Shown in pieces: positions 1 to 64,000 of a DNA stretch of 64,000 bases (positions are counted from its first letter, which is position 1; every line of letters begins with the position of its first letter). The translations under genes and the position numbers were made by a program. The stretch comes from an uncultured Burkholderiales bacterium (GTDB lineage Bacteria > Pseudomonadota > Gammaproteobacteria > Burkholderiales > Burkholderiaceae_C). Under the pieces are notes generated by a model. The model was given only the letters and a program-made list of their open reading frames with translations, made no database searches and had not been told where the DNA came from. The stretch covers positions 39,410 to 103,409 of the forward strand of contig CAIJQQ010000044.1 in assembly GCA_903822825.1 (NCBI GenBank), given 5' to 3'.

Positions 1-479
1 AGGATCACACGCACATCGCGGGCCATGGCCAACAGCATTTTCCGGAATGACTCGGCCTGGTTTTCTTCGCGGGTGTTGAACTCCAGTTTGTCCAGTTTGG
101 TCAGGCCGTCCACCAACTCTGCCACCGGAGCGCCGAACTTCTCAATCAGCGCGATCTTGGTGACGCCGCAGTCTTCCATGCAGTCGTGCATGAGCGCGGC
201 GCACAGCGCCTGCGCGTCCAGGTGCCATTCGGTGCAAAGCGCTGCCACCGCAATGGGGTGGGTGATGTAGGGCTCGCCATTTTTGCGCATCTGGCCCAAG
301 TGGGCTTCATCGGCGAAGCGGTAGGCTTTGCGCACCAGATCGATCTCGTCTGCGCTCATGTACCCCAGCCGATCTGTCAATGCGGCAAAGCTCGCTGCTG
401 CCGCATTGGCTGCAGCTGGCCCCAGCCCTTGTTGAGGCTTGCTTGCGGAATGGGAAATTTTGGGGGAGGCGGCGCTCAT
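1..479 (-). CDS. spoT: Bifunctional (p)ppGpp synthetase/hydrolase (RelA/SpoT), N-terminal HD region; truncated by window start
   Basis: Reverse-strand translation from ATG at 479: MSAASPKISHSASK...SADEIDLVRKAYRFADEAHLGQMRKNGEPYITHPIAVAALCTEWHLDAQALCAALMHDCLEDCGVTK..., the RelA/SpoT HD hydrolase motif; adjacent to rpoZ and gmk. Confidence 0.93.
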   Translation of the reverse strand, partial: MSAASPKISHSASKPQQGLGPAAANAAAASFAALTDRLGYMSADEIDLVRKAYRFADEAHLGQMRKNGEPYITHPIAVAALCTEWHLDAQALCAALMHDCMEDCGVTKIALIEKFGAPVAELVDGLTKLDKLEFNTREENQAESFRKMLLAMARDVRVI

Positions 480-589
480 GCCATCAATGTACCGCAAGCA
501 GCAGGTTTGGCAGGGCCCAGACGTGACAAAGCCCCATGAATGGGGCTTGGATGAGACCCGGCTTGATCCAGGTCATCGGGGGGCGGTGA

Positions 590-790
590 TCAGACCACGC
601 GTTTGAGCATTTCGACGCCGACTTTACCGGCCGCGATTTCGCGCAGGGCGGTCACGCCAGGCTTGTTCTTGCTTTCGATGCGTGGGGTGTGACCTTGGCT
701 GAGCATGCGGGCACGGTAGGTGGCAGCCAACACCAATTGGAAACGGTTAGGGATTTGCTGCAGGCAGTCTTCAACGGTGATGCGGGCCAT
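590..790 (-). CDS. rpoZ: DNA-directed RNA polymerase omega subunit
   Basis: 66 aa [30 protein letters not shown]...; rpoZ-gmk synteny. Confidence 0.96.
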
Positions 791-808
791 GGTGTGTTCC
801 TAGGAATG

Positions 809-1429
809 TCAGTCGATTTTGAGGGCTCTGAAAGTGTCAGCCCGTGCGCGGCGCTGAGCGGTGTATTTGAGCCGCTGGGCATGAACCACAGCTTTGAGGT
901 CAAACAAGGCCCGTTCAAAGACTTCATTGATTATAACGAAGTCGAATTCTTTGGCCTGGGCCAGCTCCTCGGCTGCGTTGCGCAGCCGCAGCTCAATGAT
1001 CTCGGGGGCATCTTCACCGCGGCGCTCCAGCCGCGAACGCAGTTCTTCCCAGCTGGGGGGGAGGATGAACATCAGCACCGCGTTGGCGTACAAGCGTTTG
1101 ATCTGGATCGCACCTTGGTAGTCGATCTCCAGCACCACATCTGACCCTTGCGCAATGCGGTCTTCGATCATCTTTTTGGAGGTGCCATAACGCTGGCCGT
1201 GCACGTTGGCCCACTCCACAAAGGCGTCGCCCAGCACCATGCTGTCGAACTCCTGAGGCGAAACGAAGAAGTATTCGCGGCCATGCTTTTCTTGGCCACG
1301 GGGTGAGCGAGTGGTATGCGACACAGAGGGGTGCACACCCGAGTCCAGCTCCATCAGTGCTTTGACAAGGCTGGATTTGCCAGCCCCACTGGGGGCGGCC
1401 ACAACGAACAGGTTGCCTGGGTAGTCCAT
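809..1429 (-). CDS. gmk: Guanylate kinase
   Basis: 206 aa, P-loop [28 protein letters not shown]. Confidence 0.96.
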
Positions 1430-1442
1430 GGTTTTTCAGTGT

Positions 1443-2360
1443 TTATTCGATGTTCTGGACCTGCTCGCGCATTTGCTCGATCAACACTTTCATGTCCACC
1501 GAGATGCGGGTCATCTCCAACACGGCCGATTTGGAGCCCAAAGTGTTGGCCTCGCGGTGCAGCTCCTGGATCAGGAAGTCCAGGCGTTTGCCGATGTCGT
1601 CGCCCTTGTCCAGCAGTCGGCTGATTTCGTCCAGGTGGGCGCGCAGGCGGGTCAGCTCTTCGGCCACATCGATGCGGATGGCAAACGACGTGGCTTCGGT
1701 CAGGGCGCGGTCTTGCGCGGCCTCGGGCAGGTGGCTGCCGTCGGCCAAGGCCATGGCGTCTTTCCAGCGCTCCAAAAAACGCTGGCGTTGCTGCTCTACC
1801 AATTGAGGCACCAGCGGCACGGCCTGTTCGGCCAGCGTGCGAAGCTGGACGATGTGGCCCTGCAGCATCTCCGTCAGTCGCGCACCCTCGCGGGCTCGGG
1901 CGTCGCGCAGCGCATCAATGGCTTCGATGGCCAATGCTTTCCATGCCGCATCGTTCACCGGCTGGGTGTTGGCACCACCCTGGCTCAGGCGCAGCACATC
2001 GGCCACGCTCAGGTCGCGGGCCTTGGGCAGCCAGTCCTGGATCTTGTCTTGCAGGGCGGACAGGCGTTGCAGTGCCTGAGGCGTCGGAGAAGGGAGGGCC
2101 GCACCTTCACCCGCTTCTAGGCTGGCGCGCACTTCAACCTTGCCCCGACGCAAGTGTTTGGTGACCAGTTCGCGCAAGGCAGGTTCGAGCTGGCGCAGCT
2201 CTTCTGGCAAGCGAAAACCCAAGTCTAAAAAACGGCTGTTGACCGAGCGGATTTCCAGGCCCAAACGGGTGTGCTGGTGGGGGCTTGTGGCGTGCTCGCC
2301 CTCGGCCTGTTGCAGAGATTTCTGCACGCTGGCGTACCCGGTCATACTGTAAACTGGCAT
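1443..2360 (-). CDS. yicC: YicC family endoribonuclease-like protein
   Basis: MPVYSMTGYASVQ... and C-terminal VKVLIEQMREQVQNIE-type ending, typical YicC. Confidence 0.93.
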   Translation of the reverse strand: MPVYSMTGYASVQKSLQQAEGEHATSPHQHTRLGLEIRSVNSRFLDLGFRLPEELRQLEPALRELVTKHLRRGKVEVRASLEAGEGAALPSPTPQALQRLSALQDKIQDWLPKARDLSVADVLRLSQGGANTQPVNDAAWKALAIEAIDALRDARAREGARLTEMLQGHIVQLRTLAEQAVPLVPQLVEQQRQRFLERWKDAMALADGSHLPEAAQDRALTEATSFAIRIDVAEELTRLRAHLDEISRLLDKGDDIGKRLDFLIQELHREANTLGSKSAVLEMTRISVDMKVLIEQMREQVQNIE

Positions 2361-2505
2361 CGATTTGGTTCCTTCGGGTCGGCCGTGAATTCAAGGCTTG
2401 GACCCCATGCGCCGCGCTGAATGGGCGGCATGAAACAACACATTATCGCAAACTCGCCAGGCCTCGCCGGGCGGGCGCTGAACCCCACACCCTGAGCAAC
2501 CTCAC

Positions 2506-3237
2506 ATGACCTCATCCTCCTATGTCCGATCCGGCCGCGCTGTCGATGCCCTGCGCAATGTGCGCATCACCCGTGGCTACACCATCCACGCCGAAGGCTC
2601 GGTGCTGATCGAGTTCGGACAGACGCGCGTGTTGTGCACCGCTTCGGTCGAAGAAAAAGTGCCTGGCCACAAAAAAGGCAGCGGAGAGGGCTGGGTCACC
2701 GCCGAGTACGGGATGCTGCCACGCGCCACCCACACCCGTGGCGACCGGGAAGCCGCGCGTGGCAAACAAAGCGGCCGCACGCAAGAGATTCAGCGACTGA
2801 TTGGACGCTCGATGCGCGCCGTGTTCGATTTGAAAAAGCTCGGCGAGCGCACCATCCACCTCGACTGCGACGTCTTGCAGGCCGATGGGGGAACCCGCAC
2901 CGCCAGCATCACCGGGGCGTTTGTTGCTGCGCAAGACGCTGTGAACTGGTTGATCAAAACAGGCAAGCTGCAAGCCTCGCCCATCATTGACCATGTGGCT
3001 GCCATTTCGGTGGGCCTCAAAAATGGCACCGCGTTTCTGGATCTGGACTACCCTGAAGACTCGGCCTGCGACACCGACATGAACGTGGTCATGACCGGTG
3101 CCGGCAAATTTGTCGAAGTGCAGGGCACGGCCGAGGGCGTGGCTTTCACCCGAGCCGAAATGAACAGCATGCTGCAACTGGCCGAGCAAGGCATTGGGCA
3201 GCTGGTGCAGCTGCAAAAACAAGCCTTGGCGCAGTGA
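2506..3237 (+). CDS. rph: Ribonuclease PH
   Basis: 243 aa; [60 protein letters not shown]. Confidence 0.96.
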
Positions 3238-3241
3238 CCCC

Positions 3242-3859
3242 ATGGCGCTTGGCATGAAGATCGTTCTGGCGTCCAACAACGCAGGCAAGTTGGTCGAATT
3301 GCAGGCCATGCTGGCCCCCTTGCAAGTTGAGCTGGTGCGCCAGGCAGACCTGAACATCCCCGAGGCCGAAGAGCCTTTCCGAACCTTTGTTGAGAACGCG
3401 CTGACCAAGGCGCGCCACGCCGCACGCTTGTCGGGCCTGCCCGCGCTGGCCGATGACGCGGGCCTGTGCGTGGATGCTTTTGGCGGCCAGCCGGGCGTGG
3501 ACACGGCGTACTACGCCACCCGTTTTGGTTATGAGAAAGGCGATGACAACAACGTGACCGTGCTGCTCGAGCAAATGCAGGGCATCACCAACCGCCGCGC
3601 CGCCATGGTCAGCACCCTGGTGGCTGTGCGCAACGCGGACGACCCGGAGCCGCTGATCGCGGTGGGCCGTGTGGTGGGCGAGATCGCCACCGAGCGGCGG
3701 GGCAGCAACGGTTTTGGTTTTGACCCCATCATGTTCATTCCCGAATTCGGCAAGACCTTTGCCGAGTTGCCGATCGAGGTCAAAAACGCCAACAGCCACC
3801 GTGGCCGCGCCACGCAACTCATGCTGGCGCTGATGCGCGACCGCTGGATGGGAGACTGA
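3242..3859 (+). CDS. rdgB: XTP/dITP diphosphatase (RdgB/HAM1)
   Basis: MALGMKIVLASNNAGKLVELQAML...; DDAGLCVDAFGGQPGVDTAYYATR; rph-rdgB-hemW synteny. Confidence 0.95.
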   Translation: MALGMKIVLASNNAGKLVELQAMLAPLQVELVRQADLNIPEAEEPFRTFVENALTKARHAARLSGLPALADDAGLCVDAFGGQPGVDTAYYATRFGYEKGDDNNVTVLLEQMQGITNRRAAMVSTLVAVRNADDPEPLIAVGRVVGEIATERRGSNGFGFDPIMFIPEFGKTFAELPIEVKNANSHRGRATQLMLALMRDRWMGD

Positions 3860-3863
3860 GCCC

Positions 3864-5078
3864 GTGGGCCACCCACTCGACCCGGTGCACGCCATGCGCC
3901 CTGGCTTGTTGCAGTTGACAGCGCTCCCGCCCTTGTCGCTGTATGTGCACCTGCCTTGGTGCCTCAAAAAGTGCCCCTACTGCGACTTCAACTCCCACGA
4001 ATTTCGCTCGGGAGATGATGCCGCGTCCATGCAAGATGCCTACATCGACGCCTTGTTCGCCGATCTGGAAGCCAGTTTGCCCCTGATTTGGGGCCGCACC
4101 GTGCAGACCATTTTTTTGGGTGGCGGCACGCCCAGCTTGTTTTCACCAGAAGCCATCGACCGGCTCATCAGCGGCCTGCGTGCGCGTCTGCGACTGTCGG
4201 GCACCTGCGAGATCACGCTCGAAGCCAACCCGGGCACTTTTGAAAAAGACCGCTTCAAGGCCTTCAGGCAAGCAGGCATCACCCGCTTGTCGGTGGGGGT
4301 GCAAAGTTTCAACGACGAGCACCTCCAAGCGCTGGGCCGCGTGCACGACCGCAAGCAGGCACTGGCTGCATTGACCGAGGCAGCCCAGGTCTTTGACACC
4401 TTCAACCTGGACCTGATGTACGCCTTGCCTGGGCAAACGCTGGCGCAATTGAGCGAGGACGTGAACACGGCGCTGAGCTTTGCGCCGCCTCACCTGTCGA
4501 TCTACCACCTGACCATCGAGCCCAACACGCTGTTTGCCAAGCACCCGCCCGCGCTGCCTGAAGAAGATGACGCCTACGCGATGATGGACCTTCTCACCGA
4601 GCGCACGGCCCAAGCGGGGCTGGGCCGCTACGAGGTTTCAGCCTATGCCAAGCCGGGCCACGCCTGCGCGCACAACCTGAACTACTGGCAGTTTGGCGAC
4701 TATTTGGGCATCGGTGCGGGCGCACACAGCAAATTGAGTTTTGCCCACCGCGTTGTGCGGCAGGTGCGTTACCGCGAGCCCCAGCTGTACATGGCTCAGG
4801 CCGCCAAGGGCGAGCCTGTGACCCAGCACAACGAGATTGCGCGGCAAGACCTGCCGTTTGAATTCATGCTCAACGCCTTCCGACTCAAAGAAGGGTTTGT
4901 CCTGACGGACTTCATGGAGCGCACAGGCTTGGCCGTGACCAGCCTGCAAAAAGGCCTGCAAGAGGCCGAGCGCCTGGGATTGATCGAGCGTGATTTATCG
5001 CGCGTCTGGCCCACAGCCAAGGGCTTTGACTTCCTCAGCGACCTGCAGGCTTTGTTTTTGACTGAAACTTCGAACTGA
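3864..5078 (+). CDS. hemW: Radical SAM coproporphyrinogen III oxidase-like heme chaperone HemW
   Basis: LSLYVHLPWCLKKCPYCDFNSHEF (CxxxCxxC) and HemW C-terminal domain. Confidence 0.94.
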   Translation: MGHPLDPVHAMRPGLLQLTALPPLSLYVHLPWCLKKCPYCDFNSHEFRSGDDAASMQDAYIDALFADLEASLPLIWGRTVQTIFLGGGTPSLFSPEAIDRLISGLRARLRLSGTCEITLEANPGTFEKDRFKAFRQAGITRLSVGVQSFNDEHLQALGRVHDRKQALAALTEAAQVFDTFNLDLMYALPGQTLAQLSEDVNTALSFAPPHLSIYHLTIEPNTLFAKHPPALPEEDDAYAMMDLLTERTAQAGLGRYEVSAYAKPGHACAHNLNYWQFGDYLGIGAGAHSKLSFAHRVVRQVRYREPQLYMAQAAKGEPVTQHNEIARQDLPFEFMLNAFRLKEGFVLTDFMERTGLAVTSLQKGLQEAERLGLIERDLSRVWPTAKGFDFLSDLQALFLTETSN

Positions 5079-5640
5079 ATGGGGCGGCCCAGGCAAACAG
5101 TGTGGGCAGCATCAATTTCAGGACGTACAGGACCACGAGCGCACCAACCGCATCGCCGACAAACATGGGCCACAAGTCGCCCCAGGCAGAAGCGCCCGGT
5201 TTTTTGAATGCCCACCAGACAAAATGGTGCGCAAATGCGTTGAGCCAGGCGCAGGCCAACACAAATTTCAGCAAGTGGGTGGCGCTGAATTTTCGCAACT
5301 GCGTGCTCAAGAGTTGCTTCTTTTCCATCACCCACTTGACACACCAAGGGCTGAAACCAGACACCAGCGCGGTCGCCAACAGCATCCATAAGGACTCTTC
5401 GCTGAATTGCGATCTGTCCAACCAGCAATTGCCCAGCAAGATGCCCGCGGCCCCCGGCAGGCCCATGCCCAAAACCAGCAAGACCCGAAAGCCTGCAGGC
5501 AAGAACACCCAACTCACTCCCGGAATGCGCTCAAAGTTTGAAAAAACAATGCCGTTCAGGTGAAAAAATTCGACGTAAAGCAAAGCACTGACGGCGACCA
5601 TGGTCGCCACTTCCAAGACTTGCCGAACGTGTCGGTTCAT
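5035..5640 (-). CDS. MASE1-like multi-TM membrane protein, function unknown
   Basis: 201 aa hydrophobic protein with several TM segments; WVFLPAGFRVLLVLGMGLPGAAGILLG resembles the MASE1 N-terminus; 3' end overlaps hemW antisense by 44 bp. Confidence 0.7.
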   Translation of the reverse strand: MNRHVRQVLEVATMVAVSALLYVEFFHLNGIVFSNFERIPGVSWVFLPAGFRVLLVLGMGLPGAAGILLGNCWLDRSQFSEESLWMLLATALVSGFSPWCVKWVMEKKQLLSTQLRKFSATHLLKFVLACAWLNAFAHHFVWWAFKKPGASAWGDLWPMFVGDAVGALVVLYVLKLMLPTLFAWAAPFSSKFQSKTKPAGR

Positions 5641-6080
5641 GCGTCAGCTTGAAGCTGCACTTGCTTGATCGAGCGACCCAGCTGGCTGAAATGCTCGAGG
5701 GTGCGGGCCGTCGGCACAAGGAACTTGGCGCGGCGATCGCCTTCTTGGTTGAAGGTGGTCAGCATTTCTTTTTCACGCAAACGCGTGATGCGTTTGTGCA
5801 AGGTGGCAGGCGAGCCCAGTTGCTCCAGGCTGATGGCCTCGCGAACCGTCATGGCTTGGCCTTCGTGCCAACGCAGCACCACGGCCTCCAGCAAAGCCGT
5901 TTCATTGGCGTCCATACCCGAACCATCGGGCAGTTCTTGCACAGCGCGCGCCAATTGCAAAAACCGAAGGTAAGCACTGGCCAGTGGGGAACTCTTGGAA
6001 TCATTCATGATGCTAATTTTATAGATATTGGCGATTGATTTTTTAATTTTTGTGATCCACAACACCAATTGAGTGTTCAA
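5637..6080 (-). CDS. MarR-like winged-helix transcriptional regulator (true start probably ATG near 6008)
   Basis: AMTVREAISLEQLGSPATLHKRITRLREKEMLTTFNQEGDRRAKFLVPT reads as a wHTH; overlaps the MASE1-like ORF by 4 bp. Confidence 0.7.
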   Translation of the reverse strand: MNTQLVLWITKIKKSIANIYKISIMNDSKSSPLASAYLRFLQLARAVQELPDGSGMDANETALLEAVVLRWHEGQAMTVREAISLEQLGSPATLHKRITRLREKEMLTTFNQEGDRRAKFLVPTARTLEHFSQLGRSIKQVQLQADA

Positions 6081-6110
6081 TTGTTAAGCTGGTGCCTCAA
6101 GGAGAAATAC

Positions 6111-7076
6111 ATGACACACCGATTGGCCATCATTGGGCTGGGCATCATGGGCCGAAGGATGCTGGAAAACGCTTTGCAACACCCCGCTTTTGAGGTTTGT
6201 GGTGTTTGGGACCCTTCGCCTGAGTCGTTGGCAAAAACGCGTATGGCCTTCTCTGCAGCTCCTTTGTCGCCGACTGCGCGGGCGGCCATGGCCGGGGCCG
6301 ACGTGGTGTACCTGGCTTGCCCACCCGGCCCCCGAAAGGCCTATGCCTTGCAGGCCGCAGCAGCCGGGCAGGGCGTTTTCATGGAAAAGCCTTTGGGCAC
6401 GGACAACGCGCAAAGCCGCGATCTGCTCGCGCACCTCAGCCAAGCCCGCTTACCAGGCGTGGTCAACTTCACCCAGGCTGCGTCACGCGGCTTTGAAGAA
6501 CTGCATCGCGCCATCGACGCGGGCGAGACGGGCGAGCTGCTGGGCATCGACATCGTCGTCAACTACCCCGCATGGCCCCGAGCCTGGCAAAAAGACGCCG
6601 ACTGGCTGCGCTTGCGCCACGAAGGGGGCTACACACGCGAGGTGATTTCGCATTTCTTGTTTTTGGCGGGGCGCTTTTTGGGGCCGCTGACCCTGGAGCA
6701 CGCATCGCCCCGTTACCCGCAAGACCCGACGCTTTGCGAGCTGGACATGTTGGCGCGACTGAGCACAGCAGACGGCCGGCCTGTGACCGTCATGGCCACC
6801 ACCGGAGGCCAGCAGCCCGACCGTCAGGAAGTCACCGTGCGCGGCAGCCGCATAAACCACCAGTTCCGCGAATTCTCACAACTGTGGCGCTCTGACGGTG
6901 GCCCATGGCAAGAAGCCCTGGACTGGACCACCGAAGACCCCCGCACCAGCGCCTTGCAGCGTCAGCTGAGCGAGGTGGACTTGTGGCTGAAGGGTCAACC
7001 GCACAAACTCGCCACGGCAGAAGAAGCCTTGGCTGTTCAGGAGTTGGTGGAGGCGCTGTTGGTGGGCAAGCCCTGA
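6111..7076 (+). CDS. Gfo/Idh/MocA (NAD(P)-dependent) oxidoreductase
   Basis: MTHRLAIIGLGIMGRRMLENALQHP Rossmann fold; PPGPRKAYALQAAAAGQGVFMEKPLG (EKP motif). Confidence 0.85.
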   Translation: MTHRLAIIGLGIMGRRMLENALQHPAFEVCGVWDPSPESLAKTRMAFSAAPLSPTARAAMAGADVVYLACPPGPRKAYALQAAAAGQGVFMEKPLGTDNAQSRDLLAHLSQARLPGVVNFTQAASRGFEELHRAIDAGETGELLGIDIVVNYPAWPRAWQKDADWLRLRHEGGYTREVISHFLFLAGRFLGPLTLEHASPRYPQDPTLCELDMLARLSTADGRPVTVMATTGGQQPDRQEVTVRGSRINHQFREFSQLWRSDGGPWQEALDWTTEDPRTSALQRQLSEVDLWLKGQPHKLATAEEALAVQELVEALLVGKP

Positions 7077-7089
7077 GTTTGCGCCAATG

Positions 7090-7118
7090 AAAAACGCGCC
7101 CTGAAGGCGCGTTTTTTG
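7090..7118 (+). terminator. Rho-independent terminator after the oxidoreductase gene
   Basis: AAAAACGCGCC-CTGA-AGGCGCG-TTTTTT hairpin plus T tract. Confidence 0.85.
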
Positions 7119-7179
7119 TGTGTGGCGGAAGATGTGTCTGCTGATTTGGGGGAATGCCAGTTACAGGGTCAAGACCAGA

Positions 7180-7402
7180 CAAGCCCGCTTGGCCGGCGTG
7201 GTCAACTTCACCCAAGCTGCGTCACGTGGCTTTGAGGAACTGCATCGTGCCATCCACGCGGGCGAGACGGGTTCGTTGGCGTCCATGCTGTAGCCATCGG
7301 GCAACTCCTGCACGGCACGCGCCAATTGTAAAAAGCGAAGGTACGCTCTGGCCAGCGGGGAGCGATTGGGATCTGTAATGCGGGCAAATTTATAGAAATT
7401 GG
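7180..7402. pseudogene. Chimeric remnant: internal oxidoreductase fragment fused to the 5' end/promoter of the neighbouring regulator
   Basis: 7180-7270 aligns with 6441-6531 (about 8 differences in 91 bp); 7271-7402 aligns with about 5901-6033 (regulator 5' end and upstream region). Confidence 0.8.
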
Positions 7403-7524
7403 AGCTGAAATCGGAAGAGGGACTTGATCATTGCGAGGCCATGGTTAAAATTGTTAAAAACAATAAAATCTTGATTTCAAACCATGTTCTAAAAAGAAAT
7501 TCGACTTTTTTATTCGGGTAAGAC

Positions 7525-7827
7525 ATGTTGCAAAATAAATTCTTTGTGCTGGTTGTAACTGCAATTTTTGCAAATGCTGTTTACCCAGCGGGCATGCCAC
7601 TGCAAGAAATTAACAGAATTGCAACTGCAGCGTCTGAGCATTTCAATAACTCCTCCCGAGCTGCTAACTCAGGGGACCGCTACAACGCATGTCGAGAAGC
7701 GCGCGAAGCGTTGAGGCTATTTCACCAAATTGATCCGAAAGACTTTCCCCCTCAACTCTTGGCCCCGTATCAGGACTCATTAAGGGCGGTCAAAAACGTG
7801 GTGGAATCCATGAAAGGCGTTTGCTGA
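7525..7827 (+). CDS. Small putative secreted protein, unknown function
   Basis: 100 aa, N-terminal signal-like MLQNKFFVLVVTAIFANAVYPAG; lies in a lower-GC segment next to tRNA-Ser. Confidence 0.55.
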   Translation: MLQNKFFVLVVTAIFANAVYPAGMPLQEINRIATAASEHFNNSSRAANSGDRYNACREAREALRLFHQIDPKDFPPQLLAPYQDSLRAVKNVVESMKGVC

Positions 7828-7842
7828 AGTCCTTTGGACAAT

Positions 7843-7870
7843 AAAAACGCGCCCTTAAGGCGCGTTTTTT
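7843..7870. terminator. Bidirectional-looking terminator between the small ORF and tRNA-Ser
   Basis: AAAAACGCGCCC-TTAA-GGCGCG-TTTTTT. Confidence 0.8.
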
Positions 7871-7875
7871 GTATC

Positions 7876-7963
7876 TGGCGGAAGCGGTGAGATTCGAACT
7901 CACGGACCTTTTCAAGTCGCCGGTTTTCAAGACCGGTGCAATCGACCACTCTGCCACGCTTCC
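7876..7963 (-). tRNA. serT: tRNA-Ser (anticodon UGA)
   Basis: GGAAGCGTGGCAGAGTGGTCGATTGCACCGGTCTTGAAAACCGGCGACTTGAAAAGGTCCGTGAGTTCGAATCTCACCGCTTCCGCCA; acceptor stem, long variable arm, T-loop GTTCGAATC, encoded CCA, anticodon loop CTTGAAA. Confidence 0.96.
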
Positions 7964-7995
7964 TTGGGTCTGGATTGTAACGATTAAAAAGCGGT

Positions 7996-8655
7996 TCAAG
8001 CTTGAGCCAGCATCCCGCGTTTTTCAATAAACGCCACCACTTCGGCCAAGCCGTCCAACGTTTTGAGGTTGGTCATCACCCAGGGGCGAGTATCGCCGTT
8101 GGGGCGCATGCGGTTGGTGTCGTCGCGCATCACTTGCAAGTCGGCGCCCACATGCGGCGCCAAGTCGGTTTTGTTGATGACAAACAAATCGCTCTTGGTG
8201 ATGCCTGGCCCGCCCTTGCGGGGGATCTTTTCACCAGCGGCCACGTCGATCACATAGATCGTGAGGTCAGACAGTTCGGGGCTGAAGGTGGCGGCCAGGT
8301 TGTCGCCACCGCTCTCAATGAACACCACATCGGCGTTCGGAAACTTCTCGAGCATGCGGTCGATGGCTTCGAGGTTGATCGACGCGTCTTCGCGGATGGC
8401 CGTGTGCGGGCAGCCGCCCGTTTCCACGCCCATGATGCGGTCCGCAGGCAGGGCGCCGCTCACCGTGAGCAGGCGTTGGTCCTCCTTGGTGTAGATGTCG
8501 TTGGTGATGGCGATCAGGTCCCAGCGCTCGCGCATGTTTTTGCAGAGCATCTCGAGCAGTGTGGTTTTGCCGGAGCCCACAGGCCCGCCAATGCCCACGC
8601 GCAGGGGCGGCAGTTTTTTGGTGCGGTTCGGGATGTGGTGCAGTGCAGAGCTCAT
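7996..8655 (-). CDS. ureG: Urease accessory GTPase UreG
   Basis: [38 protein letters not shown]; start chosen at MSSALHH (the track ORF is extended upstream). Confidence 0.97.
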
Positions 8656-9341
8656 GATCGGAAAATCCGGGAGTATTGGGTTTCGTGGCGGGACGACAGG
8701 ATGGCCAGCATGGGGCTGAAGGCCTGGCGGTCTTCGTCGCTCATTTGCATGGCGGTTTGCACCGCCTGCGGGATTTCGCGGGCCAGCCGGGCCAGCATGC
8801 GCTGCCCAGCGCTTTGGCCCAGCGGCACGGCCTTGAGCGCGGCCTGAGTCATGTTCTCGGCCCAGCCAAAGGCAACCGATTGCAGTGCTTGGTCCAGCGG
8901 GGCTTGCGCCAGAGACAAAGCCAGTGCCATGGCCAGCGGGTAGGTGGGCGGCAATTGGGCGCAGCAGGCCAGCTGCGCGTCGCTGGCTTGTTGCAGGTTG
9001 CGCAGCCAATCGAGCAGGGATCGGCCCATCTGCTCGGCTTGGAGGCGCATTTCGGCGGATTCGCGGGTGGTCATGACCCAGTCGTTGAGCGCTTGCAGGC
9101 GTGCGGTGTCGCCGCGCTGCCAAGCAGGTATGGCTTGCGCTAACACGGCCATGTCGCCGCGCGACTGTGTCAGGTGCAGTTGGTCCACCACCCAGTCGGT
9201 GGCGCTGGCTTCGTGGTGCACTAGGCCTTGCTCGATGGCCGCTTCCAGTCCTTCGGAATATGAGAAGCCGCCGATGGGCAGCGCAGGTGATGCGAGCCAG
9301 ATCAGTTGCAGCAAACCCGAAGGCGCGGTGTCAGTGCTCAT
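8652..9341 (-). CDS. ureF: Urease accessory protein UreF
   Basis: [30 protein letters not shown]; 4-bp overlap with ureG. Confidence 0.95.
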
Positions 9342-9933
9342 GTTTGCAGTCGGGGCCGTGCACATGGGGCGCGGCAGGGGCAGAGCGGATCGGTATGGCG
9401 ATGCGCTTGGCTGCGACTGGGGCGTGATCGTGTTGGCCATGCCCATGCTCACTGTGTCCACCGTGCGCATGCCCACCGTGGTCGCCGTAAGCGCCGCTTT
9501 CCGGCTCAAAAGGCTCAGACACGGCCACCACCGTCATGTGCATGGCACGCAGCATGTCGGCCAGCACATGGTCAGGTTCGATCTTCAGGTGGTCGGGCTG
9601 CAGTTCGATGGGCACATGGCGGTTGCCCAGGTGGTAGGCGGCGCGGGTCAGGTCAAAGGGCGAGCCGTGCTCGGTGCAGGCGGTGATGCGCAGCACGTCT
9701 TGCGGCGCAGCCTCGACGCGCACCAGCGAGCCGTCTTCGGCCACCAGCACATCGCCGCCGCGTACCACAGTGCCTCGGGGCAAAAAGATGCCCAGGGCAC
9801 GGCCCGCGCTGTCGGTCGAGTCAAAACGGCTTTTCTGGCGAACGTCCCAGTCGAGGGTGATGGTGCTGGCGCGTTGGACCAGCACACGGGCCAGGCCACG
9901 GCCTTGCGGCATGAGTTTGGAGCAGTGGAGCAT
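9331..9933 (-). CDS. ureE: Urease accessory nickel chaperone UreE with His-rich tail
   Basis: [36 protein letters not shown]...; tail [21 protein letters not shown]. Confidence 0.95.
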
Positions 9934-11675
9934 CAGAACAAAAAGTAGCGTTGGGTCATCGGCAGGCTGACCGCGGGCTCGCAGGTCAGCAGCATGCCGT
10001 CGGCGCGCACCACATAGGTCTGGGCATCGACTTCCATGCGGGGGGCGTAGTCATTGTGGACCATGTCTTTTTTGCCCACGCTGCGGATGTTCTTCACCGC
10101 ACTCAGCGTTTTGGCCAGGCCATAACGCTCGCCCACGCCCGCGCGCAGCCCGGCCTGCGACACAAAGGTCAGCGAACCCTTGGCCAGTGCGCCGCCAAAG
10201 CTGCCAAACATCGGGCGGTAATGCACCGGCTGCGGTGTCGGGATGGACGCGTTCGGGTCGCCCATCGCGGCCAACGCGATGAAACCGCCCTTCATGACGA
10301 TGGCGGGTTTGATGCCAAAAAAGGCGGGCTTCCAGATCACCAGATCGGCCCACTTGCCCACCTCGACGCTGCCCACTTCGTGGCTGATGCCGTGCGCGAT
10401 CGACGGGTTGATGGTGTATTTGGCGATGTAGCGTTTGATGCGGGCGTTGTCGTGGCGTTCGGTGTCGCCGGGCAGCTTCCCGCGCTGCATTTTCATTTTG
10501 TGTGCGGTCTGCCAGGTGCGGATGATGACCTCGCCCACCCGGCCCATGGCCTGGCTGTCGCTGCTCATCATGCTGATGGCGCCCAGGTCGTGCAGGATGT
10601 CTTCGGCCGCAATCGTTTCCTTGCGGATGCGGCTTTCGGCAAAGGCCAAATCCTCGGCAATGGCCGGGTCCAGGTGGTGGCAGACCATGAGCATGTCCAC
10701 ATGCTCATCGAGCGTGTTGACGGTGTAAGGCCGCGTCGGGTTGGTGGAAGACGGCAGCACATTGGCTTCGCCCACCACCTTCAAAATGTCAGGTGCGTGC
10801 CCACCGCCTGCGCCCTCGGTGTGGAAGGTGTGGATGGTGCGGCCCTTGAAGGCGGCCACGGTGTCTTCCACAAAGCCCGACTCGTTGAGCGTGTCGGTGT
10901 GGATCGCCACTTGCGTGTCGGTTTCTTCGGCCACGTTCAGGCAGTTGTCGATGGCCGCAGGCGTGGTGCCCCAGTCTTCGTGGAGCTTGAGGCCAATGGC
11001 GCCCGCGCTGATTTGCTCATGAAGCGCTGCAGGTAAGCTGGCATTGCCCTTGCCCAGAAAACCCAAGTTCATGGGGAAGGCATCGGCCGCTTGCATCATG
11101 CGTTCGATGTTCCAAGGGCCGGGCGTGCAGGTGGTGGCAAAGGTGCCCGTGGCAGGACCCGTGCCGCCCCCCAGCATGGTGGTCACGCCGCTGGCCAGCG
11201 CTTCGTCGATCTGTTGGGGGGCGATGAAGTGGATGTGAGAGTCCACGCCCCCCGCAGTGACGATCAAGCCCTCGCAACTGATGATCTCCGTGCCGGGGCC
11301 AATGACGATGTCCACACCCGGTTGCGTGTCGGGGTTGCCCGCTTTGCCAATGGCAGCGATGCGGCTGCCCACCAAGCCGATGTCGGCTTTGACGATGCCC
11401 CAGTGGTCGATGATGAGCGCGTTGGTCAGCACGCAGTCCACGGCGCCGCCACCGGAGGGGCCCGTCCCAGTCCCATTGCGGGTGCGTTGCGACTGCGACA
11501 TGCCGTCGCGGATCGTCTTGCCGCCGCCGAACTTGACCTCTTCGCCGTAGCCGCCCGCTTGCAGTGTGAAGTCCTTCTCGACTTCGATCACGAGTTCGGT
11601 GTCGGCCAGCCGCACGCGGTCACCCACGGTGGGGCCGAACATCTCCGCATATGCGCGTTTTCCAATGGTGGCCAT
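9933..11675 (-). CDS. ureC: Urease alpha subunit
   Basis: [28 protein letters not shown]...; [21 protein letters not shown]. Confidence 0.98.
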
Positions 11676-11676
11676 G

Positions 11677-12006
11677 TCAGAGTTTTCCTTTGACGCTCGG
11701 GTCAAGTTGTCCGTTTGTTAATGCGCGAAAGCCATACACCACGCGGTCCCCCGCATAGTCCACCAGCGCCACGGTGCGTTGCTGGCCGGGCTCAAAGCGA
11801 ACCGCTGTGCCCGCCGCGATGTTCAGTCGCATGCCTTTGGCCGCGGCGCGGTCAAAGCCCAGCGCTGCGTTGGTTTCGGCAAAGTGGTAATGCGAGCCCA
11901 CCTGGATCGGGCGGTCACCCGTGTTTTGCACCACCAGCGTGATGCTGCGCCGGTCGGTGTTGATGGCGTGCTCGCCATCGTCGATCAAAAGTTCACCGGG
12001 TGTCAT
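11677..12006 (-). CDS. ureB: Urease beta subunit
   Basis: [49 protein letters not shown]. Confidence 0.97.
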
Positions 12007-12013
12007 GTGTGCC

Positions 12014-12187
12014 TCACTTGCGCGAGCCGAAGTACCAGCCTGCCAGGCCCATGGCGATGGCCACAGCCCAACCCAGCGCGTCGGTGGCGTGCCAATGCGC
12101 GCCGGTCATGCCATGGCCATCGTGGGCCAGTGCACCTGTTTGGGCCATTGCACCAACAAGCAAAGTGGCGAAGTATTTGGTATTCAT
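12014..12187 (-). CDS. Small His-containing signal-peptide/TM protein in the urease operon
   Basis: Manual reverse-strand translation: [57 protein letters not shown]; sits between ureB and ureA; below the size cutoff of the ORF track. Confidence 0.75.
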
Positions 12188-12207
12188 GGGTGTGCTCCTT
12201 CGGGTGT

Positions 12208-12510
12208 TCAGACGATGGGTTGGTGCACGGTCACCAGTTTGGTGCCGTCCGGGAAAGTGGCTTCGACCTGGATGTCCGGAATCATGTCTGCAATGCCGTC
12301 CATCACGTCCGCGCGCGTCAGCACGGTGCGGCCTTCGCTCATGAGCTGCGCCACGGTCTTGCCGTCGCGTGCGCCCTCCATCACGGCGGCGCTGATCAGG
12401 GCCACGGCCTCAGGGTAGTTGAGTTTGAGGCCTCGGGCCTTGCGGCGCTCGGCCAAAAGTGCGGCGGTGAAGATCAGCAGCTTGTCTTTTTCGCGAGGGG
12501 TCAGTTCCAT
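12208..12510 (-). CDS. ureA: Urease gamma subunit
   Basis: [57 protein letters not shown]. Confidence 0.98.
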
Positions 12511-12640
12511 TTTGGTGCGCTTCTTTCCGATTTCGTGCGTTGATGGATTCCATGCAAATTGCGTGCCCTCTTTATAGGCGTCATGGAAAAGCCCAGGTGC
12601 AGTATGCCGTTTTCTGGTGCGTGGCGCACCCCTAAAAAGC

Positions 12641-12656
12641 TGGCACGGTGTTTGCT
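12641..12656 (+). promoter_or_regulatory. Sigma-54 (-24/-12) promoter for urtA
   Basis: TGGCACGGTGTTTGCT matches TGGCAC-N5-TTGCW with correct spacing, about 70 bp upstream of the urtA ATG. Confidence 0.8.
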
Positions 12657-12725
12657 AATACAGCTGCGGGTTGGCAATCTTGCCCTCAAGTGTTTGACAA
12701 ATCTTTTCCTAACTGGAGTGATCTC

Positions 12726-14000
12726 ATGATGAACCGTCGCGGCAACCTCAAAGCATTGGCCCTGGCATCTGCCTTGGCTGCTGGCACATTGACTTTTTCT
12801 CTGCAAGCGCAAGCTGCTGACACCATCAAGGTCGGTATCTTGCACAGCCTGTCTGGCACCATGGCCATTTCTGAAACCGTGTTGAAAGACACTGTGTTGA
12901 TGGCCATTGACGAAATCAACGCCAAGGGCGGTTTGCTGGGCAAGAAGCTCGAGCCCGTGGTGGTCGACCCCGCCTCCAACTGGCCATTGTTCGCTGAAAA
13001 AACCAAGCAGCTGCTGGGTCAGGACAAGGTTTCGGTCATCTTCGGTTGCTGGACTTCCGTGTCCCGCAAGTCGGTGTTGCCTGTTGTGGAAGAAATGAAC
13101 GGCCTGCTGTTCTACCCCGTGCAGTACGAAGGCGAAGAGCTGTCCAAGAACGTGTTCTACACCGGTGCAGCACCTAACCAGCAAGCCATCCCTGCTGTGG
13201 ACTACCTGATGAGCAAAGACGGTGGTTCGGCCAAGCGTTGGGTGCTCTTGGGCACAGACTACGTCTACCCCCGCACCACCAACAAAATCTTGCGCGCTTA
13301 CCTGATCAGCAAAGGTGTCAAAGAGTCTGACATCGATGAAAAATACACACCGTTTGGCCACTCCGATTACCAAACCATCGTGGCTGACATCAAGAAATTC
13401 TCGGCCGGTGGCAAGACCGCTGTGGTCTCCACCATCAACGGTGACTCCAACGTGCCTTTCTACAAGGAACTCGGCAACGCGGGCCTGAAAGCCAAAGACG
13501 TGCCTGTGGTGGCCTTCTCTGTCGGTGAAGAAGAGCTGCGCGGCGTGGACACCAAGCCCTTGGTCGGTCACCTGGCGGCCTGGAACTACTTCCAGTCCAT
13601 CAAGAACCCCGCCAACGACGAGTTCATCAAGAAGTGGTCGGCTTACGCCAAGGCCAAGGGCATTGCAGGTCACAAAGACAAGCCTCTCACAAACGATCCA
13701 ATGGAAGCGACTTACATCGGCATCAACATGTGGAAGCAAGCGGTCGAGAAAGCCAAGTCCACCGACACTGACAAAGTCATCGCAGCGATGGCTGGACAAA
13801 CCTTCACGGCACCTTCTGGCATTACCAGCAAGATGGACGAGAAAAACCACCACCTGCACAAGTCGGTGTTCATTGGCGAGATCAAGGCCGACGGCCAATT
13901 CAACGTGGTCTGGAAAACGCCCGGTCCCGTCAAAGCCAAGCCATGGAGCCCTTACATCCCTGGCAACAACGTCAAGCCTGACGAGCCTGTCAAGAAGTAA
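12726..14000 (+). CDS. urtA: Urea ABC transporter substrate-binding protein
   Basis: Signal peptide then ADTIKVGILHSLSGTMAISETVLKDTVLMAIDEINAKGGLLGKKLEPVVVDPASNWPLFAEK. Confidence 0.96.
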   Translation: MMNRRGNLKALALASALAAGTLTFSLQAQAADTIKVGILHSLSGTMAISETVLKDTVLMAIDEINAKGGLLGKKLEPVVVDPASNWPLFAEKTKQLLGQDKVSVIFGCWTSVSRKSVLPVVEEMNGLLFYPVQYEGEELSKNVFYTGAAPNQQAIPAVDYLMSKDGGSAKRWVLLGTDYVYPRTTNKILRAYLISKGVKESDIDEKYTPFGHSDYQTIVADIKKFSAGGKTAVVSTINGDSNVPFYKELGNAGLKAKDVPVVAFSVGEEELRGVDTKPLVGHLAAWNYFQSIKNPANDEFIKKWSAYAKAKGIAGHKDKPLTNDPMEATYIGINMWKQAVEKAKSTDTDKVIAAMAGQTFTAPSGITSKMDEKNHHLHKSVFIGEIKADGQFNVVWKTPGPVKAKPWSPYIPGNNVKPDEPVKK

Positions 14001-14018
14001 TTGGTCAGCAGCGTCCTG

Positions 14019-14052
14019 AAAAGGGGAGGGCGCATGTCCTCCCTTTTTTTTT
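14019..14052 (+). terminator. Intra-operon terminator/attenuator between urtA and urtB
   Basis: AAAAGGGGAGG-GCGCATGT-CCTCCCTTTTTTTT. Confidence 0.7.
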
Positions 14053-14098
14053 GGCGTGCAAGGCGCCTTGATCAAAGCGCCTGCAAAGGAAAACTGGA

Positions 14099-15688
14099 AT
14101 GCAAACAAAAATGAGATGGTGTGCGCGGTGGATGGTGGTGCTGTGTCTGCTGATGACCAGTGCAGCTCAAGCGCTGACCAAAGAAGAGGCATTGGGCATT
14201 GCCGCCGGAGACAACGACGCCAGGGTCGAAGCTCTGGCCAAAGCCGTGGCGCAAGGCGATGAAAAAACTGCCGCTTACCTGCAAGCGCTGGCCGACGATG
14301 CCGTCAAGATCGCAGGCGGCAGGGTGCTGGTGCTGCAAGGCACTCAAGCCATCGACCCGGTCACAGGTGAAAAAGTCGACTTGCCCGCAGATGCCGAAGA
14401 TGTGATGCTGAACAACCGCTTGCGCGGCGAAGTGGACACGGCCTTGGCCGCGCTCAAGCTGTTCAGCCCCGATGTGAAAATCCGCTCATTGGCGGCGCTG
14501 TCTCTGCTAAAAGAGCCCGACATCAGCCGCAAGCCCGTGCTCGACAAAGCGCTGGCCGCAGAAAAAGACCCCCAAGTGCTGGTGTTGATCAAGCAAGCGC
14601 GCGCTGCTGTGATGCTTGCCAGCGAAGTGCCCAACGACCGACTTCTGGCCGCGCGTGAGCTTTCAGGCAGTGCCCAACCCGAAGTGCTTTTGCTGCTGAA
14701 CCAGCAGCTCACGGCTGAAACCGACCCAGCCGTTCAGGGCGTCATCAAAGCTTCGCTGCGTGAAGTGCAGGACGGCTTGCGCTGGGGCGAGCGGCTCGGT
14801 CAGCTGTTCACAGGCGCAAGCCTGGGCTCCATTTTGTTGCTGGTGGCGCTGGGTTTGGCCATCACCTATGGCCTGATGGGCGTCATCAACATGGCGCACG
14901 GCGAGCTGATGATGATCGGTGCCTACGCCACCTATTTGGTGCAGGTGCTTTTTCGCCAGTATTTCCCAGCTGCGTTTGACTATTACCTGCTGGCGGCGAT
15001 GCCGGTGGCGTTTTTGACTTCGGCCTTGGTGGGCGCGGCGCTGGAGCGCTCCATCCTCAAGCACCTGTACGGTCGTCCGCTTGAGACTTTGCTGGCCACC
15101 TGGGGCATCAGCCTCATGCTCATGCAAGGCGTGCGCAGCCTGTTTGGCGCGCAAAACGTGGGTGTGGAAAACCCCGCTTGGATGAGCGGCTCGCTGCAAA
15201 TCCTGCCCAACTTGCAACTGCCCTGGAACCGCCTGATCATCATCGCGTTCGCGGCTGCCGTGCTGGTGGGCATGGCGTTTTTGATCGGCAAAACGCGCCT
15301 GGGTCTGTTTGTGCGCGGCGTCACGCAAAACCGCCCCATGGCCTCGTGCATGGGCGTCAACACTGCACGCATTGACACCTACGCTTTTGCATTAGGCTCA
15401 GGCATTGCCGGGCTGGCGGGCTGTGCGCTCAGCCAGGTCGGCAACGTCGGTCCTGACTTGGGCCAGAGCTACATCGTGGACTCGTTCATGGTGGTGGTGC
15501 TGGGTGGTGTGGGCCAGCTGGCCGGCACCGTGTATGCCGCGCTGGGTCTGGGCCTTGTCAACAAACTGCTCGAAGGCTGGACAGGGGCCGTGCTGGCCAA
15601 GATCTGTGTGCTGGTCTTCATCATCATCTTCATCCAGAAGCGCCCACAAGGCATCTTCGCGATGAAGGGTCGCAGCGCAGAGGCCTGA
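14099..15688 (+). CDS. urtB: Urea ABC transporter permease UrtB
   Basis: Long N-terminal repeat-like region plus LivH-type permease; GLAITYGLMGVINMAHGELMMIGAYATYLVQ. Confidence 0.95.
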   Translation: MQTKMRWCARWMVVLCLLMTSAAQALTKEEALGIAAGDNDARVEALAKAVAQGDEKTAAYLQALADDAVKIAGGRVLVLQGTQAIDPVTGEKVDLPADAEDVMLNNRLRGEVDTALAALKLFSPDVKIRSLAALSLLKEPDISRKPVLDKALAAEKDPQVLVLIKQARAAVMLASEVPNDRLLAARELSGSAQPEVLLLLNQQLTAETDPAVQGVIKASLREVQDGLRWGERLGQLFTGASLGSILLLVALGLAITYGLMGVINMAHGELMMIGAYATYLVQVLFRQYFPAAFDYYLLAAMPVAFLTSALVGAALERSILKHLYGRPLETLLATWGISLMLMQGVRSLFGAQNVGVENPAWMSGSLQILPNLQLPWNRLIIIAFAAAVLVGMAFLIGKTRLGLFVRGVTQNRPMASCMGVNTARIDTYAFALGSGIAGLAGCALSQVGNVGPDLGQSYIVDSFMVVVLGGVGQLAGTVYAALGLGLVNKLLEGWTGAVLAKICVLVFIIIFIQKRPQGIFAMKGRSAEA

Positions 15689-15690
15689 AC

Positions 15691-16821
15691 ATGACAAACA
15701 AACTTCAACTTCCTGCTGCGCCCGTTTTGCTGACACGCAAAGCCTGGACGGCGTTCCTCGTGTGCTTGCTCGCTGTGGGGGTGCTGGCCCCCATGCTCAA
15801 CCTGTTTGTGCCCGAGGGCAGTGCTTTGCACATGAGCGACTATGCGGTGGCCTTGGTCGGCAAGATCATGTGCTACGCCATCTGCGCGTTGGCCATGGAC
15901 CTGATCTGGGGCTACACCGGCATCCTGTCGCTGGGCCACGGCCTGTTCTTTGCGCTGGGCGGTTATGTGATGGGCATGTACCTCATGCGCCAGATCGGGC
16001 AAGACGGCAACTACAAAAGCGATCTGCCCGACTTCATGGTCTTCTTGGACTGGAAAGAATTGCCCTGGCAGTGGCTGCTGTCGGACAGTTTTGTCGCCAC
16101 CTTGGTGCTGGTGGTGCTGGTGCCTGCGGTGGTGGCCGGGGTGTTTGGCTTCTTTGCCTTTCGCTCGCGCATCAAAGGGGTGTATTTCTCCATCATCACG
16201 CAGGCCATGACCTATGCGGCTTTGCTGCTGTTCTTTCGCAACGAAACCGGCTTTGGCGGCAACAACGGCTTCACCGATTTCAAGCGCATTTTGGGCATGC
16301 CCATTGCCACACCGAGCATGCGCATGGGTTTGTTTGTGATCACGGGCCTGACGCTGTTGGGCTTCTTTTTGTTCGCACGTTGGCTGGTCACGAGCAAGTA
16401 TGGCCGTGTGCTGCAAGCCATCCGCGATGCGGAAAGCCGTGTCATGTTTTCGGGTTATTCACCGTTGCCCTACAAACTCAGTATCTGGGTGATCTCGGCG
16501 GTCATGTGCGGCATCGCGGGCGCATTGTATGTGCCACAGGTGGGCATCATCAATCCCGGCGAGATGAGCGCTGCCAACTCGATCGAGATTGCCGTGTGGG
16601 CCGCTGTCGGTGGCCGTGGCACCCTCATTGGTCCGATTGTGGGCGCTTTCTTGGTCAACGGCGCCAAGAGCTGGCTGACGGTCACTGCGCCTGAATTTTG
16701 GTTGTACTTTTTGGGGGCCTTGTTCATTGCGGTGACTTTGTATTTGCCGAACGGGGTGGTGGGTCTGGTCGCCAAACTCAAAGCCAAAACCATGCAAGAC
16801 AAGAAAGGCGGTGCCGCATGA
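15691..16821 (+). CDS. urtC: Urea ABC transporter permease UrtC
   Basis: LivM-type permease; ICALAMDLIWGYTGILSLGHGLFFALGGYVMGMYLMRQIG. Confidence 0.95.
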   Translation: MTNKLQLPAAPVLLTRKAWTAFLVCLLAVGVLAPMLNLFVPEGSALHMSDYAVALVGKIMCYAICALAMDLIWGYTGILSLGHGLFFALGGYVMGMYLMRQIGQDGNYKSDLPDFMVFLDWKELPWQWLLSDSFVATLVLVVLVPAVVAGVFGFFAFRSRIKGVYFSIITQAMTYAALLLFFRNETGFGGNNGFTDFKRILGMPIATPSMRMGLFVITGLTLLGFFLFARWLVTSKYGRVLQAIRDAESRVMFSGYSPLPYKLSIWVISAVMCGIAGALYVPQVGIINPGEMSAANSIEIAVWAAVGGRGTLIGPIVGAFLVNGAKSWLTVTAPEFWLYFLGALFIAVTLYLPNGVVGLVAKLKAKTMQDKKGGAA

Positions 16822-17693
16822 CGCCCGACCTGCTGAAAAAAGGCGCCGAGCGCATCGCCGAACACGCCAAGCTGGTGGTGGAATCCACCGAGTCCGGTGG
16901 CCGCAGCGCAGGCTATGGCCGCGTGGTGCAAGACGCAGATCAAGTGGACGTGACCCACGGCCGCATTTTGTATCTGGAAGACGTGAGCGTGAGCTTTGAC
17001 GGTTTCAAGGCCATCAACAAGCTGTCGCTCGACATCGCCCCGGGCGAGCTGCGCTGCATCATTGGCCCCAACGGTGCGGGCAAGACCACGATGATGGACA
17101 TCATCACCGGCAAGACCCGACCCGACGAGGGCCGCGTGTTCTTTGGCAGCACCATTGACCTGCTGCGCCACAACGAGCCGCAAATCGCACAGCTGGGCAT
17201 TGGCCGCAAGTTCCAAAAGCCCACGGTGTTCGAGCAGCTCACGGTGTTTGAAAACCTGGAGCTCGCACTCAAGACCAACAAGGGCGTCAAAGCCTCGATG
17301 TTCTTTAAGCTCGATTCGGTGCAGTCAGACCGTTTGGCCGAAGTGCTGCACACCATCCATTTGGCAGACAGCGTCAGCAAGCCAGCGGGGCTGCTCAGTC
17401 ACGGCCAAAAGCAATGGCTGGAAATCGGCATGTTGCTGATGCAGGACCCCAAACTGCTGCTGCTGGACGAGCCCGTGGCCGGTATGACCGACCATGAGAC
17501 CGAGCGCACTGCCGAGTTGTTTTTGACGCTCAAGGGCAAGCACTCGCTGATGGTCGTGGAGCACGACATGAGCTTCATCCGAACCATCTCGGACATCGTG
17601 ACCGTGCTGTGCGACGGCTCGGTGCTGGCCCAAGGCACGCTCGATCAGGTGCAAGCCGACGAGCGGGTGATTGAGGTGTACCTTGGTCGTTGA
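16818..17693 (+). CDS. urtD: Urea ABC transporter ATP-binding protein UrtD
   Basis: GPNGAGKTTMMDIITGKTRPDEG; LSHGQKQWLEIGMLLMQDPKLLLLDEPVAGMT. Confidence 0.95.
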   Translation: MTPDLLKKGAERIAEHAKLVVESTESGGRSAGYGRVVQDADQVDVTHGRILYLEDVSVSFDGFKAINKLSLDIAPGELRCIIGPNGAGKTTMMDIITGKTRPDEGRVFFGSTIDLLRHNEPQIAQLGIGRKFQKPTVFEQLTVFENLELALKTNKGVKASMFFKLDSVQSDRLAEVLHTIHLADSVSKPAGLLSHGQKQWLEIGMLLMQDPKLLLLDEPVAGMTDHETERTAELFLTLKGKHSLMVVEHDMSFIRTISDIVTVLCDGSVLAQGTLDQVQADERVIEVYLGR

Positions 17694-17706
17694 AATCAGC
17701 TTCTTC

Positions 17707-17783
17707 TGTGGGAGCCGCGCCCTCGCGGCGATGGTCAGCGCACCTCCAACCGGTCCATCGCGGCGAGGGCGCCGCTCCCACGC
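17707..17783. repeat. REP/BIME-like inverted pair
   Basis: GTGGGAGCCGCGCCCTCGCGGCGATGG ... CCATCGCGGCGAGGGCGCCGCTCCCAC. Confidence 0.8.
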
Positions 17784-17813
17784 GATGACATCATTTCCGA
17801 GAGTATCCAAGTC

Positions 17814-18518
17814 ATGCTGACCGTTCAAAACATCCATCAATACTATGGCGGCTCCCACATCCTGCGCGATGTGAGCCTGAGCGCCGAACAAGGCCAGGTC
17901 ACCGTGCTGCTGGGGCGCAACGGCGTGGGCAAGACCACCCTGCTCAAAAGCCTGATGGGCCTGGTGCCGATCAAAAGCGGCAGTGTCACGCTGGATGGCC
18001 AAGACCTCACCAATGCCAAGCCCTATGAGCGCGCCGCTGCAGGCATTGGTTATGTACCGCAAGGCCGCGAAATCTTTGCCCGCCTGACGGTGGAAGACAA
18101 CCTGCGCATGGGCCTAGCCACGCAGCCCGGCGGCACGCCGATTCCGCCGGAGTTGTTTGAGTTGTTTCCGGTGCTCAAGCAGATGCTGCATCGCCGGGGA
18201 GGCGATTTGTCAGGTGGTCAGCAACAACAACTGGCCATTGCCCGCGCACTGGCCGCCAAACCGCGCTTGCTGATTTTGGACGAGCCCACCGAAGGCATCC
18301 AACCCAGCATCATCAAAGACATTGGCCGCGTGATCCGCCAGCTGGCCGACGTGGGCCTGCAAGGCCAGCGCATGGCCGTGCTGCTGTGTGAGCAGTACTA
18401 CGACTTTGCCGAAGAACTAGCCGACCAGTACCTGGTGATGGAGCGCGGCGAAGTGATTGCCCGTGGGCCGGGCAGTGAGATGAAGGAAAAGAACATCCAG
18501 CAGTTGGTGGCGATTTGA
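17814..18518 (+). CDS. urtE: Urea ABC transporter ATP-binding protein UrtE
   Basis: MLTVQNIHQYYGGSHILRDVSLSAEQGQVTVLLGRNGVGKTTLLKSLMG. Confidence 0.95.
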   Translation: MLTVQNIHQYYGGSHILRDVSLSAEQGQVTVLLGRNGVGKTTLLKSLMGLVPIKSGSVTLDGQDLTNAKPYERAAAGIGYVPQGREIFARLTVEDNLRMGLATQPGGTPIPPELFELFPVLKQMLHRRGGDLSGGQQQQLAIARALAAKPRLLILDEPTEGIQPSIIKDIGRVIRQLADVGLQGQRMAVLLCEQYYDFAEELADQYLVMERGEVIARGPGSEMKEKNIQQLVAI

Positions 18519-18522
18519 CTTT

Positions 18523-18636
18523 GCAGGAGCGACGCTCTCGTCGCGATGGGTTTTGTAGGAGCGCCGCCTTCGGCGCGATCAGTGAAACTTGGCGGTCAGC
18601 CCATGCCCTATCGCGGCGAGGGCGCCGCTCCTACAG
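18523..18636. repeat. REP-like cluster (three related units)
   Basis: GCAGGAGCGACGCTCTCGTCGCGATGG, GTAGGAGCGCCGCCTTCGGCGCGAT and inverted ATCGCGGCGAGGGCGCCGCTCCTAC. Confidence 0.8.
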
Positions 18637-19461
18637 GTTCCACAACCGAGGCACTATCCCCGGCAGCCCCCACATTGCATGTCGCCATGCGGCCCAGACC
18701 TGGCGCAGCAGTTGCAGCGCGGGCTCAGTCACAGGTGCCAGCACGCGCAGCACGATGACCTGTGGATGTGGCGATGTGGCGCCTGCTGTCATGCGCAAAG
18801 GGGACGCTTCGAGCAATTCACGGGCGCAGGCCAAGGCACGTTCGCTGCGCTCTGCGGCGATGGCGCTGCCTGCGGCAAACACCAGCGTGGCCATGCAGCG
18901 CTGGCCGGCCAGGCCCAGGGGGCTGTTCATCAAACGGGTGTCGCTGGCGTGGATGCTGCCGCGCTCCAGCCAGACGCCGGGGATCTCCATGTGCTGGCGG
19001 AACGTGCCTTGCTCGAATGGCAAGTCGGCGGCGGGCAGGCCCAGGGCCGTGATGTCCCAGGTCATCATTTCGGCACCGGGTGCGAGTTCAAAGGTGGCGC
19101 GGTTGAGCGCATCGCAGGCGTTGTAGGCAATGGCCTCCAGCGGCAGCCATTCGAGCCGTGCGCCCTCAGCCACTTGGGCGTGGACTTGTTGCGTGGCCAA
19201 ACCTTCGACTGAGCGGTAAAACCGTGTGGCCCCGGGCGTGGTCACCAGGCCATGTGCGCCTGCGCCCACAGTGACTTGCATGTCGAGCGTGTCGCCACCC
19301 ACCAAGCCACCGGGTGGGTGCACCAGCACGTTGTGGCAGACCGAATCGCCTTCGGGATAGAGGCTTTGCAGAATGCGCAGCGGCCCCTTGTGCTGGTAGC
19401 GGACAACGCTGCGTTCAGACTCCAGCGTGTACTCGAGTTGCAGGCTGGCGTGCCAGGTCAT
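18631..19461 (-). CDS. ureD: Urease accessory protein UreD
   Basis: LRILQSLYPEGDSVCHNVLVHPPGGLVGGDTLDMQVTVGAGAHGLVTTPGATRFYRS. Confidence 0.95.
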   Translation of the reverse strand: MTWHASLQLEYTLESERSVVRYQHKGPLRILQSLYPEGDSVCHNVLVHPPGGLVGGDTLDMQVTVGAGAHGLVTTPGATRFYRSVEGLATQQVHAQVAEGARLEWLPLEAIAYNACDALNRATFELAPGAEMMTWDITALGLPAADLPFEQGTFRQHMEIPGVWLERGSIHASDTRLMNSPLGLAGQRCMATLVFAAGSAIAAERSERALACARELLEASPLRMTAGATSPHPQVIVLRVLAPVTEPALQLLRQVWAAWRHAMWGLPGIVPRLWNL

Positions 19462-19470
19462 TGGCGGGGC

Positions 19471-20238
19471 TTACTCGCCTTGCGAGCCGCGGTGGGCCCA
19501 GGCGGTGGTGTGCTTTTCGATGTAGCTGAAGAGTTCGTACATGACCATGGCCATGGCACCCACCACCACCAGACCCGAGAAAGCCAGGCCCATCTGCATG
19601 GCCGAGCCGGCCGAGATCAACAGGTAGCCAATGCCTTCGTTCGACGCCGTCATCTCGGACACGGTGGTGCCCACAAAGGCCAAGGTGATGGCCACTTTGA
19701 GTGAGCCGTAAAAGTAAGGCATAGAGCGGGGCAAGCCGACCTTGACCAGCACGTCCCAGCGCTTGGCGCCCAACACGCGCAGCACGTCTTCGAGCTCAGG
19801 CTCGAGCGTGGCCAAGCCTGTGGCAATGTTCACCATGATCGGAAAGAAGCTGATCAAAAATGCCGTGAGGATGGCCGGGCCAATGCCGATGCCGAACCAC
19901 ACCACCAAGATGGGCACAAAGGCGGCTTTGGGCAGCGCGTTGAAAGCGGTCATGAGCGGGTACACGGCCGCGTAGGCCAGGCGCGAGCTGCCAATGATGA
20001 AGCCAAGCAACACGCCCACCACGATGGCGATGCCAAAGCCGACCATGGTCACCCAGAAGGTGCGCCAGGCGTGGCCCGCGATCACATCGCGGAATTCGAT
20101 GGTTTGCTGCGCAATGCGTGAGGGGCTGGGGAAGATGAATTCCGACACGTTGAAGGCTCGGCACAGGCCTTCCCAAATCAGGATGCTCAAGACCAGCAAG
20201 ATCCAGGGTGACCATGTTTCCAGTGATTTATTTTTCAT
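19471..20238 (-). CDS. ABC transporter permease (SsuC/TauC-like)
   Basis: MKNKSLETWSPWILLVLSILIWEGLCRAFNVSEFIFPSPSRIAQQ; BPD_transp_1-type. Confidence 0.9.
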   Translation of the reverse strand: MKNKSLETWSPWILLVLSILIWEGLCRAFNVSEFIFPSPSRIAQQTIEFRDVIAGHAWRTFWVTMVGFGIAIVVGVLLGFIIGSSRLAYAAVYPLMTAFNALPKAAFVPILVVWFGIGIGPAILTAFLISFFPIMVNIATGLATLEPELEDVLRVLGAKRWDVLVKVGLPRSMPYFYGSLKVAITLAFVGTTVSEMTASNEGIGYLLISAGSAMQMGLAFSGLVVVGAMAMVMYELFSYIEKHTTAWAHRGSQGE

Positions 20239-20251
20239 AAGGTGCTGCCGC

Positions 20252-21070
20252 TCAGGGGTTGATCGCCGCACCGGTCTTGCGCATGGCACCGATGTGGCCG
20301 CGCAACTCGTGCACTATTGTTGTGAACTCGGGGGTGTAGGTGATCTCCAGATCACGCGGGCGGGGCAGGTCGATTTCTTTTTTCACCACAAAGCGGCCAG
20401 GGCTCTTGCTCATCACATACACCGTGTCGGCCAGGAATACCGATTCGCGCAGGTCGTGCGTGACCAAAATCACGTTGAACTTTTGCTCGGTCCACAGGTC
20501 TCGCAAGATGCACCAGAGCTCTTCACGCGTGAAGGCGTCGAGCGCACCAAAGGGCTCGTCCAGCAGCAGCATTTTGGGCTCGTGGATCAGGGCGCGGCAA
20601 ATGCTGGCGCGTTGCTGCATGCCGCCTGACAACTGCCAGGGAAACTTGTCTTCGTAACCGGCCAAGCCCACGGTGCTGAGCAGCTTGCGGGCACGCTCCG
20701 CATACTCGGTTTTTTTCTGTTTGAAATTGGAGCGGTAAGGCTCCACGATTTCGAGCGGCAGCAAAACGTTGTCCAGCGTGGTGCGCCAAGGCAAGAGTGA
20801 AGAAGCCTGAAACGCCATGCCACTGATCTTGAGTGGGCCGGTCACGGGTTGGCCGTCCACCAGAATGCGGCCTTTGCTGGGCATCTTCAGTCCCGTGGTC
20901 AGCTTCATGAAGGTGGACTTGCCGCAGCCCGAGGGCCCGACGATGGCAATGAATTCGCCCTGCTTGACCTGCAGGTTGATGTCTTCGACCGCAAAGTGGT
21001 TTTGTGCCAGCAACTCGTCGTTGTAGGCCAGCCAGACATTCTGGAAATCAACGAATGATTCTTGGGTCAT
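20252..21070 (-). CDS. ABC transporter ATP-binding protein (SsuB/TauB-like)
   Basis: IVGPSGCGKSTFMKLTTGLKMPSKG; LSGGMQQRASICRALIHEPKMLLLDEPFGALD. Confidence 0.93.
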   Translation of the reverse strand: MTQESFVDFQNVWLAYNDELLAQNHFAVEDINLQVKQGEFIAIVGPSGCGKSTFMKLTTGLKMPSKGRILVDGQPVTGPLKISGMAFQASSLLPWRTTLDNVLLPLEIVEPYRSNFKQKKTEYAERARKLLSTVGLAGYEDKFPWQLSGGMQQRASICRALIHEPKMLLLDEPFGALDAFTREELWCILRDLWTEQKFNVILVTHDLRESVFLADTVYVMSKSPGRFVVKKEIDLPRPRDLEITYTPEFTTIVHELRGHIGAMRKTGAAINP

Positions 21071-21098
21071 GGTGAAGGCTCGAAAATGGTGTTCGAAA

Positions 21099-21108
21099 GT
21101 GTATACAC
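21099..21108. promoter_or_regulatory. Candidate GntR operator GTGTATACAC
   Basis: Perfect 10-bp palindrome 29 bp upstream of the ABC ATPase start; core TGTATACA also upstream of the NCS2 permease and in the gntR/uraH intergenic region. Confidence 0.55.
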
Positions 21109-21194
21109 GCCATGCTCTGTAAAAACCCACCGATCCTTTCAGGTCACGGTGGGCCCGCAGCGCCGGGGCTGAATGCCCCGAAGCTGGCGCAGAT

Positions 21195-22229
21195 TTACTT
21201 CTTGCCTTTAGGCAGGATGTCCAGGTCTTTGGCGGCTGGCAAGAAAGAACCGTTCCAGATCTCTTCGGATTTGACGCGGGTCTTGGTGTTGAAGGCGTCG
21301 GACACTTGCGAAGCCATCAGTGTCATGCGGGGGGCGTTGATTTGGCCAAAGCCTTCGGCGCGGGCCGAAGGGCTGTTGATCACGGTGTCGATGGCCAGCT
21401 TCAGGCGGCGTGTTTCCAGCTCAACATTGATGATGCCGTCACGGGCCTTGACCGTTTCGATCGCTTTGGCCGGGTCGGCCATGACGTCTTTGGCCCCCTT
21501 GGTGAAGGCCGCCAAGAAGGCTTTCACGGCAGCAGGGTTTTCTTTCAAGATTTTTGGCGAGGCGATGATGGCGTTGCCGTAGAGTTTGACGCCGTAGTCA
21601 GGGTATTGCATCACCACAACGTCTTCGGCCTTCACACCACGCGCTTCAATGTTGAGCAAAGACGTGAAGGTAAAACCTGTGATGGCATCCACATCGCCGC
21701 GCACCAGCATGGTCTCGCGCAAAGGGGGGTCCATGGCGGTCCACGCCACGGCGCCAATGTCATTGGCTTTTTGGAAGATCGGGAAAGCACGGCGGCCTGC
21801 GTCAAACACTGGAGCGCCGAGCTTTTTGCCAGCCAAGTCGGCAGGTGTCTTGATGCCAGACTTCTTCAAAGCCATGACCGATGCGGGCGTGTTGTTGTAA
21901 ACCATCATGATGGCCACAGGCTTGTTGGGCGCATCGGGGTTGTTGGCGTGAAACTCCATCAAGGCTGCCAGATCGGCAAAACCCAGGTCGTAAGTGCCCG
22001 AAGCCACGCGGGTGACCGCGCCACCCGATCCATTGCCCGAGTCCACGGTCACATCCAGTTTGGCGTCCTTGAAATAGCCTTTGGCACCAGGCACCAAAAA
22101 GAAAGCAGCAGGGCCCTCAAAGCGCCAGTCCATCTGAAACTTGATAGGGGTGGTTTGGGCTTGGACTGAGCCGAAGGCAACTGCTGCGATCAGCGCGGTG
22201 GTCGCCTTGAGTAAAAAACGCTTGTTCAT
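21195..22229 (-). CDS. ABC transporter substrate-binding protein (NMT1/THI5-like)
   Basis: MNKRFLLKATTALIAAVAFGSVQAQTTPIKFQMDWRFEGPAAFFLVPGAKGYFKDAKLDVTVDSGNGSGGAVTRVASGTYDLGFADLAAL. Confidence 0.9.
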   Translation of the reverse strand: MNKRFLLKATTALIAAVAFGSVQAQTTPIKFQMDWRFEGPAAFFLVPGAKGYFKDAKLDVTVDSGNGSGGAVTRVASGTYDLGFADLAALMEFHANNPDAPNKPVAIMMVYNNTPASVMALKKSGIKTPADLAGKKLGAPVFDAGRRAFPIFQKANDIGAVAWTAMDPPLRETMLVRGDVDAITGFTFTSLLNIEARGVKAEDVVVMQYPDYGVKLYGNAIIASPKILKENPAAVKAFLAAFTKGAKDVMADPAKAIETVKARDGIINVELETRRLKLAIDTVINSPSARAEGFGQINAPRMTLMASQVSDAFNTKTRVKSEEIWNGSFLPAAKDLDILPKGKK

Positions 22230-22440
22230 GGGGGCTCCTGGATCAATAAACGGTGATTCTTGCCAAGCAAAATCGATGCCATTATCGGCCATGGATTTGC
22301 TGACCCGTCTCAGGTGCATCCCCTAGAAATTATTGATTTTGGTGCGGTTGTTGTTTTTTGCGCACCAGAGCAGGGCTTTGCTGTGCAGTTGTCTCAGGCA
22401 GGTGACACGGACCCCCGGTCAAGCCGGGGGCATCCATTTT

Positions 22441-23928
22441 TCAATGCGCTTCAGCTTGCTTGGCTGCTTCAATCGCATCGCGGTTGTCACCGCTGGCGCC
22501 GTTGAAAAACAGGTTCAGGGTCACGGCTGAGATGGAGGCCAGCAAAATGCCCGACTCGATCAGTGGGTGCAGACCATGCGGCATCCACTGTTTGAAGTTG
22601 GGTGCGATCAGCGGGATCATGCCGATGCCGATCGAGACCGCGAGGACGATGGCGTTGGATCTGTTGTTCTTGAAGTCGACGGCACCCAGGATGCGGATGC
22701 CTGTGGCAGCCACCATACCGAACATCACCAGACCCGCGCCGCCCAGCACCACGGTGGGCAGTGACTCAATCAATGCAGCCATCTTGGGCAGCAGGCCCAG
22801 CGCCACCAAGATCAAACCACCGGCCACGCAGACAAAGCGGCTCTTGACGCCGGTGACGGCCACCAGGCCCACGTTTTGCGAGAAGCTGGTGTAGGGGAAG
22901 GTGTTGAAGATGCCACCCAGCAGCGTGCCCAGGCCGTCGGTGCGCAGACCGCGTGTGAGTGCGGCTTGGTCGACTTTTTTGTCGGTCATCTCGCCCAGGG
23001 CCAGAAACATGCCCGTCGACTCGATCATCACCACAATCATCACCAAGGTCATGGTCAGAATCAGCACGGGCTCAAAAATGGGCATGCCGAAATGGAAAGG
23101 CGTCACGATGCCGAACCAGTCGGCCTTGCCGACTTTGTCGAAGTTCATCAGGCCCATGCCGGTGGCGACGACGCCACCGATTACGATGCCCAGCAGCACG
23201 GAGATGTTGGCCACAAAACCCTTGGCAAAGCGAGCGATCAGCAAGATCGACACCAGCACCAAGGACGCAATGCCAACGCCCGTGAGGTCGGCGTATTTGG
23301 GGTTGGGCATCTTGGGCAGCAGTGCCAGGTCTTTGGGCATGGCAGGGATTGTGGAGCCCGGTGCACTTGCGGCAGCTGCGGCTGCGTCCAGCCACTGCTT
23401 GTGCTCGGGCGTCACGATGTTCGGCGCTGTGGGGCCGAAGGGGTTGCCAAAAATCCAGTTGATGCCGATGCGCATCAGGCTGATGCCGATCACGGCAATG
23501 ATGGTGCCGGTGACCACAGGCGGGAAAAAGCGCAGCATGCGGCTGACCAAGGGGGCGATCAGGATAGAGATCACCCCGGCTCCGATGATGGAGCCAAAGA
23601 TCAGTTGCGCGCCCATTTCTCCGGGGTTGGTGTTGGCCATGGCCACCATGGGCGCCACGGAGGCAAAGGTCACGCCCATCATCACTGGCAGGCGAATGCC
23701 AAACCACTGCGTTGCGCCCAGCGACTGGATCAGGGTGACCAGACCGCAGCAAAACAGGTCGGCCGAGATCAGGTAAGCCACGTCTTGCGGGCTCAGTTTG
23801 AGGGCGCGTCCCACGATCAGGGGTACGGCCACCGCGCCGGCGTACATCACCAGGACGTGTTGCAGGCCCAAAGCGGCGAGTTTGCCCGAAGGCAGTCTCT
23901 CGTCTACGGGGTGGATGGTTGAACGCAT
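22441..23928 (-). CDS. Nucleobase:cation symporter-2 family permease (xanthine/uric acid)
   Basis: LAALGLQHVLVMYAGAVAVPLIVGRALKLSPQDVAYLISADLFCCGLVTLIQ; FPYTSFSQNVGLVAVTGVKSR. Confidence 0.92.
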   Translation of the reverse strand: MRSTIHPVDERLPSGKLAALGLQHVLVMYAGAVAVPLIVGRALKLSPQDVAYLISADLFCCGLVTLIQSLGATQWFGIRLPVMMGVTFASVAPMVAMANTNPGEMGAQLIFGSIIGAGVISILIAPLVSRMLRFFPPVVTGTIIAVIGISLMRIGINWIFGNPFGPTAPNIVTPEHKQWLDAAAAAASAPGSTIPAMPKDLALLPKMPNPKYADLTGVGIASLVLVSILLIARFAKGFVANISVLLGIVIGGVVATGMGLMNFDKVGKADWFGIVTPFHFGMPIFEPVLILTMTLVMIVVMIESTGMFLALGEMTDKKVDQAALTRGLRTDGLGTLLGGIFNTFPYTSFSQNVGLVAVTGVKSRFVCVAGGLILVALGLLPKMAALIESLPTVVLGGAGLVMFGMVAATGIRILGAVDFKNNRSNAIVLAVSIGIGMIPLIAPNFKQWMPHGLHPLIESGILLASISAVTLNLFFNGASGDNRDAIEAAKQAEAH

Positions 23929-24003
23929 GCAGAGGGCTCCTGGAAAGTAAACAGAGGTAAAAACAGCAAGGAAAACAGATGTGTGCTTCTTTGTGTTCTT
24001 AAC

Positions 24004-24011
24004 TGTATACA
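24004..24011. promoter_or_regulatory. Candidate GntR operator TGTATACA (aaCTGTATACAAaa)
   Basis: Palindrome shared with 21099-21108 and 28928-28935. Confidence 0.55.
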
Positions 24012-24074
24012 AAATAAAAGGTGTTTGGATGCGTGAAAACCCTGCCTTCGGTGCGACTCAGGCAGGGCGGGCCA

Positions 24075-25328
24075 TCAGGCCAGCAAATCCAGCAGGGTGC
24101 GCGCCACCACCTTGGTGGCGCGGCGCAAATCTGCCAGTTGCACGTGCTCGTCCGAGCGCTTGGCATTCGACTCGCGCACGGTGCGGGGGCCTGCACCGTA
24201 GATCACGCCGGGGATGCCGCGCTCCACATACAAGCGCACATCGGTGTAGAGAGGTGTGCCCAGGGCAGGGATGGGTTCACCAAAGACCTCGCCGCCATGC
24301 TTTTGGATCGCGTCCACCAGTGGCTTGTTGCCGGGCAGGGGCTTCATGGCGTTGGCCAGCAGCATGCGTTTGATGTCCACTTTGAGTTCTTTCCCACCGC
24401 GCGGCGGGGTGAAGCTGGCGGCCGCATCGGCAATGGTCTGGCGGATGCTGGCTTCAACTTCGGCCGGGTTCTCCTCGGGGATCATGCGGCGGTCGAGCTT
24501 GAAACTGACTTTGCCGGGCACCACGTTGGTGTTGGTGCCGCCTTCGATCAGGCCCACGTTCAGGTAGGGGTGGGTGATGCCCTCGACCTTGGAGCTCACT
24601 TGCAGGTACTGCTTGTTCAGGGCGTGCAGGGCGCTCAGGATGTGCACCGCGCCTTGCAGCGCGTCGGTGCCGCTGTCGGGGATGGCCGCGTGCGCCATCT
24701 CGCCGTGCACCGTGACTTCCATTTGCAGGCAGCCGTTGTGCGCTGTGACCACTTGGTAGCTGAAGCCTGCTGCGATCATCAGGTCGGGCTTGGTGAGGCC
24801 TTTGGCCAGCAGCCAGCCGGGGCCCATTTCGCCGCCAAACTCTTCGTCGTAAGTGAAGTGCAGTTCCACGCCGCCATTCAACTTGGCGCCCAGCGATTCG
24901 AGCGCCCGCGTGGCAAAGGTGAAGGTGGAAAAGTCGCACTTGCTCACCGCCGTAGCGCGGCCGTACATCGCGCCGTTGTGGATTTCGCCGCCGTAGGGCG
25001 GGTGTGTCCAGCCCTCGCCCGGTGGCACCACGTCGCCATGGGCGTTCAGGGCAATGGTTTTGCCTGTGCCATAGGGGCGGCGTACGATCAGGTTGGTGAT
25101 GGACTCCAGGCCGTAGGCTTTGACTTCCGAGGCGGGCACGGGGTGCTTTTCGGCCACAAAGCCCATGGGCGCGAGCAGCTCAGCGGTGCGCTCGGCGTGG
25201 GGCGCGTTGTTGCCCGGTGGCGTGTCGGTGGGCACCTGCACCAGCGCTTGCAAGAACTTGACCTGTTCGTCGAAGTGCGCGTCGATCCAAGTGTCGAGTT
25301 GTGCGTATTGTTGGGGGGTAGCGCTCAT
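24075..25328 (-). CDS. M20 family metallopeptidase/amidohydrolase (ArgE/DapE-like)
   Basis: KTIALNAHGDVVPPGEGWTHPPYGGEIHNGAMYGRATAVSKCDFSTF. Confidence 0.88.
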   Translation of the reverse strand: MSATPQQYAQLDTWIDAHFDEQVKFLQALVQVPTDTPPGNNAPHAERTAELLAPMGFVAEKHPVPASEVKAYGLESITNLIVRRPYGTGKTIALNAHGDVVPPGEGWTHPPYGGEIHNGAMYGRATAVSKCDFSTFTFATRALESLGAKLNGGVELHFTYDEEFGGEMGPGWLLAKGLTKPDLMIAAGFSYQVVTAHNGCLQMEVTVHGEMAHAAIPDSGTDALQGAVHILSALHALNKQYLQVSSKVEGITHPYLNVGLIEGGTNTNVVPGKVSFKLDRRMIPEENPAEVEASIRQTIADAAASFTPPRGGKELKVDIKRMLLANAMKPLPGNKPLVDAIQKHGGEVFGEPIPALGTPLYTDVRLYVERGIPGVIYGAGPRTVRESNAKRSDEHVQLADLRRATKVVARTLLDLLA

Positions 25329-27100
25329 GACAGTTCCTGAGAGAGTTGGTTCAAAACATGGGTGAAGGCGTCGACACACAGCTGCATGTCGCAGCTGGTG
25401 GTCGATTCGAGCGGGTTGTGGCTGATGCCCGCGTTTTCGCCGCGCACAAACAGCATGGCTTGCGGCATGACTTCGTGCAGCTTCATGGCGTCGTGGCCAG
25501 CGCCACTGGGCAACTTGAACAGCGGCACGCCCAAGGCGCTCACAGCGCGTTCCCAGCGGGCTTGCCACTCGGGGGCGCTGGGCGCGGCGGCTGCGCTCAT
25601 GGTGAGTTCGGCTTTGACGCGAACGCCACGGCGCTCGGCGATTTGGTCGAGCTGCGCCATCACATCCGCCACCAGCGCGTCACGCTGTGCATCGGTGGGA
25701 GCACGCATGTCCAGGCTGAACAGACAGCGGCCGGGCACGACGTTGATCGAGCCGTTGGGCACTTGCAGCTGGCCCATTGTCGCCACGCTGTCGCCGTCTT
25801 TGGCCGCGCGTTGCTCCATGTAGAGCGCCAGTTCTGCCACTGCGCAGGCCGCGTCGCGGCGGCGGTCCATGGGGGTGGTGCCCGCGTGGCTGGCGGTGCC
25901 GAAGACCTCGCACAGGTAGCGCACGCTGCCGTTGATGGAAGTGACCACACCCAGCGGGATGTTCACTTCGTTGAGCACCGGGCCTTGCTCGATGTGCACT
26001 TCGACAAAGCCCAAATACTGCGCCGGGTCGCGCTGGATTTTGGGGATGTCGTCGATGCACAGACCCGCGTGTTGCATGGCGGCGCGCATGGTGATGCCGT
26101 CGGCGTCTTGCTGGTCCAGCCATTCGGGCTTGAAGTCGCCAATCAGCGCGCCCGAACCCAGAAAGGTGGCTTTGTAGCGCTGGCCTTCTTCTTCGGCAAA
26201 GGCCACGACCTCGATGCCCAAGGGCAGGCGCTGGGCTTGTTGGCGCAGCTGTTGCACGCAGGCCATGGGCACGAAGATGCCCAAGCGCCCGTCGTACTTG
26301 CCGCCGTTGCGCACGGTGTCGTAGTGCGAGCCCGTGAGCAAGTATTTACCGCCAGCTGTAGCCGGGTGGTAGCGTCCCACCACGTTGCCCACGGCGTCGG
26401 TGTAGACCTCGTCAAAGCCGCAGTCGCGCATGTTTTGTGTGATGCGCTGGGCGCAGGCGCGGTGTGCGTCTGTCAAGTAAGTCACCGTCAGTTGGCCGAG
26501 TTCGGCAAAGCCGGGGTCACTGTGTTGCGCCAGTTTTTCTTGCCAGTCCCAGACCTGGTGGCCCCGCGTGGGCTCCACGCCAAACTTGTCGTTCAGGCGG
26601 ATCTCAACGATGCGGTGGATGTTGCGCATGCATTCGGCCAGTTCAAAGTCCGGATGACCGTGCAGACGGCGCTCAAAGGCGTCGATGATCTGCTGCTTGT
26701 TGTAGCCCACGCCACGCGGTCCGCGCACGGCCAGGATGAATGGCCAGCCAAATTTGGCGTTGTAGTCGGCATTGAGCTTTTGGATCTTGGCGAATTCTTC
26801 GGGCGTGCAGTCGGTCAGTCCCGCCTTGGTTTGTTCGTTTGTCGATTCTGCTGTGAGCGTTTTGCTTATCATGGCCTTGCCCGCCAGCTCCGGGTGGGCG
26901 CGGATCAGGCCCAGTTGCGCGTCGCGCCCGGCGTTCGCCAGCACTTCGCACATGGCGTGTTTCAGGTGCGCCAGTGATGCAAAGGGGCGTACTTTCAACG
27001 CCTGCTCGGCGATCCAAGGCGAGTGCTCGTACAGGCCGTCGAGCATTTGCGCCGCTGCTTCTCGGCTGGCGTTGTTGAGTTGTTCCAAGGTCAGTGTCAT
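25325..27100 (-). CDS. Fused OHCU decarboxylase (UraD) / allantoate-ureidoglycolate amidohydrolase (AllC/HyuC-like)
   Basis: N-terminus LIRAHPELAGKAM...GLTDCTPEEFAKIQKLNADYNAKFGWPFILAVRG (OHCU decarboxylase); C-terminus LLTGSHYDTVRNGGKYDGRLGIFVPMACVQQL...HAGTTPMDRRRDAA (M20 hydantoinase/carbamoylase). Confidence 0.92.
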   Translation of the reverse strand: MTLTLEQLNNASREAAAQMLDGLYEHSPWIAEQALKVRPFASLAHLKHAMCEVLANAGRDAQLGLIRAHPELAGKAMISKTLTAESTNEQTKAGLTDCTPEEFAKIQKLNADYNAKFGWPFILAVRGPRGVGYNKQQIIDAFERRLHGHPDFELAECMRNIHRIVEIRLNDKFGVEPTRGHQVWDWQEKLAQHSDPGFAELGQLTVTYLTDAHRACAQRITQNMRDCGFDEVYTDAVGNVVGRYHPATAGGKYLLTGSHYDTVRNGGKYDGRLGIFVPMACVQQLRQQAQRLPLGIEVVAFAEEEGQRYKATFLGSGALIGDFKPEWLDQQDADGITMRAAMQHAGLCIDDIPKIQRDPAQYLGFVEVHIEQGPVLNEVNIPLGVVTSINGSVRYLCEVFGTASHAGTTPMDRRRDAACAVAELALYMEQRAAKDGDSVATMGQLQVPNGSINVVPGRCLFSLDMRAPTDAQRDALVADVMAQLDQIAERRGVRVKAELTMSAAAAPSAPEWQARWERAVSALGVPLFKLPSGAGHDAMKLHEVMPQAMLFVRGENAGISHNPLESTTSCDMQLCVDAFTHVLNQLSQELS

Positions 27101-27128
27101 GTGTGTCCTGGTGCTGTTTTTGACTTTT

Positions 27129-27201
27129 GTGGGAGCCCCGCCCTCGGGGCGATGGTTTGTGGTTTGCGAGGATTTTTCGCGGCCAGGGCGCCGCTCCTAC
27201 A
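27129..27201. repeat. REP-like inverted pair
   Basis: GTGGGAGCCCCGCCCTCGGGGCGATGG ... CGCGGCCAGGGCGCCGCTCCTAC. Confidence 0.75.
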
Positions 27202-27208
27202 GGAGTAC

Positions 27209-28183
27209 TTACCCGGCATAAGGGTGTATGGCCTTCCAGTGCCGTGCAATGTCGATGCGCCTGGCCACCCAGACCTTGTCGTGCGACTGGATGTGGTCCA
27301 AAAAGCGTTGCAGCGCGGTGATGCGGCCAGGCCTGCCGAGCAGGCGGCAGTGCATGCCGATGCTCATCATCTTGGGGGCGTTGTCACCAGCCGGGTCGCC
27401 TTCGGCATACAGCGCGTCAAACGTGTCCTTCATGTACTGGAAAAACGGGTCGGCGTGCGAGTAGCCTTGGGGCAGCGCAAAGCGCATGTCGTTGCAGTCC
27501 AGCGTGTAGGGCACGATGAGCTGGGGCGCATCGGTGCCGTCGCTCTTCTTCACTTTCATCCAAAACGGCAGGTCGTCGCCGTAGTAGTCGCTGTCGTACT
27601 CAAAGCCGCCGAAGTCGGCCACCAGGCGGCGGGTGTTGGGGCTGTCGCGCCCGGTGTACCAGCCCAAGCCATGGATATGGCCTTCCACGCCCCGGCGTTC
27701 ACCCGTCAGCTTTTGAATGATCTCCATGGCCTCTGCCATGTGCGCGCGTTCGGTGGCTTCGTCGATGTGTTGGTAGTGAATCCACTTGAGGCCATGGCAA
27801 GCGATGTCGTAACCCAGTTCTTGGAAGGCGGCGGTCAACTCGGGGTGCTTTTGCAGCGCGGTGGCGACGCCAAACACCGTCAGCGGCAGGCCGCGTTTTT
27901 CAAACTCGCGCAGGATGCGCCACACGCCTGCACGCGAGCCGTATTCGTAGATGCCTTCCATGCTGATGTGCCGCTCGGGGAAGGACGCGGGGTTGAACAT
28001 TTCAGACAAAAACTGCTCAGACCCCGCATCGCCGTGCAGTACCGAGTTTTCCCCGCCTTCTTCGTAGTTCAGCACAAACTGCACCGCCACGCGGGCGCCG
28101 CCGGGCCATTGGGCGTGGGGCACTTGGCGGCCGTAGCCCTTCAAGTCGCGGGGGTAGGCAAGGGTGCTGTCGTAGGTGCTCAT
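27209..28183 (-). CDS. puuE: Allantoinase PuuE (polysaccharide-deacetylase fold)
   Basis: YPRDLKGYGRQVPHAQWPGGARVAVQFVLNYEEGGENSVLHGDAGSEQFLSE. Confidence 0.95.
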   Translation of the reverse strand: MSTYDSTLAYPRDLKGYGRQVPHAQWPGGARVAVQFVLNYEEGGENSVLHGDAGSEQFLSEMFNPASFPERHISMEGIYEYGSRAGVWRILREFEKRGLPLTVFGVATALQKHPELTAAFQELGYDIACHGLKWIHYQHIDEATERAHMAEAMEIIQKLTGERRGVEGHIHGLGWYTGRDSPNTRRLVADFGGFEYDSDYYGDDLPFWMKVKKSDGTDAPQLIVPYTLDCNDMRFALPQGYSHADPFFQYMKDTFDALYAEGDPAGDNAPKMMSIGMHCRLLGRPGRITALQRFLDHIQSHDKVWVARRIDIARHWKAIHPYAG

Positions 28184-28203
28184 GGCGCAGTCCAGTGCAA
28201 AGG

Positions 28204-28878
28204 TCAGGCTAGGGCCAGGGAAATGTCGTGGGTTGGCACTTGGCGGTCAAAGGTCAGGCTTTCTTCGACGTGCAGCAGGTGTTCCTTCATCAGTTGCACG
28301 GCCAGGTCTGCGTCATGGGCCGCCAACGCGGCCACGATGGCTTCATGTTCTTCGGTCGAGTGCTCGGCCTCGTTACGCGACTGGTACATCAATGTGATCA
28401 GGGCGCAGCGCGAGATCAGCTCGCCCAACACCTGGGCCAGTACCTCGTTGCCCATCAGCTCGGCCATGCGCACATGGAAGTCGCCCAGCAGTTCGGTGCG
28501 GCCCGACACGTCGCCCTGGTTCACCGCGGTACGCTCCAGCACGATGTGTTCTTTCAGGGCGGTGATCTGCTCAGGGGTCACTTGCTGAACAAACACGCGG
28601 GTCATTTCGGCTTCGAGCATGCGGCGCACGGCAAATACTTGCTGGGCTTCCTCTACCGAGGGGGCTGCGACAAAAGCGCCCCGTGCCGGTTCAAGTTTGA
28701 TCAAACGGTTTTGCGCCAGTTGAAACAAGGCTTGGCGCACCAGCGTGCGCGACACGCCGAAGTGATCGGCCAGTTTTTGTTCGGCCAGTTTGGAGCCAGG
28801 CAGCAAGCGGTGGTCCACGATGGCCCGCGTGAGGGACTCGACGATGTGGTGCGTGGTGGATGTTTCCATGTCTTGCAA
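28204..28878 (-). CDS. GntR family (FCD) transcriptional regulator
   Basis: IVDHRLLPGSKLAEQKLADHFGVSRTLVRQALFQLAQNRLIKLEPARGAFVA plus FCD domain. Confidence 0.93.
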   Translation of the reverse strand: MQDMETSTTHHIVESLTRAIVDHRLLPGSKLAEQKLADHFGVSRTLVRQALFQLAQNRLIKLEPARGAFVAAPSVEEAQQVFAVRRMLEAEMTRVFVQQVTPEQITALKEHIVLERTAVNQGDVSGRTELLGDFHVRMAELMGNEVLAQVLGELISRCALITLMYQSRNEAEHSTEEHEAIVAALAAHDADLAVQLMKEHLLHVEESLTFDRQVPTHDISLALA

Positions 28879-28927
28879 GGCCTTGGGCGTTCTGATTTTT
28901 TGAAATGATAGCCACTAAATCCAAAAT

Positions 28928-28935
28928 TGTATACA
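28928..28935. promoter_or_regulatory. Candidate GntR operator TGTATACA (aTTGTATACACtt)
   Basis: Shared palindrome in the gntR/uraH divergent region. Confidence 0.55.
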
Positions 28936-29002
28936 CTTCAGTCGACTGAATTGGGCCATGCCCATTGTCGTTTGATAACGCCTTTGAAAAGCGAGCCACA
29001 CC

Positions 29003-29356
29003 ATGGGATTGAGCACACACGTTCTGGACACGATGCACGGTTGCCCCGCTGCCGGGATGCAGGTTAGGCTGTACACCACGCAAGATGAGCAGGCCACCTT
29101 GGTCAAAAGCTTCACCCTCAACCACGACGGGCGCAACCCCGACGGCATGCTTTACGACCACGCCAGCCTGCGCAAAGGCACTTACCGTCTGGTGTTTGAC
29201 GTGGCGGGCTATTTCAAGTCCAAAGGCGTCGAACTGCCCGAGCCCAACTTTTTGAACAAAGTGAGTCTGGACTTCGGCGTGGCCCACGAAGACCAGCACT
29301 ACCACGTGCCCCTGCTGGCCAGCCCCTGGAGCTATTCGACTTACCGTGGGTCCTGA
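29003..29356 (+). CDS. uraH: 5-hydroxyisourate hydrolase (transthyretin-like)
   Basis: MGLSTHVLDTMHGCPAAGMQVRLY...; C-terminal YHVPLLASPWSYSTYRGS. Confidence 0.96.
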   Translation: MGLSTHVLDTMHGCPAAGMQVRLYTTQDEQATLVKSFTLNHDGRNPDGMLYDHASLRKGTYRLVFDVAGYFKSKGVELPEPNFLNKVSLDFGVAHEDQHYHVPLLASPWSYSTYRGS

Positions 29357-29416
29357 ATGCCATCGTTGCCCGAGCCCGGCGAAACGACCAGAAAGTGTCT
29401 TTTGACCAGGGGACCC

Positions 29417-30236
29417 TCAAGTCAGTTTGACTTTGGACAGGTCAAAACTGGGTTTCGGCAACTTCAGTTTCATGTTTTCCAGGGTTTGCACCAGCAGCCC
29501 GGCCACAAAGCCATCCCGGTGGGGCTTGCTGTCGGCGGGCACCACGTACCAAGGGGATTCGGGCGTGCTGGTGGCGCTCAGGGCTTGTTCGTAAGCCTGG
29601 GTGAATTTGGGCCAAAGCCCGCGGTCGTCAAAATCCGAAGGCTGCAACTTCCAGTGTTTGCGAGGGTCGTCCATCCGGGCTTGCAAGCGTTTTTTTTTGC
29701 TCGTATTTTGAAATGTGCAAATAGCACTTCAAAACGGTGATGCCCTCGCCATGCAGCAAAGACTCGAAGTGCAGGATGTCGTCGAACCGTTTTTGGCAAG
29801 TTTTCTCATCGATCGAGCCCCGCACACGGGTGACCAACACGTCTTCATAGTGGCTGCGGTTAAAAATCACCATTTCGCCCCGAGCAGGCGTTTTGGCATG
29901 GATGCGCCACAAAAAGTCATGGCGGCTTTCCAGCTCGGTGGGCACGCCAAAAGCCTCGGCGCGCACGCCCAAGGGGCTGATGTGATTGAAAACGCTGCGG
30001 ATCACGCCGTCCTTGCCCGCGGTGTCCATGCCCTGGAACACGACGAGCAAGCCCTTGGTTTTCGCGGCATGCAGGGTGCTTTGCAGTTTGTCGAGCTTCT
30101 CGCCCATGTCGACCAAATGGTCCTCCAATTCGCCGCCTGAGGGTTGCCCCTTGGCGGGGGGCTCGGTGTCAAAGTCCGAAAGTTGGCATTGGCTCTTGGG
30201 TGAAACATACCAAGGGGTGTAGTCTTTGGGGTGCAT
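29417..30236 (-). pseudogene. ppk2: Polyphosphate kinase 2 family protein, interrupted by a single-base frameshift at an A9 tract (29690-29698 on plus as T9)
   Basis: Frame 1: MHPKDYTPWYVS...GMDTAGKDGVIRSVFNHISPLGVRAEAFGVPTELESRHDFLWRIHAKTPARGEMVIFNRSHYEDVLVTRV...CYLHISKYEQKK; frame 2 continues LQARMDDPRKHWKLQPSDFDDRGLW. Confidence 0.9.
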
Positions 30237-30420
30237 TGGGGCAGTGTAGGCACTTTGTCAGCCCCAGCCCGTCCGTTGGCACACCGATCTGTGATTGCGC
30301 TGGGTGAACCTGGTGCATGCGTTCCCATCCTGAGCCAAACCATGGCGCGAACTGCAGTTCAACGATCCGCTGTCGCCGCTGGCGACGGACCTGGCATCAT
30401 CCATCTAAACAGGAGGCAAC

Positions 30421-31323
30421 ATGCCCTATTTCACGACCCTGAGTATCCAGCCCGACCAAGATAATCCCCGCGTGGCACGCCTGCTGCTCAACCGGCCAGA
30501 GCGCCTGAACGCCATCAACGAAGAGATGCCTCGGGAAATCCGAGCAGCAGTGGATTGGGCTAACGCCGAGCCCACGATCCACGTCATCGTGGTCGAAGGC
30601 GCAGGCAAAGGTTTTTGCGGCGGCTATGACCTGAGCATTTTTGGAGAAGGTGAAATCGATCACCCCTGTCAGCAGGAGCGCACGCCATGGGACCCGATGG
30701 TCGACTACGCCTACATGAAGCGCAACACAGAGGATTTCATGAGCCTGTGGCGCAGCGCCAAACCGACCATTGCCATGGTGCATGGCGCGGCGGTGGCCGG
30801 TGGCAGCGACATCGCGCTGTGTTGCGACCTGATGGTCATGGCCGAGGATGCCCGCATCGGCTACATGCCCACCCGCGTCTGGGGCTGCCCCACCACCGCC
30901 ATGTGGACCTACCGCCTGGGCCCCGCGCGGGCCAAGCAAATGATGTTTACCGGCAATGTGATCGATGGGCGCACCGCTGCGGCTTGGGGCTTGGCCAACG
31001 AAGCGGTGCCTCAGGGCGAACTGGAAAGCGCCACGATGGCACTGGCCAGCCGCATAGCCAGTGTGCCGTCCAGCCACTTGGCCATGCACAAGTTGGTGGT
31101 CAACCAGGTGATGCTGGCCATGGGCCTGGAGCAGAGCCAGCAAATGGCAACGGTCTTCGACGGCATCACTCGCCACAACCCCGAGGGCGTCTGGTTCCGC
31201 CGCCATGCACAGGACAAGGGTTTCAAGTCGGCCGTTCAGTGGCGCGACAGCGGCCTGCCGATTCCCGAGGGTGAAGACGCCCGTGCGCTGATTCGGGAAA
31301 TGGATGCGCGCCGCCAGTCCTGA
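30421..31323 (+). CDS. Enoyl-CoA hydratase/isomerase family protein
   Basis: [54 protein letters not shown]. Confidence 0.92.
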
Positions 31324-31484
31324 GTGCACGGCAGAACTGGGCAATGTGCCTGGCAGTCCAAGTGGTGACCTCACACGGTGGAATCGGTGATTCTCTCGAT
31401 CCTTTTGAAAAATCCCGACAGCCCAGCCCCTGCTTACTTAGAATGGAGCCCTGCCGTTTATTTACCCCTCCACACCATCCTCCC

Positions 31485-32948
31485 ATGACCCAAGTCACCA
31501 ACACTGTGCGCTTTGTGCTTGACGGCCAAATCGTTGAAGCCGAAGGCAAGCGCCGCACCACCACCGTTCTCGATTACCTGCGCGAGCAGTTGCACCGCAC
31601 TGGCACCAAAGAGGGCTGCGCTGAGGGCGATTGCGGCGCTTGTGTGGTGATGGTGGGTGAGCTCAACGCCGCCGGCAATGGGGTGGACTATGTGGCCACC
31701 AACGCCTGCATTCAGCTGCTGCCGTCGCTGGACGGCAAATCGGTGAAAACCATCGAGAGTCTGAAAAAAGCCGACGGCAGCATGCACCCAGTGCAAGAAG
31801 AGATGGTCAAGTGCCACGGCTCGCAATGTGGCTTTTGCACCCCGGGCATCGTGATGAGCTTGGTGAACCTGGTGCAGGTCTTGCCCACCCCCAACCGCCA
31901 GCAAATCACCGATTCGCTCAGCGGCAACCTGTGCCGCTGTACAGGTTACAAGCCCATCATCGAGTCGGCCACCAAGGCCTGCGCCAAACCCGCGGCGCTC
32001 AAGCTTGACGACAGTGCCGATGTGCCATTGCTCAAGGAAATCAAGCGCTCCAGCGTGCCCACCTTGAGCCTGGACGGCGAGATCATCGTGCAGCCGGTGG
32101 TGCGAACCAAGAAGGGCAACGAATTCGTCTCGCCCGCCACGATTGCCGAAGTGGCCGACTACCTGGTCAAGAACCCCACCACCACACTGCTGGCAGGCAG
32201 CACCGAAATTGGTTTGCAAGTCAACAAACAGTTCGCACGACCAGAACACATCATGTATTTGGGCAATGTGGCCGAGTTGCGTCAAGTCAAAGAGACCGAC
32301 AAGGTCTGGCGAATTGGCGCGGCCGTGTCGCTGACCCAGGTTGAAGTGCTGCTGGCCCAGGCTTACCCCGATTTCACCGAAGTGCTGCGCCGCTTTGGTT
32401 CACCACCCATCCGGTCGACTGCTACCCTGGCGGGCAACATCGCCAACGGCTCGCCGATTGGCGACACCATGCCTTGCTTGCTGGCGCTGGGGGCCAAGCT
32501 GGTGCTGCGCCGTGGCGAGAGGATCCGCCATGTTTTGCTGGACAACTTCTACACCGGCATGAAGAAAAACGTGATGGAGCCCGGCGAGTTCATCGAAGCC
32601 ATTGAGTTGCCCAAGCCCGTTGCCGGACAGGTGTTCTGCGCACACAAGGTGAGCAAGCGTTTTGAACAAGACATTTCGGCCACTTGCGCGGCCATCAGCT
32701 ACACGCTGAAAGGCGGCAAGTTGAGTGGCGTGAAGCTGGCCTACAACGGCTTGGCCCCATCGCCTTGCCGCGCCCCCAAGCTCGAGGCCGTGCTGGAAGG
32801 CAAGTTGCCCGCTGACGTGAAAGCCGCTGATTTGGATGCCGCGATTGCCGCCAGCTTCACCGCGCGCGACGGCTTGCGTGCCACATGGGCTTACCGTGCA
32901 CTGGTGGCCCGCAACTTGGCCCTTGAATTCATCGAAGAACAATCTTAA
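31485..32948 (+). CDS. xdhA: Xanthine dehydrogenase small subunit (2Fe-2S + FAD)
   Basis: LDYLREQLHRTGTKEGCAEGDCGACVVMVGEL; CHGSQCGFCTPGIVMS; NLCRCTGYKPI. Confidence 0.95.
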   Translation: MTQVTNTVRFVLDGQIVEAEGKRRTTTVLDYLREQLHRTGTKEGCAEGDCGACVVMVGELNAAGNGVDYVATNACIQLLPSLDGKSVKTIESLKKADGSMHPVQEEMVKCHGSQCGFCTPGIVMSLVNLVQVLPTPNRQQITDSLSGNLCRCTGYKPIIESATKACAKPAALKLDDSADVPLLKEIKRSSVPTLSLDGEIIVQPVVRTKKGNEFVSPATIAEVADYLVKNPTTTLLAGSTEIGLQVNKQFARPEHIMYLGNVAELRQVKETDKVWRIGAAVSLTQVEVLLAQAYPDFTEVLRRFGSPPIRSTATLAGNIANGSPIGDTMPCLLALGAKLVLRRGERIRHVLLDNFYTGMKKNVMEPGEFIEAIELPKPVAGQVFCAHKVSKRFEQDISATCAAISYTLKGGKLSGVKLAYNGLAPSPCRAPKLEAVLEGKLPADVKAADLDAAIAASFTARDGLRATWAYRALVARNLALEFIEEQS

Positions 32949-32953
32949 AACCT

Positions 32954-32995
32954 GGGGATAGACCCATATTTGCGCAGCAAATTTGCTCTGTCCCC
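32954..32995. repeat. 42-bp imperfect palindromic element between xdhA and xdhB
   Basis: GGGGATAGAcccatATTTGCgcaGCAAATttgcTCTGTCCCC. Confidence 0.75.
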
Positions 32996-33012
32996 TCACT
33001 CTAGAGGCAAGA

Positions 33013-35382
33013 ATGAACGCTCCTACCGCACTGAAAAACCTGTTGCCCTCATCGGGCGTTCAGCAGGGCACCGACATCGTTCACGAGTCCGCGCACCTGC
33101 ACGTCACCGGCTCGGCCGCCTACATCGACGACATCCCTGAGCACGCAGGCACTTTGTATGCTGCACTTATCTTGTCGCCCGTGGCGCATGGCGAGTTGAT
33201 TGGCGACGGCATCGACCGTGCAGCCATTCTCAAAGAACACGGTGTGGTGGCGGTCTACACCGCCAAAGACATTCCCGGCGAAAACAACTGCGGCCCGATC
33301 ATCCACGACGACCCGTTCTTGGCCGCTGGCAAGGTCGAGTTCATTGGCCAAGCCGTGGCCGTGGTCGTGGCGCGCGACATGCTCTATGCCCGCGAGGCCG
33401 CCCACAAAGCCAAGGTGCTGGTGAAAGAACTCCAACCCATCTTGACCGTGGAAGAAGCGATGGCAGCGGGCAGTTTCATCATGCCGCCCAAGGGCATCAC
33501 GCGTGGCGACGCAGCTGCCGCAATAGCCAATTCGCCTCACAAGATCAAGGGCACGACCCGCACCGGGCAGCAAGAGCAGTTTTACCTTGAAGGCCAAATC
33601 ACTTACGCCGTGCCCAAAGAAGACGGCCAGCTCACGCTGTACGTGTCGACCCAGCACCCCGATGGCAACCAGCGCGAAGCCGCCCATGCCCTGAACCTGC
33701 ACACCAACGATGTGGAGGTGATTTGCCGCCGCATGGGGGGTGGCTTTGGTGGCAAAGAGGGCAACGCCAGCATCTTCAGCCAAAGCGCTGCGCTGGCCGC
33801 GTTCAAGCTGCAAAAGCCCGTCAAGCTGCGCGTGAACCGCGACGACGACATGACCATCACCGGCAAGCGCCACGATTTCCGCATCGACTACGAAGTGGGC
33901 TTTGACGACAATGGCCGCGTCCTCGGTGCGGACATCGCGCTCATGTCGCGCTGCGGCTACAGCACCGATTACTCGGGCCCCGTGAACGACCGTGCTTGCC
34001 TGCACATCGACAACACCTACCATCTGCCGGCGCTCAAGCTGATCAGCCACCGCTGCAAAACCAACACGCAAAGCGCCACCGCTTTCCGGGGCTTTGGTGG
34101 TCCACAAGGCATGTTCGGCATCGAGACGGTGATGGATGAGATTGCGATGACTTTGGGCAAAGACCCCTTGGAAGTGCGCAAGCTCAACCTCTACAAAGAC
34201 CCCGCCATCAGTGGCACGCCCGACACCATGACCACCCAGTACAACCAGCTCATCGAAGACTGGGTGGGTGACAAGGTGATCGATCAGGTCGAGCACGAAT
34301 CCAAATACGCCGAGCGCCGCGCCGCAGTGCAAGCCTTCAACGCCAAGAGCAAAACCCGCAAGCGTGGTCTGTCATTGGTGCCCCTGAAGTTCGGCATCAG
34401 CTTCACCGCCACGCACCTGAACCAAGGCGGCGCCTTGCTGGTGGTCTACATGGACGGCTCGGTCAGTTGCAACCACGGCGGCACCGAAATGGGCCAGGGC
34501 CTGAACACCAAGATGGCCCAAGTCTGTGCCGATGGTTTGGGCATCAGCGTGGACCATGTGCGGATCACCGCCACCGACTCGCAAAAAGTGCCCAACGCTT
34601 CGGCCACCTCGGCCTCGAGCGGTGCTGACATCAACGGCGCGGCCATCATGAACGCCACGATGCAAATGCGCGAGCGCTTGAAGCCTGTGGCCGCCCGAAT
34701 GCTGGGCTGCCAGTCTGAAAACGTGGCTTTTGCCAACAACGAATTGCACGATGGCTCAAACCCTGAGGGCAAGTCTGTCAAGTGGGCCGATGTGACCAAG
34801 CAAGCGTATATGGAACGTGTGGGCTTGTCGGTCACGGGCTTTTACATGACGCCCGAAATCAAATACGACTTCGCCACCCTGAATGGCCGCGCTTTTTATT
34901 ACTACTGCTACGGCGCTGCCGTGAGCGAAGTGGAGATCGACACCCGCACCGGCGAGTGGAGGCTTTTGGCTGTGGACATCGTGCACGACGTGGGCCGCAG
35001 CATCAACCCTGCATTGGACAAAGGCCAAATCGAAGGCGCTTTTGTGCAAGGCATGGGCTGGCTCACCATGGAAGAGTGCATTTGGGATAAAAAAGGCAAA
35101 CTGCTCACGCACGGCCCCAGCACTTACAAAATCCCGGTGGCGGGCGACATCCCAGAGCACTTCAAAGTGACGCTGTTCGACAACGCCAACATGAAGCCCA
35201 CGCCTTTCAACAGCAAGGCCACAGGCGAGCCGCCTTTGATGCTGGGCTTGTCCACCTTCTTCGCCTTGCGCGATGCGGTGGCTGCCAGCGCCAACCACCA
35301 AGCGGTGGTCTACATGGACGCTCCGGCCACGCCTGAGCGCATCTTGATGGCCTGTGAGGCTGCCAAAGCTGCAGCTGCCTGA
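33013..35382 (+). CDS. xdhB: Xanthine dehydrogenase molybdopterin-binding subunit
   Basis: SAHLHVTGSAAYIDDIPEHAGTLYAALILSPVAHGEL; GGGFGGKEGNASIFSQSAALAAFKLQKPVKLRVNRDDDMTITGKRHDF. Confidence 0.96.
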   Translation: MNAPTALKNLLPSSGVQQGTDIVHESAHLHVTGSAAYIDDIPEHAGTLYAALILSPVAHGELIGDGIDRAAILKEHGVVAVYTAKDIPGENNCGPIIHDDPFLAAGKVEFIGQAVAVVVARDMLYAREAAHKAKVLVKELQPILTVEEAMAAGSFIMPPKGITRGDAAAAIANSPHKIKGTTRTGQQEQFYLEGQITYAVPKEDGQLTLYVSTQHPDGNQREAAHALNLHTNDVEVICRRMGGGFGGKEGNASIFSQSAALAAFKLQKPVKLRVNRDDDMTITGKRHDFRIDYEVGFDDNGRVLGADIALMSRCGYSTDYSGPVNDRACLHIDNTYHLPALKLISHRCKTNTQSATAFRGFGGPQGMFGIETVMDEIAMTLGKDPLEVRKLNLYKDPAISGTPDTMTTQYNQLIEDWVGDKVIDQVEHESKYAERRAAVQAFNAKSKTRKRGLSLVPLKFGISFTATHLNQGGALLVVYMDGSVSCNHGGTEMGQGLNTKMAQVCADGLGISVDHVRITATDSQKVPNASATSASSGADINGAAIMNATMQMRERLKPVAARMLGCQSENVAFANNELHDGSNPEGKSVKWADVTKQAYMERVGLSVTGFYMTPEIKYDFATLNGRAFYYYCYGAAVSEVEIDTRTGEWRLLAVDIVHDVGRSINPALDKGQIEGAFVQGMGWLTMEECIWDKKGKLLTHGPSTYKIPVAGDIPEHFKVTLFDNANMKPTPFNSKATGEPPLMLGLSTFFALRDAVAASANHQAVVYMDAPATPERILMACEAAKAAAA

Positions 35383-35390
35383 CGCAAAAA

Positions 35391-35420
35391 ATGGCGGACC
35401 CGTGCTTGCGGGTCTGCCAT
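35391..35420. terminator. Hairpin after xdhB (terminator-like, weak T tract)
   Basis: ATGGCGGACCCG-TGCTT-GCGGGTCTGCCAT. Confidence 0.5.
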
Positions 35421-35482
35421 GAGGAATCCAGCGCCTGCGGCCTTTAGAATCCTTTGGCAGTCCACACCACACGCACAGCACT

Positions 35483-36205
35483 TTGTCTCAAGCCCTAACC
35501 GACCTCGCGATCCCTCGCCATGTGGCCATCATCATGGATGGCAATCGGCGTTGGGCCAAAAAAAGGTTCATGCCTGCAGCGCTGGGTCATGCAGCAGGGG
35601 CCAAGCGTGTGCGCGAGATCGTGCAGGCCTGCGCCGAGGCCGGCGTGGCCTATCTGAGCTTGTTTGCATTCAGCACCGAAAACTGGAAGCGTCCAGAAGA
35701 AGAAGTCAGCAGCCTCATGGGCTTGTTCATGAGCTACCTCCAAAAAGAGGTGGACTCGATGAATGCCAACGGCGTGCGCCTGAAGGTTCTCGGCGACAAG
35801 TTGCGGTTTTCTGAACCCCTGAAGCTCTTGATTGAGAACGCGCAACAACAGACGGCCGGCAATCAGGGCATCACCTTGCTGGTCTGCGTCAACTATGGCG
35901 GTCGATGGGACATGCTCCATGCCGTGAAGGCCTGGCAAGCGGCACACCCGGATCAGACTCTGGAGGGGCTGACCGAAGAGGGGCTGGTGCCTTACCTCAG
36001 CACCTCCGATGCCCCCGAAGTGGACCTGTTGATCCGCACCGGCGGTGAGTCGCGTGTGAGCAACTTCCTGCTCTGGCAGGCGGCCTATGCGGAGCTGTTT
36101 TTCACAGACGATTTGTGGCCCGATTTCGGATCGCCACTTTTGCGCGAAGCGATCACCTGGTTTGGTCAACGCGACAGGCGTTTCGGCTCGTCAGCCCCAC
36201 TCTGA
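35483..36205 (+). CDS. uppS: Polyprenyl diphosphate synthase (UppS family)
   Basis: [64 protein letters not shown] start. Confidence 0.92.
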
Positions 36206-36237
36206 AAGGTGAGCCCAACAGGTTCAACAACACAACC

Positions 36238-37110
36238 ATGCAAAAACGCAAAGGCATCATTCTCGCGGGCGGTTCGGGCACGCGCCTTTACCCCGTCACA
36301 CAGGCCGTCAGCAAACAGCTGATGCCCGTCTACGACAAGCCCATGGTGTATTACCCGCTTACCACGCTCATGCTGTCGGGCATACGCGACGTGCTGCTGA
36401 TCAGCACACCCCAAGACACACCACGTTTCAGCGAGCTGCTGGGCGATGGCAGCCAATGGGGCATGAACATCCAATACGCCGTCCAGCCCAGCCCGGATGG
36501 GCTGGCGCAGGCCTTCATCATCGGCAAGAACTTTGTGGGCCATGACCCCAGCGCGCTGGTTTTGGGGGACAACATTTTTTATGGCCATGACCTGGTCAAA
36601 CTGATGCACAGCGCCGATGCACGCAGCAGCGGTGCCAGTGTGTTCGCCTACCATGTGCACGACCCGGAGCGCTATGGCGTGGTGGAGTTCGATGCCGACT
36701 TTCGTGCCTTGTCGATCGAAGAAAAACCGACGGCGCCCAAGAGCAACTATGCGGTCACAGGCTTGTATTTTTACGACCAGCAGGTCTGCGACGTTGCAGC
36801 AGACATTCAGCCTTCTGCCCGGGGTGAGCTGGAAATCACCGATGTGAACAAGCACTACTTGGCGCAGCAGCAGCTCAATGTGGAAATCATGGGCCGGGGC
36901 TATGCCTGGCTCGACACTGGCACGCACGACAGCCTGCTCGAAGCCGCGGGCTTCATCGCCACTCTGCAAAAACGTCAGGGCCTGATGGTCGCTTGCCCAG
37001 AAGAAATTGCCTTCCACCAGAAGTGGATCGACGCCGCTGCCTTGCAAAAGTTGGCCCTGCCGCTGGCCAAAAATGGCTACGGCCAATACCTGCTCAATTT
37101 GTTGAAATAA
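36238..37110 (+). CDS. rmlA: Glucose-1-phosphate thymidylyltransferase
   Basis: [57 protein letters not shown]. Confidence 0.96.
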
Positions 37111-37113
37111 GCC

Positions 37114-37665
37114 ATGCCCTACACCGTCACCGCCACTGAAATCCCCGATGTCCTGATCCTTGAGCCCAAGGTGTTTGGGGATGCGCGTGGGTTCTTTTTT
37201 GAATCGTTCAATGCGCGTGACTTTGCACAGGCCACCGGCCTGAATGTGGACTTCGTCCAGGACAACCACAGCAAGTCGGCCCAAGGCGTGCTGCGCGGTT
37301 TGCACTACCAGATCCAGCACCCGCAGGGCAAGCTGGTGCGTGTGGTGCAAGGCGAGGTGTTCGATGTGGCGGTGGACCTGCGCCAAAGCTCGGCCACCTT
37401 TGGCCGCTGGGTCGGTGTGCACCTGAGCGCGGACAACCACCGCCAGTTGTGGGTGCCACCCGGTTTTGCGCATGGCTTTGTGGTGACCAGCGACAGTGCC
37501 GAGTTCCTCTACAAGACCACCGATTATTGGTACCCCGAACACGAGCGCAGTTTGCTGTGGTCGGACCCGGCTGTCGGTGTTCAATGGCCGGTGCAAGGCC
37601 AGCCATTGTTGGCAGCCAAAGACCAAGCGGGTGCCTTGCTGAAAGACGCTCAAAAGTTCGACTGA
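37114..37665 (+). CDS. rmlC: dTDP-4-dehydrorhamnose 3,5-epimerase
   Basis: ARGFFFESFNARDFAQATGLNVDFVQDNHSKSAQGVLRGLHYQIQHPQGKLVRVVQGEVFDVAVDLR. Confidence 0.96.
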   Translation: MPYTVTATEIPDVLILEPKVFGDARGFFFESFNARDFAQATGLNVDFVQDNHSKSAQGVLRGLHYQIQHPQGKLVRVVQGEVFDVAVDLRQSSATFGRWVGVHLSADNHRQLWVPPGFAHGFVVTSDSAEFLYKTTDYWYPEHERSLLWSDPAVGVQWPVQGQPLLAAKDQAGALLKDAQKFD

Positions 37666-37697
37666 ACTTCCTTGCTCAAAACGGGCCTTATAAAAAA

Positions 37698-37722
37698 GGC
37701 TTGCCAAATGGCAAGCCCTTTT
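37698..37722 (+). terminator. Terminator after rmlC
   Basis: GGCTTGCC-AAAT-GGCAAGCCCTTTT. Confidence 0.75.
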
Positions 37723-37851
37723 GCTTTCGCGCTGGCAGTCCTTGCAGACCTGCCGCTGCACGCAGCGCTGCGGCCTTGTGGTCTGCGCTCACATCGCTGC
37801 GCGATATGAGCTTCGCCCCAAACCCCAAGACCCGCTGCGCGGGTGCCGTGC

Positions 37852-39033
37852 TTACAGCCCGGCCGCTGCACGCAGCGCTTGGGCTTTGTCTGTTCTCTCC
37901 CAGGTGAACTCGGGTTCGTCGCGGCCAAAGTGGCCGTAGGCGGCGGTTTTGGTGTAGATGGGGCGCAGCAGATCCAGCATCTGAATGATGCCTTTGGGGC
38001 GCAAGTCAAAGTGCTCGGCCACCAGGGCGGACAGCACGTCGTCCGAGACCTTGCCGGTGCCCAGCGTGTTCACGGTGATGTTCATTGGGCGGGCCACGCC
38101 AATGGCATACGCCACCTGGATCTGGCATTTCTCGGCCAAGCCTGCGGCAACGATATTTTTGGCCACGTAGCGGGCCGCGTAAGCGGCCGAGCGGTCCACC
38201 TTGGATGGGTCTTTGCCCGAGAAAGCGCCGCCGCCGTGCGGGCAGGCGCCACCGTAGGTGTCGACGATGATCTTGCGGCCTGTGAGGCCACAGTCGCCCT
38301 GGGGGCCACCGATGACGAAACGGCCTGTCGGGTTGATCAGGTACTGGGTGTTCTGCAGCCACTCTTGGGGCAGCACGGGCTTGATGATCTCTTCGATGAT
38401 GGCTTCGGTGAAGCTGGCTTTCATCTTCGTAGCGGTTTCTGACTGGTCGGGGCTGTGCTGTGTGGACAGCACCACGGTGTCGATGCTGTGGGGTTTGCCG
38501 TCCACATAGCGCATCGTCACCTGGCTCTTGGCGTCAGGTCGCAGGAAGGGCAAGCGCCCGTCCTTGCGCAGTTGGGCCTGGCGCTCGACCAAGCGGTGAG
38601 CGTAGTAAATGGGGGCGGGCATCAGCTCCGGCGTTTCGCTGCAGGCGTAGCCGAACATCAGGCCTTGGTCGCCCGCGCCGATGTTGAGGTGGTCGTCGGA
38701 CGCGTGGTCCACGCCCTGAGCAATGTCGTTGGACTGCTTGTCGTAGCAGACCATGACCGCGCAGCCTTTGTAGTCGATGCCGTAGTCGGTGTTGTCGTAG
38801 CCGATGCGCTTGATGGTGTCGCGCGCCACCTGGATGTAGTCCACATGGGCGTTGGTGGTGATCTCGCCAGCCAGTACCACCAGGCCGGTGTTGGTCAGGG
38901 TTTCGGCGGCCACGCGGCTGCGGGGGTCTTGCGCGAAGATGGCGTCCAAAATCGCGTCAGAAATCTGGTCGGCCACTTTGTCTGGGTGGCCTTCTGAGAC
39001 GGATTCAGAGGTAAAGAGGTAATTGCTGGACAT
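37852..39033 (-). CDS. metK: S-adenosylmethionine synthetase
   Basis: [52 protein letters not shown]. Confidence 0.97.
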
Positions 39034-39040
39034 GAAAAAA

Positions 39041-39093
39041 GCTCCTAAATTTTCAGGGGTTTGTCGGCGTTGCCGACCCTGAAAACCCGGAGC
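39041..39093 (-). promoter_or_regulatory. Long SD-sequestering hairpin in the metK 5' leader (candidate cis-regulatory RNA)
   Basis: RNA: GCUCC-ggg-UUUUCAGGG-UCGGC-aac-GCCGA-caaa-CCCCUGAAAA-uuu-AGGAGC; AGGAGC is the metK Shine-Dalgarno, 7 nt from ATG. Confidence 0.6.
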
Positions 39094-39181
39094 CTGGCGA
39101 ACGCTTTAGCAGGATTTGTGAATCGCCCTGCAAGTAGTTCAGGTAACTCGGCGATGCGTGAATTATATCGATTCGGTGTAT

Positions 39182-40522
39182 TCAGGGCCAGCGTACGGGT
39201 TCCTTTTCCGGCGCGTTGCACGATGACCACCACTGGTTGGCTTGCGAGGGCGTCAGTGTCCGCTGGGAGCAGTCTTGGAATTTTTCATGCAGCTCGGCTT
39301 CGCCGATGGGGCGCTGCGCATGCCCAAGAGCCTTGCTGACAGGCTCCGAGCTCATGCTGGAGCCGTCGCGCAGGTGGATGACCACTTGGTCATGGGGAGA
39401 AAACAATGGGTCTCCGGGGTCCTGTGTGGTCACGGGATGAATCCGGACAAGCTGCATCAGGGACTGGATGTGGGCTTGGGTAATGTTCGCATCGTTCAGG
39501 TCGTCCAGGTTCACATGCCCTTGGGTCAAGGCGCAGGCGACGGCAAATTCGGCGCTGAATTTGGCATCCAGCCCATTTTGCGGAGAAGATGAACGCAGCA
39601 TGCCCGCTTGCAAGTGGCCGATGTGAACATCAATGTGTTCAATGGACTTATGGCGATGCTGCATGTGGGCCTGCAATGACAAAGTGGCATCGATCAAGCG
39701 ATGTGCGGCGTAGCAAACCGGATAGCGTTTGATGTTCAGCCCTTGCAACTGAATTTGCCATGGATGCCCGGCACCACAGGGGCGCTCAAGGTCGACTTGG
39801 CCTTGGGGCGACAGCGCGGCCAGGAAACCTCTGGGACTTTCCAGTGCATCTTGCGATGCGCTAACACCTTGTTGGGCCAGTTGGCTGGCGATGATGCCGT
39901 TCCGCGCGGCCCATCCCACCTGCAGAGGCTTGGTCATAGAGCCGAAATTGGCCACCAATCCACCCGCCAGCGAAGCTGCAATACCCAGTGCATGGCCGAT
40001 TTGTTCTTGTGTGAGTTGCCTCAGATGGGCGCTGGCGGCAGCACAAGCGACTGCCCCGAAAACCGCAGTGGGGTGCCAGCCTTTACCGTGGTGCTTGTCG
40101 GGATCTCGCCCGATCAAGTCGGCCCAGGTTTCGTAGCCCGCAACGTAGGCGGTGATGGCCGATTGCCAGTTCTGGCCGAGAGATTGCGCTTGTGCCAAAA
40201 CCACCGGGGTCAGAACCACGCTGGGGTGGCCATCGAGCCCGGTGTCATCGTAGTCAAGGGCATGGGCAGCAACGGCGTTGACAAAAGCAGCATCTGCAGC
40301 ACTTGCGTGGCCTCGATCCCCCAGCACCCGGGCTGTCCCTGGACTGTTGGACAGGGTCACCATGGACAAGGCGTGTTCCACAACGGGTTGGTTGCGCCCT
40401 GCAAACAAAACGCCCATGCAGTCACTGATCCCCCGGCGAACCGTGGTTACCGCCGATGCAGGCACGTCACCAGGCTGCAACTGATGGATGAATTGCGCCA
40501 GTTCTTGGGTCAGGTGCGGCAT
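39182..40522 (-). CDS. MmgE/PrpD family protein
   Basis: DCMGVLFAGRNQPVVEHAL...; NAVAAHALDYDDTGLDGHPSVVLTPVVLA. Confidence 0.9.
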   Translation of the reverse strand: MPHLTQELAQFIHQLQPGDVPASAVTTVRRGISDCMGVLFAGRNQPVVEHALSMVTLSNSPGTARVLGDRGHASAADAAFVNAVAAHALDYDDTGLDGHPSVVLTPVVLAQAQSLGQNWQSAITAYVAGYETWADLIGRDPDKHHGKGWHPTAVFGAVACAAASAHLRQLTQEQIGHALGIAASLAGGLVANFGSMTKPLQVGWAARNGIIASQLAQQGVSASQDALESPRGFLAALSPQGQVDLERPCGAGHPWQIQLQGLNIKRYPVCYAAHRLIDATLSLQAHMQHRHKSIEHIDVHIGHLQAGMLRSSSPQNGLDAKFSAEFAVACALTQGHVNLDDLNDANITQAHIQSLMQLVRIHPVTTQDPGDPLFSPHDQVVIHLRDGSSMSSEPVSKALGHAQRPIGEAELHEKFQDCSQRTLTPSQANQWWSSCNAPEKEPVRWP

Positions 40523-40538
40523 GGACTTTGTCGCTTCA

Positions 40539-41729
40539 TCAATAAGAACGAGGCAGACCCAAAACGTGTTCGGCCAGGTAGGACAGGATCAGGTTGGTGG
40601 AAATGGGCGCAGTCCTCTGTACCCGAGCTTCACGCCACTTGCGTTCGATGTCGTACTCGCGTGCATAGCCAAAGCCGCCATGGGTCTGAATGCAGGCTTC
40701 GCCTGCTTCCCAGGCAGCTTCTGCGCTCAGCAGCTTGGACAGGTTGGCAAACTCTCCGCAGGGCAGGCCTGCTTCAAACACCGACGCGGATTTGCGTACC
40801 ATGAGTTCAGCGGCTTGGGTCTGGGCGTAGGCTTTGGCAATCGGGAACTGGATGCCCTGGTTTTTGCCAATTGGCCGGTCAAAAATGACCCGCTCGTTGG
40901 CATATTTGGTGGCGGTTTTGATGAACCATTTGGCATCGCCAAGGGACTCATGCGAGACCAGAATGCGCTCAGAATTCATGCCATCCATGATGTACTTGAG
41001 TCCCTTGCCTTCTTCACCAATGAGGCTGTTGGCAGGAATGCGCAAATTGTCAAAAAAGACTTCGGTGGTGTTGTGGTTGATCATGGCCTTGATGGGCCGG
41101 ATGGTCATGCCATGCCCGACGGCCTCGCGCATGTCAATCAAGAAAACCGAAAGGCCTTCGGTGCGTTTGGTGATCTGGTCGATTGGGGTGGTTCGTGCCA
41201 GCAGCAGCATCAAATCGGAATACAAGGCCCGCGAGGTCCATATTTTTTGGCCATTGATCACGTAATGGTCGCCGTCTCTGACTGCGCGGGTTTTGAGTTT
41301 GGTCGTGTCAGTGCCCGATGTGGGCTCTGTCACGCCAAACGCTTGCAGGCGCAATTGACCGGAGGCAATTTGTGGCAAATAGAAATTTTTCTGGGCCTCG
41401 CTGCCATGGCGCAAGACTGTGCCCATGGTGTACATCTGTGCATGTGTGGCCGAGGCATTGCCGCCTGAGGCGTGAATTTCTTCAAGAATCACCCCTGCAG
41501 CCCGCAAGCTAAGACCTGAGCCGCCATAAATTTCGGGAATCAGTGCGGACAGAAAGCCCGCGTCGGTCATGGCTTTGACGAATTCACTGGGGTAGGCTTC
41601 GCGCTCATCCAGATCACGCCAGTAGCTGCCGGGAAAGTCGGCGCAAATGCGGCGAACACTTTCGCGAATATCCGCATGGTCTTCGTCCAAGTCCATGGAC
41701 ACACTTGTTGTATTGGGTTCGGTTTTCAT
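40539..41729 (-). CDS. Acyl-CoA dehydrogenase family protein
   Basis: AFGVTEPTSGTDTTKLKTRAVRDGDHYVINGQKIWTSRA; QTHGGFGYAREYDIERKWREARV. Confidence 0.93.
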   Translation of the reverse strand: MKTEPNTTSVSMDLDEDHADIRESVRRICADFPGSYWRDLDEREAYPSEFVKAMTDAGFLSALIPEIYGGSGLSLRAAGVILEEIHASGGNASATHAQMYTMGTVLRHGSEAQKNFYLPQIASGQLRLQAFGVTEPTSGTDTTKLKTRAVRDGDHYVINGQKIWTSRALYSDLMLLLARTTPIDQITKRTEGLSVFLIDMREAVGHGMTIRPIKAMINHNTTEVFFDNLRIPANSLIGEEGKGLKYIMDGMNSERILVSHESLGDAKWFIKTATKYANERVIFDRPIGKNQGIQFPIAKAYAQTQAAELMVRKSASVFEAGLPCGEFANLSKLLSAEAAWEAGEACIQTHGGFGYAREYDIERKWREARVQRTAPISTNLILSYLAEHVLGLPRSY

Positions 41730-41751
41730 GGCAATTTTGTGATGAATATTT

Positions 41752-42705
41752 TCAAGAGCGCGGGGCAGCGCGTTGCTTGGCAGTGGTGTAGTGGTTGGGC
41801 AGCCCGGCGCGCGCCAGGGCGCCAGTCAGCATGTTCGGGGGCAGGTTGCGTGCCGCAATGTCCCGAACGAGCAGCAGTTGGTGCAGATCCACCCCAGTGG
41901 TCAAGCCCATCGAGTCCAGCATGAAGCACAGGTCCTCCATCACGATGTTGCCGCTGGCGCCTGGTGCAAACGGGCATCCGCCCAGCCCCCCCAGGGAGGC
42001 ATCAAAAATGCGAACGCCGCAATCGAGTGCTGCAGCCACATTGGCCAGACCCGTTCCGCGCGTGTCATGGAAATGGGCCGCGACCGGAATGTTGCCCACC
42101 TCGGCCATGACACTCTTAAAAACTTCACGCACTTGTTGGGGGTCTGCGTAGCCCACGGTGTCGGCCACCATGATTTCTTCGGCACCCGCTTGTGCCAGAA
42201 AGGCCGCGCAGCGCCTGACTTCATCGACGGCGATGCGACCCTCGTATGAACACCCCAATGCGGTGGACAAGCCTGCGGCCAGTTTGACGCGGCCTGTCAG
42301 GCCCGCGGCATTGCGTGCACTGACAATCCGCTCGAAATCGGCCAGGGATTCCTCGCGCTCACGACGCACGTTCTTCAGGTTGTGGGTTCGGCTGACCGAA
42401 ACCACATAGTCGACCACATGCACACCCAATGAAAATGCACGTTCAGCCCCTTTCAGATTGGGCGCCAGCGCCATGACAGTTAGGCCGGGAATTTGCAGCG
42501 CCTGGCGGGTGACTTCTTCGGCATCTGAGAACTGTGCAATGAGTTTGACGGGTACAAATGAAGTGACTTCAATTTCCCGAACACCCGCAGCACATTCCGC
42601 AGCGATCCATGCCATTTTTTCTTCCGTGGGGAAAAACGTGGAGACCATTTGCAGGCCATCACGCAGCCCCACTTCCCGCACATGAACATCCTGTTCGACT
42701 TTCAT
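41752..42705 (-). CDS. Hydroxymethylglutaryl-CoA lyase-like (DRE-TIM metallolyase)
   Basis: VREVGLRDGLQMVSTFFPTEEKMAWIAAECAAGVREIEVTSFVPVKLIAQFSDAEEV; GGLGGCPFAPGASGNIVMEDL. Confidence 0.92.
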   Translation of the reverse strand: MKVEQDVHVREVGLRDGLQMVSTFFPTEEKMAWIAAECAAGVREIEVTSFVPVKLIAQFSDAEEVTRQALQIPGLTVMALAPNLKGAERAFSLGVHVVDYVVSVSRTHNLKNVRREREESLADFERIVSARNAAGLTGRVKLAAGLSTALGCSYEGRIAVDEVRRCAAFLAQAGAEEIMVADTVGYADPQQVREVFKSVMAEVGNIPVAAHFHDTRGTGLANVAAALDCGVRIFDASLGGLGGCPFAPGASGNIVMEDLCFMLDSMGLTTGVDLHQLLLVRDIAARNLPPNMLTGALARAGLPNHYTTAKQRAAPRS

Positions 42706-42709
42706 GCTT

Positions 42710-43507
42710 TTACTTTCCTTTGAATTCAGGGGGTCTTTTTTCATTGAACGCCCGAACACCTTCTAGGCGGTCTTCGGAAACCACAAGGCGGTTGTAGGCC
42801 TCGATTTCAAATCGGCAAGCGGTGTGCAAATCGGTTTGCAAGCCATGGTGGATCGATTTCTTGGCCTGTATGACGGCCAACGGACCGTTGGCCGCCATGT
42901 CCTGTGCGCAAACCAAGGCTTCGCTCAGCATCTGGCCGTGCTCGCAAACCTGGTTGACCAAGCCCCATTGAGCCGCCTGGTGTGCGCTGAATGCCTGGGC
43001 GCGCATGATCAGCTCTTTGGCTCTTCGTTCTCCAACGGCACGCGCCAGGGTTTGTGTTCCTCCACCGCCAGGCATGATGCCCAGACGCACCTCGGTCAGC
43101 GCCATGCGCGCCCGATCGGATGCATAAATGAAATCACAGGCCAAGGCGGTTTCGAGGCCGCCGCCATAGGCATGCCCGTTGACTGCCGCGATCACAGGGA
43201 CCGGGACTTCAAGCAACTGGAAAAAGGCCCTTTCAAAAATTTCGTGCTGTTGCCGCCAGGTTTCATTGCTCATGCCCTGGCGCTCTTTCAGGTCGCCTCC
43301 GGCACAAAAAGAACGGTCGCCAGCACCGGTCAGCACCACGCATCGAACCTCTTGCGGGTCGGTTGTCAGCCTGCTCCACAGGTCGAGCAGGTCCCGTCCC
43401 ATTTGGGTGTTGATGGCGTTGAGGACCTCGGGTCGGTGCAACGAGATCACCAGAACGTGATTGCCTTGCAGGCTCAGGCGCAATGTGTTGTATTCGGGCC
43501 ATTTCAT
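42710..43507 (-). CDS. Enoyl-CoA hydratase/isomerase family protein
   Basis: MKWPEYNTLRLSLQGNHVLVISLHRPEVLNAINTQMGRDLLDLW; track ORF over-extended upstream. Confidence 0.92.
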   Translation of the reverse strand: MKWPEYNTLRLSLQGNHVLVISLHRPEVLNAINTQMGRDLLDLWSRLTTDPQEVRCVVLTGAGDRSFCAGGDLKERQGMSNETWRQQHEIFERAFFQLLEVPVPVIAAVNGHAYGGGLETALACDFIYASDRARMALTEVRLGIMPGGGGTQTLARAVGERRAKELIMRAQAFSAHQAAQWGLVNQVCEHGQMLSEALVCAQDMAANGPLAVIQAKKSIHHGLQTDLHTACRFEIEAYNRLVVSEDRLEGVRAFNEKRPPEFKGK

Positions 43508-44673
43508 GCTGCGGTATCCCTTGTCTTTGATGTGCTTGGTGGGTTCATTTCCCCCAGTGACGGGGAACTGCTGCGCGGCTGGGGGCGAGCGCCATCGAGT
43601 CGAATGGGCAGACCGATCATGGGTATCGAACTGCCAGGGACTGCCTGCAACAATCCCATCGCCTGGGTTTGTGGGTGGGCCACCATGGCGGCGACGTCCT
43701 GTACCGGCGCGCAGGGTATGCCTGCGTTGTCCAACAGGGTAGACCATTGCGCACTGGTTTTTTTGACAAAGCAGTCCTCCAAAAGCGGGTTGAGGATGTG
43801 GGCGTGCAACACGCGCGCTGGGTTGCTTGAGAATTGTTCGTTCGTGACCCATTCCGGGTGATTGAGCACCTCGCACAGGCGTTTGAAGAGCGCGTCGTTG
43901 CCTGCCGTGACCACGAGATCGCCATCGGCCGTTCGGTACGCACGGTAGGGAACGATGCCCGTTTGACCGGAACCGTTCTTGCCGGGCACCTTGCCACTGG
44001 CGAGGTACTGGGCCGAATACATGGTCATCCAAGCGGCAGCCGTTTCAAAGAGTGAGACATCCACCACCCCACCCACACCTGTGGTTTGCCTTTGCATGAG
44101 CTGGCAAACGATGCCCATAGCAGCCCACATGCCCGTGCCCATGTCAATGATCGAAGGGCCTACCCGCACTGGAGGGCTTCCTGGCTCGCCCACCACACTC
44201 ATGATGCCGCCAAAGGCCTGCATGAGGGGGTCGTAACCGGGTCGTTCCGACAATGGGCCCATGGCCCCGAAAGCCCCTAGATTGCAGTACACTAGGGAGG
44301 GTTTTTCGAGGCGTAAGCTGACCGCGTCCAGCCCCAAGGATTCCACTTGACCCGGCCGCATGTTTTGCAAGACCACGTCGGCCCGCTCAAGGATCAGGTT
44401 TTTCAGAAGCAGGCGGTCTTCGGCTTGTCGCAGGTCGAGCCGCAATGAGCGCTTGTTCCGGTTGAGCGCCTGAAATGTGGCCGCACTGCCGTCCACAAAA
44501 GGGGGGCCCCATTTGCGCGCATCGTCCCCATCGGGTTTTTCGACCTTGATGACCTCGGCGCCCAAGTCCCCCAGGATCTGCCCTGCAAATGGTGCTGCCA
44601 CACTGTGACCCAATTCGATGACCACTTTCCCCGCCAGTGGCAATGGTGCGTGATTTTGTGCAGCTGCAGGCAT
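43504..44673 (-). CDS. CaiB/BaiF family III CoA-transferase
   Basis: LAGKVVIELGHSVAAPFAGQILGDLGAEVIKVEKPDGDDARKWGPPFV. Confidence 0.94.
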   Translation of the reverse strand: MPAAAQNHAPLPLAGKVVIELGHSVAAPFAGQILGDLGAEVIKVEKPDGDDARKWGPPFVDGSAATFQALNRNKRSLRLDLRQAEDRLLLKNLILERADVVLQNMRPGQVESLGLDAVSLRLEKPSLVYCNLGAFGAMGPLSERPGYDPLMQAFGGIMSVVGEPGSPPVRVGPSIIDMGTGMWAAMGIVCQLMQRQTTGVGGVVDVSLFETAAAWMTMYSAQYLASGKVPGKNGSGQTGIVPYRAYRTADGDLVVTAGNDALFKRLCEVLNHPEWVTNEQFSSNPARVLHAHILNPLLEDCFVKKTSAQWSTLLDNAGIPCAPVQDVAAMVAHPQTQAMGLLQAVPGSSIPMIGLPIRLDGARPQPRSSSPSLGEMNPPSTSKTRDTAA

Positions 44674-44676
44674 GGC

Positions 44677-45645
44677 TCAATCGGCCTTGATGTTGGCTTC
44701 GCGGATGAGCTTGCCGCGCAACTCGAATTCACGTTTGACCCTTGCGCCCAGTTCAGCAGGGCTGCCCGCCATGACGATCAATCCGCTGGCGGTCAATTTG
44801 TTTTTGGTTTCGGGCTCCATCAGGGCTTTGTTGATCTCATCACTCAAACGGCGGCTGACGGCTTCAGGCATATTGGCCGGTCCAAAAAAGGCAAGCCAGG
44901 ATGGCATGTCGAAGCCTTCGTAGGTTTCTGCAATGGTCGGGACGGTGGGCAAGCCCTCGTAGCGCTGGTTGCCAGTCACGGCAATGGCCCTCAACCGCCC
45001 ACCCTGAATGTGCGGCAGCACCGTGATGGCACTGGCAAAAATCATGGGAATTTGACCGCCCATGACATCGTTGAGTGCCGGGCCGCCGCCGCGATAGGGG
45101 ATGTGTGTCAGGGGGGCTCCAGAGCGTTGTTTGAGCAGTTCACCTGACAAGTGGTGGGGCGAGCCCGAGCCCGATGTGCCGTAAGCGCCTTTACTCGGGT
45201 TGGCTTTGACGAAGGCCACCAGTTCGCGCACGTTGGTGGCTGGAATGGAAGGATGCACCACAAGGACGATCGGGTTGATGGCAGCAAAAGAAAGCGGCGT
45301 GAAGTCTCGTACCGGGTGAAAGGGTGGATTGGGCACCATGTTCATGTTGGCGGCATGGGTGGCATCGGTGCCCAGCAAGAAGGTGTAACCGTCCGGGGCC
45401 GACTTGGCCACGATTTCGCTGCCAATGTTGCCGCTGGCACCCGCCCTGTTGTCGACCACCACGGTTTGTCCCAGGGGTCCAGAAATTTTTTGCGCCACTG
45501 TCCGTGCCAGCGAATCCGTGGACGCGCCGGGCGGATAGGGCACGACCAGCTTGATCGGTTTGTCGGGATAGGCCTGGGCGTGGAGCACGCCGGGGATGAC
45601 CCAGGGGAGAGAGGCCAGAAGCAAGGTTTTGATGAACTTTTTCAT
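44677..45645 (-). CDS. Bug/TctC family tripartite tricarboxylate transporter substrate-binding protein
   Basis: AYPDKPIKLVVPYPPGASTDSLARTVAQKISGPLGQTVVVDNRAGASGNIGSEIVAKSAPDGYTFLLG. Confidence 0.95.
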   Translation of the reverse strand: MKKFIKTLLLASLPWVIPGVLHAQAYPDKPIKLVVPYPPGASTDSLARTVAQKISGPLGQTVVVDNRAGASGNIGSEIVAKSAPDGYTFLLGTDATHAANMNMVPNPPFHPVRDFTPLSFAAINPIVLVVHPSIPATNVRELVAFVKANPSKGAYGTSGSGSPHHLSGELLKQRSGAPLTHIPYRGGGPALNDVMGGQIPMIFASAITVLPHIQGGRLRAIAVTGNQRYEGLPTVPTIAETYEGFDMPSWLAFFGPANMPEAVSRRLSDEINKALMEPETKNKLTASGLIVMAGSPAELGARVKREFELRGKLIREANIKAD

Positions 45646-45680
45646 GTCCCCTCCGAGTTGGGAATGTTCTGTAGATTAAC

Positions 45681-45706
45681 TTAACATACGGACGTCCGAA
45701 TGTTAA
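45681..45706. promoter_or_regulatory. 26-bp near-perfect palindrome in the divergent promoter (candidate regulator operator)
   Basis: TTAACATACGGACGTCCGAATGTTAA. Confidence 0.65.
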
Positions 45707-45743
45707 GCTGTGGCTCTTCATTTTGTCAACCAAGGCAGACCCC

Positions 45744-46514
45744 ATGAACGCAACGCATCTTTCATCTTTTTCAAATCGAACGGCCATCGTCACCGGTTCG
45801 GGACGGAACATCGGTCGAGCCATGGCCTTGTCTTTGGCTGCGCAAGGTGCCAGTGTGGTGGTCAATGGCCACCAGGATCGCGCTGCGGTCGAGGCCGTGG
45901 TCGATGAAATCAAGGCCACGGGCGGTCGGGCGATGGCCTTCATGGCAGACGTCACCCAAGACCGGGAAGTGGCCGAGATGGTGAAGGCCACCCTGGCGGA
46001 ATTCGGTTCGGTGGACATCGCCGTCTCGAATGTGGGCATCCGCCGCAAGCAGGCTTTTCTGGACATCAGTCCCCAAGACTGGGACACGGTGATGCAGACC
46101 AACCTCACCCCTGCTTTTTACATTGCACGGCATGTGATTCCCCATATGCAAGACAGGCGTTGGGGTCGCATCGTCCTGATCTCCGGATTCGATGGCTTCT
46201 GGGGTCAAGTCACTGAGCGGGCTCACAACATCACCGCCAAGGCGGGATTGCATGGCCTGGCCATGGCGCTGGCAAGGGAATTCGGGGCCGATGGCATTAC
46301 CGTCAACACCATTGCACCGGGCGCCATTGATACGGTGCGCGATTGGTCACAATACACACACCAGTTGCGGGCGCAGCTGGAAAAGGAAATTCCCTTGGGA
46401 CGCTACGGCAAGCCAGACGAGGTGGCTGCGGCCTGTGATTTGCTGTGTTCAGAGCGGGGAGGCTTCATTTCAGGCCAAGTGCTGCATGTCAACGGTGGCC
46501 ATTACATGTACTGA
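45744..46514 (+). CDS. Short-chain dehydrogenase/reductase
   Basis: RTAIVTGSGRNIGRAMALSLAAQGASVVVNG; AHNITAKAGLHGLAMALAREFG. Confidence 0.93.
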   Translation: MNATHLSSFSNRTAIVTGSGRNIGRAMALSLAAQGASVVVNGHQDRAAVEAVVDEIKATGGRAMAFMADVTQDREVAEMVKATLAEFGSVDIAVSNVGIRRKQAFLDISPQDWDTVMQTNLTPAFYIARHVIPHMQDRRWGRIVLISGFDGFWGQVTERAHNITAKAGLHGLAMALAREFGADGITVNTIAPGAIDTVRDWSQYTHQLRAQLEKEIPLGRYGKPDEVAAACDLLCSERGGFISGQVLHVNGGHYMY

Positions 46515-46561
46515 TGGCCTGAGCATTTTGATCGCTTTGATGATTCATTGAGGACCCTGTC

Positions 46562-47332
46562 TTGACCACCCTGTCCAGTTCTTCACCACGCTACCAGCAG
46601 GTGACGGCCATTTTGCAGCGCGACATCCAATCGGGCCTGTACCCCGTTGGCTCTTTGCTGCCGCCCGAGCCGCAGCTGTGCCTGCAGTTTGCGGTGTCTC
46701 GCCATACCGTGCGCGAAGCGGTGCGCGCTTTGTGCGAACTGGGCTTGGTGTCACGTCACCAGGGCGTAGGGACACGCGTCAGGGCCAAGCAGTTGGCCAA
46801 GCGTTACACCGCATCCTTGTCTTCTTTGCGTGATTTGATGGAGTACACCCAGCAAACGCGGCTCAAATACCTGGGTTGTCAATGGGTTGATGCCGATGAA
46901 AACCTCGCCCGGCAGATCGTTTGCGAGCCGGGTGAGCGTTGGCTTGAACTCAATACCTACCGGTGCAGTGTGGACGGTGATGTGCCGATCGTGCACATGC
47001 GCGTTTATGTGCGCCCGGAGTGCGATGGGATGCAAAACGACTTGGAAGACGGCGGGGCCTGGATTTATGGCTTGATTGAAAAGTACGGTGGGCAACGCAT
47101 CCTGGAGGCCCAACAGATCATTGGTGCAGTCGCAGTGCCCGAAGACAGTGCGAAAATTTTAGGGGTGCAGCCCGATTCTCCGGGCCTGTTGGTTCGCCGT
47201 TATTACCTGGGCAGAGCAGAGCGTTTGTTGTCGGTATCCATGAATGTTTACCCCGTTGACCGATTTGAATTTGCAACGCGCTGGCGACTGGAGACCGAGG
47301 GCTCGGTCAACCCTGAAACAAGTCCGCCCTGA
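46562..47332 (+). CDS. GntR family (HutC/UTRA) transcriptional regulator
   Basis: IQSGLYPVGSLLPPEPQLCLQFAVSRHTVREAVRALCELGLVSRHQGVGTRV. Confidence 0.92.
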   Translation: MTTLSSSSPRYQQVTAILQRDIQSGLYPVGSLLPPEPQLCLQFAVSRHTVREAVRALCELGLVSRHQGVGTRVRAKQLAKRYTASLSSLRDLMEYTQQTRLKYLGCQWVDADENLARQIVCEPGERWLELNTYRCSVDGDVPIVHMRVYVRPECDGMQNDLEDGGAWIYGLIEKYGGQRILEAQQIIGAVAVPEDSAKILGVQPDSPGLLVRRYYLGRAERLLSVSMNVYPVDRFEFATRWRLETEGSVNPETSPP

Positions 47333-47398
47333 AGCAGTGGGCGGTCCTGACGCAGCGGATGGGAAGGGGTGAGGTCAAAATCATGTCCAATACAGCCC

Positions 47399-47620
47399 AT
47401 GGACATCCCCACCCCAATTGAAAACCGACTGGTTGATCTGGAAATCAAGGCCGGTTTCGCCGAAGACCTGTTGGACCAGCTCAATGCCCAGGTGTTTCGC
47501 CAGCAGCAACAAATCGACGCACTCATCCACGAGCTGCGCACTTTGCGCGACCGCATGCCTGAGGGCGGTGGCGGTGCGGATGTGCGCAACCTGCGCGATG
47601 AGATCCCGCCGCACTATTGA
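47399..47620 (+). CDS. slyX: SlyX family protein
   Basis: MDIPTPIENRLVDLEIKAGFAEDLLDQLNAQVFRQQQQIDALIHELRTLRDRM...RDEIPPHY. Confidence 0.9.
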   Translation: MDIPTPIENRLVDLEIKAGFAEDLLDQLNAQVFRQQQQIDALIHELRTLRDRMPEGGGGADVRNLRDEIPPHY

Positions 47621-48666
47621 CCGTCATGTGGAGCGTGCAAGACATCAGTGAGCGTTTGCGTGCCTTGGGCGCGCGGCCCAAGCACGAGCTGCGGGTGCTT
47701 CGCCTGTGGGCGCAGGCCCTGCCGCAGGACAGCGGACGCCGTGCACTCGACAGCTTCATGCCCCGCGCCTTGCGCGACGCGCTGCCGCAGCTGAGCCAGG
47801 AGCTGGCGGCGCTGGCCAGTCTGCGCGAGCAGCACCCAGCCGAAGACGGCTCGGCCCGGTTGCTCGTGGGCTTGCGGGACGGGCAGTCGGTTGAGAGTGT
47901 GCTGCTGCCGCGCGATGGCCTGTGCGTGTCCTCTCAGGTGGGCTGCGCGGTGGGCTGCGTGTTTTGCATGACCGGCCGCGAAGGCCTGGTGCGCCAAGTG
48001 GGCAGCGCCGAAATCGTGGCCCAGGTGGCGCTGGCCCGCACCCTGCGACCCGTGAAAAAAGTGGTGTTCATGGGCATGGGCGAGCCCTCGCACAACCTCG
48101 AGCAAGTCATGGAGGCCATCGACCTGCTGGGCACGGTGGGCAACATCGGCCACAAGAATCTGGTGTTTTCCACGGTGGGTGACGAACGCGTCTTTGAACG
48201 CTTGCCGCAAGGGCTGGTCAAGCCCGCATTGGCTTTGTCGCTGCACACCACGCGGGCCGACTTGCGGGCACAGCTCTTGCCACGCGCCCCCCGTTGGGAC
48301 CCGAAAGACCTGGTGGAGGCGGGCGAGCGCTACGCCCGTGCCACCGCTTACCCGATCCAGTACCAGTGGACGCTGATCGAAGGTGTCAACGACAGCGAAG
48401 AAGAAGTCGAAGGCATCGTGCGCCTGCTCAAGGGCAAATACGCGCTGATGAACATGATCCCCTACAACGCCTTGCCCGACTTGCCATATGCCCGCCCGAG
48501 TTGGGAGAAGGCGGCGGCCATTGCCCGCAGCTTACACCAGCGCGGCGTGCTGACCAAGCTGCGCCAGTCGGCCGGGCAGGATGTGGAGGGAGGTTGTGGT
48601 CAGCTGCGCGCCCGCGATGTGGTTCAGCGCGTGAAGATCGTGCGCTCAGCGAACACGGCCATTTGA
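47617..48666 (+). CDS. RlmN/Cfr-like radical SAM RNA methyltransferase family protein
   Basis: VSSQVGCAVGCVFCMTGREGLVRQVGSAEIVAQV (CxxxCxxC), VFMGMGEPSHNLEQV, terminal Cys in GGCGQLRAR. Confidence 0.88.
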   Translation: MTVMWSVQDISERLRALGARPKHELRVLRLWAQALPQDSGRRALDSFMPRALRDALPQLSQELAALASLREQHPAEDGSARLLVGLRDGQSVESVLLPRDGLCVSSQVGCAVGCVFCMTGREGLVRQVGSAEIVAQVALARTLRPVKKVVFMGMGEPSHNLEQVMEAIDLLGTVGNIGHKNLVFSTVGDERVFERLPQGLVKPALALSLHTTRADLRAQLLPRAPRWDPKDLVEAGERYARATAYPIQYQWTLIEGVNDSEEEVEGIVRLLKGKYALMNMIPYNALPDLPYARPSWEKAAAIARSLHQRGVLTKLRQSAGQDVEGGCGQLRARDVVQRVKIVRSANTAI

Positions 48667-48676
48667 CTCTGCAGGT

Positions 48677-49579
48677 TCAAAGTACCTTTTGAGGCAGGCG
48701 GACCAGCCCACTCGACAAGGCCGTGCCCAAGAGCACCACCAGGCCGCTCCCGAGCATCCAGGGCGTGACGGTCTCGCCCAGCAGCACCACGCCATACACA
48801 ATCGCAAAGACCGGCACCATGAAGGTCACCGTGAGCGCTTTGGCGGGGCCGGTGTTTTCAATCAACTTGAAGTAAAGGATGTACGCCAGCCCAGTGCACA
48901 CGATGCCCACCGCAAGCAATGCGCCCCAGGCTTGCAGGCTGGGCAGGTGCTTTGGGTGCCACCACAAGGCGGGCAAGGCCAGCGCCAGCGCCGCACCCAT
49001 CTGGCTGCCCGTGGCCGTGACCAGCGGCGGCAGGCTGGGGACGTGCTTTTTGGTGAAGCTCGCCGACAGCGCGTAGAAAACCGTGGCCCCCAGGCAGGCC
49101 AGCACCGCCCAGAACGGGGCGATGCCCGAGTCGTTGGGCTTGAACGAGGCTTCGCCCCCAGCCAGCAAGGCCACGCCCGCAAAGCCCAGCGCCAGCCCCA
49201 AGCTGCGCGACAGACCGGGGCGGTCACCCAGCCACAGCCAGGCCACGATGGCGCCAAAGAGCGGCACGGTGGCGTTGAGGATCGACGACAGGCCCGTGCT
49301 GATGTGCATCACGGCAAAAGAGTAAAGCGCAAATGGGATGCCAGAGTTCAGCACGCCCACAAAGAAGATGGGTTTCCAGTGCTGGCGCAGCAGCGGGGCA
49401 TGGCCCCGCATGCGCAAGATGGGCCACAGAAAAAGCGCGGCAATCGTCACGCGCAAGGCGGCTGTGGGCAGTGGCCCCAGTTCTTGCGCGGCGATGCGCA
49501 TGAACAAAAACGAAGAACCCCAGATGAGGGCCAGCAGCAAGAAGTCGCGAACCCAAGGACGGGCAGGGGAGTGGGTCAT
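48677..49579 (-). CDS. EamA/DMT family transporter
   Basis: DFLLLALIWGSSFLFMRIAAQELGPLPTAALRVTIAALFL; two EamA repeats. Confidence 0.9.
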   Translation of the reverse strand: MTHSPARPWVRDFLLLALIWGSSFLFMRIAAQELGPLPTAALRVTIAALFLWPILRMRGHAPLLRQHWKPIFFVGVLNSGIPFALYSFAVMHISTGLSSILNATVPLFGAIVAWLWLGDRPGLSRSLGLALGFAGVALLAGGEASFKPNDSGIAPFWAVLACLGATVFYALSASFTKKHVPSLPPLVTATGSQMGAALALALPALWWHPKHLPSLQAWGALLAVGIVCTGLAYILYFKLIENTGPAKALTVTFMVPVFAIVYGVVLLGETVTPWMLGSGLVVLLGTALSSGLVRLPQKVL

Positions 49580-50079
49580 TGAAAGAGGTCGTGATGGCCC
49601 TCGAGCCGCAGCAGCGCACGTTTGCGTTCCAGGCCTCCGGCGTAACCGGTGAGTTGGCCCGTGCTGCCCAGCACCCGATGGCAAGGCACGATGATACTGA
49701 TCGGATTGCGCCCCACCGCCGCACCCACAGCGCGCACGGCCAGGGGCTTGTTCAACCGTGCAGCCAAGTGGCCATAACTTTGGTATGTGCCCGACGCAAT
49801 CGCTTGCAAGGCTTGCCAAACGGCTTGCTGAAAGGCTGTTCCGCGAGACAGGTCCAGCGGCAGATCGAACGCGGTTCTGCGCCCGGCAAAGTAGTCCTGC
49901 AGCTGCGCCGCAGTGGCTTGCAGCACCGGGTGGTCTGGCGCGGGCTGCCAGCCTTGCACGACCTGCGTTTGCGGGCCGTGGCGTTGCCCCTCAAACCAGA
50001 CGCCGCACAGGCCCCGGTCGCTGCAGGCGAGGATGAGTTCGCCCAAAGGGCTGCCGGTGCGGGTGGTGAATGTGCTCAT
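49576..50079 (-). CDS. ogt: Methylated-DNA--[protein]-cysteine S-methyltransferase
   Basis: NPISIIVPCHRVLGSTGQLTGYAGGLERKRALLRLEG. Confidence 0.95.
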   Translation of the reverse strand: MSTFTTRTGSPLGELILACSDRGLCGVWFEGQRHGPQTQVVQGWQPAPDHPVLQATAAQLQDYFAGRRTAFDLPLDLSRGTAFQQAVWQALQAIASGTYQSYGHLAARLNKPLAVRAVGAAVGRNPISIIVPCHRVLGSTGQLTGYAGGLERKRALLRLEGHHDLFQ

Positions 50080-51650
50080 GGCTTCTCCGGCGTGGGTAGT
50101 GATGGGGTGAGGCGTGTCCAGGCGGCCAACAGGGCGTAACTGCGAAAAGGTTGCCAGGCCTGGCCCATGTGCTCCAGCGCTTGGGTGGGCCGCGCCTCAG
50201 CACGCACCCCCAGTGCGTTTTGCAGGGCCACGTCCTGCACCGGCCAGGCGTCCTCCCAGTGCAGGGTGCGCATGGTCAAGTAATGGGCTGTCCAAGGGCC
50301 GATGCCGGGCAGGGCTTGCAGGGCGCTCAAGGTGGCGGCGACATCGCTGCCGGGTGCCAGGTGCAGTTGACCGCTGTCGACGGCCCGCGCCAGGGACTGG
50401 ATGGCGCGTTGGCGCTGGCGCACGATACCCAAGCTGCCCATTAGGGCGGCGTTTTCCTCGCGGGCCACGGTCGCCGCATCGGGGAAATGCCGATTCAGTT
50501 CAGGCCAGGGTGTCTGGCAGGGCAGGCCCAAGGCCTGCACCAGGCGCTCGCCCAGCGTGCGGGCGGCTTTGACGGTGATCTGTTGCCCGAGCACGGCGCG
50601 CACGGCCAGCTCAAAGCTGTCCAGCCCACCCGGGATGCGGATGCCGTGGGCCTGCGCAAAGTGGTGCCCAAGCACCGCATGCACGGCAGCCGGGTCGGCG
50701 TCCAGATCCAGCCACTGGCGCACCTGGGCCACCAACTCGGGTAGCACCGGCAAAAGGCTGGCGCTCGCTTGCAGCTGCACATGGGGCGAATCCGGCACCC
50801 AACCGACCACGATCCAGCCCGTGAGCGAAGTTGGCTGCGATGTCTTTGGATGCCAACGCACCGTTCTGTGCAGCTGGGCCTGCGTGCCTTCGCCTGTCCA
50901 GAGTTCAACACCTGGCAGCGAGCGGCTTTGCAAAAAGGCCCAGAGGTGTTCGCGCTGCAAGGGGGGGCGGTAGGCCAGCCGCAGTGTCACAGGTGCCCCG
51001 GGGTCGCGTGCCTTGGGACGCAGCTGGCGGGGCGTCAGCTGGTAATGCTGGGCAAAGCTGGCATTCATGCGCCGTGTCGAGCCAAAGCCGCTGAGGTGGG
51101 CGATCTCTGACGTGGGCAAGGGGCTGTCGTGCAGCCACTGTTTGGCGTGCAGCAGCCGCTGGGTCTGCAAATACTGCAAGGGTGAGACCTGCCAGTGCGT
51201 TTCAAACACGCGGCGCAGGTGCCGGTCGCTCACGCCCAATTGGGCGGCCAGTGTGGTCATGGCTGGCGCTTTGCCGCCTTGACGCAAAGCCTGGTCGAGG
51301 AGGCGGGCTGCCGCTTGCGCCAGGATGGCGCTGGCATCGGTGGTGGACCACCAGCGCTGGGCCGGAGCCAGTTCGGGGCGGCACTTGAGGCAAGGCCGGA
51401 AACCCGCTGCCTCGGCCTGGGTGGGTGTTTCAAAGAAGCGGCAGTTTTTTGGCAGAGGCAAACGCACCCGGCACACGGGACGGCAGTAAATGCCTGTGGA
51501 GCGCACCCCCATGAAGAACAGTCCGTCAAAGCGGGCATCCTTGTCCTGGAAGGCGCGGTAGCAGCGCTCTTCGTCGACGGGCTGACCGTACAGAAAAAGT
51601 TCCTGAGGGATGTGCATGTGGGGCATGTTAGTCGCAAAAAACGAAGGCAT
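50076..51650 (-). CDS. Ada metal-binding/AraC + AlkA DNA-3-methyladenine glycosylase fusion
   Basis: RCYRAFQDKDARFDGLFFMGVRSTGIYCRPVCRVR (Ada domain), AraC HTH, ALPGIGPWTAHYLTMRTL (HhH-GPD). Confidence 0.93.
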   Translation of the reverse strand: MPSFFATNMPHMHIPQELFLYGQPVDEERCYRAFQDKDARFDGLFFMGVRSTGIYCRPVCRVRLPLPKNCRFFETPTQAEAAGFRPCLKCRPELAPAQRWWSTTDASAILAQAAARLLDQALRQGGKAPAMTTLAAQLGVSDRHLRRVFETHWQVSPLQYLQTQRLLHAKQWLHDSPLPTSEIAHLSGFGSTRRMNASFAQHYQLTPRQLRPKARDPGAPVTLRLAYRPPLQREHLWAFLQSRSLPGVELWTGEGTQAQLHRTVRWHPKTSQPTSLTGWIVVGWVPDSPHVQLQASASLLPVLPELVAQVRQWLDLDADPAAVHAVLGHHFAQAHGIRIPGGLDSFELAVRAVLGQQITVKAARTLGERLVQALGLPCQTPWPELNRHFPDAATVAREENAALMGSLGIVRQRQRAIQSLARAVDSGQLHLAPGSDVAATLSALQALPGIGPWTAHYLTMRTLHWEDAWPVQDVALQNALGVRAEARPTQALEHMGQAWQPFRSYALLAAWTRLTPSLPTPEKP

Positions 51651-51751
51651 GAGCCGTTTTCGGACATGCGGTTTCGAGCCTGTTTAGGAATGTTGGGCCG
51701 TCATTGACACCTACAATTGGCACTCATTCCTTGAGCACAAATGGGTTTCAC

Positions 51752-53155
51752 ATGCAAGTCACTGCCTCCATCTTCAAAGCCTACGACATCCGCGGTGTGG
51801 TGCCGTCCACGCTCAACGAGACGCTCGCCGAAGGCTTGGGCATGGCGTTTGGCACGCGCGCCCTGGCCGAAGGCCAAAAAACCGTGGCTGTGGGCCGCGA
51901 TGGGCGCCTGAGCGGCCCCGCGCTGTCGGCCGCGCTCATTCGCGGTCTGGTGGCGGCAGGCGTGCGCGTCATCGACGTGGGCCTGTGCACCACGCCCATG
52001 CTTTATTTCGCGGCCAACACCGCGTGCCAAAGCGGCATCCAGGTCACCGGAAGCCACAACCCCAAGGACTACAACGGCTTCAAGATGGTCTTGGCCGGGC
52101 GCGCCATTTACGGCGACGAGATCCAGGCCTTGCGCCAGACGATGGAAGCCGAGTCCTGGCTTTTGCAAGCGGGCGGCAGCGTCGAGCACCTGGACGTGCT
52201 GGCCGACTACACGCAGCGCATCGTGGGCGATGTCAAGCTCTCGCGCCCCATGAAGGTGGTGATCGATTCGGGCAACGGCATTGCCGGGGCCTCGGCACCG
52301 GGCATCTTCCGGGCGCTGGGCTGCGAGGTGATCGAGTTGTTCAGTGAAGTCGACGGCGAGTTCCCCAACCACCACCCCGACCCCAGCAAGCCTGAAAACC
52401 TGCAGGACCTGATCCGCACCCTGCAAAGTACCGATGCCGAACTGGGCCTGGCGTTTGACGGCGACGGCGACCGGTTGGGCATTGTGACCAAAGACGGCCA
52501 CAACATCTACCCCGACCGCCAGATGCAGCTCTTTGCCCAAGACGTGCTCACGCGCGTGCCCGGCGGCACCATCTTGTTTGATGTCAAGTGCTCGCAGCGC
52601 TTGGCCCCGGCCATCGAGGCGGCGGGTGGCCAAGCCCTGATGTTCAAGACCGGCCACTCCCTCATCAAGGCCAAGATGAAAGAAGTCGAGGCCGCAGGCG
52701 GCAAAGCCCCGCTGGGCGGCGAGATGAGTGGCCACATCTTTTTCAAGGAGCGCTGGTACGGCTTTGATGACGGCACCTACGCGGGTGCCCGCTTGCTCGA
52801 GATCGTGAGCCGTAGCCCAGACGCCAACGTGGTGCTCAATGCGCTGCCCAGCAGCTTCAGCACACCCGAGCTGAACGTGGCCTGCGCTGAGGGCGAGCCG
52901 CACACCGTGACCCGCGCCTTGCAGGCCAAAGCCGCGCACGCATTTTCTGCCCCGGCCCGGGTCTCTGACATCGACGGTCTGCGTGTGGACTGGCCCGATG
53001 GCTTTGGCCTGATCCGCGCGTCCAACACCACGCCCGTGCTGGTGCTGCGCTTTGAAGGCCAGACCGAAGCGGCCTTGCACCGCATCGAAGCCAACATGCT
53101 GGCGCTGCTGCGCGAAGTCAAACCCGATGCCCAAGTGGGCGCATCGGCCCACTGA
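51752..53155 (+). CDS. manB: Phosphomannomutase/phosphoglucomutase
   Basis: SIFKAYDIRGVVPSTLNE; VTGSHNPKDYNGFKMVL; FDGDGDRLGIV. Confidence 0.94.
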   Translation: MQVTASIFKAYDIRGVVPSTLNETLAEGLGMAFGTRALAEGQKTVAVGRDGRLSGPALSAALIRGLVAAGVRVIDVGLCTTPMLYFAANTACQSGIQVTGSHNPKDYNGFKMVLAGRAIYGDEIQALRQTMEAESWLLQAGGSVEHLDVLADYTQRIVGDVKLSRPMKVVIDSGNGIAGASAPGIFRALGCEVIELFSEVDGEFPNHHPDPSKPENLQDLIRTLQSTDAELGLAFDGDGDRLGIVTKDGHNIYPDRQMQLFAQDVLTRVPGGTILFDVKCSQRLAPAIEAAGGQALMFKTGHSLIKAKMKEVEAAGGKAPLGGEMSGHIFFKERWYGFDDGTYAGARLLEIVSRSPDANVVLNALPSSFSTPELNVACAEGEPHTVTRALQAKAAHAFSAPARVSDIDGLRVDWPDGFGLIRASNTTPVLVLRFEGQTEAALHRIEANMLALLREVKPDAQVGASAH

Positions 53156-53162
53156 CCAGGCC

Positions 53163-54449
53163 ATGCCAGGTTTGAGCCACGCGGTTTACAACGGGCTCGT
53201 TTGGGCGGCGCAGCCCCTGCTCCTGCGAAAGCTGGCGCGTCGTGCGGTGGCCGAACCGGGTTATGGCGTTGCTGTGGCTGAGCGGTTTGGCCACTACCCA
53301 CAGCCGCCTGAAACAGCCACTGAACTCGTCTGGGTGCATGCGGTGTCGCTCGGCGAGTCGCGGGCCGCAGGCTTGTTGATCCAGGCTTTGCGCGAAGCTG
53401 TGCCGGGTGTTCGCATTTTGCTCACCCACGGCACGGCCACTGGCCGCGCCGAAGGCCAGCGCCTTTTGCGAGCAGGGGATGTACAGGTCTGGCAACCCTG
53501 GGACACCCCCGCTGCGGTGCGGCGCTTTTTGCGGCATTTCCGCCCCCGTGCTGGCCTCTTGATGGAGACCGAAGTCTGGCCCAACCTGGTGCTGCAAAGC
53601 CGCGCTGAGGGTGTGCCGATGGCGCTGGTGAACGCCCGCATGAGCGAGAAGTCACTGCATTCTGCTTTGCGCTGGGCCAGCCTGATGCGGCCAACCTACG
53701 GCGCTTTGTCCGCCGTCTGGGCGCAGACCGAGGCCGATGCCGAACGGCTGCGCGCTTTGAGCGCCACGGTGCAGGCCATCACGGGCAACCTCAAGTTCGA
53801 TGCGCAGCCCGACGGCGCGCAGTGCGCGCAGGCTCTGGCCTGGCGCGCGGGTTGGCAGCGGCCTGTGCTGATGCTGGCCAGCAGCCGCGAGGGTGAAGAA
53901 GCGCAATGGCTTGAAGCGGTGCGCGCCTTGCCCGAGGCCCTGCGTTCGGTCCAATGGCTGATCGTGCCGCGCCACCCACAGCGGGTGGATGGGGTGGAGC
54001 GCTTGTTCGTCGAGGCGGGCCTCACGGTGTCGCGCCGCAGCAGGTGGTCAGTGGACGGCCCACTGGGCACCGCAATTCAGTCCGATGTCTGGTTGGGCGA
54101 CAGCCTGGGCGAGATGGCGCTTTACTACAGCCTGGCCGACGCGGCCTTGCTGGGGGGCAGCTTTGCGCCTTGGGGTGGCCAGAACCTGATCGAGGCCGCT
54201 GCCTGTGCCTGCCCGTTGTTCATGGGGCCGCACACCTTCAACTTTGCCGAAGTGGCGCAGCAAGCCGTGGCCGAAGGGGCCGCCCGGCGCGTGCCGGACA
54301 TGGCGCAGGCGTTGCAGCAAGCTTGCGCTGCCGTGGCAGACGCTGGGGCCATGCAAGCGTGGCGAACGCAGGCTTTGTCGTTCACACAAGCGCACAAGGG
54401 CGCAGCCCGGCGCGTGGTCGCGCTGGTGCAGGAATTGTCGGGTTTGTAG
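53163..54449 (+). CDS. waaA: 3-deoxy-D-manno-octulosonic acid transferase
   Basis: LVWVHAVSLGESRAAGLLIQALRE; GLLMETEVWPNLVLQSRAEGVPMALVNARMSEKS; GGSFAPWGGQNLIEAAACACPLFMGPHTFNF. Confidence 0.95.
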   Translation: MPGLSHAVYNGLVWAAQPLLLRKLARRAVAEPGYGVAVAERFGHYPQPPETATELVWVHAVSLGESRAAGLLIQALREAVPGVRILLTHGTATGRAEGQRLLRAGDVQVWQPWDTPAAVRRFLRHFRPRAGLLMETEVWPNLVLQSRAEGVPMALVNARMSEKSLHSALRWASLMRPTYGALSAVWAQTEADAERLRALSATVQAITGNLKFDAQPDGAQCAQALAWRAGWQRPVLMLASSREGEEAQWLEAVRALPEALRSVQWLIVPRHPQRVDGVERLFVEAGLTVSRRSRWSVDGPLGTAIQSDVWLGDSLGEMALYYSLADAALLGGSFAPWGGQNLIEAAACACPLFMGPHTFNFAEVAQQAVAEGAARRVPDMAQALQQACAAVADAGAMQAWRTQALSFTQAHKGAARRVVALVQELSGL

Positions 54450-54477
54450 GCGCGCGGCCCTGCGGCAAAGTGGATCT

Positions 54478-54562
54478 TGTAGGAGCCGCACCCTCGCGGC
54501 GATGCGGCCCATGCAGGCCGCGAGCTTCATCCCACCATCGGCCCGAGGGCGGGCCTCCTACC
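54478..54562. repeat. REP-like inverted pair between convergent waaA and tolC
   Basis: TGTAGGAGCCGCACCCTCGCGGCGATG ... CATCGGCCCGAGGGCGGGCCTCCTAC. Confidence 0.75.
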
Positions 54563-54569
54563 GCAGCGC

Positions 54570-55934
54570 TCAGGGCGCCAGCAGGCTGTTGATGTTGGCC
54601 ATGTCTTCGGCCTTGAGCACGCCTGCGGCCTGGCGCAGCTTGAGCTGGCCGACCAACACGTCGTAACGGGCTTTGGCCAAATCGCGTTTGGTTTGGTAGA
54701 GCTGGCTTTGGCTGTTGAGCACGTCGATGTTGATGCGCACACCCACTTGGTAACCCAGCTTGTTGGCATCCAATGCCACTTGGCTGGAGCTTTCAGCCGC
54801 TTCGTAGGCCTTGACCTGGCCGAGACCCGATTGCAGGCCCAGGAATGCTGTGCGGGTGGCCTGGGCCACTTGTCGCTGCGCGCCTTCAAAGTCGATGCGG
54901 GCTTTTTCCTCGAGGGCCACGGTCTCGCGCAAGCGGTTTTGGGTGGCCAGACCTGCAAACAAAGGCAGGTTCAAGCTCAACCCCGCGCTGGACACGGTGA
55001 CTTGGTTGGAGTTGCTGCCCAGGTTGGTGGTGGACGTGCCGTTCAGGTTCTTTTGGACGTTGTAGCCGAGCGTCAAATCGACGGTGGGTTTGTGGCCGGC
55101 CATGGCTTTTTCGGACTCCAGCTTGGCAATGTCCAGGTTGGCCTTGGCCAACAAGATGCTGGGGTGGGCTTGCTCGCTTTGGACGATCCAGCCGTCAACG
55201 CCATTGGCTTCGACGCCAGGCAGGGTCGTGTTGAGTTTCAGGCGCAGCGGCGTGAGGCCGTTTTTGCCGACCAACAATTCGAGCGCGACTTTTTTCACAC
55301 GCAGGTCATTGTCGGCCGCGATTTCTTGGGCGATCACCAGGTCATAGCGCGCTTGGGCTTCGCGCGTGTCGGTGATGGTGGCGGTGCCCACTTCGAAGTT
55401 GCGCTTGGCGCTGGCCAATTGCTCGGCCACGGCGGTCTTTTGCGCTTGCACAAAGGTCAGGCTGTCTTGCGAGGCCAGCACGTCAAAGTAAGCTTGGCTC
55501 ACCCGCACGATCAGGTCCTGCTCTGCTTGGCTGAGCGAAGCCTGGGCGGCATCCAGCCCTTTTTGGCTTTGCTGGTACACCGCCAAGTTGGCTGGGCGGT
55601 ACAGCGGTTGGGTGGCGTTCACGCCCGCAGTTTGCGTCGTGTAGGCGCGGTTGGACAAGGCGGGGTTGTAGGGCGTCAGGTCAAAGTTGGAGCGCGTGGC
55701 ACCCGCCGAGAAGCCGATTTGCGGCAGCAGCTGCGCCTTGCCCTGGTCGGCTTTGGCCAGGTTGGCGTCGTATTGCGACTTGGCCGACTGGAAGCTGGCG
55801 TCATAGCCCTTGGCCAGGTTGTACAGGTCCACCAGGCTTTGCGCCTGGCTGCTGCCGGCAAAGGCCAGCGACAACACCAAGCTCAGGGGCAGTTGGCGAA
55901 ACAGGGATGAGGGGCGGGACAGCAGCATGGACAT
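54570..55934 (-). CDS. tolC: TolC family outer membrane protein
   Basis: SLVDLYNLAKGYDASFQSAKSQYDANLAKADQGKAQLLPQIGFSAGATRSN; OEP repeats. Confidence 0.94.
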   Translation of the reverse strand: MSMLLSRPSSLFRQLPLSLVLSLAFAGSSQAQSLVDLYNLAKGYDASFQSAKSQYDANLAKADQGKAQLLPQIGFSAGATRSNFDLTPYNPALSNRAYTTQTAGVNATQPLYRPANLAVYQQSQKGLDAAQASLSQAEQDLIVRVSQAYFDVLASQDSLTFVQAQKTAVAEQLASAKRNFEVGTATITDTREAQARYDLVIAQEIAADNDLRVKKVALELLVGKNGLTPLRLKLNTTLPGVEANGVDGWIVQSEQAHPSILLAKANLDIAKLESEKAMAGHKPTVDLTLGYNVQKNLNGTSTTNLGSNSNQVTVSSAGLSLNLPLFAGLATQNRLRETVALEEKARIDFEGAQRQVAQATRTAFLGLQSGLGQVKAYEAAESSSQVALDANKLGYQVGVRINIDVLNSQSQLYQTKRDLAKARYDVLVGQLKLRQAAGVLKAEDMANINSLLAP

Positions 55935-55972
55935 CTTTCTTGTAAACCTGAAAAAAGCTCAGTGATTGGAGC

Positions 55973-56302
55973 TCAATAAACGGGAATCTGGGGGTCGACC
56001 TGCGCCGACCAAGCGTGGATGCCGCCTGCGACATTCACCACTTCGTAGCCGTGACCGGCCAGAAAGTGGGCCACTTGCATGCTGCGGCCACCGTGGTGAC
56101 ACAGGCAGGCGATGGGTCGGGTGCGGTCCAGTTCGTCCAGCCGCGCCGGGATGGTTTGCATGGGCATGTGCAGCAAGTCCAACTCGGGTGCGGTGGCGCT
56201 GGCGGTTTGCAGCTCCCAGTCTTCACGTACGTCCAGCAACACCGGGCGTTGCGCCTGGGCGCTGGCCCACTGCACCAATTGAGAGGGGTTGATTTGATGC
56301 AT
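55973..56302 (-). CDS. Rhodanese-like domain protein
   Basis: PVLLDVREDWELQTA; RPIACLCHHGGRSMQVAHFLAGHGYEVVNVAGGIHAWS. Confidence 0.94.
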   Translation of the reverse strand: MHQINPSQLVQWASAQAQRPVLLDVREDWELQTASATAPELDLLHMPMQTIPARLDELDRTRPIACLCHHGGRSMQVAHFLAGHGYEVVNVAGGIHAWSAQVDPQIPVY

Positions 56303-56305
56303 GGT

Positions 56306-56959
56306 TCAGAAAGAGAAATGTGATGGCTCGGCAAAGCCGCTCAATCGGGCGGTGTTCGCGTCCCAGGGCTGGGTGGTGGCGAAGGCGTTGTCGCTGGTGC
56401 GGGTCACCACGGTGGCGCGCATCATGGGCTCGTGGCCCACGATGGCGACCAAACGACCGCCCACTTTGAGTTGGGCCAGCAGGGTTTGCGGCACTTCGGC
56501 CACCGAGCCTGACAGCAAAATGGCGTCAAACGGGCCGTCAGCGGCAGAGCCTTGGCTCCCGTTGGCGTTGCGCACGGTGACGTTGTTCACGCCGGCTTTG
56601 TAGAGGTTCTTTTGAGCTTGCGCGGCAAGATCAGCGTCCAGTTCCAGGCTCAGCACACTGTCGGCCTGGTGGGCCAGCAGCGCGGCCATGAAGCCCGAGC
56701 CGGTGCCCACTTCGAGGACTTTGTCGGTTTTTTGAAGGGCCAGGTCTTGCAGCAAGCGCGCTTGCACGCGGGGGGCCAGCATGACTCGGCCCTTGCCCAG
56801 GGGGATTTCCATGTCGACAAAGGCCAGGGCCTTGTGGGCCAGGGGCACGAAGTCTTCGCGGCGAACGACCGACAACAAGGCCAGCACCTGAGGGTCCAAG
56901 ACCTCCCAGGGGCGAATCTGCTGTTCGATCATGTTGAAGCGGGCTTGGTTCATGTCCAT
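56306..56959 (-). CDS. pcm: Protein-L-isoaspartate O-methyltransferase family protein
   Basis: MDMNQARFNMIEQQIRPWEVLDPQVLALLSVVRREDFVP; VLEVGTGSGFMAALLAH. Confidence 0.92.
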   Translation of the reverse strand: MDMNQARFNMIEQQIRPWEVLDPQVLALLSVVRREDFVPLAHKALAFVDMEIPLGKGRVMLAPRVQARLLQDLALQKTDKVLEVGTGSGFMAALLAHQADSVLSLELDADLAAQAQKNLYKAGVNNVTVRNANGSQGSAADGPFDAILLSGSVAEVPQTLLAQLKVGGRLVAIVGHEPMMRATVVTRTSDNAFATTQPWDANTARLSGFAEPSHFSF

Positions 56960-56997
56960 GTTTGACTCTGAGGGGAAATTGGGAAGTGGGCCCGATT

Positions 56998-59900
56998 TTA
57001 CTGTCGGGGGGATGCGTCGGGGTGGCTGGCTGGCGCAGGTGCAGATGTCAGGCCCATTTTGCGTCGCACCCATTGCGCCAGGTCATCCATGTAGCAGTAC
57101 ACCACGGGCACCACCACCAGCGTCAGCAGTGACGAGGTGATGACCCCGCCGATCACAGCCTGGCCCATGGGGGCACGTTGTTCTGAGCCCTCGGTCAGGG
57201 CAAAAGCCAGCGGCACCATGCCAAAAATCATGGCCAAAGTGGTCATCAAGATGGGGCGCAGTCGCACCCGGGCGGCCAGCAGCAGCGCTTCATTGCGTTC
57301 CATGCCATCCTCGCGGGCGCGGATGGCAAAGTCCACCAGCAAGATGGCGTTCTTGGTCACCAGGCCCATCAGCATGATCACGCCGATGATCGAGAACATC
57401 GACAAAGTGGAGCGGAAGGCCATCAAGGCCAACACCACGCCGATCAGGGTCAGGGGCAGGGCGGTCATCAGGGCCAGCGGCTGCAAAAAACTCTTGAACT
57501 GGCTGGCCAGGATCATGTAGATGAAGATCACGGCCATGGCCAATGCCGAAATGGCGTAGCCAAAGGACTCGGCCATGTTCTTGGTCGAGCCACCAAACTG
57601 GTAGCGGTAACCCGGGGGCAATTGGATGCTGTCCATGGTCTTGCGAACGTCGGCGGAAATTTCACCCGCAGCCCGCCCATAGGCATTGGCGTTGATGGCC
57701 ACTTCACGCAGCAGGTCGCGGCGGTTGATCTGGTTGGAGCCCGAGGATTCGGTGACTTTGGCCACTTGGCCCAGTCGGACTGTGCGCTGCGCGCCATCGA
57801 CCGCAGAGGTCACAGCAAAAGGCAGGCGTTCCAGGTCTTGCGGGGCGTTGCGACTTTCGGGGGCCAGGCGCACATTCACGTCATAGGTCTGGTCATCGGG
57901 TGCACGCCAGTTGCCCACGGTTTGCCCGGCCACCAGGGTGCGCAAGGGGCCAGCCAGCTGGCCTGTGCCCAGCCCCAGGTCAGCGGCCGAGGCGCGCTGC
58001 ACCTCCACACGCAAGGTGGGTTTGTTGGCTTTCACGCTGGAGTCCAGGTCCACGAGGCCAGGGATGCTGCGGACCTTCTCCATGACCTGACGGGCCAGCC
58101 GCTCGAGTTCGCGTTGGTCTGGGCCTTGCAGTGAAAACTCGATCTGTTTGTTGCCACCGACCGAGTCCAGCAAACCGGCATGCGTGACCGTGACGCCCGG
58201 CACCCTGGCCAGGCGATCGCGCAACGCAGCAGACATCTGGTCCACATTGCGGCTGCGTTGTTTGCGGTCGATCAGCCGCACGTAGATGCTGGTGCTGTTT
58301 TTGCCCAAGGCATTGCCTGTGTTGAGCGTGGCCAGGGTGTACCTGACCTCGGGGAACTCGCGGATGATGGCTTCCACTTGGCGCGTTTTGGCTTCGGTCG
58401 CCTCGATCGAGCTGCCGACAGGCGTCTGGAAATTCACGTAGGTTTCTGAGAAGTCGGCCTTGGGCACGAACTCGGTGCCGACAAAGCGGACCATGAAAAT
58501 GCTCAACACAAAGATGCCAATGGCCAGGAGCACCGTCTTGCGTTTGTGCACCAAAGACCAAGCCAGGATGGTCTGGTAACCCTCGGCCAGCCGCTCGGTG
58601 GACTGGTCAAACCAATGCGTGACTCGCCCAATGGTCTTGTCGTAGAACGTGACTGGCGCGTGCTGCTTGCCGTGGGCCTCGATGCTCGGGTCGTGCCAGA
58701 TGCTCGAGAGCATCGGGTCGAGCGTGAAGCTGACGAACATTGAAATCATCACGGCTGCAACGATGGTGATGCCGAACTCGTGGAAGAACTTGCCGATGAT
58801 GCCTTCCATGAAGCCAATGGGCAAAAACACCGCCACGATGGACAAGGTGGTGGCCAGCACGGCCAGACCGATTTCTTGTGTGCCGTCGAGCGATGCGTTG
58901 TATGCGTCCTTGCCCATCTGCACATGGCGCACGATGTTCTCGCGCACCACGATGGCGTCGTCGATCAAGAGGCCCACGCACAGGCTCAGGGCCATCAGCG
59001 TGACCATGTTGATGGTGAAACCGAACATCTGCATGAACATGAACGTGCCGATGATCGAGATCGGCAGCGTCAGGCCCGTGATAACGGTCGAGCGCCAGGA
59101 GTTGAGGAACAAGAACACGATCAGCACCGTCAGCGCAGCGCCCTCGATCAGGGTGCGGCGCACGTTGTCCACCGCCACGCGGATGGGACGAGAGCCATCG
59201 GCGATGGGCTCAAGGCGGATGCCGGGCGGCACTTGACCCTTCATCTCGGCGAGGGTCTTGACCAAGCCGTCGATCACGTCGATGGTGTTTTCGTCCTGCG
59301 CCTTCTGAATGGCCAGCAGCAGCGTGCGCTGGCCGTTGTACAGGGCCAAGGTCTCGATCTCTTGCGCGCCATCCTGCACACGCGCCACCTGCGACAGGCG
59401 AATCGAAGTGCTGCCTTTGCGGGCCACGATGATCCGGCCAAAGTCTTCGGGCCTGAGCATGCGCGACTCGACTTGCACCATGCGCTCTTGCTCGATGGAG
59501 CGGATCGCTCCCACGGGCAAGTCCTGGTTTTCGTTGCGCACCGCATTGACCACTTGGTCAGCGGTCACGCCCAGCGCTTCCATGGCGTCGGGCAAAAGGT
59601 ACAGGTTGATCTCGCGGCGTGTGCCTCCCACCAGCGTGACCGAGCCCACGCCGCGCACATTTTCGAGCCGTTTTTTGAGCACCTGCTCGGACCAGTTGGT
59701 CAGCTCCACACCGCTGGGTGCCTTGCCGTTGACAGCTTCGGGCACCACCGCCAGCGACCAGATGGACCGGGCCGAGGGGTCAAACCGCAGGACGCGGGGC
59801 TCCTTGACTTCGGTGCGCAGGTTGGGCCGGATGGCGGCCACTTTTTCACGCACGTCTTCGGCCGCCTTGCGCCCATCTATTTGAAGCTGAAACTCGATCA

Positions 59901-60174
59901 CCACCACCGACTGGTTTTCGTAGCTGCGCGATGTCAGGGCACTGATGCCCGCGATCGAGTTGACACCTTCTTCGATTTTTTTGGAGACTTCGCTCTCGAC
60001 AATTTCAGGAGAAGCACCGGGGTATTCGGTGCTGACCACGACCACCGGGAAGTCGATGTTGGGGAACTGATCGACTTTGAGCCGCTGGTAAGCAAACAAG
60101 CCCATCACCACCAGGGCCAGCATGACCATGGTCGCGAAAACGGGATTTTTGAGACTTACGCGTGTGAACCACAT
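56998..60174 (-). CDS. RND efflux transporter permease (AcrB/MdtBC-like)
   Basis: 1058 aa; FPNIDFPVVVVSTEYPGASPEIVESEVSKKIEEGVNSIAGISALTSRSYENQSVVVIEF. Confidence 0.96.
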   Translation of the reverse strand: MWFTRVSLKNPVFATMVMLALVVMGLFAYQRLKVDQFPNIDFPVVVVSTEYPGASPEIVESEVSKKIEEGVNSIAGISALTSRSYENQSVVVIEFQLQIDGRKAAEDVREKVAAIRPNLRTEVKEPRVLRFDPSARSIWSLAVVPEAVNGKAPSGVELTNWSEQVLKKRLENVRGVGSVTLVGGTRREINLYLLPDAMEALGVTADQVVNAVRNENQDLPVGAIRSIEQERMVQVESRMLRPEDFGRIIVARKGSTSIRLSQVARVQDGAQEIETLALYNGQRTLLLAIQKAQDENTIDVIDGLVKTLAEMKGQVPPGIRLEPIADGSRPIRVAVDNVRRTLIEGAALTVLIVFLFLNSWRSTVITGLTLPISIIGTFMFMQMFGFTINMVTLMALSLCVGLLIDDAIVVRENIVRHVQMGKDAYNASLDGTQEIGLAVLATTLSIVAVFLPIGFMEGIIGKFFHEFGITIVAAVMISMFVSFTLDPMLSSIWHDPSIEAHGKQHAPVTFYDKTIGRVTHWFDQSTERLAEGYQTILAWSLVHKRKTVLLAIGIFVLSIFMVRFVGTEFVPKADFSETYVNFQTPVGSSIEATEAKTRQVEAIIREFPEVRYTLATLNTGNALGKNSTSIYVRLIDRKQRSRNVDQMSAALRDRLARVPGVTVTHAGLLDSVGGNKQIEFSLQGPDQRELERLARQVMEKVRSIPGLVDLDSSVKANKPTLRVEVQRASAADLGLGTGQLAGPLRTLVAGQTVGNWRAPDDQTYDVNVRLAPESRNAPQDLERLPFAVTSAVDGAQRTVRLGQVAKVTESSGSNQINRRDLLREVAINANAYGRAAGEISADVRKTMDSIQLPPGYRYQFGGSTKNMAESFGYAISALAMAVIFIYMILASQFKSFLQPLALMTALPLTLIGVVLALMAFRSTLSMFSIIGVIMLMGLVTKNAILLVDFAIRAREDGMERNEALLLAARVRLRPILMTTLAMIFGMVPLAFALTEGSEQRAPMGQAVIGGVITSSLLTLVVVPVVYCYMDDLAQWVRRKMGLTSAPAPASHPDASPRQ

Positions 60175-60186
60175 GGATCAGGCCCT

Positions 60187-61323
60187 TCAGCGAACGCCAG
60201 CAGTGAACTTGACCTGCGTGCCTTCACGCACGCTGCCTGCGCTGCCCGCCAGCACCTTCGCGCCTTCGGCGAGACCCTGAACCTCCACCCAGGTCAAGGT
60301 GTTGTTTTGCACCGTTTTTTCTGCCCGCGTGCCGGTCTGCACCGTCACGTGTTTGACTCGCTCGCCCTCCACCACTTGAACATAAGGCTGGGGCTTGTCG
60401 GTGCGCACGCTCGACAGCGGCACCGCCAGCGCCTGGATGCTGCGCGTGCCCAGGCTGCCCTCGGCAAACAGACCCTGTCGCAAGCCGTCTTCGCCAGCGA
60501 CTCCCAGGTACACCAGCACACTGCGGCTGCCCGCCTGTGCGCTGGGGTTGATGCGCAGCACACGCGCTTGCACGGGGGCCTCCAGCCCCTCCACTTTGAG
60601 TTGGGCTTTCATGCCCACACGGATGGCGCTGGCGTCGGCCGGGGCCACCGCCGCTTCAATCTCGAGCTGGGACAGGTTGACGATCTCCACAATGCGCCCG
60701 TCCAGCGCCATGCGCTCGCCCGGCTGGGCCAGGCGCTGTGAAACTTGGCCGGCAATGGAGGCGCGGATGATCGAATCGTCCATGGCCTTGCGCGCCACAT
60801 CCAGCCCGGCCACCGCGGCCATGTGCGTGGCTTTGGCGCCGTTCAGGCTTGACAAAGAAGTTTGCAGCGCGGTTTGCGAAATGAAGCCCTGGTCCACCAG
60901 CGACTTGTTGTTGTCGTATTGTTTTTGGGCGATCTCGACCTGGGACTGCGCGGCATCGGCCTGCAGCTTGGCCTGGCGCTCGCGGGCTTGGTACTCGACC
61001 GGGTCGATGCGTGCGATCACCTGTCCGGCCTTGACCATGTCGCCCTCGCGCACCATCAAGTCCATCAACTCACCCACGACGCGGGCCTTGATGACCGCCG
61101 TCTGGCTGGCCTTGAGCGTGCCCGAAAGGGGCAGCCCGACGGTCATGTCCATTTTTTGTGCGGTGATGACTTCGCTGGCGCTCAGCTCGATCAAAGACGT
61201 GCTGACCGCCGTGGCTGGCGGTGCAGCGGATGCTGCTTTGCGCTGACTGACCCAACGGACGCCGCCCGCGATCAGAACGGCCGCAGCCACCCCAGTGAGG
61301 ATCCAAAAAGTAGAACGTTTCAT
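60187..61323 (-). CDS. RND efflux periplasmic adaptor (MFP)
   Basis: LPLSGTLKASQTAVIKARVVGELMDLMVREGDMVKAGQVIARIDPVEYQARERQAKLQADAAQSQ. Confidence 0.95.
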   Translation of the reverse strand: MKRSTFWILTGVAAAVLIAGGVRWVSQRKAASAAPPATAVSTSLIELSASEVITAQKMDMTVGLPLSGTLKASQTAVIKARVVGELMDLMVREGDMVKAGQVIARIDPVEYQARERQAKLQADAAQSQVEIAQKQYDNNKSLVDQGFISQTALQTSLSSLNGAKATHMAAVAGLDVARKAMDDSIIRASIAGQVSQRLAQPGERMALDGRIVEIVNLSQLEIEAAVAPADASAIRVGMKAQLKVEGLEAPVQARVLRINPSAQAGSRSVLVYLGVAGEDGLRQGLFAEGSLGTRSIQALAVPLSSVRTDKPQPYVQVVEGERVKHVTVQTGTRAEKTVQNNTLTWVEVQGLAEGAKVLAGSAGSVREGTQVKFTAGVR

Positions 61324-62108
61324 GGTGATTCCGTCAGTGAGAGGCCACGCACCAGCAGCTGGGCGTGTTGTGTGATGAAGGCTTCGGGGTCGATCTGCGT
61401 GGTCTGCGGGCAGCAAGGGCCCATCGAGTGTTTCCACATGATCAAAAAGAGCAAAGGGGTGATGACCGAATGCACAGCCAAGTCAAGGTCAACGGGGCGG
61501 AACTCTTGGTGGTCGATGCCCCGCTGCAGCACCGCTCGCACCATGGCGTGGCCGGGTGCGATCACCTCTTCTTGGAAGAAGCGGGCGAGGTCCGGGAAAT
61601 TGTTGGCTTCGCTCATGATGAGCTTGGAGATGCCAGACGCTTTGGTGGCGCCATAGCGCCGCCACCATTCGAGCATCAAAAACGCCAGCAACTCTCCTGA
61701 GCCGCCTTCGAAACGGGCGATTTCTTCGGCGCCTTCGTTCTGGTGCTTGACCAGGTTTTCGCGTACCACGGCTTTGAACAGGTCTTCCTTGGTCGGAAAG
61801 TACAAGAACAAAGTGCCTTTGGACACGCCGGCACGCACAGCCACCTCTTCCACGCGTGTGGCCGCAAAGCCTTTTTCGACGAACAAATCGAGCGCCGACT
61901 CCAGCAGTTCGCCGGGGCGGGCCTCTTTGCGGCGTTCGCGTTTGTGGGGGAGGGTCAGGTCGGACAAGGCCGTCAACTGGTTAATGACTCGAAGGTTAGT
62001 AATGTAGGTGCTGGCACAGAGATCGTCAACATCAACCTTGTGAATACACCGTAAAGCTCGCGACAAAGATTCGACAGGATCAGGGTATTCACTGATAAAT
62101 GCCTTCAA
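61320..62108 (-). CDS. TetR/AcrR family regulator (true start probably internal, around 61970)
   Basis: GELLESALDLFVEKGFAATRVEEVAVRAGVSKGTLFLYFPTKEDLFKAVV. Confidence 0.9.
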   Translation of the reverse strand: MKAFISEYPDPVESLSRALRCIHKVDVDDLCASTYITNLRVINQLTALSDLTLPHKRERRKEARPGELLESALDLFVEKGFAATRVEEVAVRAGVSKGTLFLYFPTKEDLFKAVVRENLVKHQNEGAEEIARFEGGSGELLAFLMLEWWRRYGATKASGISKLIMSEANNFPDLARFFQEEVIAPGHAMVRAVLQRGIDHQEFRPVDLDLAVHSVITPLLFLIMWKHSMGPCCPQTTQIDPEAFITQHAQLLVRGLSLTESP

Positions 62109-62131
62109 TTAAGTTTATTAAAGTATTCAAA

Positions 62132-63427
62132 ATGAACCAGCAACTGTTCCGCCTCGAAGTGATGCAAGCCCGCCAAGCCTCTTGGCTGGGCGGGATCTGC
62201 ATGGGCAAGAACCCCGGCTTCAGCCTGGTGGCGGGTGTGGCGCTGACCTTGGCAGGCGCTTTGGTGGCTTTTGCCGCCTGGGGCCAAGTGGCCCGCAAGG
62301 CCCGCATCCCGGGTGTGCTCATGCCTGTGCAAGGCACCGTGCAGCTCAGTGCCCATGCTGCAGGGGTACTGACCGAGCAACTGGTGCAAGAAGGCGAACA
62401 CGTCAGCGCAGGCCAAGCCCTGTTTGTCCTGGGCACTGACCGCACCACCGCTGAAGGGTCGGCCGCCGTGCTGCTGGCGGCCCATTTGGCCCAACGCCGC
62501 AGCACATTGGAAGCCGAACGCACAGCACGTGTGCAGCAAACCCGCCAAAGAGAGGCCGCCCTGCAAGAGCGCATCCGGGCGCTGGACAACGAAATCATTC
62601 AAGCCCAGCAAGAAGCGCTGCTTGCCAGCCGCCGGGTGGCCTTGGCCCAAAAGACCTTGGGCCGCTACCAACAAATGGCCCAAGAAGGCTTTGTGTCAGA
62701 CATCCAGGCCCAAAACAAACAAGAAGAACTTATTGACCTGCAAGCCCGGGTCGAAAACACCCAACGCAATGCCGCCACCTTGCAACGCGAACAACAAAGC
62801 CTGCAAGCCGAGCGGCAAGCCAACCAACGCCAACTGAACATCGACCTGGCCCAGCTGGACCGCGCCTTGGTCAGTCTGGCGCAAGAAGGCACAGAAAACC
62901 AGTCACGCAAAACCATCGTCATCACCGCACCCCAGTCAGGCGTGGTCTCCACCATCCACCTGCCCAAAGGCGCGTCCGTCCAGGCGGGCCAAAGCGTGGC
63001 CACACTGGTGCCGGTGGATACAAGCGGCCAAGGCAAAACAGAACTGCAAGCCAACCTGTACGCCCCTAGCCGCACGGCAGGCTTTGTCCAGCCTGGGCAA
63101 ACCGTGTGGATGCGCTACGGCGCCTACCCCTACCAAAAGTTTGGCCTGGCCCAAGGCCTGGTGCACAGCATCAGCGCCACGCCCACGGCCCCGCAAGACC
63201 TGCCCAACGGCCAGAGCGCAGCGCTGCAAACCGCTGCACAAACGCAAGAACCGCTGTACCGCATCCAGGTGCAGCTGAAGGATCAAAGTATCACCGCCTA
63301 CGGCTACAAGCTGCCCCTGAAAGCCGGCATGACGTTAGAAGCCGATGTGGTGCAGGAAAAGCGGGCAGTGTGGGAATGGGTTTTTGAGCCAGTGCTGGCA
63401 GCACGGCAAAAAGTGAAGGTTCTGTGA
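62132..63427 (+). CDS. HlyD/CvaA family bacteriocin-export adaptor protein
   Basis: MNQQLFRLEVMQARQASWLGGICMGKNPGFSLVAGVALTLAGALVAFAAWGQVARKARIPGVLMPVQGTVQLSAHAAGVL...; single N-terminal TM plus coiled coil plus barrel-sandwich, CvaA-like. Confidence 0.9.
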   Translation: MNQQLFRLEVMQARQASWLGGICMGKNPGFSLVAGVALTLAGALVAFAAWGQVARKARIPGVLMPVQGTVQLSAHAAGVLTEQLVQEGEHVSAGQALFVLGTDRTTAEGSAAVLLAAHLAQRRSTLEAERTARVQQTRQREAALQERIRALDNEIIQAQQEALLASRRVALAQKTLGRYQQMAQEGFVSDIQAQNKQEELIDLQARVENTQRNAATLQREQQSLQAERQANQRQLNIDLAQLDRALVSLAQEGTENQSRKTIVITAPQSGVVSTIHLPKGASVQAGQSVATLVPVDTSGQGKTELQANLYAPSRTAGFVQPGQTVWMRYGAYPYQKFGLAQGLVHSISATPTAPQDLPNGQSAALQTAAQTQEPLYRIQVQLKDQSITAYGYKLPLKAGMTLEADVVQEKRAVWEWVFEPVLAARQKVKVL

Positions 63428-63496
63428 TCGGTATGGCCATGCATGGTGCGTGGCTGACCGAATGCGGAAAAGGGTGAAAACCGAAGGGGAAATAAA

Positions 63497-63625
63497 ATGA
63501 AAGTATTGAGTGATAGTGAGTTGGAGAATGTTTCTGCTGGTTTATTATTTTTGATAGCTATGTGGGCTGCATCACATAATGGCGGTGCTTATACCGAAGA
63601 CCGCGGCGCGGGTGCCTGGGGATAA
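63497..63625 (+). CDS. Putative microcin/bacteriocin precursor with VSAG (double-glycine-type) leader
   Basis: Manual translation: MKVLSDSELENVSAG|LLFLIAMWAASHNGGAYTEDRGAGAWG*; RBS-like GAAGGGGA 7 nt upstream; directly after the CvaA-like gene. Confidence 0.7.
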   Translation: MKVLSDSELENVSAGLLFLIAMWAASHNGGAYTEDRGAGAWG

Positions 63626-63638
63626 TTTTTAAAACTTT

Positions 63639-63670
63639 AATTGCCTCGGAAATATATTTCCGAGGCAATT
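63639..63670. terminator. Perfect 32-bp palindrome (terminator/attenuator) after the peptide gene
   Basis: AATTGCCTCGGAAATA|TATTTCCGAGGCAATT. Confidence 0.65.
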
Positions 63671-63687
63671 AAAAATTGGTTGAAGAT

Positions 63688-64000
63688 ATGCCTTACATTT
63701 TAACTCAAGTGCTAATTCAATTGCCATTTTTGGGTGCTGCAAGTGGGATCTGCTTTTTATTATTGTATCCAATTTCGGAAATTAATTTTATTGGCGTCAT
63801 TGCCTTGTGTTTAATCACTCCAATAGCAATAAGCATATTTTCAATTTATGCGTATTATAACATAAATGAAAAATTTGGATTTTCAAGAGAGTTTTCAATT
63901 AATTACATAAAAAATATATTATACTCTTTTTTACTTGTGTTAAATTCAATTGTAATTATCATTGCAATTTTTTTGATCACCGATTGGGCATCAATTAATA
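63688..64000 (+). CDS. AT-rich multi-TM protein, truncated by window end (candidate immunity/export membrane protein)
   Basis: Open frame from ATG 63688 to window end: MPYILTQVLIQLPFLGAASGICFLLLYPISEINFIGVIALCLITPIAISIFSIYAYYNINEKFGFSREFSINYIKNILYSFLLVLNSIVIIIAIFLITDWASIN... Confidence 0.65.
   Translation, partial: MPYILTQVLIQLPFLGAASGICFLLLYPISEINFIGVIALCLITPIAISIFSIYAYYNINEKFGFSREFSINYIKNILYSFLLVLNSIVIIIAIFLITDWASIN

What the first reader, a model, noticed from the sequence alone, without database searches (positions are those of the whole stretch)
62132..63625. Putative new microcin locus: CvaA-type exporter adaptor followed by a 42-aa leader peptide gene
Sequence shows an HlyD/CvaA-like adaptor (62132-63427). 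After it comes a good RBS and a 42-codon ORF, MKVLSDSELENVSAGLLFLIAMWAASHNGGAYTEDRGAGAWG, absent from the supplied ORF track (which lists nothing under 60 aa). MKxLSDSELENVSAG fits the bacteriocin-type leader (MrEL.xxE.xxVSGG), with AG instead of GG, recognised by C39-peptidase ABC exporters that pair with CvaA-type adaptors (established knowledge). The core would be about 27 aa: hydrophobic first half, Gly/charged second half ending GAGAWG. I recognise no characterised microcin with this core. The internal NGG gives an alternative cleavage site.
Basis: partly seen in the sequence, partly recalled or inferred. Interest (0 to 1): 0.8.

Follow-up and report, generated by a model that had tools for sequence, protein, structure and literature searches.

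The report
Limnohabitans bacteriocin export locus, cut at contig end
This is the front half of a bacterial peptide-export locus, an adaptor gene followed by a tiny gene for a leader-tagged peptide (probably a bacteriocin); its matching peptide-cutting exporter lies at the end of another contig, and related bacteria carry different peptides or even an enzyme in the same slot.

Summary
The genome's only C39-peptidase ABC exporter sits at the extreme end of another contig (C5). Its flanking genes match those after the adaptor in two relatives, so C44 and C5 almost certainly face each other across an assembly gap. In 17 other genomes of the genus a leader-peptide gene lies between adaptor and exporter, including the three closest (one split by an IS30-like element). 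The 42-aa ORF occupies that slot, 69 bp after the adaptor, with a Shine-Dalgarno-like site and a strong hairpin behind it. It is the best leader match of 5,232 start codons in the window. GC falls from 62% to 27% after it, and a cut-off membrane ORF (possible immunity gene) follows. Cargo varies: microcin-like peptides, two of them beside MchC-like and HlyC-like (siderophore-microcin-type) genes, and a leader-tagged phospholipase A2. No relative of the 27-aa core was found. Unproven: antibacterial activity, cleavage after the non-canonical AG, and the gap content. New member of a known kind (class II microcin-like, C39-exported peptide locus).

The parts
62132..63427 (+). HlyD/CvaA-type membrane-fusion adaptor, 431 aa (start at 62132 by comparison with relatives; a longer frame opens at 62099)
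   Evidence: Pfam HlyD_3, NCBIfam TIGR01843 below cut-off; 87% identical to adaptors next to a C39 exporter in G043 and G065
63480..63496 (+). Shine-Dalgarno-like AAGGGG and spacer before the peptide start
   Evidence: sequence; similarly placed purine-rich stretch in G062
63497..63625 (+). 42-aa precursor peptide: leader MKVLSDSELENVSAG (15 aa) plus 27-aa core LLFLIAMWAASHNGGAYTEDRGAGAWG
   Evidence: best leader-matrix score of 5,232 starts; same position as leader peptides of relatives
63636..63673 (+). perfect inverted repeat, probable transcription terminator or attenuator behind the peptide gene
   Evidence: fold z-score -7.2; the whole-genome DNA search found it only here; not flagged by the simple terminator scan
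63690..64000 (+). N-terminal 104 aa of an AT-rich membrane-protein ORF cut by the contig end; candidate immunity protein
   Evidence: hydrophobic segments around residues 8-26, 35-53 and 80-98; no homologue in 90 genus genomes; no significant Pfam match
54570..55934 (-). TolC-family outer-membrane protein; could serve as the outer-membrane exit, but not part of the cluster
   Evidence: TIGR01844 303.9 bits, over its cut-off

Best explanation
The locus is a C39-peptidase ABC export system with a changeable cargo slot. Shown or strongly supported by sequence: the adaptor gene (62132-63427) and the genome's only C39-peptidase/permease/ATPase gene (contig C5) are two ends of one locus broken by an assembly gap, and the 42-aa ORF is the first cargo gene in the slot between them. 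Inferred: the peptide is made as a precursor; the C39 domain recognises the 15-residue leader and cuts after ...VSAG; the 27-residue core (hydrophobic first half, Gly-rich polar tail) is pushed through the exporter, adaptor and a TolC protein out of the cell, where it acts as a bacteriocin on related bacteria. The membrane protein encoded just behind, cut by the contig end, protects the producer. The low-GC cargo cassette has been exchanged by horizontal transfer while adaptor and exporter stayed.
For: One C39 gene in the genome, at a contig end, with the catalytic triad spacing of CvaB: C12, H85, D101 against Cys32, His105, Asp121 (triad from PMC9746304). Shared order in G043 and G065: RND pump, TetR region, adaptor, cassette, C39 exporter, 628-aa protein, dehydrogenase, LysR. 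C5 ends 10 bp before the exporter start, in sequence that no longer matches G062 or G065. Leader peptides lie between adaptor and exporter in G043, G062, G065 (split by an IS30-like element) and 14 further genus genomes. DNA between adaptor stop and peptide start is alignable in the closest four. GC 62% adaptor, 46% peptide, 27% after it, 61% exporter; a similar dip to 28-39% occurs in G043. 9 of 15 leader residues match G043's leader.
Against: The two contigs are not physically joined; no overlap was found between the ends. The leader ends in AG, whereas known class II microcins have GG or GA (PMC10233263); one relative has QGSG, so only mild deviation is precedented here. The core is short and no homologue was found. 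No sequence shows antibacterial activity; GG-peptides can be signals, biofilm factors or autolysis peptides (PMC10233263, PMC4997328, PMC11798529). The immunity assignment rests on position and hydrophobicity only.
Confidence: 0.68

Rival explanations
1. The 42-aa ORF is a genuine exported leader peptide but a signal, biofilm or self-lysis peptide, not a bacteriocin.
For: Such roles are known for double-glycine peptides: Synechococcus biofilm proteins (PMC4997328) and gonococcal Nap autolysis peptides that do not kill competitors (PMC11798529). A 27-aa core is short.
Against: Hypervariable core and whole-cassette exchange, neighbouring membrane genes, and siblings in the same slot with siderophore-microcin-type maturation genes or a phospholipase A2 point to conflict rather than signalling. 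No sensor kinase was noticed beside the adaptor.
Confidence: 0.17
2. The ORF is a decayed or dummy precursor: AG instead of GG and a short core mark a dead copy, and the real cargo lies in the unsequenced gap.
For: AG differs from GG by one base when aligned to G062. G065's precursor is disrupted by an IS30-like element, and Limnohabitans WS1 has a deletion fusing adaptor codon ~345 to exporter codon ~645, so these loci do decay. Some relatives carry two leader peptides (G071, G109).
Against: Intact start, ribosome site, complete frame and a strong hairpin directly behind it.
Confidence: 0.1
3. Chance ORF with no coding function behind an unrelated adaptor.
For: In shuffled 64-kb windows the best leader-like start reaches up to 13.5 bits against 15.2 here. 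No conservation of the core.
Against: It lies exactly in the slot where the related loci have a leader peptide, with ribosome site and hairpin.
Confidence: 0.03

Closest known systems
Moraxella catarrhalis McbABCI bacteriocin operon (PMC2761928)
   Same: Adaptor, C39 ABC exporter, short double-glycine peptide and short immunity gene as one unit; immunity protein without database relatives
   Different: There the order is adaptor-exporter-peptide-immunity and the precursor is 101 aa; here cargo lies between adaptor and exporter, the precursor is 42 aa with AG, and activity is untested
Colicin V (microcin V, class IIa): CvaA/CvaB/TolC export
   Same: Same exporter type, catalytic triad spacing, adaptor type and leader type
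   Different: Leader ends AG not GG; unrelated and much shorter core; betaproteobacterial host
Class IIb (siderophore) microcins H47 and E492
   Same: Sibling loci G043 and G065 carry MchC-like and HlyC-like (MceI/MchD-type) genes in the cassette
   Different: None found in the window's assembled genome (the HlyC search had no positive control and the gap is unseen); the 42-mer lacks the Ser/Gly-rich tail
NHLP bacteriocin exporters (TIGR03794, TIGR03796)
   Same: Best NCBIfam match of the exporter and second-best of the adaptor
   Different: Far below both cut-offs (464.7 of 853.3; 74.9 of 156.2), and the leader is not of the nitrile-hydratase type

Membership tests
Class II microcin | Leader of 15-18 aa with the conserved double-glycine-leader pattern | tested here: met
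   15.2 bits, best of 5,232 starts; 9 of 15 identical to G043's leader
Class II microcin | Cleavage motif GG or GA at the end of the leader | tested here: not met
   AG; definition GG or GA from PMC10233263. One genus relative has QGSG
Class II microcin | C39-peptidase ABC transporter with Cys/His/Asp triad | tested here: met
   Single copy on C5, triad spacing equal to CvaB; linkage to the window is by synteny, not by a joined contig
Class II microcin | HlyD/CvaA-type membrane-fusion protein | tested here: met
   62132-63427
Class II microcin | TolC-type outer-membrane channel in the cell | tested here: met
   TIGR01844 over cut-off at 54570-55934
Class II microcin | Small membrane immunity protein next to the peptide | tested here: inconclusive
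   Hydrophobic ORF cut by the contig end, no homologues found
Class II microcin | Antibacterial activity and producer immunity | not testable with these tools
   needs experiment
Class IIb siderophore microcin | MchC/MceJ and MchD/MceI maturation genes and Ser/Gly-rich tail | tested here: inconclusive
   Not found in the assembled genome (HlyC search without positive control); gap unseen; tail of the 42-mer not of that kind
NHLP bacteriocin system | NCBIfam equivalog cut-offs for exporter and adaptor | tested here: not met

The most novel reading that the evidence does not exclude
In Limnohabitans and its relatives a fixed adaptor-exporter pair acts as a launcher with an exchangeable cargo slot that is loaded with mechanistically different weapons: short microcin-like peptides (the window's 27-aa core being the shortest seen), siderophore-type class IIb-like microcins far outside Enterobacterales, and a leader-tagged phospholipase A2 enzyme.
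Probability: 0.45. Interest if true: 0.65.

Novelty: new member of a known kind. Interest (0 to 1): 0.45.

Why it matters
Characterised class II microcins come from Enterobacteriaceae (PMC9746304). I found no paper in the searched library that describes bacteriocins of Limnohabitans, a common freshwater genus. If the locus works as proposed, it gives a directly testable peptide, with its exporter, in a planktonic betaproteobacterium, and a natural series of cargo swaps behind one exporter. It also shows how assembly gaps at low-GC cargo cassettes can hide such loci from genome-mining tools that need peptide and exporter on one contig.

Tried and rejected
No exact overlap exists between the contig ends. 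Search for the 42-mer in a 400-genome family sample and in plasmids gave only chance-level hits. Search for the partial membrane ORF in 90 genus genomes gave only itself. Search for MchC-like and HlyC-like genes in the own genome found only weak matches, the first probably SelO itself (the HlyC control rang nowhere, so absence is not shown). NHLP membership was considered and rejected on cut-offs. The simple terminator scan missed the hairpin. Whether the membrane protein of the 60%-identity group is a CAAX-protease-like immunity protein stayed open (PF02517 best E=0.012, 3 of 7 members). Paper searches for Limnohabitans bacteriocins and for class II microcins in Betaproteobacteria gave nothing relevant.

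Full report
Where the window lies. The window is G000:C44:39410-103409 and C44 ends at 103409, exactly at the window's end. The nearest named relatives are Comamonadaceae bacterium PBBC1 and Limnohabitans sp. WS1 and Rim8, so the host is a Limnohabitans-like member of Comamonadaceae.

The observation. The adaptor and the 42-codon ORF are present as described. The adaptor matches HlyD families but stays below the cut-offs of the specific NCBIfam models. The ORF starts 69 bp after the adaptor's stop codon, has AAGGGG shortly before its ATG, and is followed by a perfect 17-bp stem. GC falls from 62% in the adaptor to 46% in the peptide gene and 27% behind it.

The exporter. The genome holds one C39-peptidase gene, a 700-aa peptidase/permease/ATPase on contig C5, starting 10 bp from that contig's end. 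Its triad C12/H85/D101 has the spacing of CvaB's Cys32/His105/Asp121 (PMC9746304). In G065 (one 3.4-Mb contig) and G043 the order is RND pump, TetR region, adaptor, cassette, C39 exporter, 628-aa protein, dehydrogenase, LysR. C44 carries the left part and C5 the right part of this order. Adaptors are 87% and exporters 94% identical to those of G043 and G065. I infer that C44 and C5 face each other; the gap is not closed.

The slot. Between adaptor and exporter, leader peptides were found in 17 other genomes of the genus: G043 (61 aa), G062 (128 aa), G065 (split by an IS30-like element; the downstream fragment still reads ...DELELVDGG followed by a Gly-rich core), G017 (139 aa), and a group of 13 with about 57-62%-identical adaptors and mostly 65-70-aa peptides (61 aa and two copies in G071) with MRxLNxxELNEVQGG-like leaders. 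Relatives in other families also have such peptides between or just ahead of the pair (G109, G078, G084, G086, G092). The DNA from the adaptor's end to the peptide start can be aligned among the window, G043, G062 and G065, while the cores cannot. A matrix made from relatives' leaders ranks the window's ORF first of 5,232 starts; shuffled windows reach at most 13.5 bits against its 15.2. The motif alone is therefore moderate evidence, motif plus position strong.

Cargo kinds. G043 and G065 carry, inside the cassette, an HlyC-family protein (PF02794, over cut-off) and a SelO-like or MchC-like protein; that of G043 matches annotated MchC proteins of enterobacterial plasmids (36-37% over about 190 residues, E down to 7e-20). 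MchC/MceJ with the HlyC-like MchD/MceI attaches the siderophore to class IIb microcins (PMC3281104). G062's leader peptide is fused to a prokaryotic phospholipase A2 domain (PF09056, E=1e-13) with the CDNHDFNY stretch, followed by a protein whose start looks like a signal peptide. Homologues of that enzyme in a 301-genome family sample occur in one other genus only and match only the enzyme part. MchC-like proteins were found in 2 of 301. These siblings make a weapon-like role more likely for the slot as a whole.

Loss. Limnohabitans WS1 has a deletion that joins adaptor codon ~345 to exporter codon ~645, G065's precursor is split by an IS, and many genus genomes have no close adaptor. The system is dispensable, as bacteriocin loci usually are.

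Mechanism and its limits. The most likely reading is a class II microcin-like bacteriocin with a 27-aa core, cut after AG, exported through the C39 exporter, the adaptor and a TolC protein (one lies at 54570-55934), with immunity from the cut-off membrane ORF. Shown by sequence: the genes, their order, the leader, the triad. Inferred: linkage across the gap, cleavage, export, killing, immunity. The definition of class II microcins asks for GG or GA (PMC10233263), which is not met; I therefore say it works like one and do not file it as a class II microcin in the strict sense.

Novelty. The architecture is known (colicin V; Moraxella McbABCI, PMC2761928), and double-glycine peptides with C39 exporters are known to be widespread (PMC10233263). 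New are the peptide, the host group, and the range of cargo behind one exporter.

Noticed in passing
L051:467-853 (G062:C71): Phospholipase A2 domain (PF09056) fused behind a double-glycine leader in the cargo slot, followed by a protein with a likely signal peptide that could be its immunity protein.
   Followed up: partly
L040:6206-8670 (G043) and L039:11792-14283 (G065): HlyC-like acyltransferase and MchC-like protein beside microcin-like peptides: siderophore-microcin-type maturation genes in Comamonadaceae.
   Followed up: partly
L039:10250-11330 (G065): IS30-like element inserted in the first codons of the precursor peptide gene, leaving adaptor and exporter intact.
   Followed up: partly
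L035:8001-9171 (Limnohabitans WS1): Deletion scar fusing adaptor codon ~345 to exporter codon ~645; cassette lost.
   Followed up: partly
L041-L045, L053, L054 (60%-identity group): A conserved membrane protein of about 180 aa between adaptor and leader peptide, faintly CAAX-protease-like (PF02517 E=0.012), a possible immunity protein.
   Followed up: partly
L046, 11571-12506 on the reversed strand (G017): A 311-aa protein behind a 139-aa leader peptide; by eye TraB/GumN-like, not scanned.
   Followed up: no
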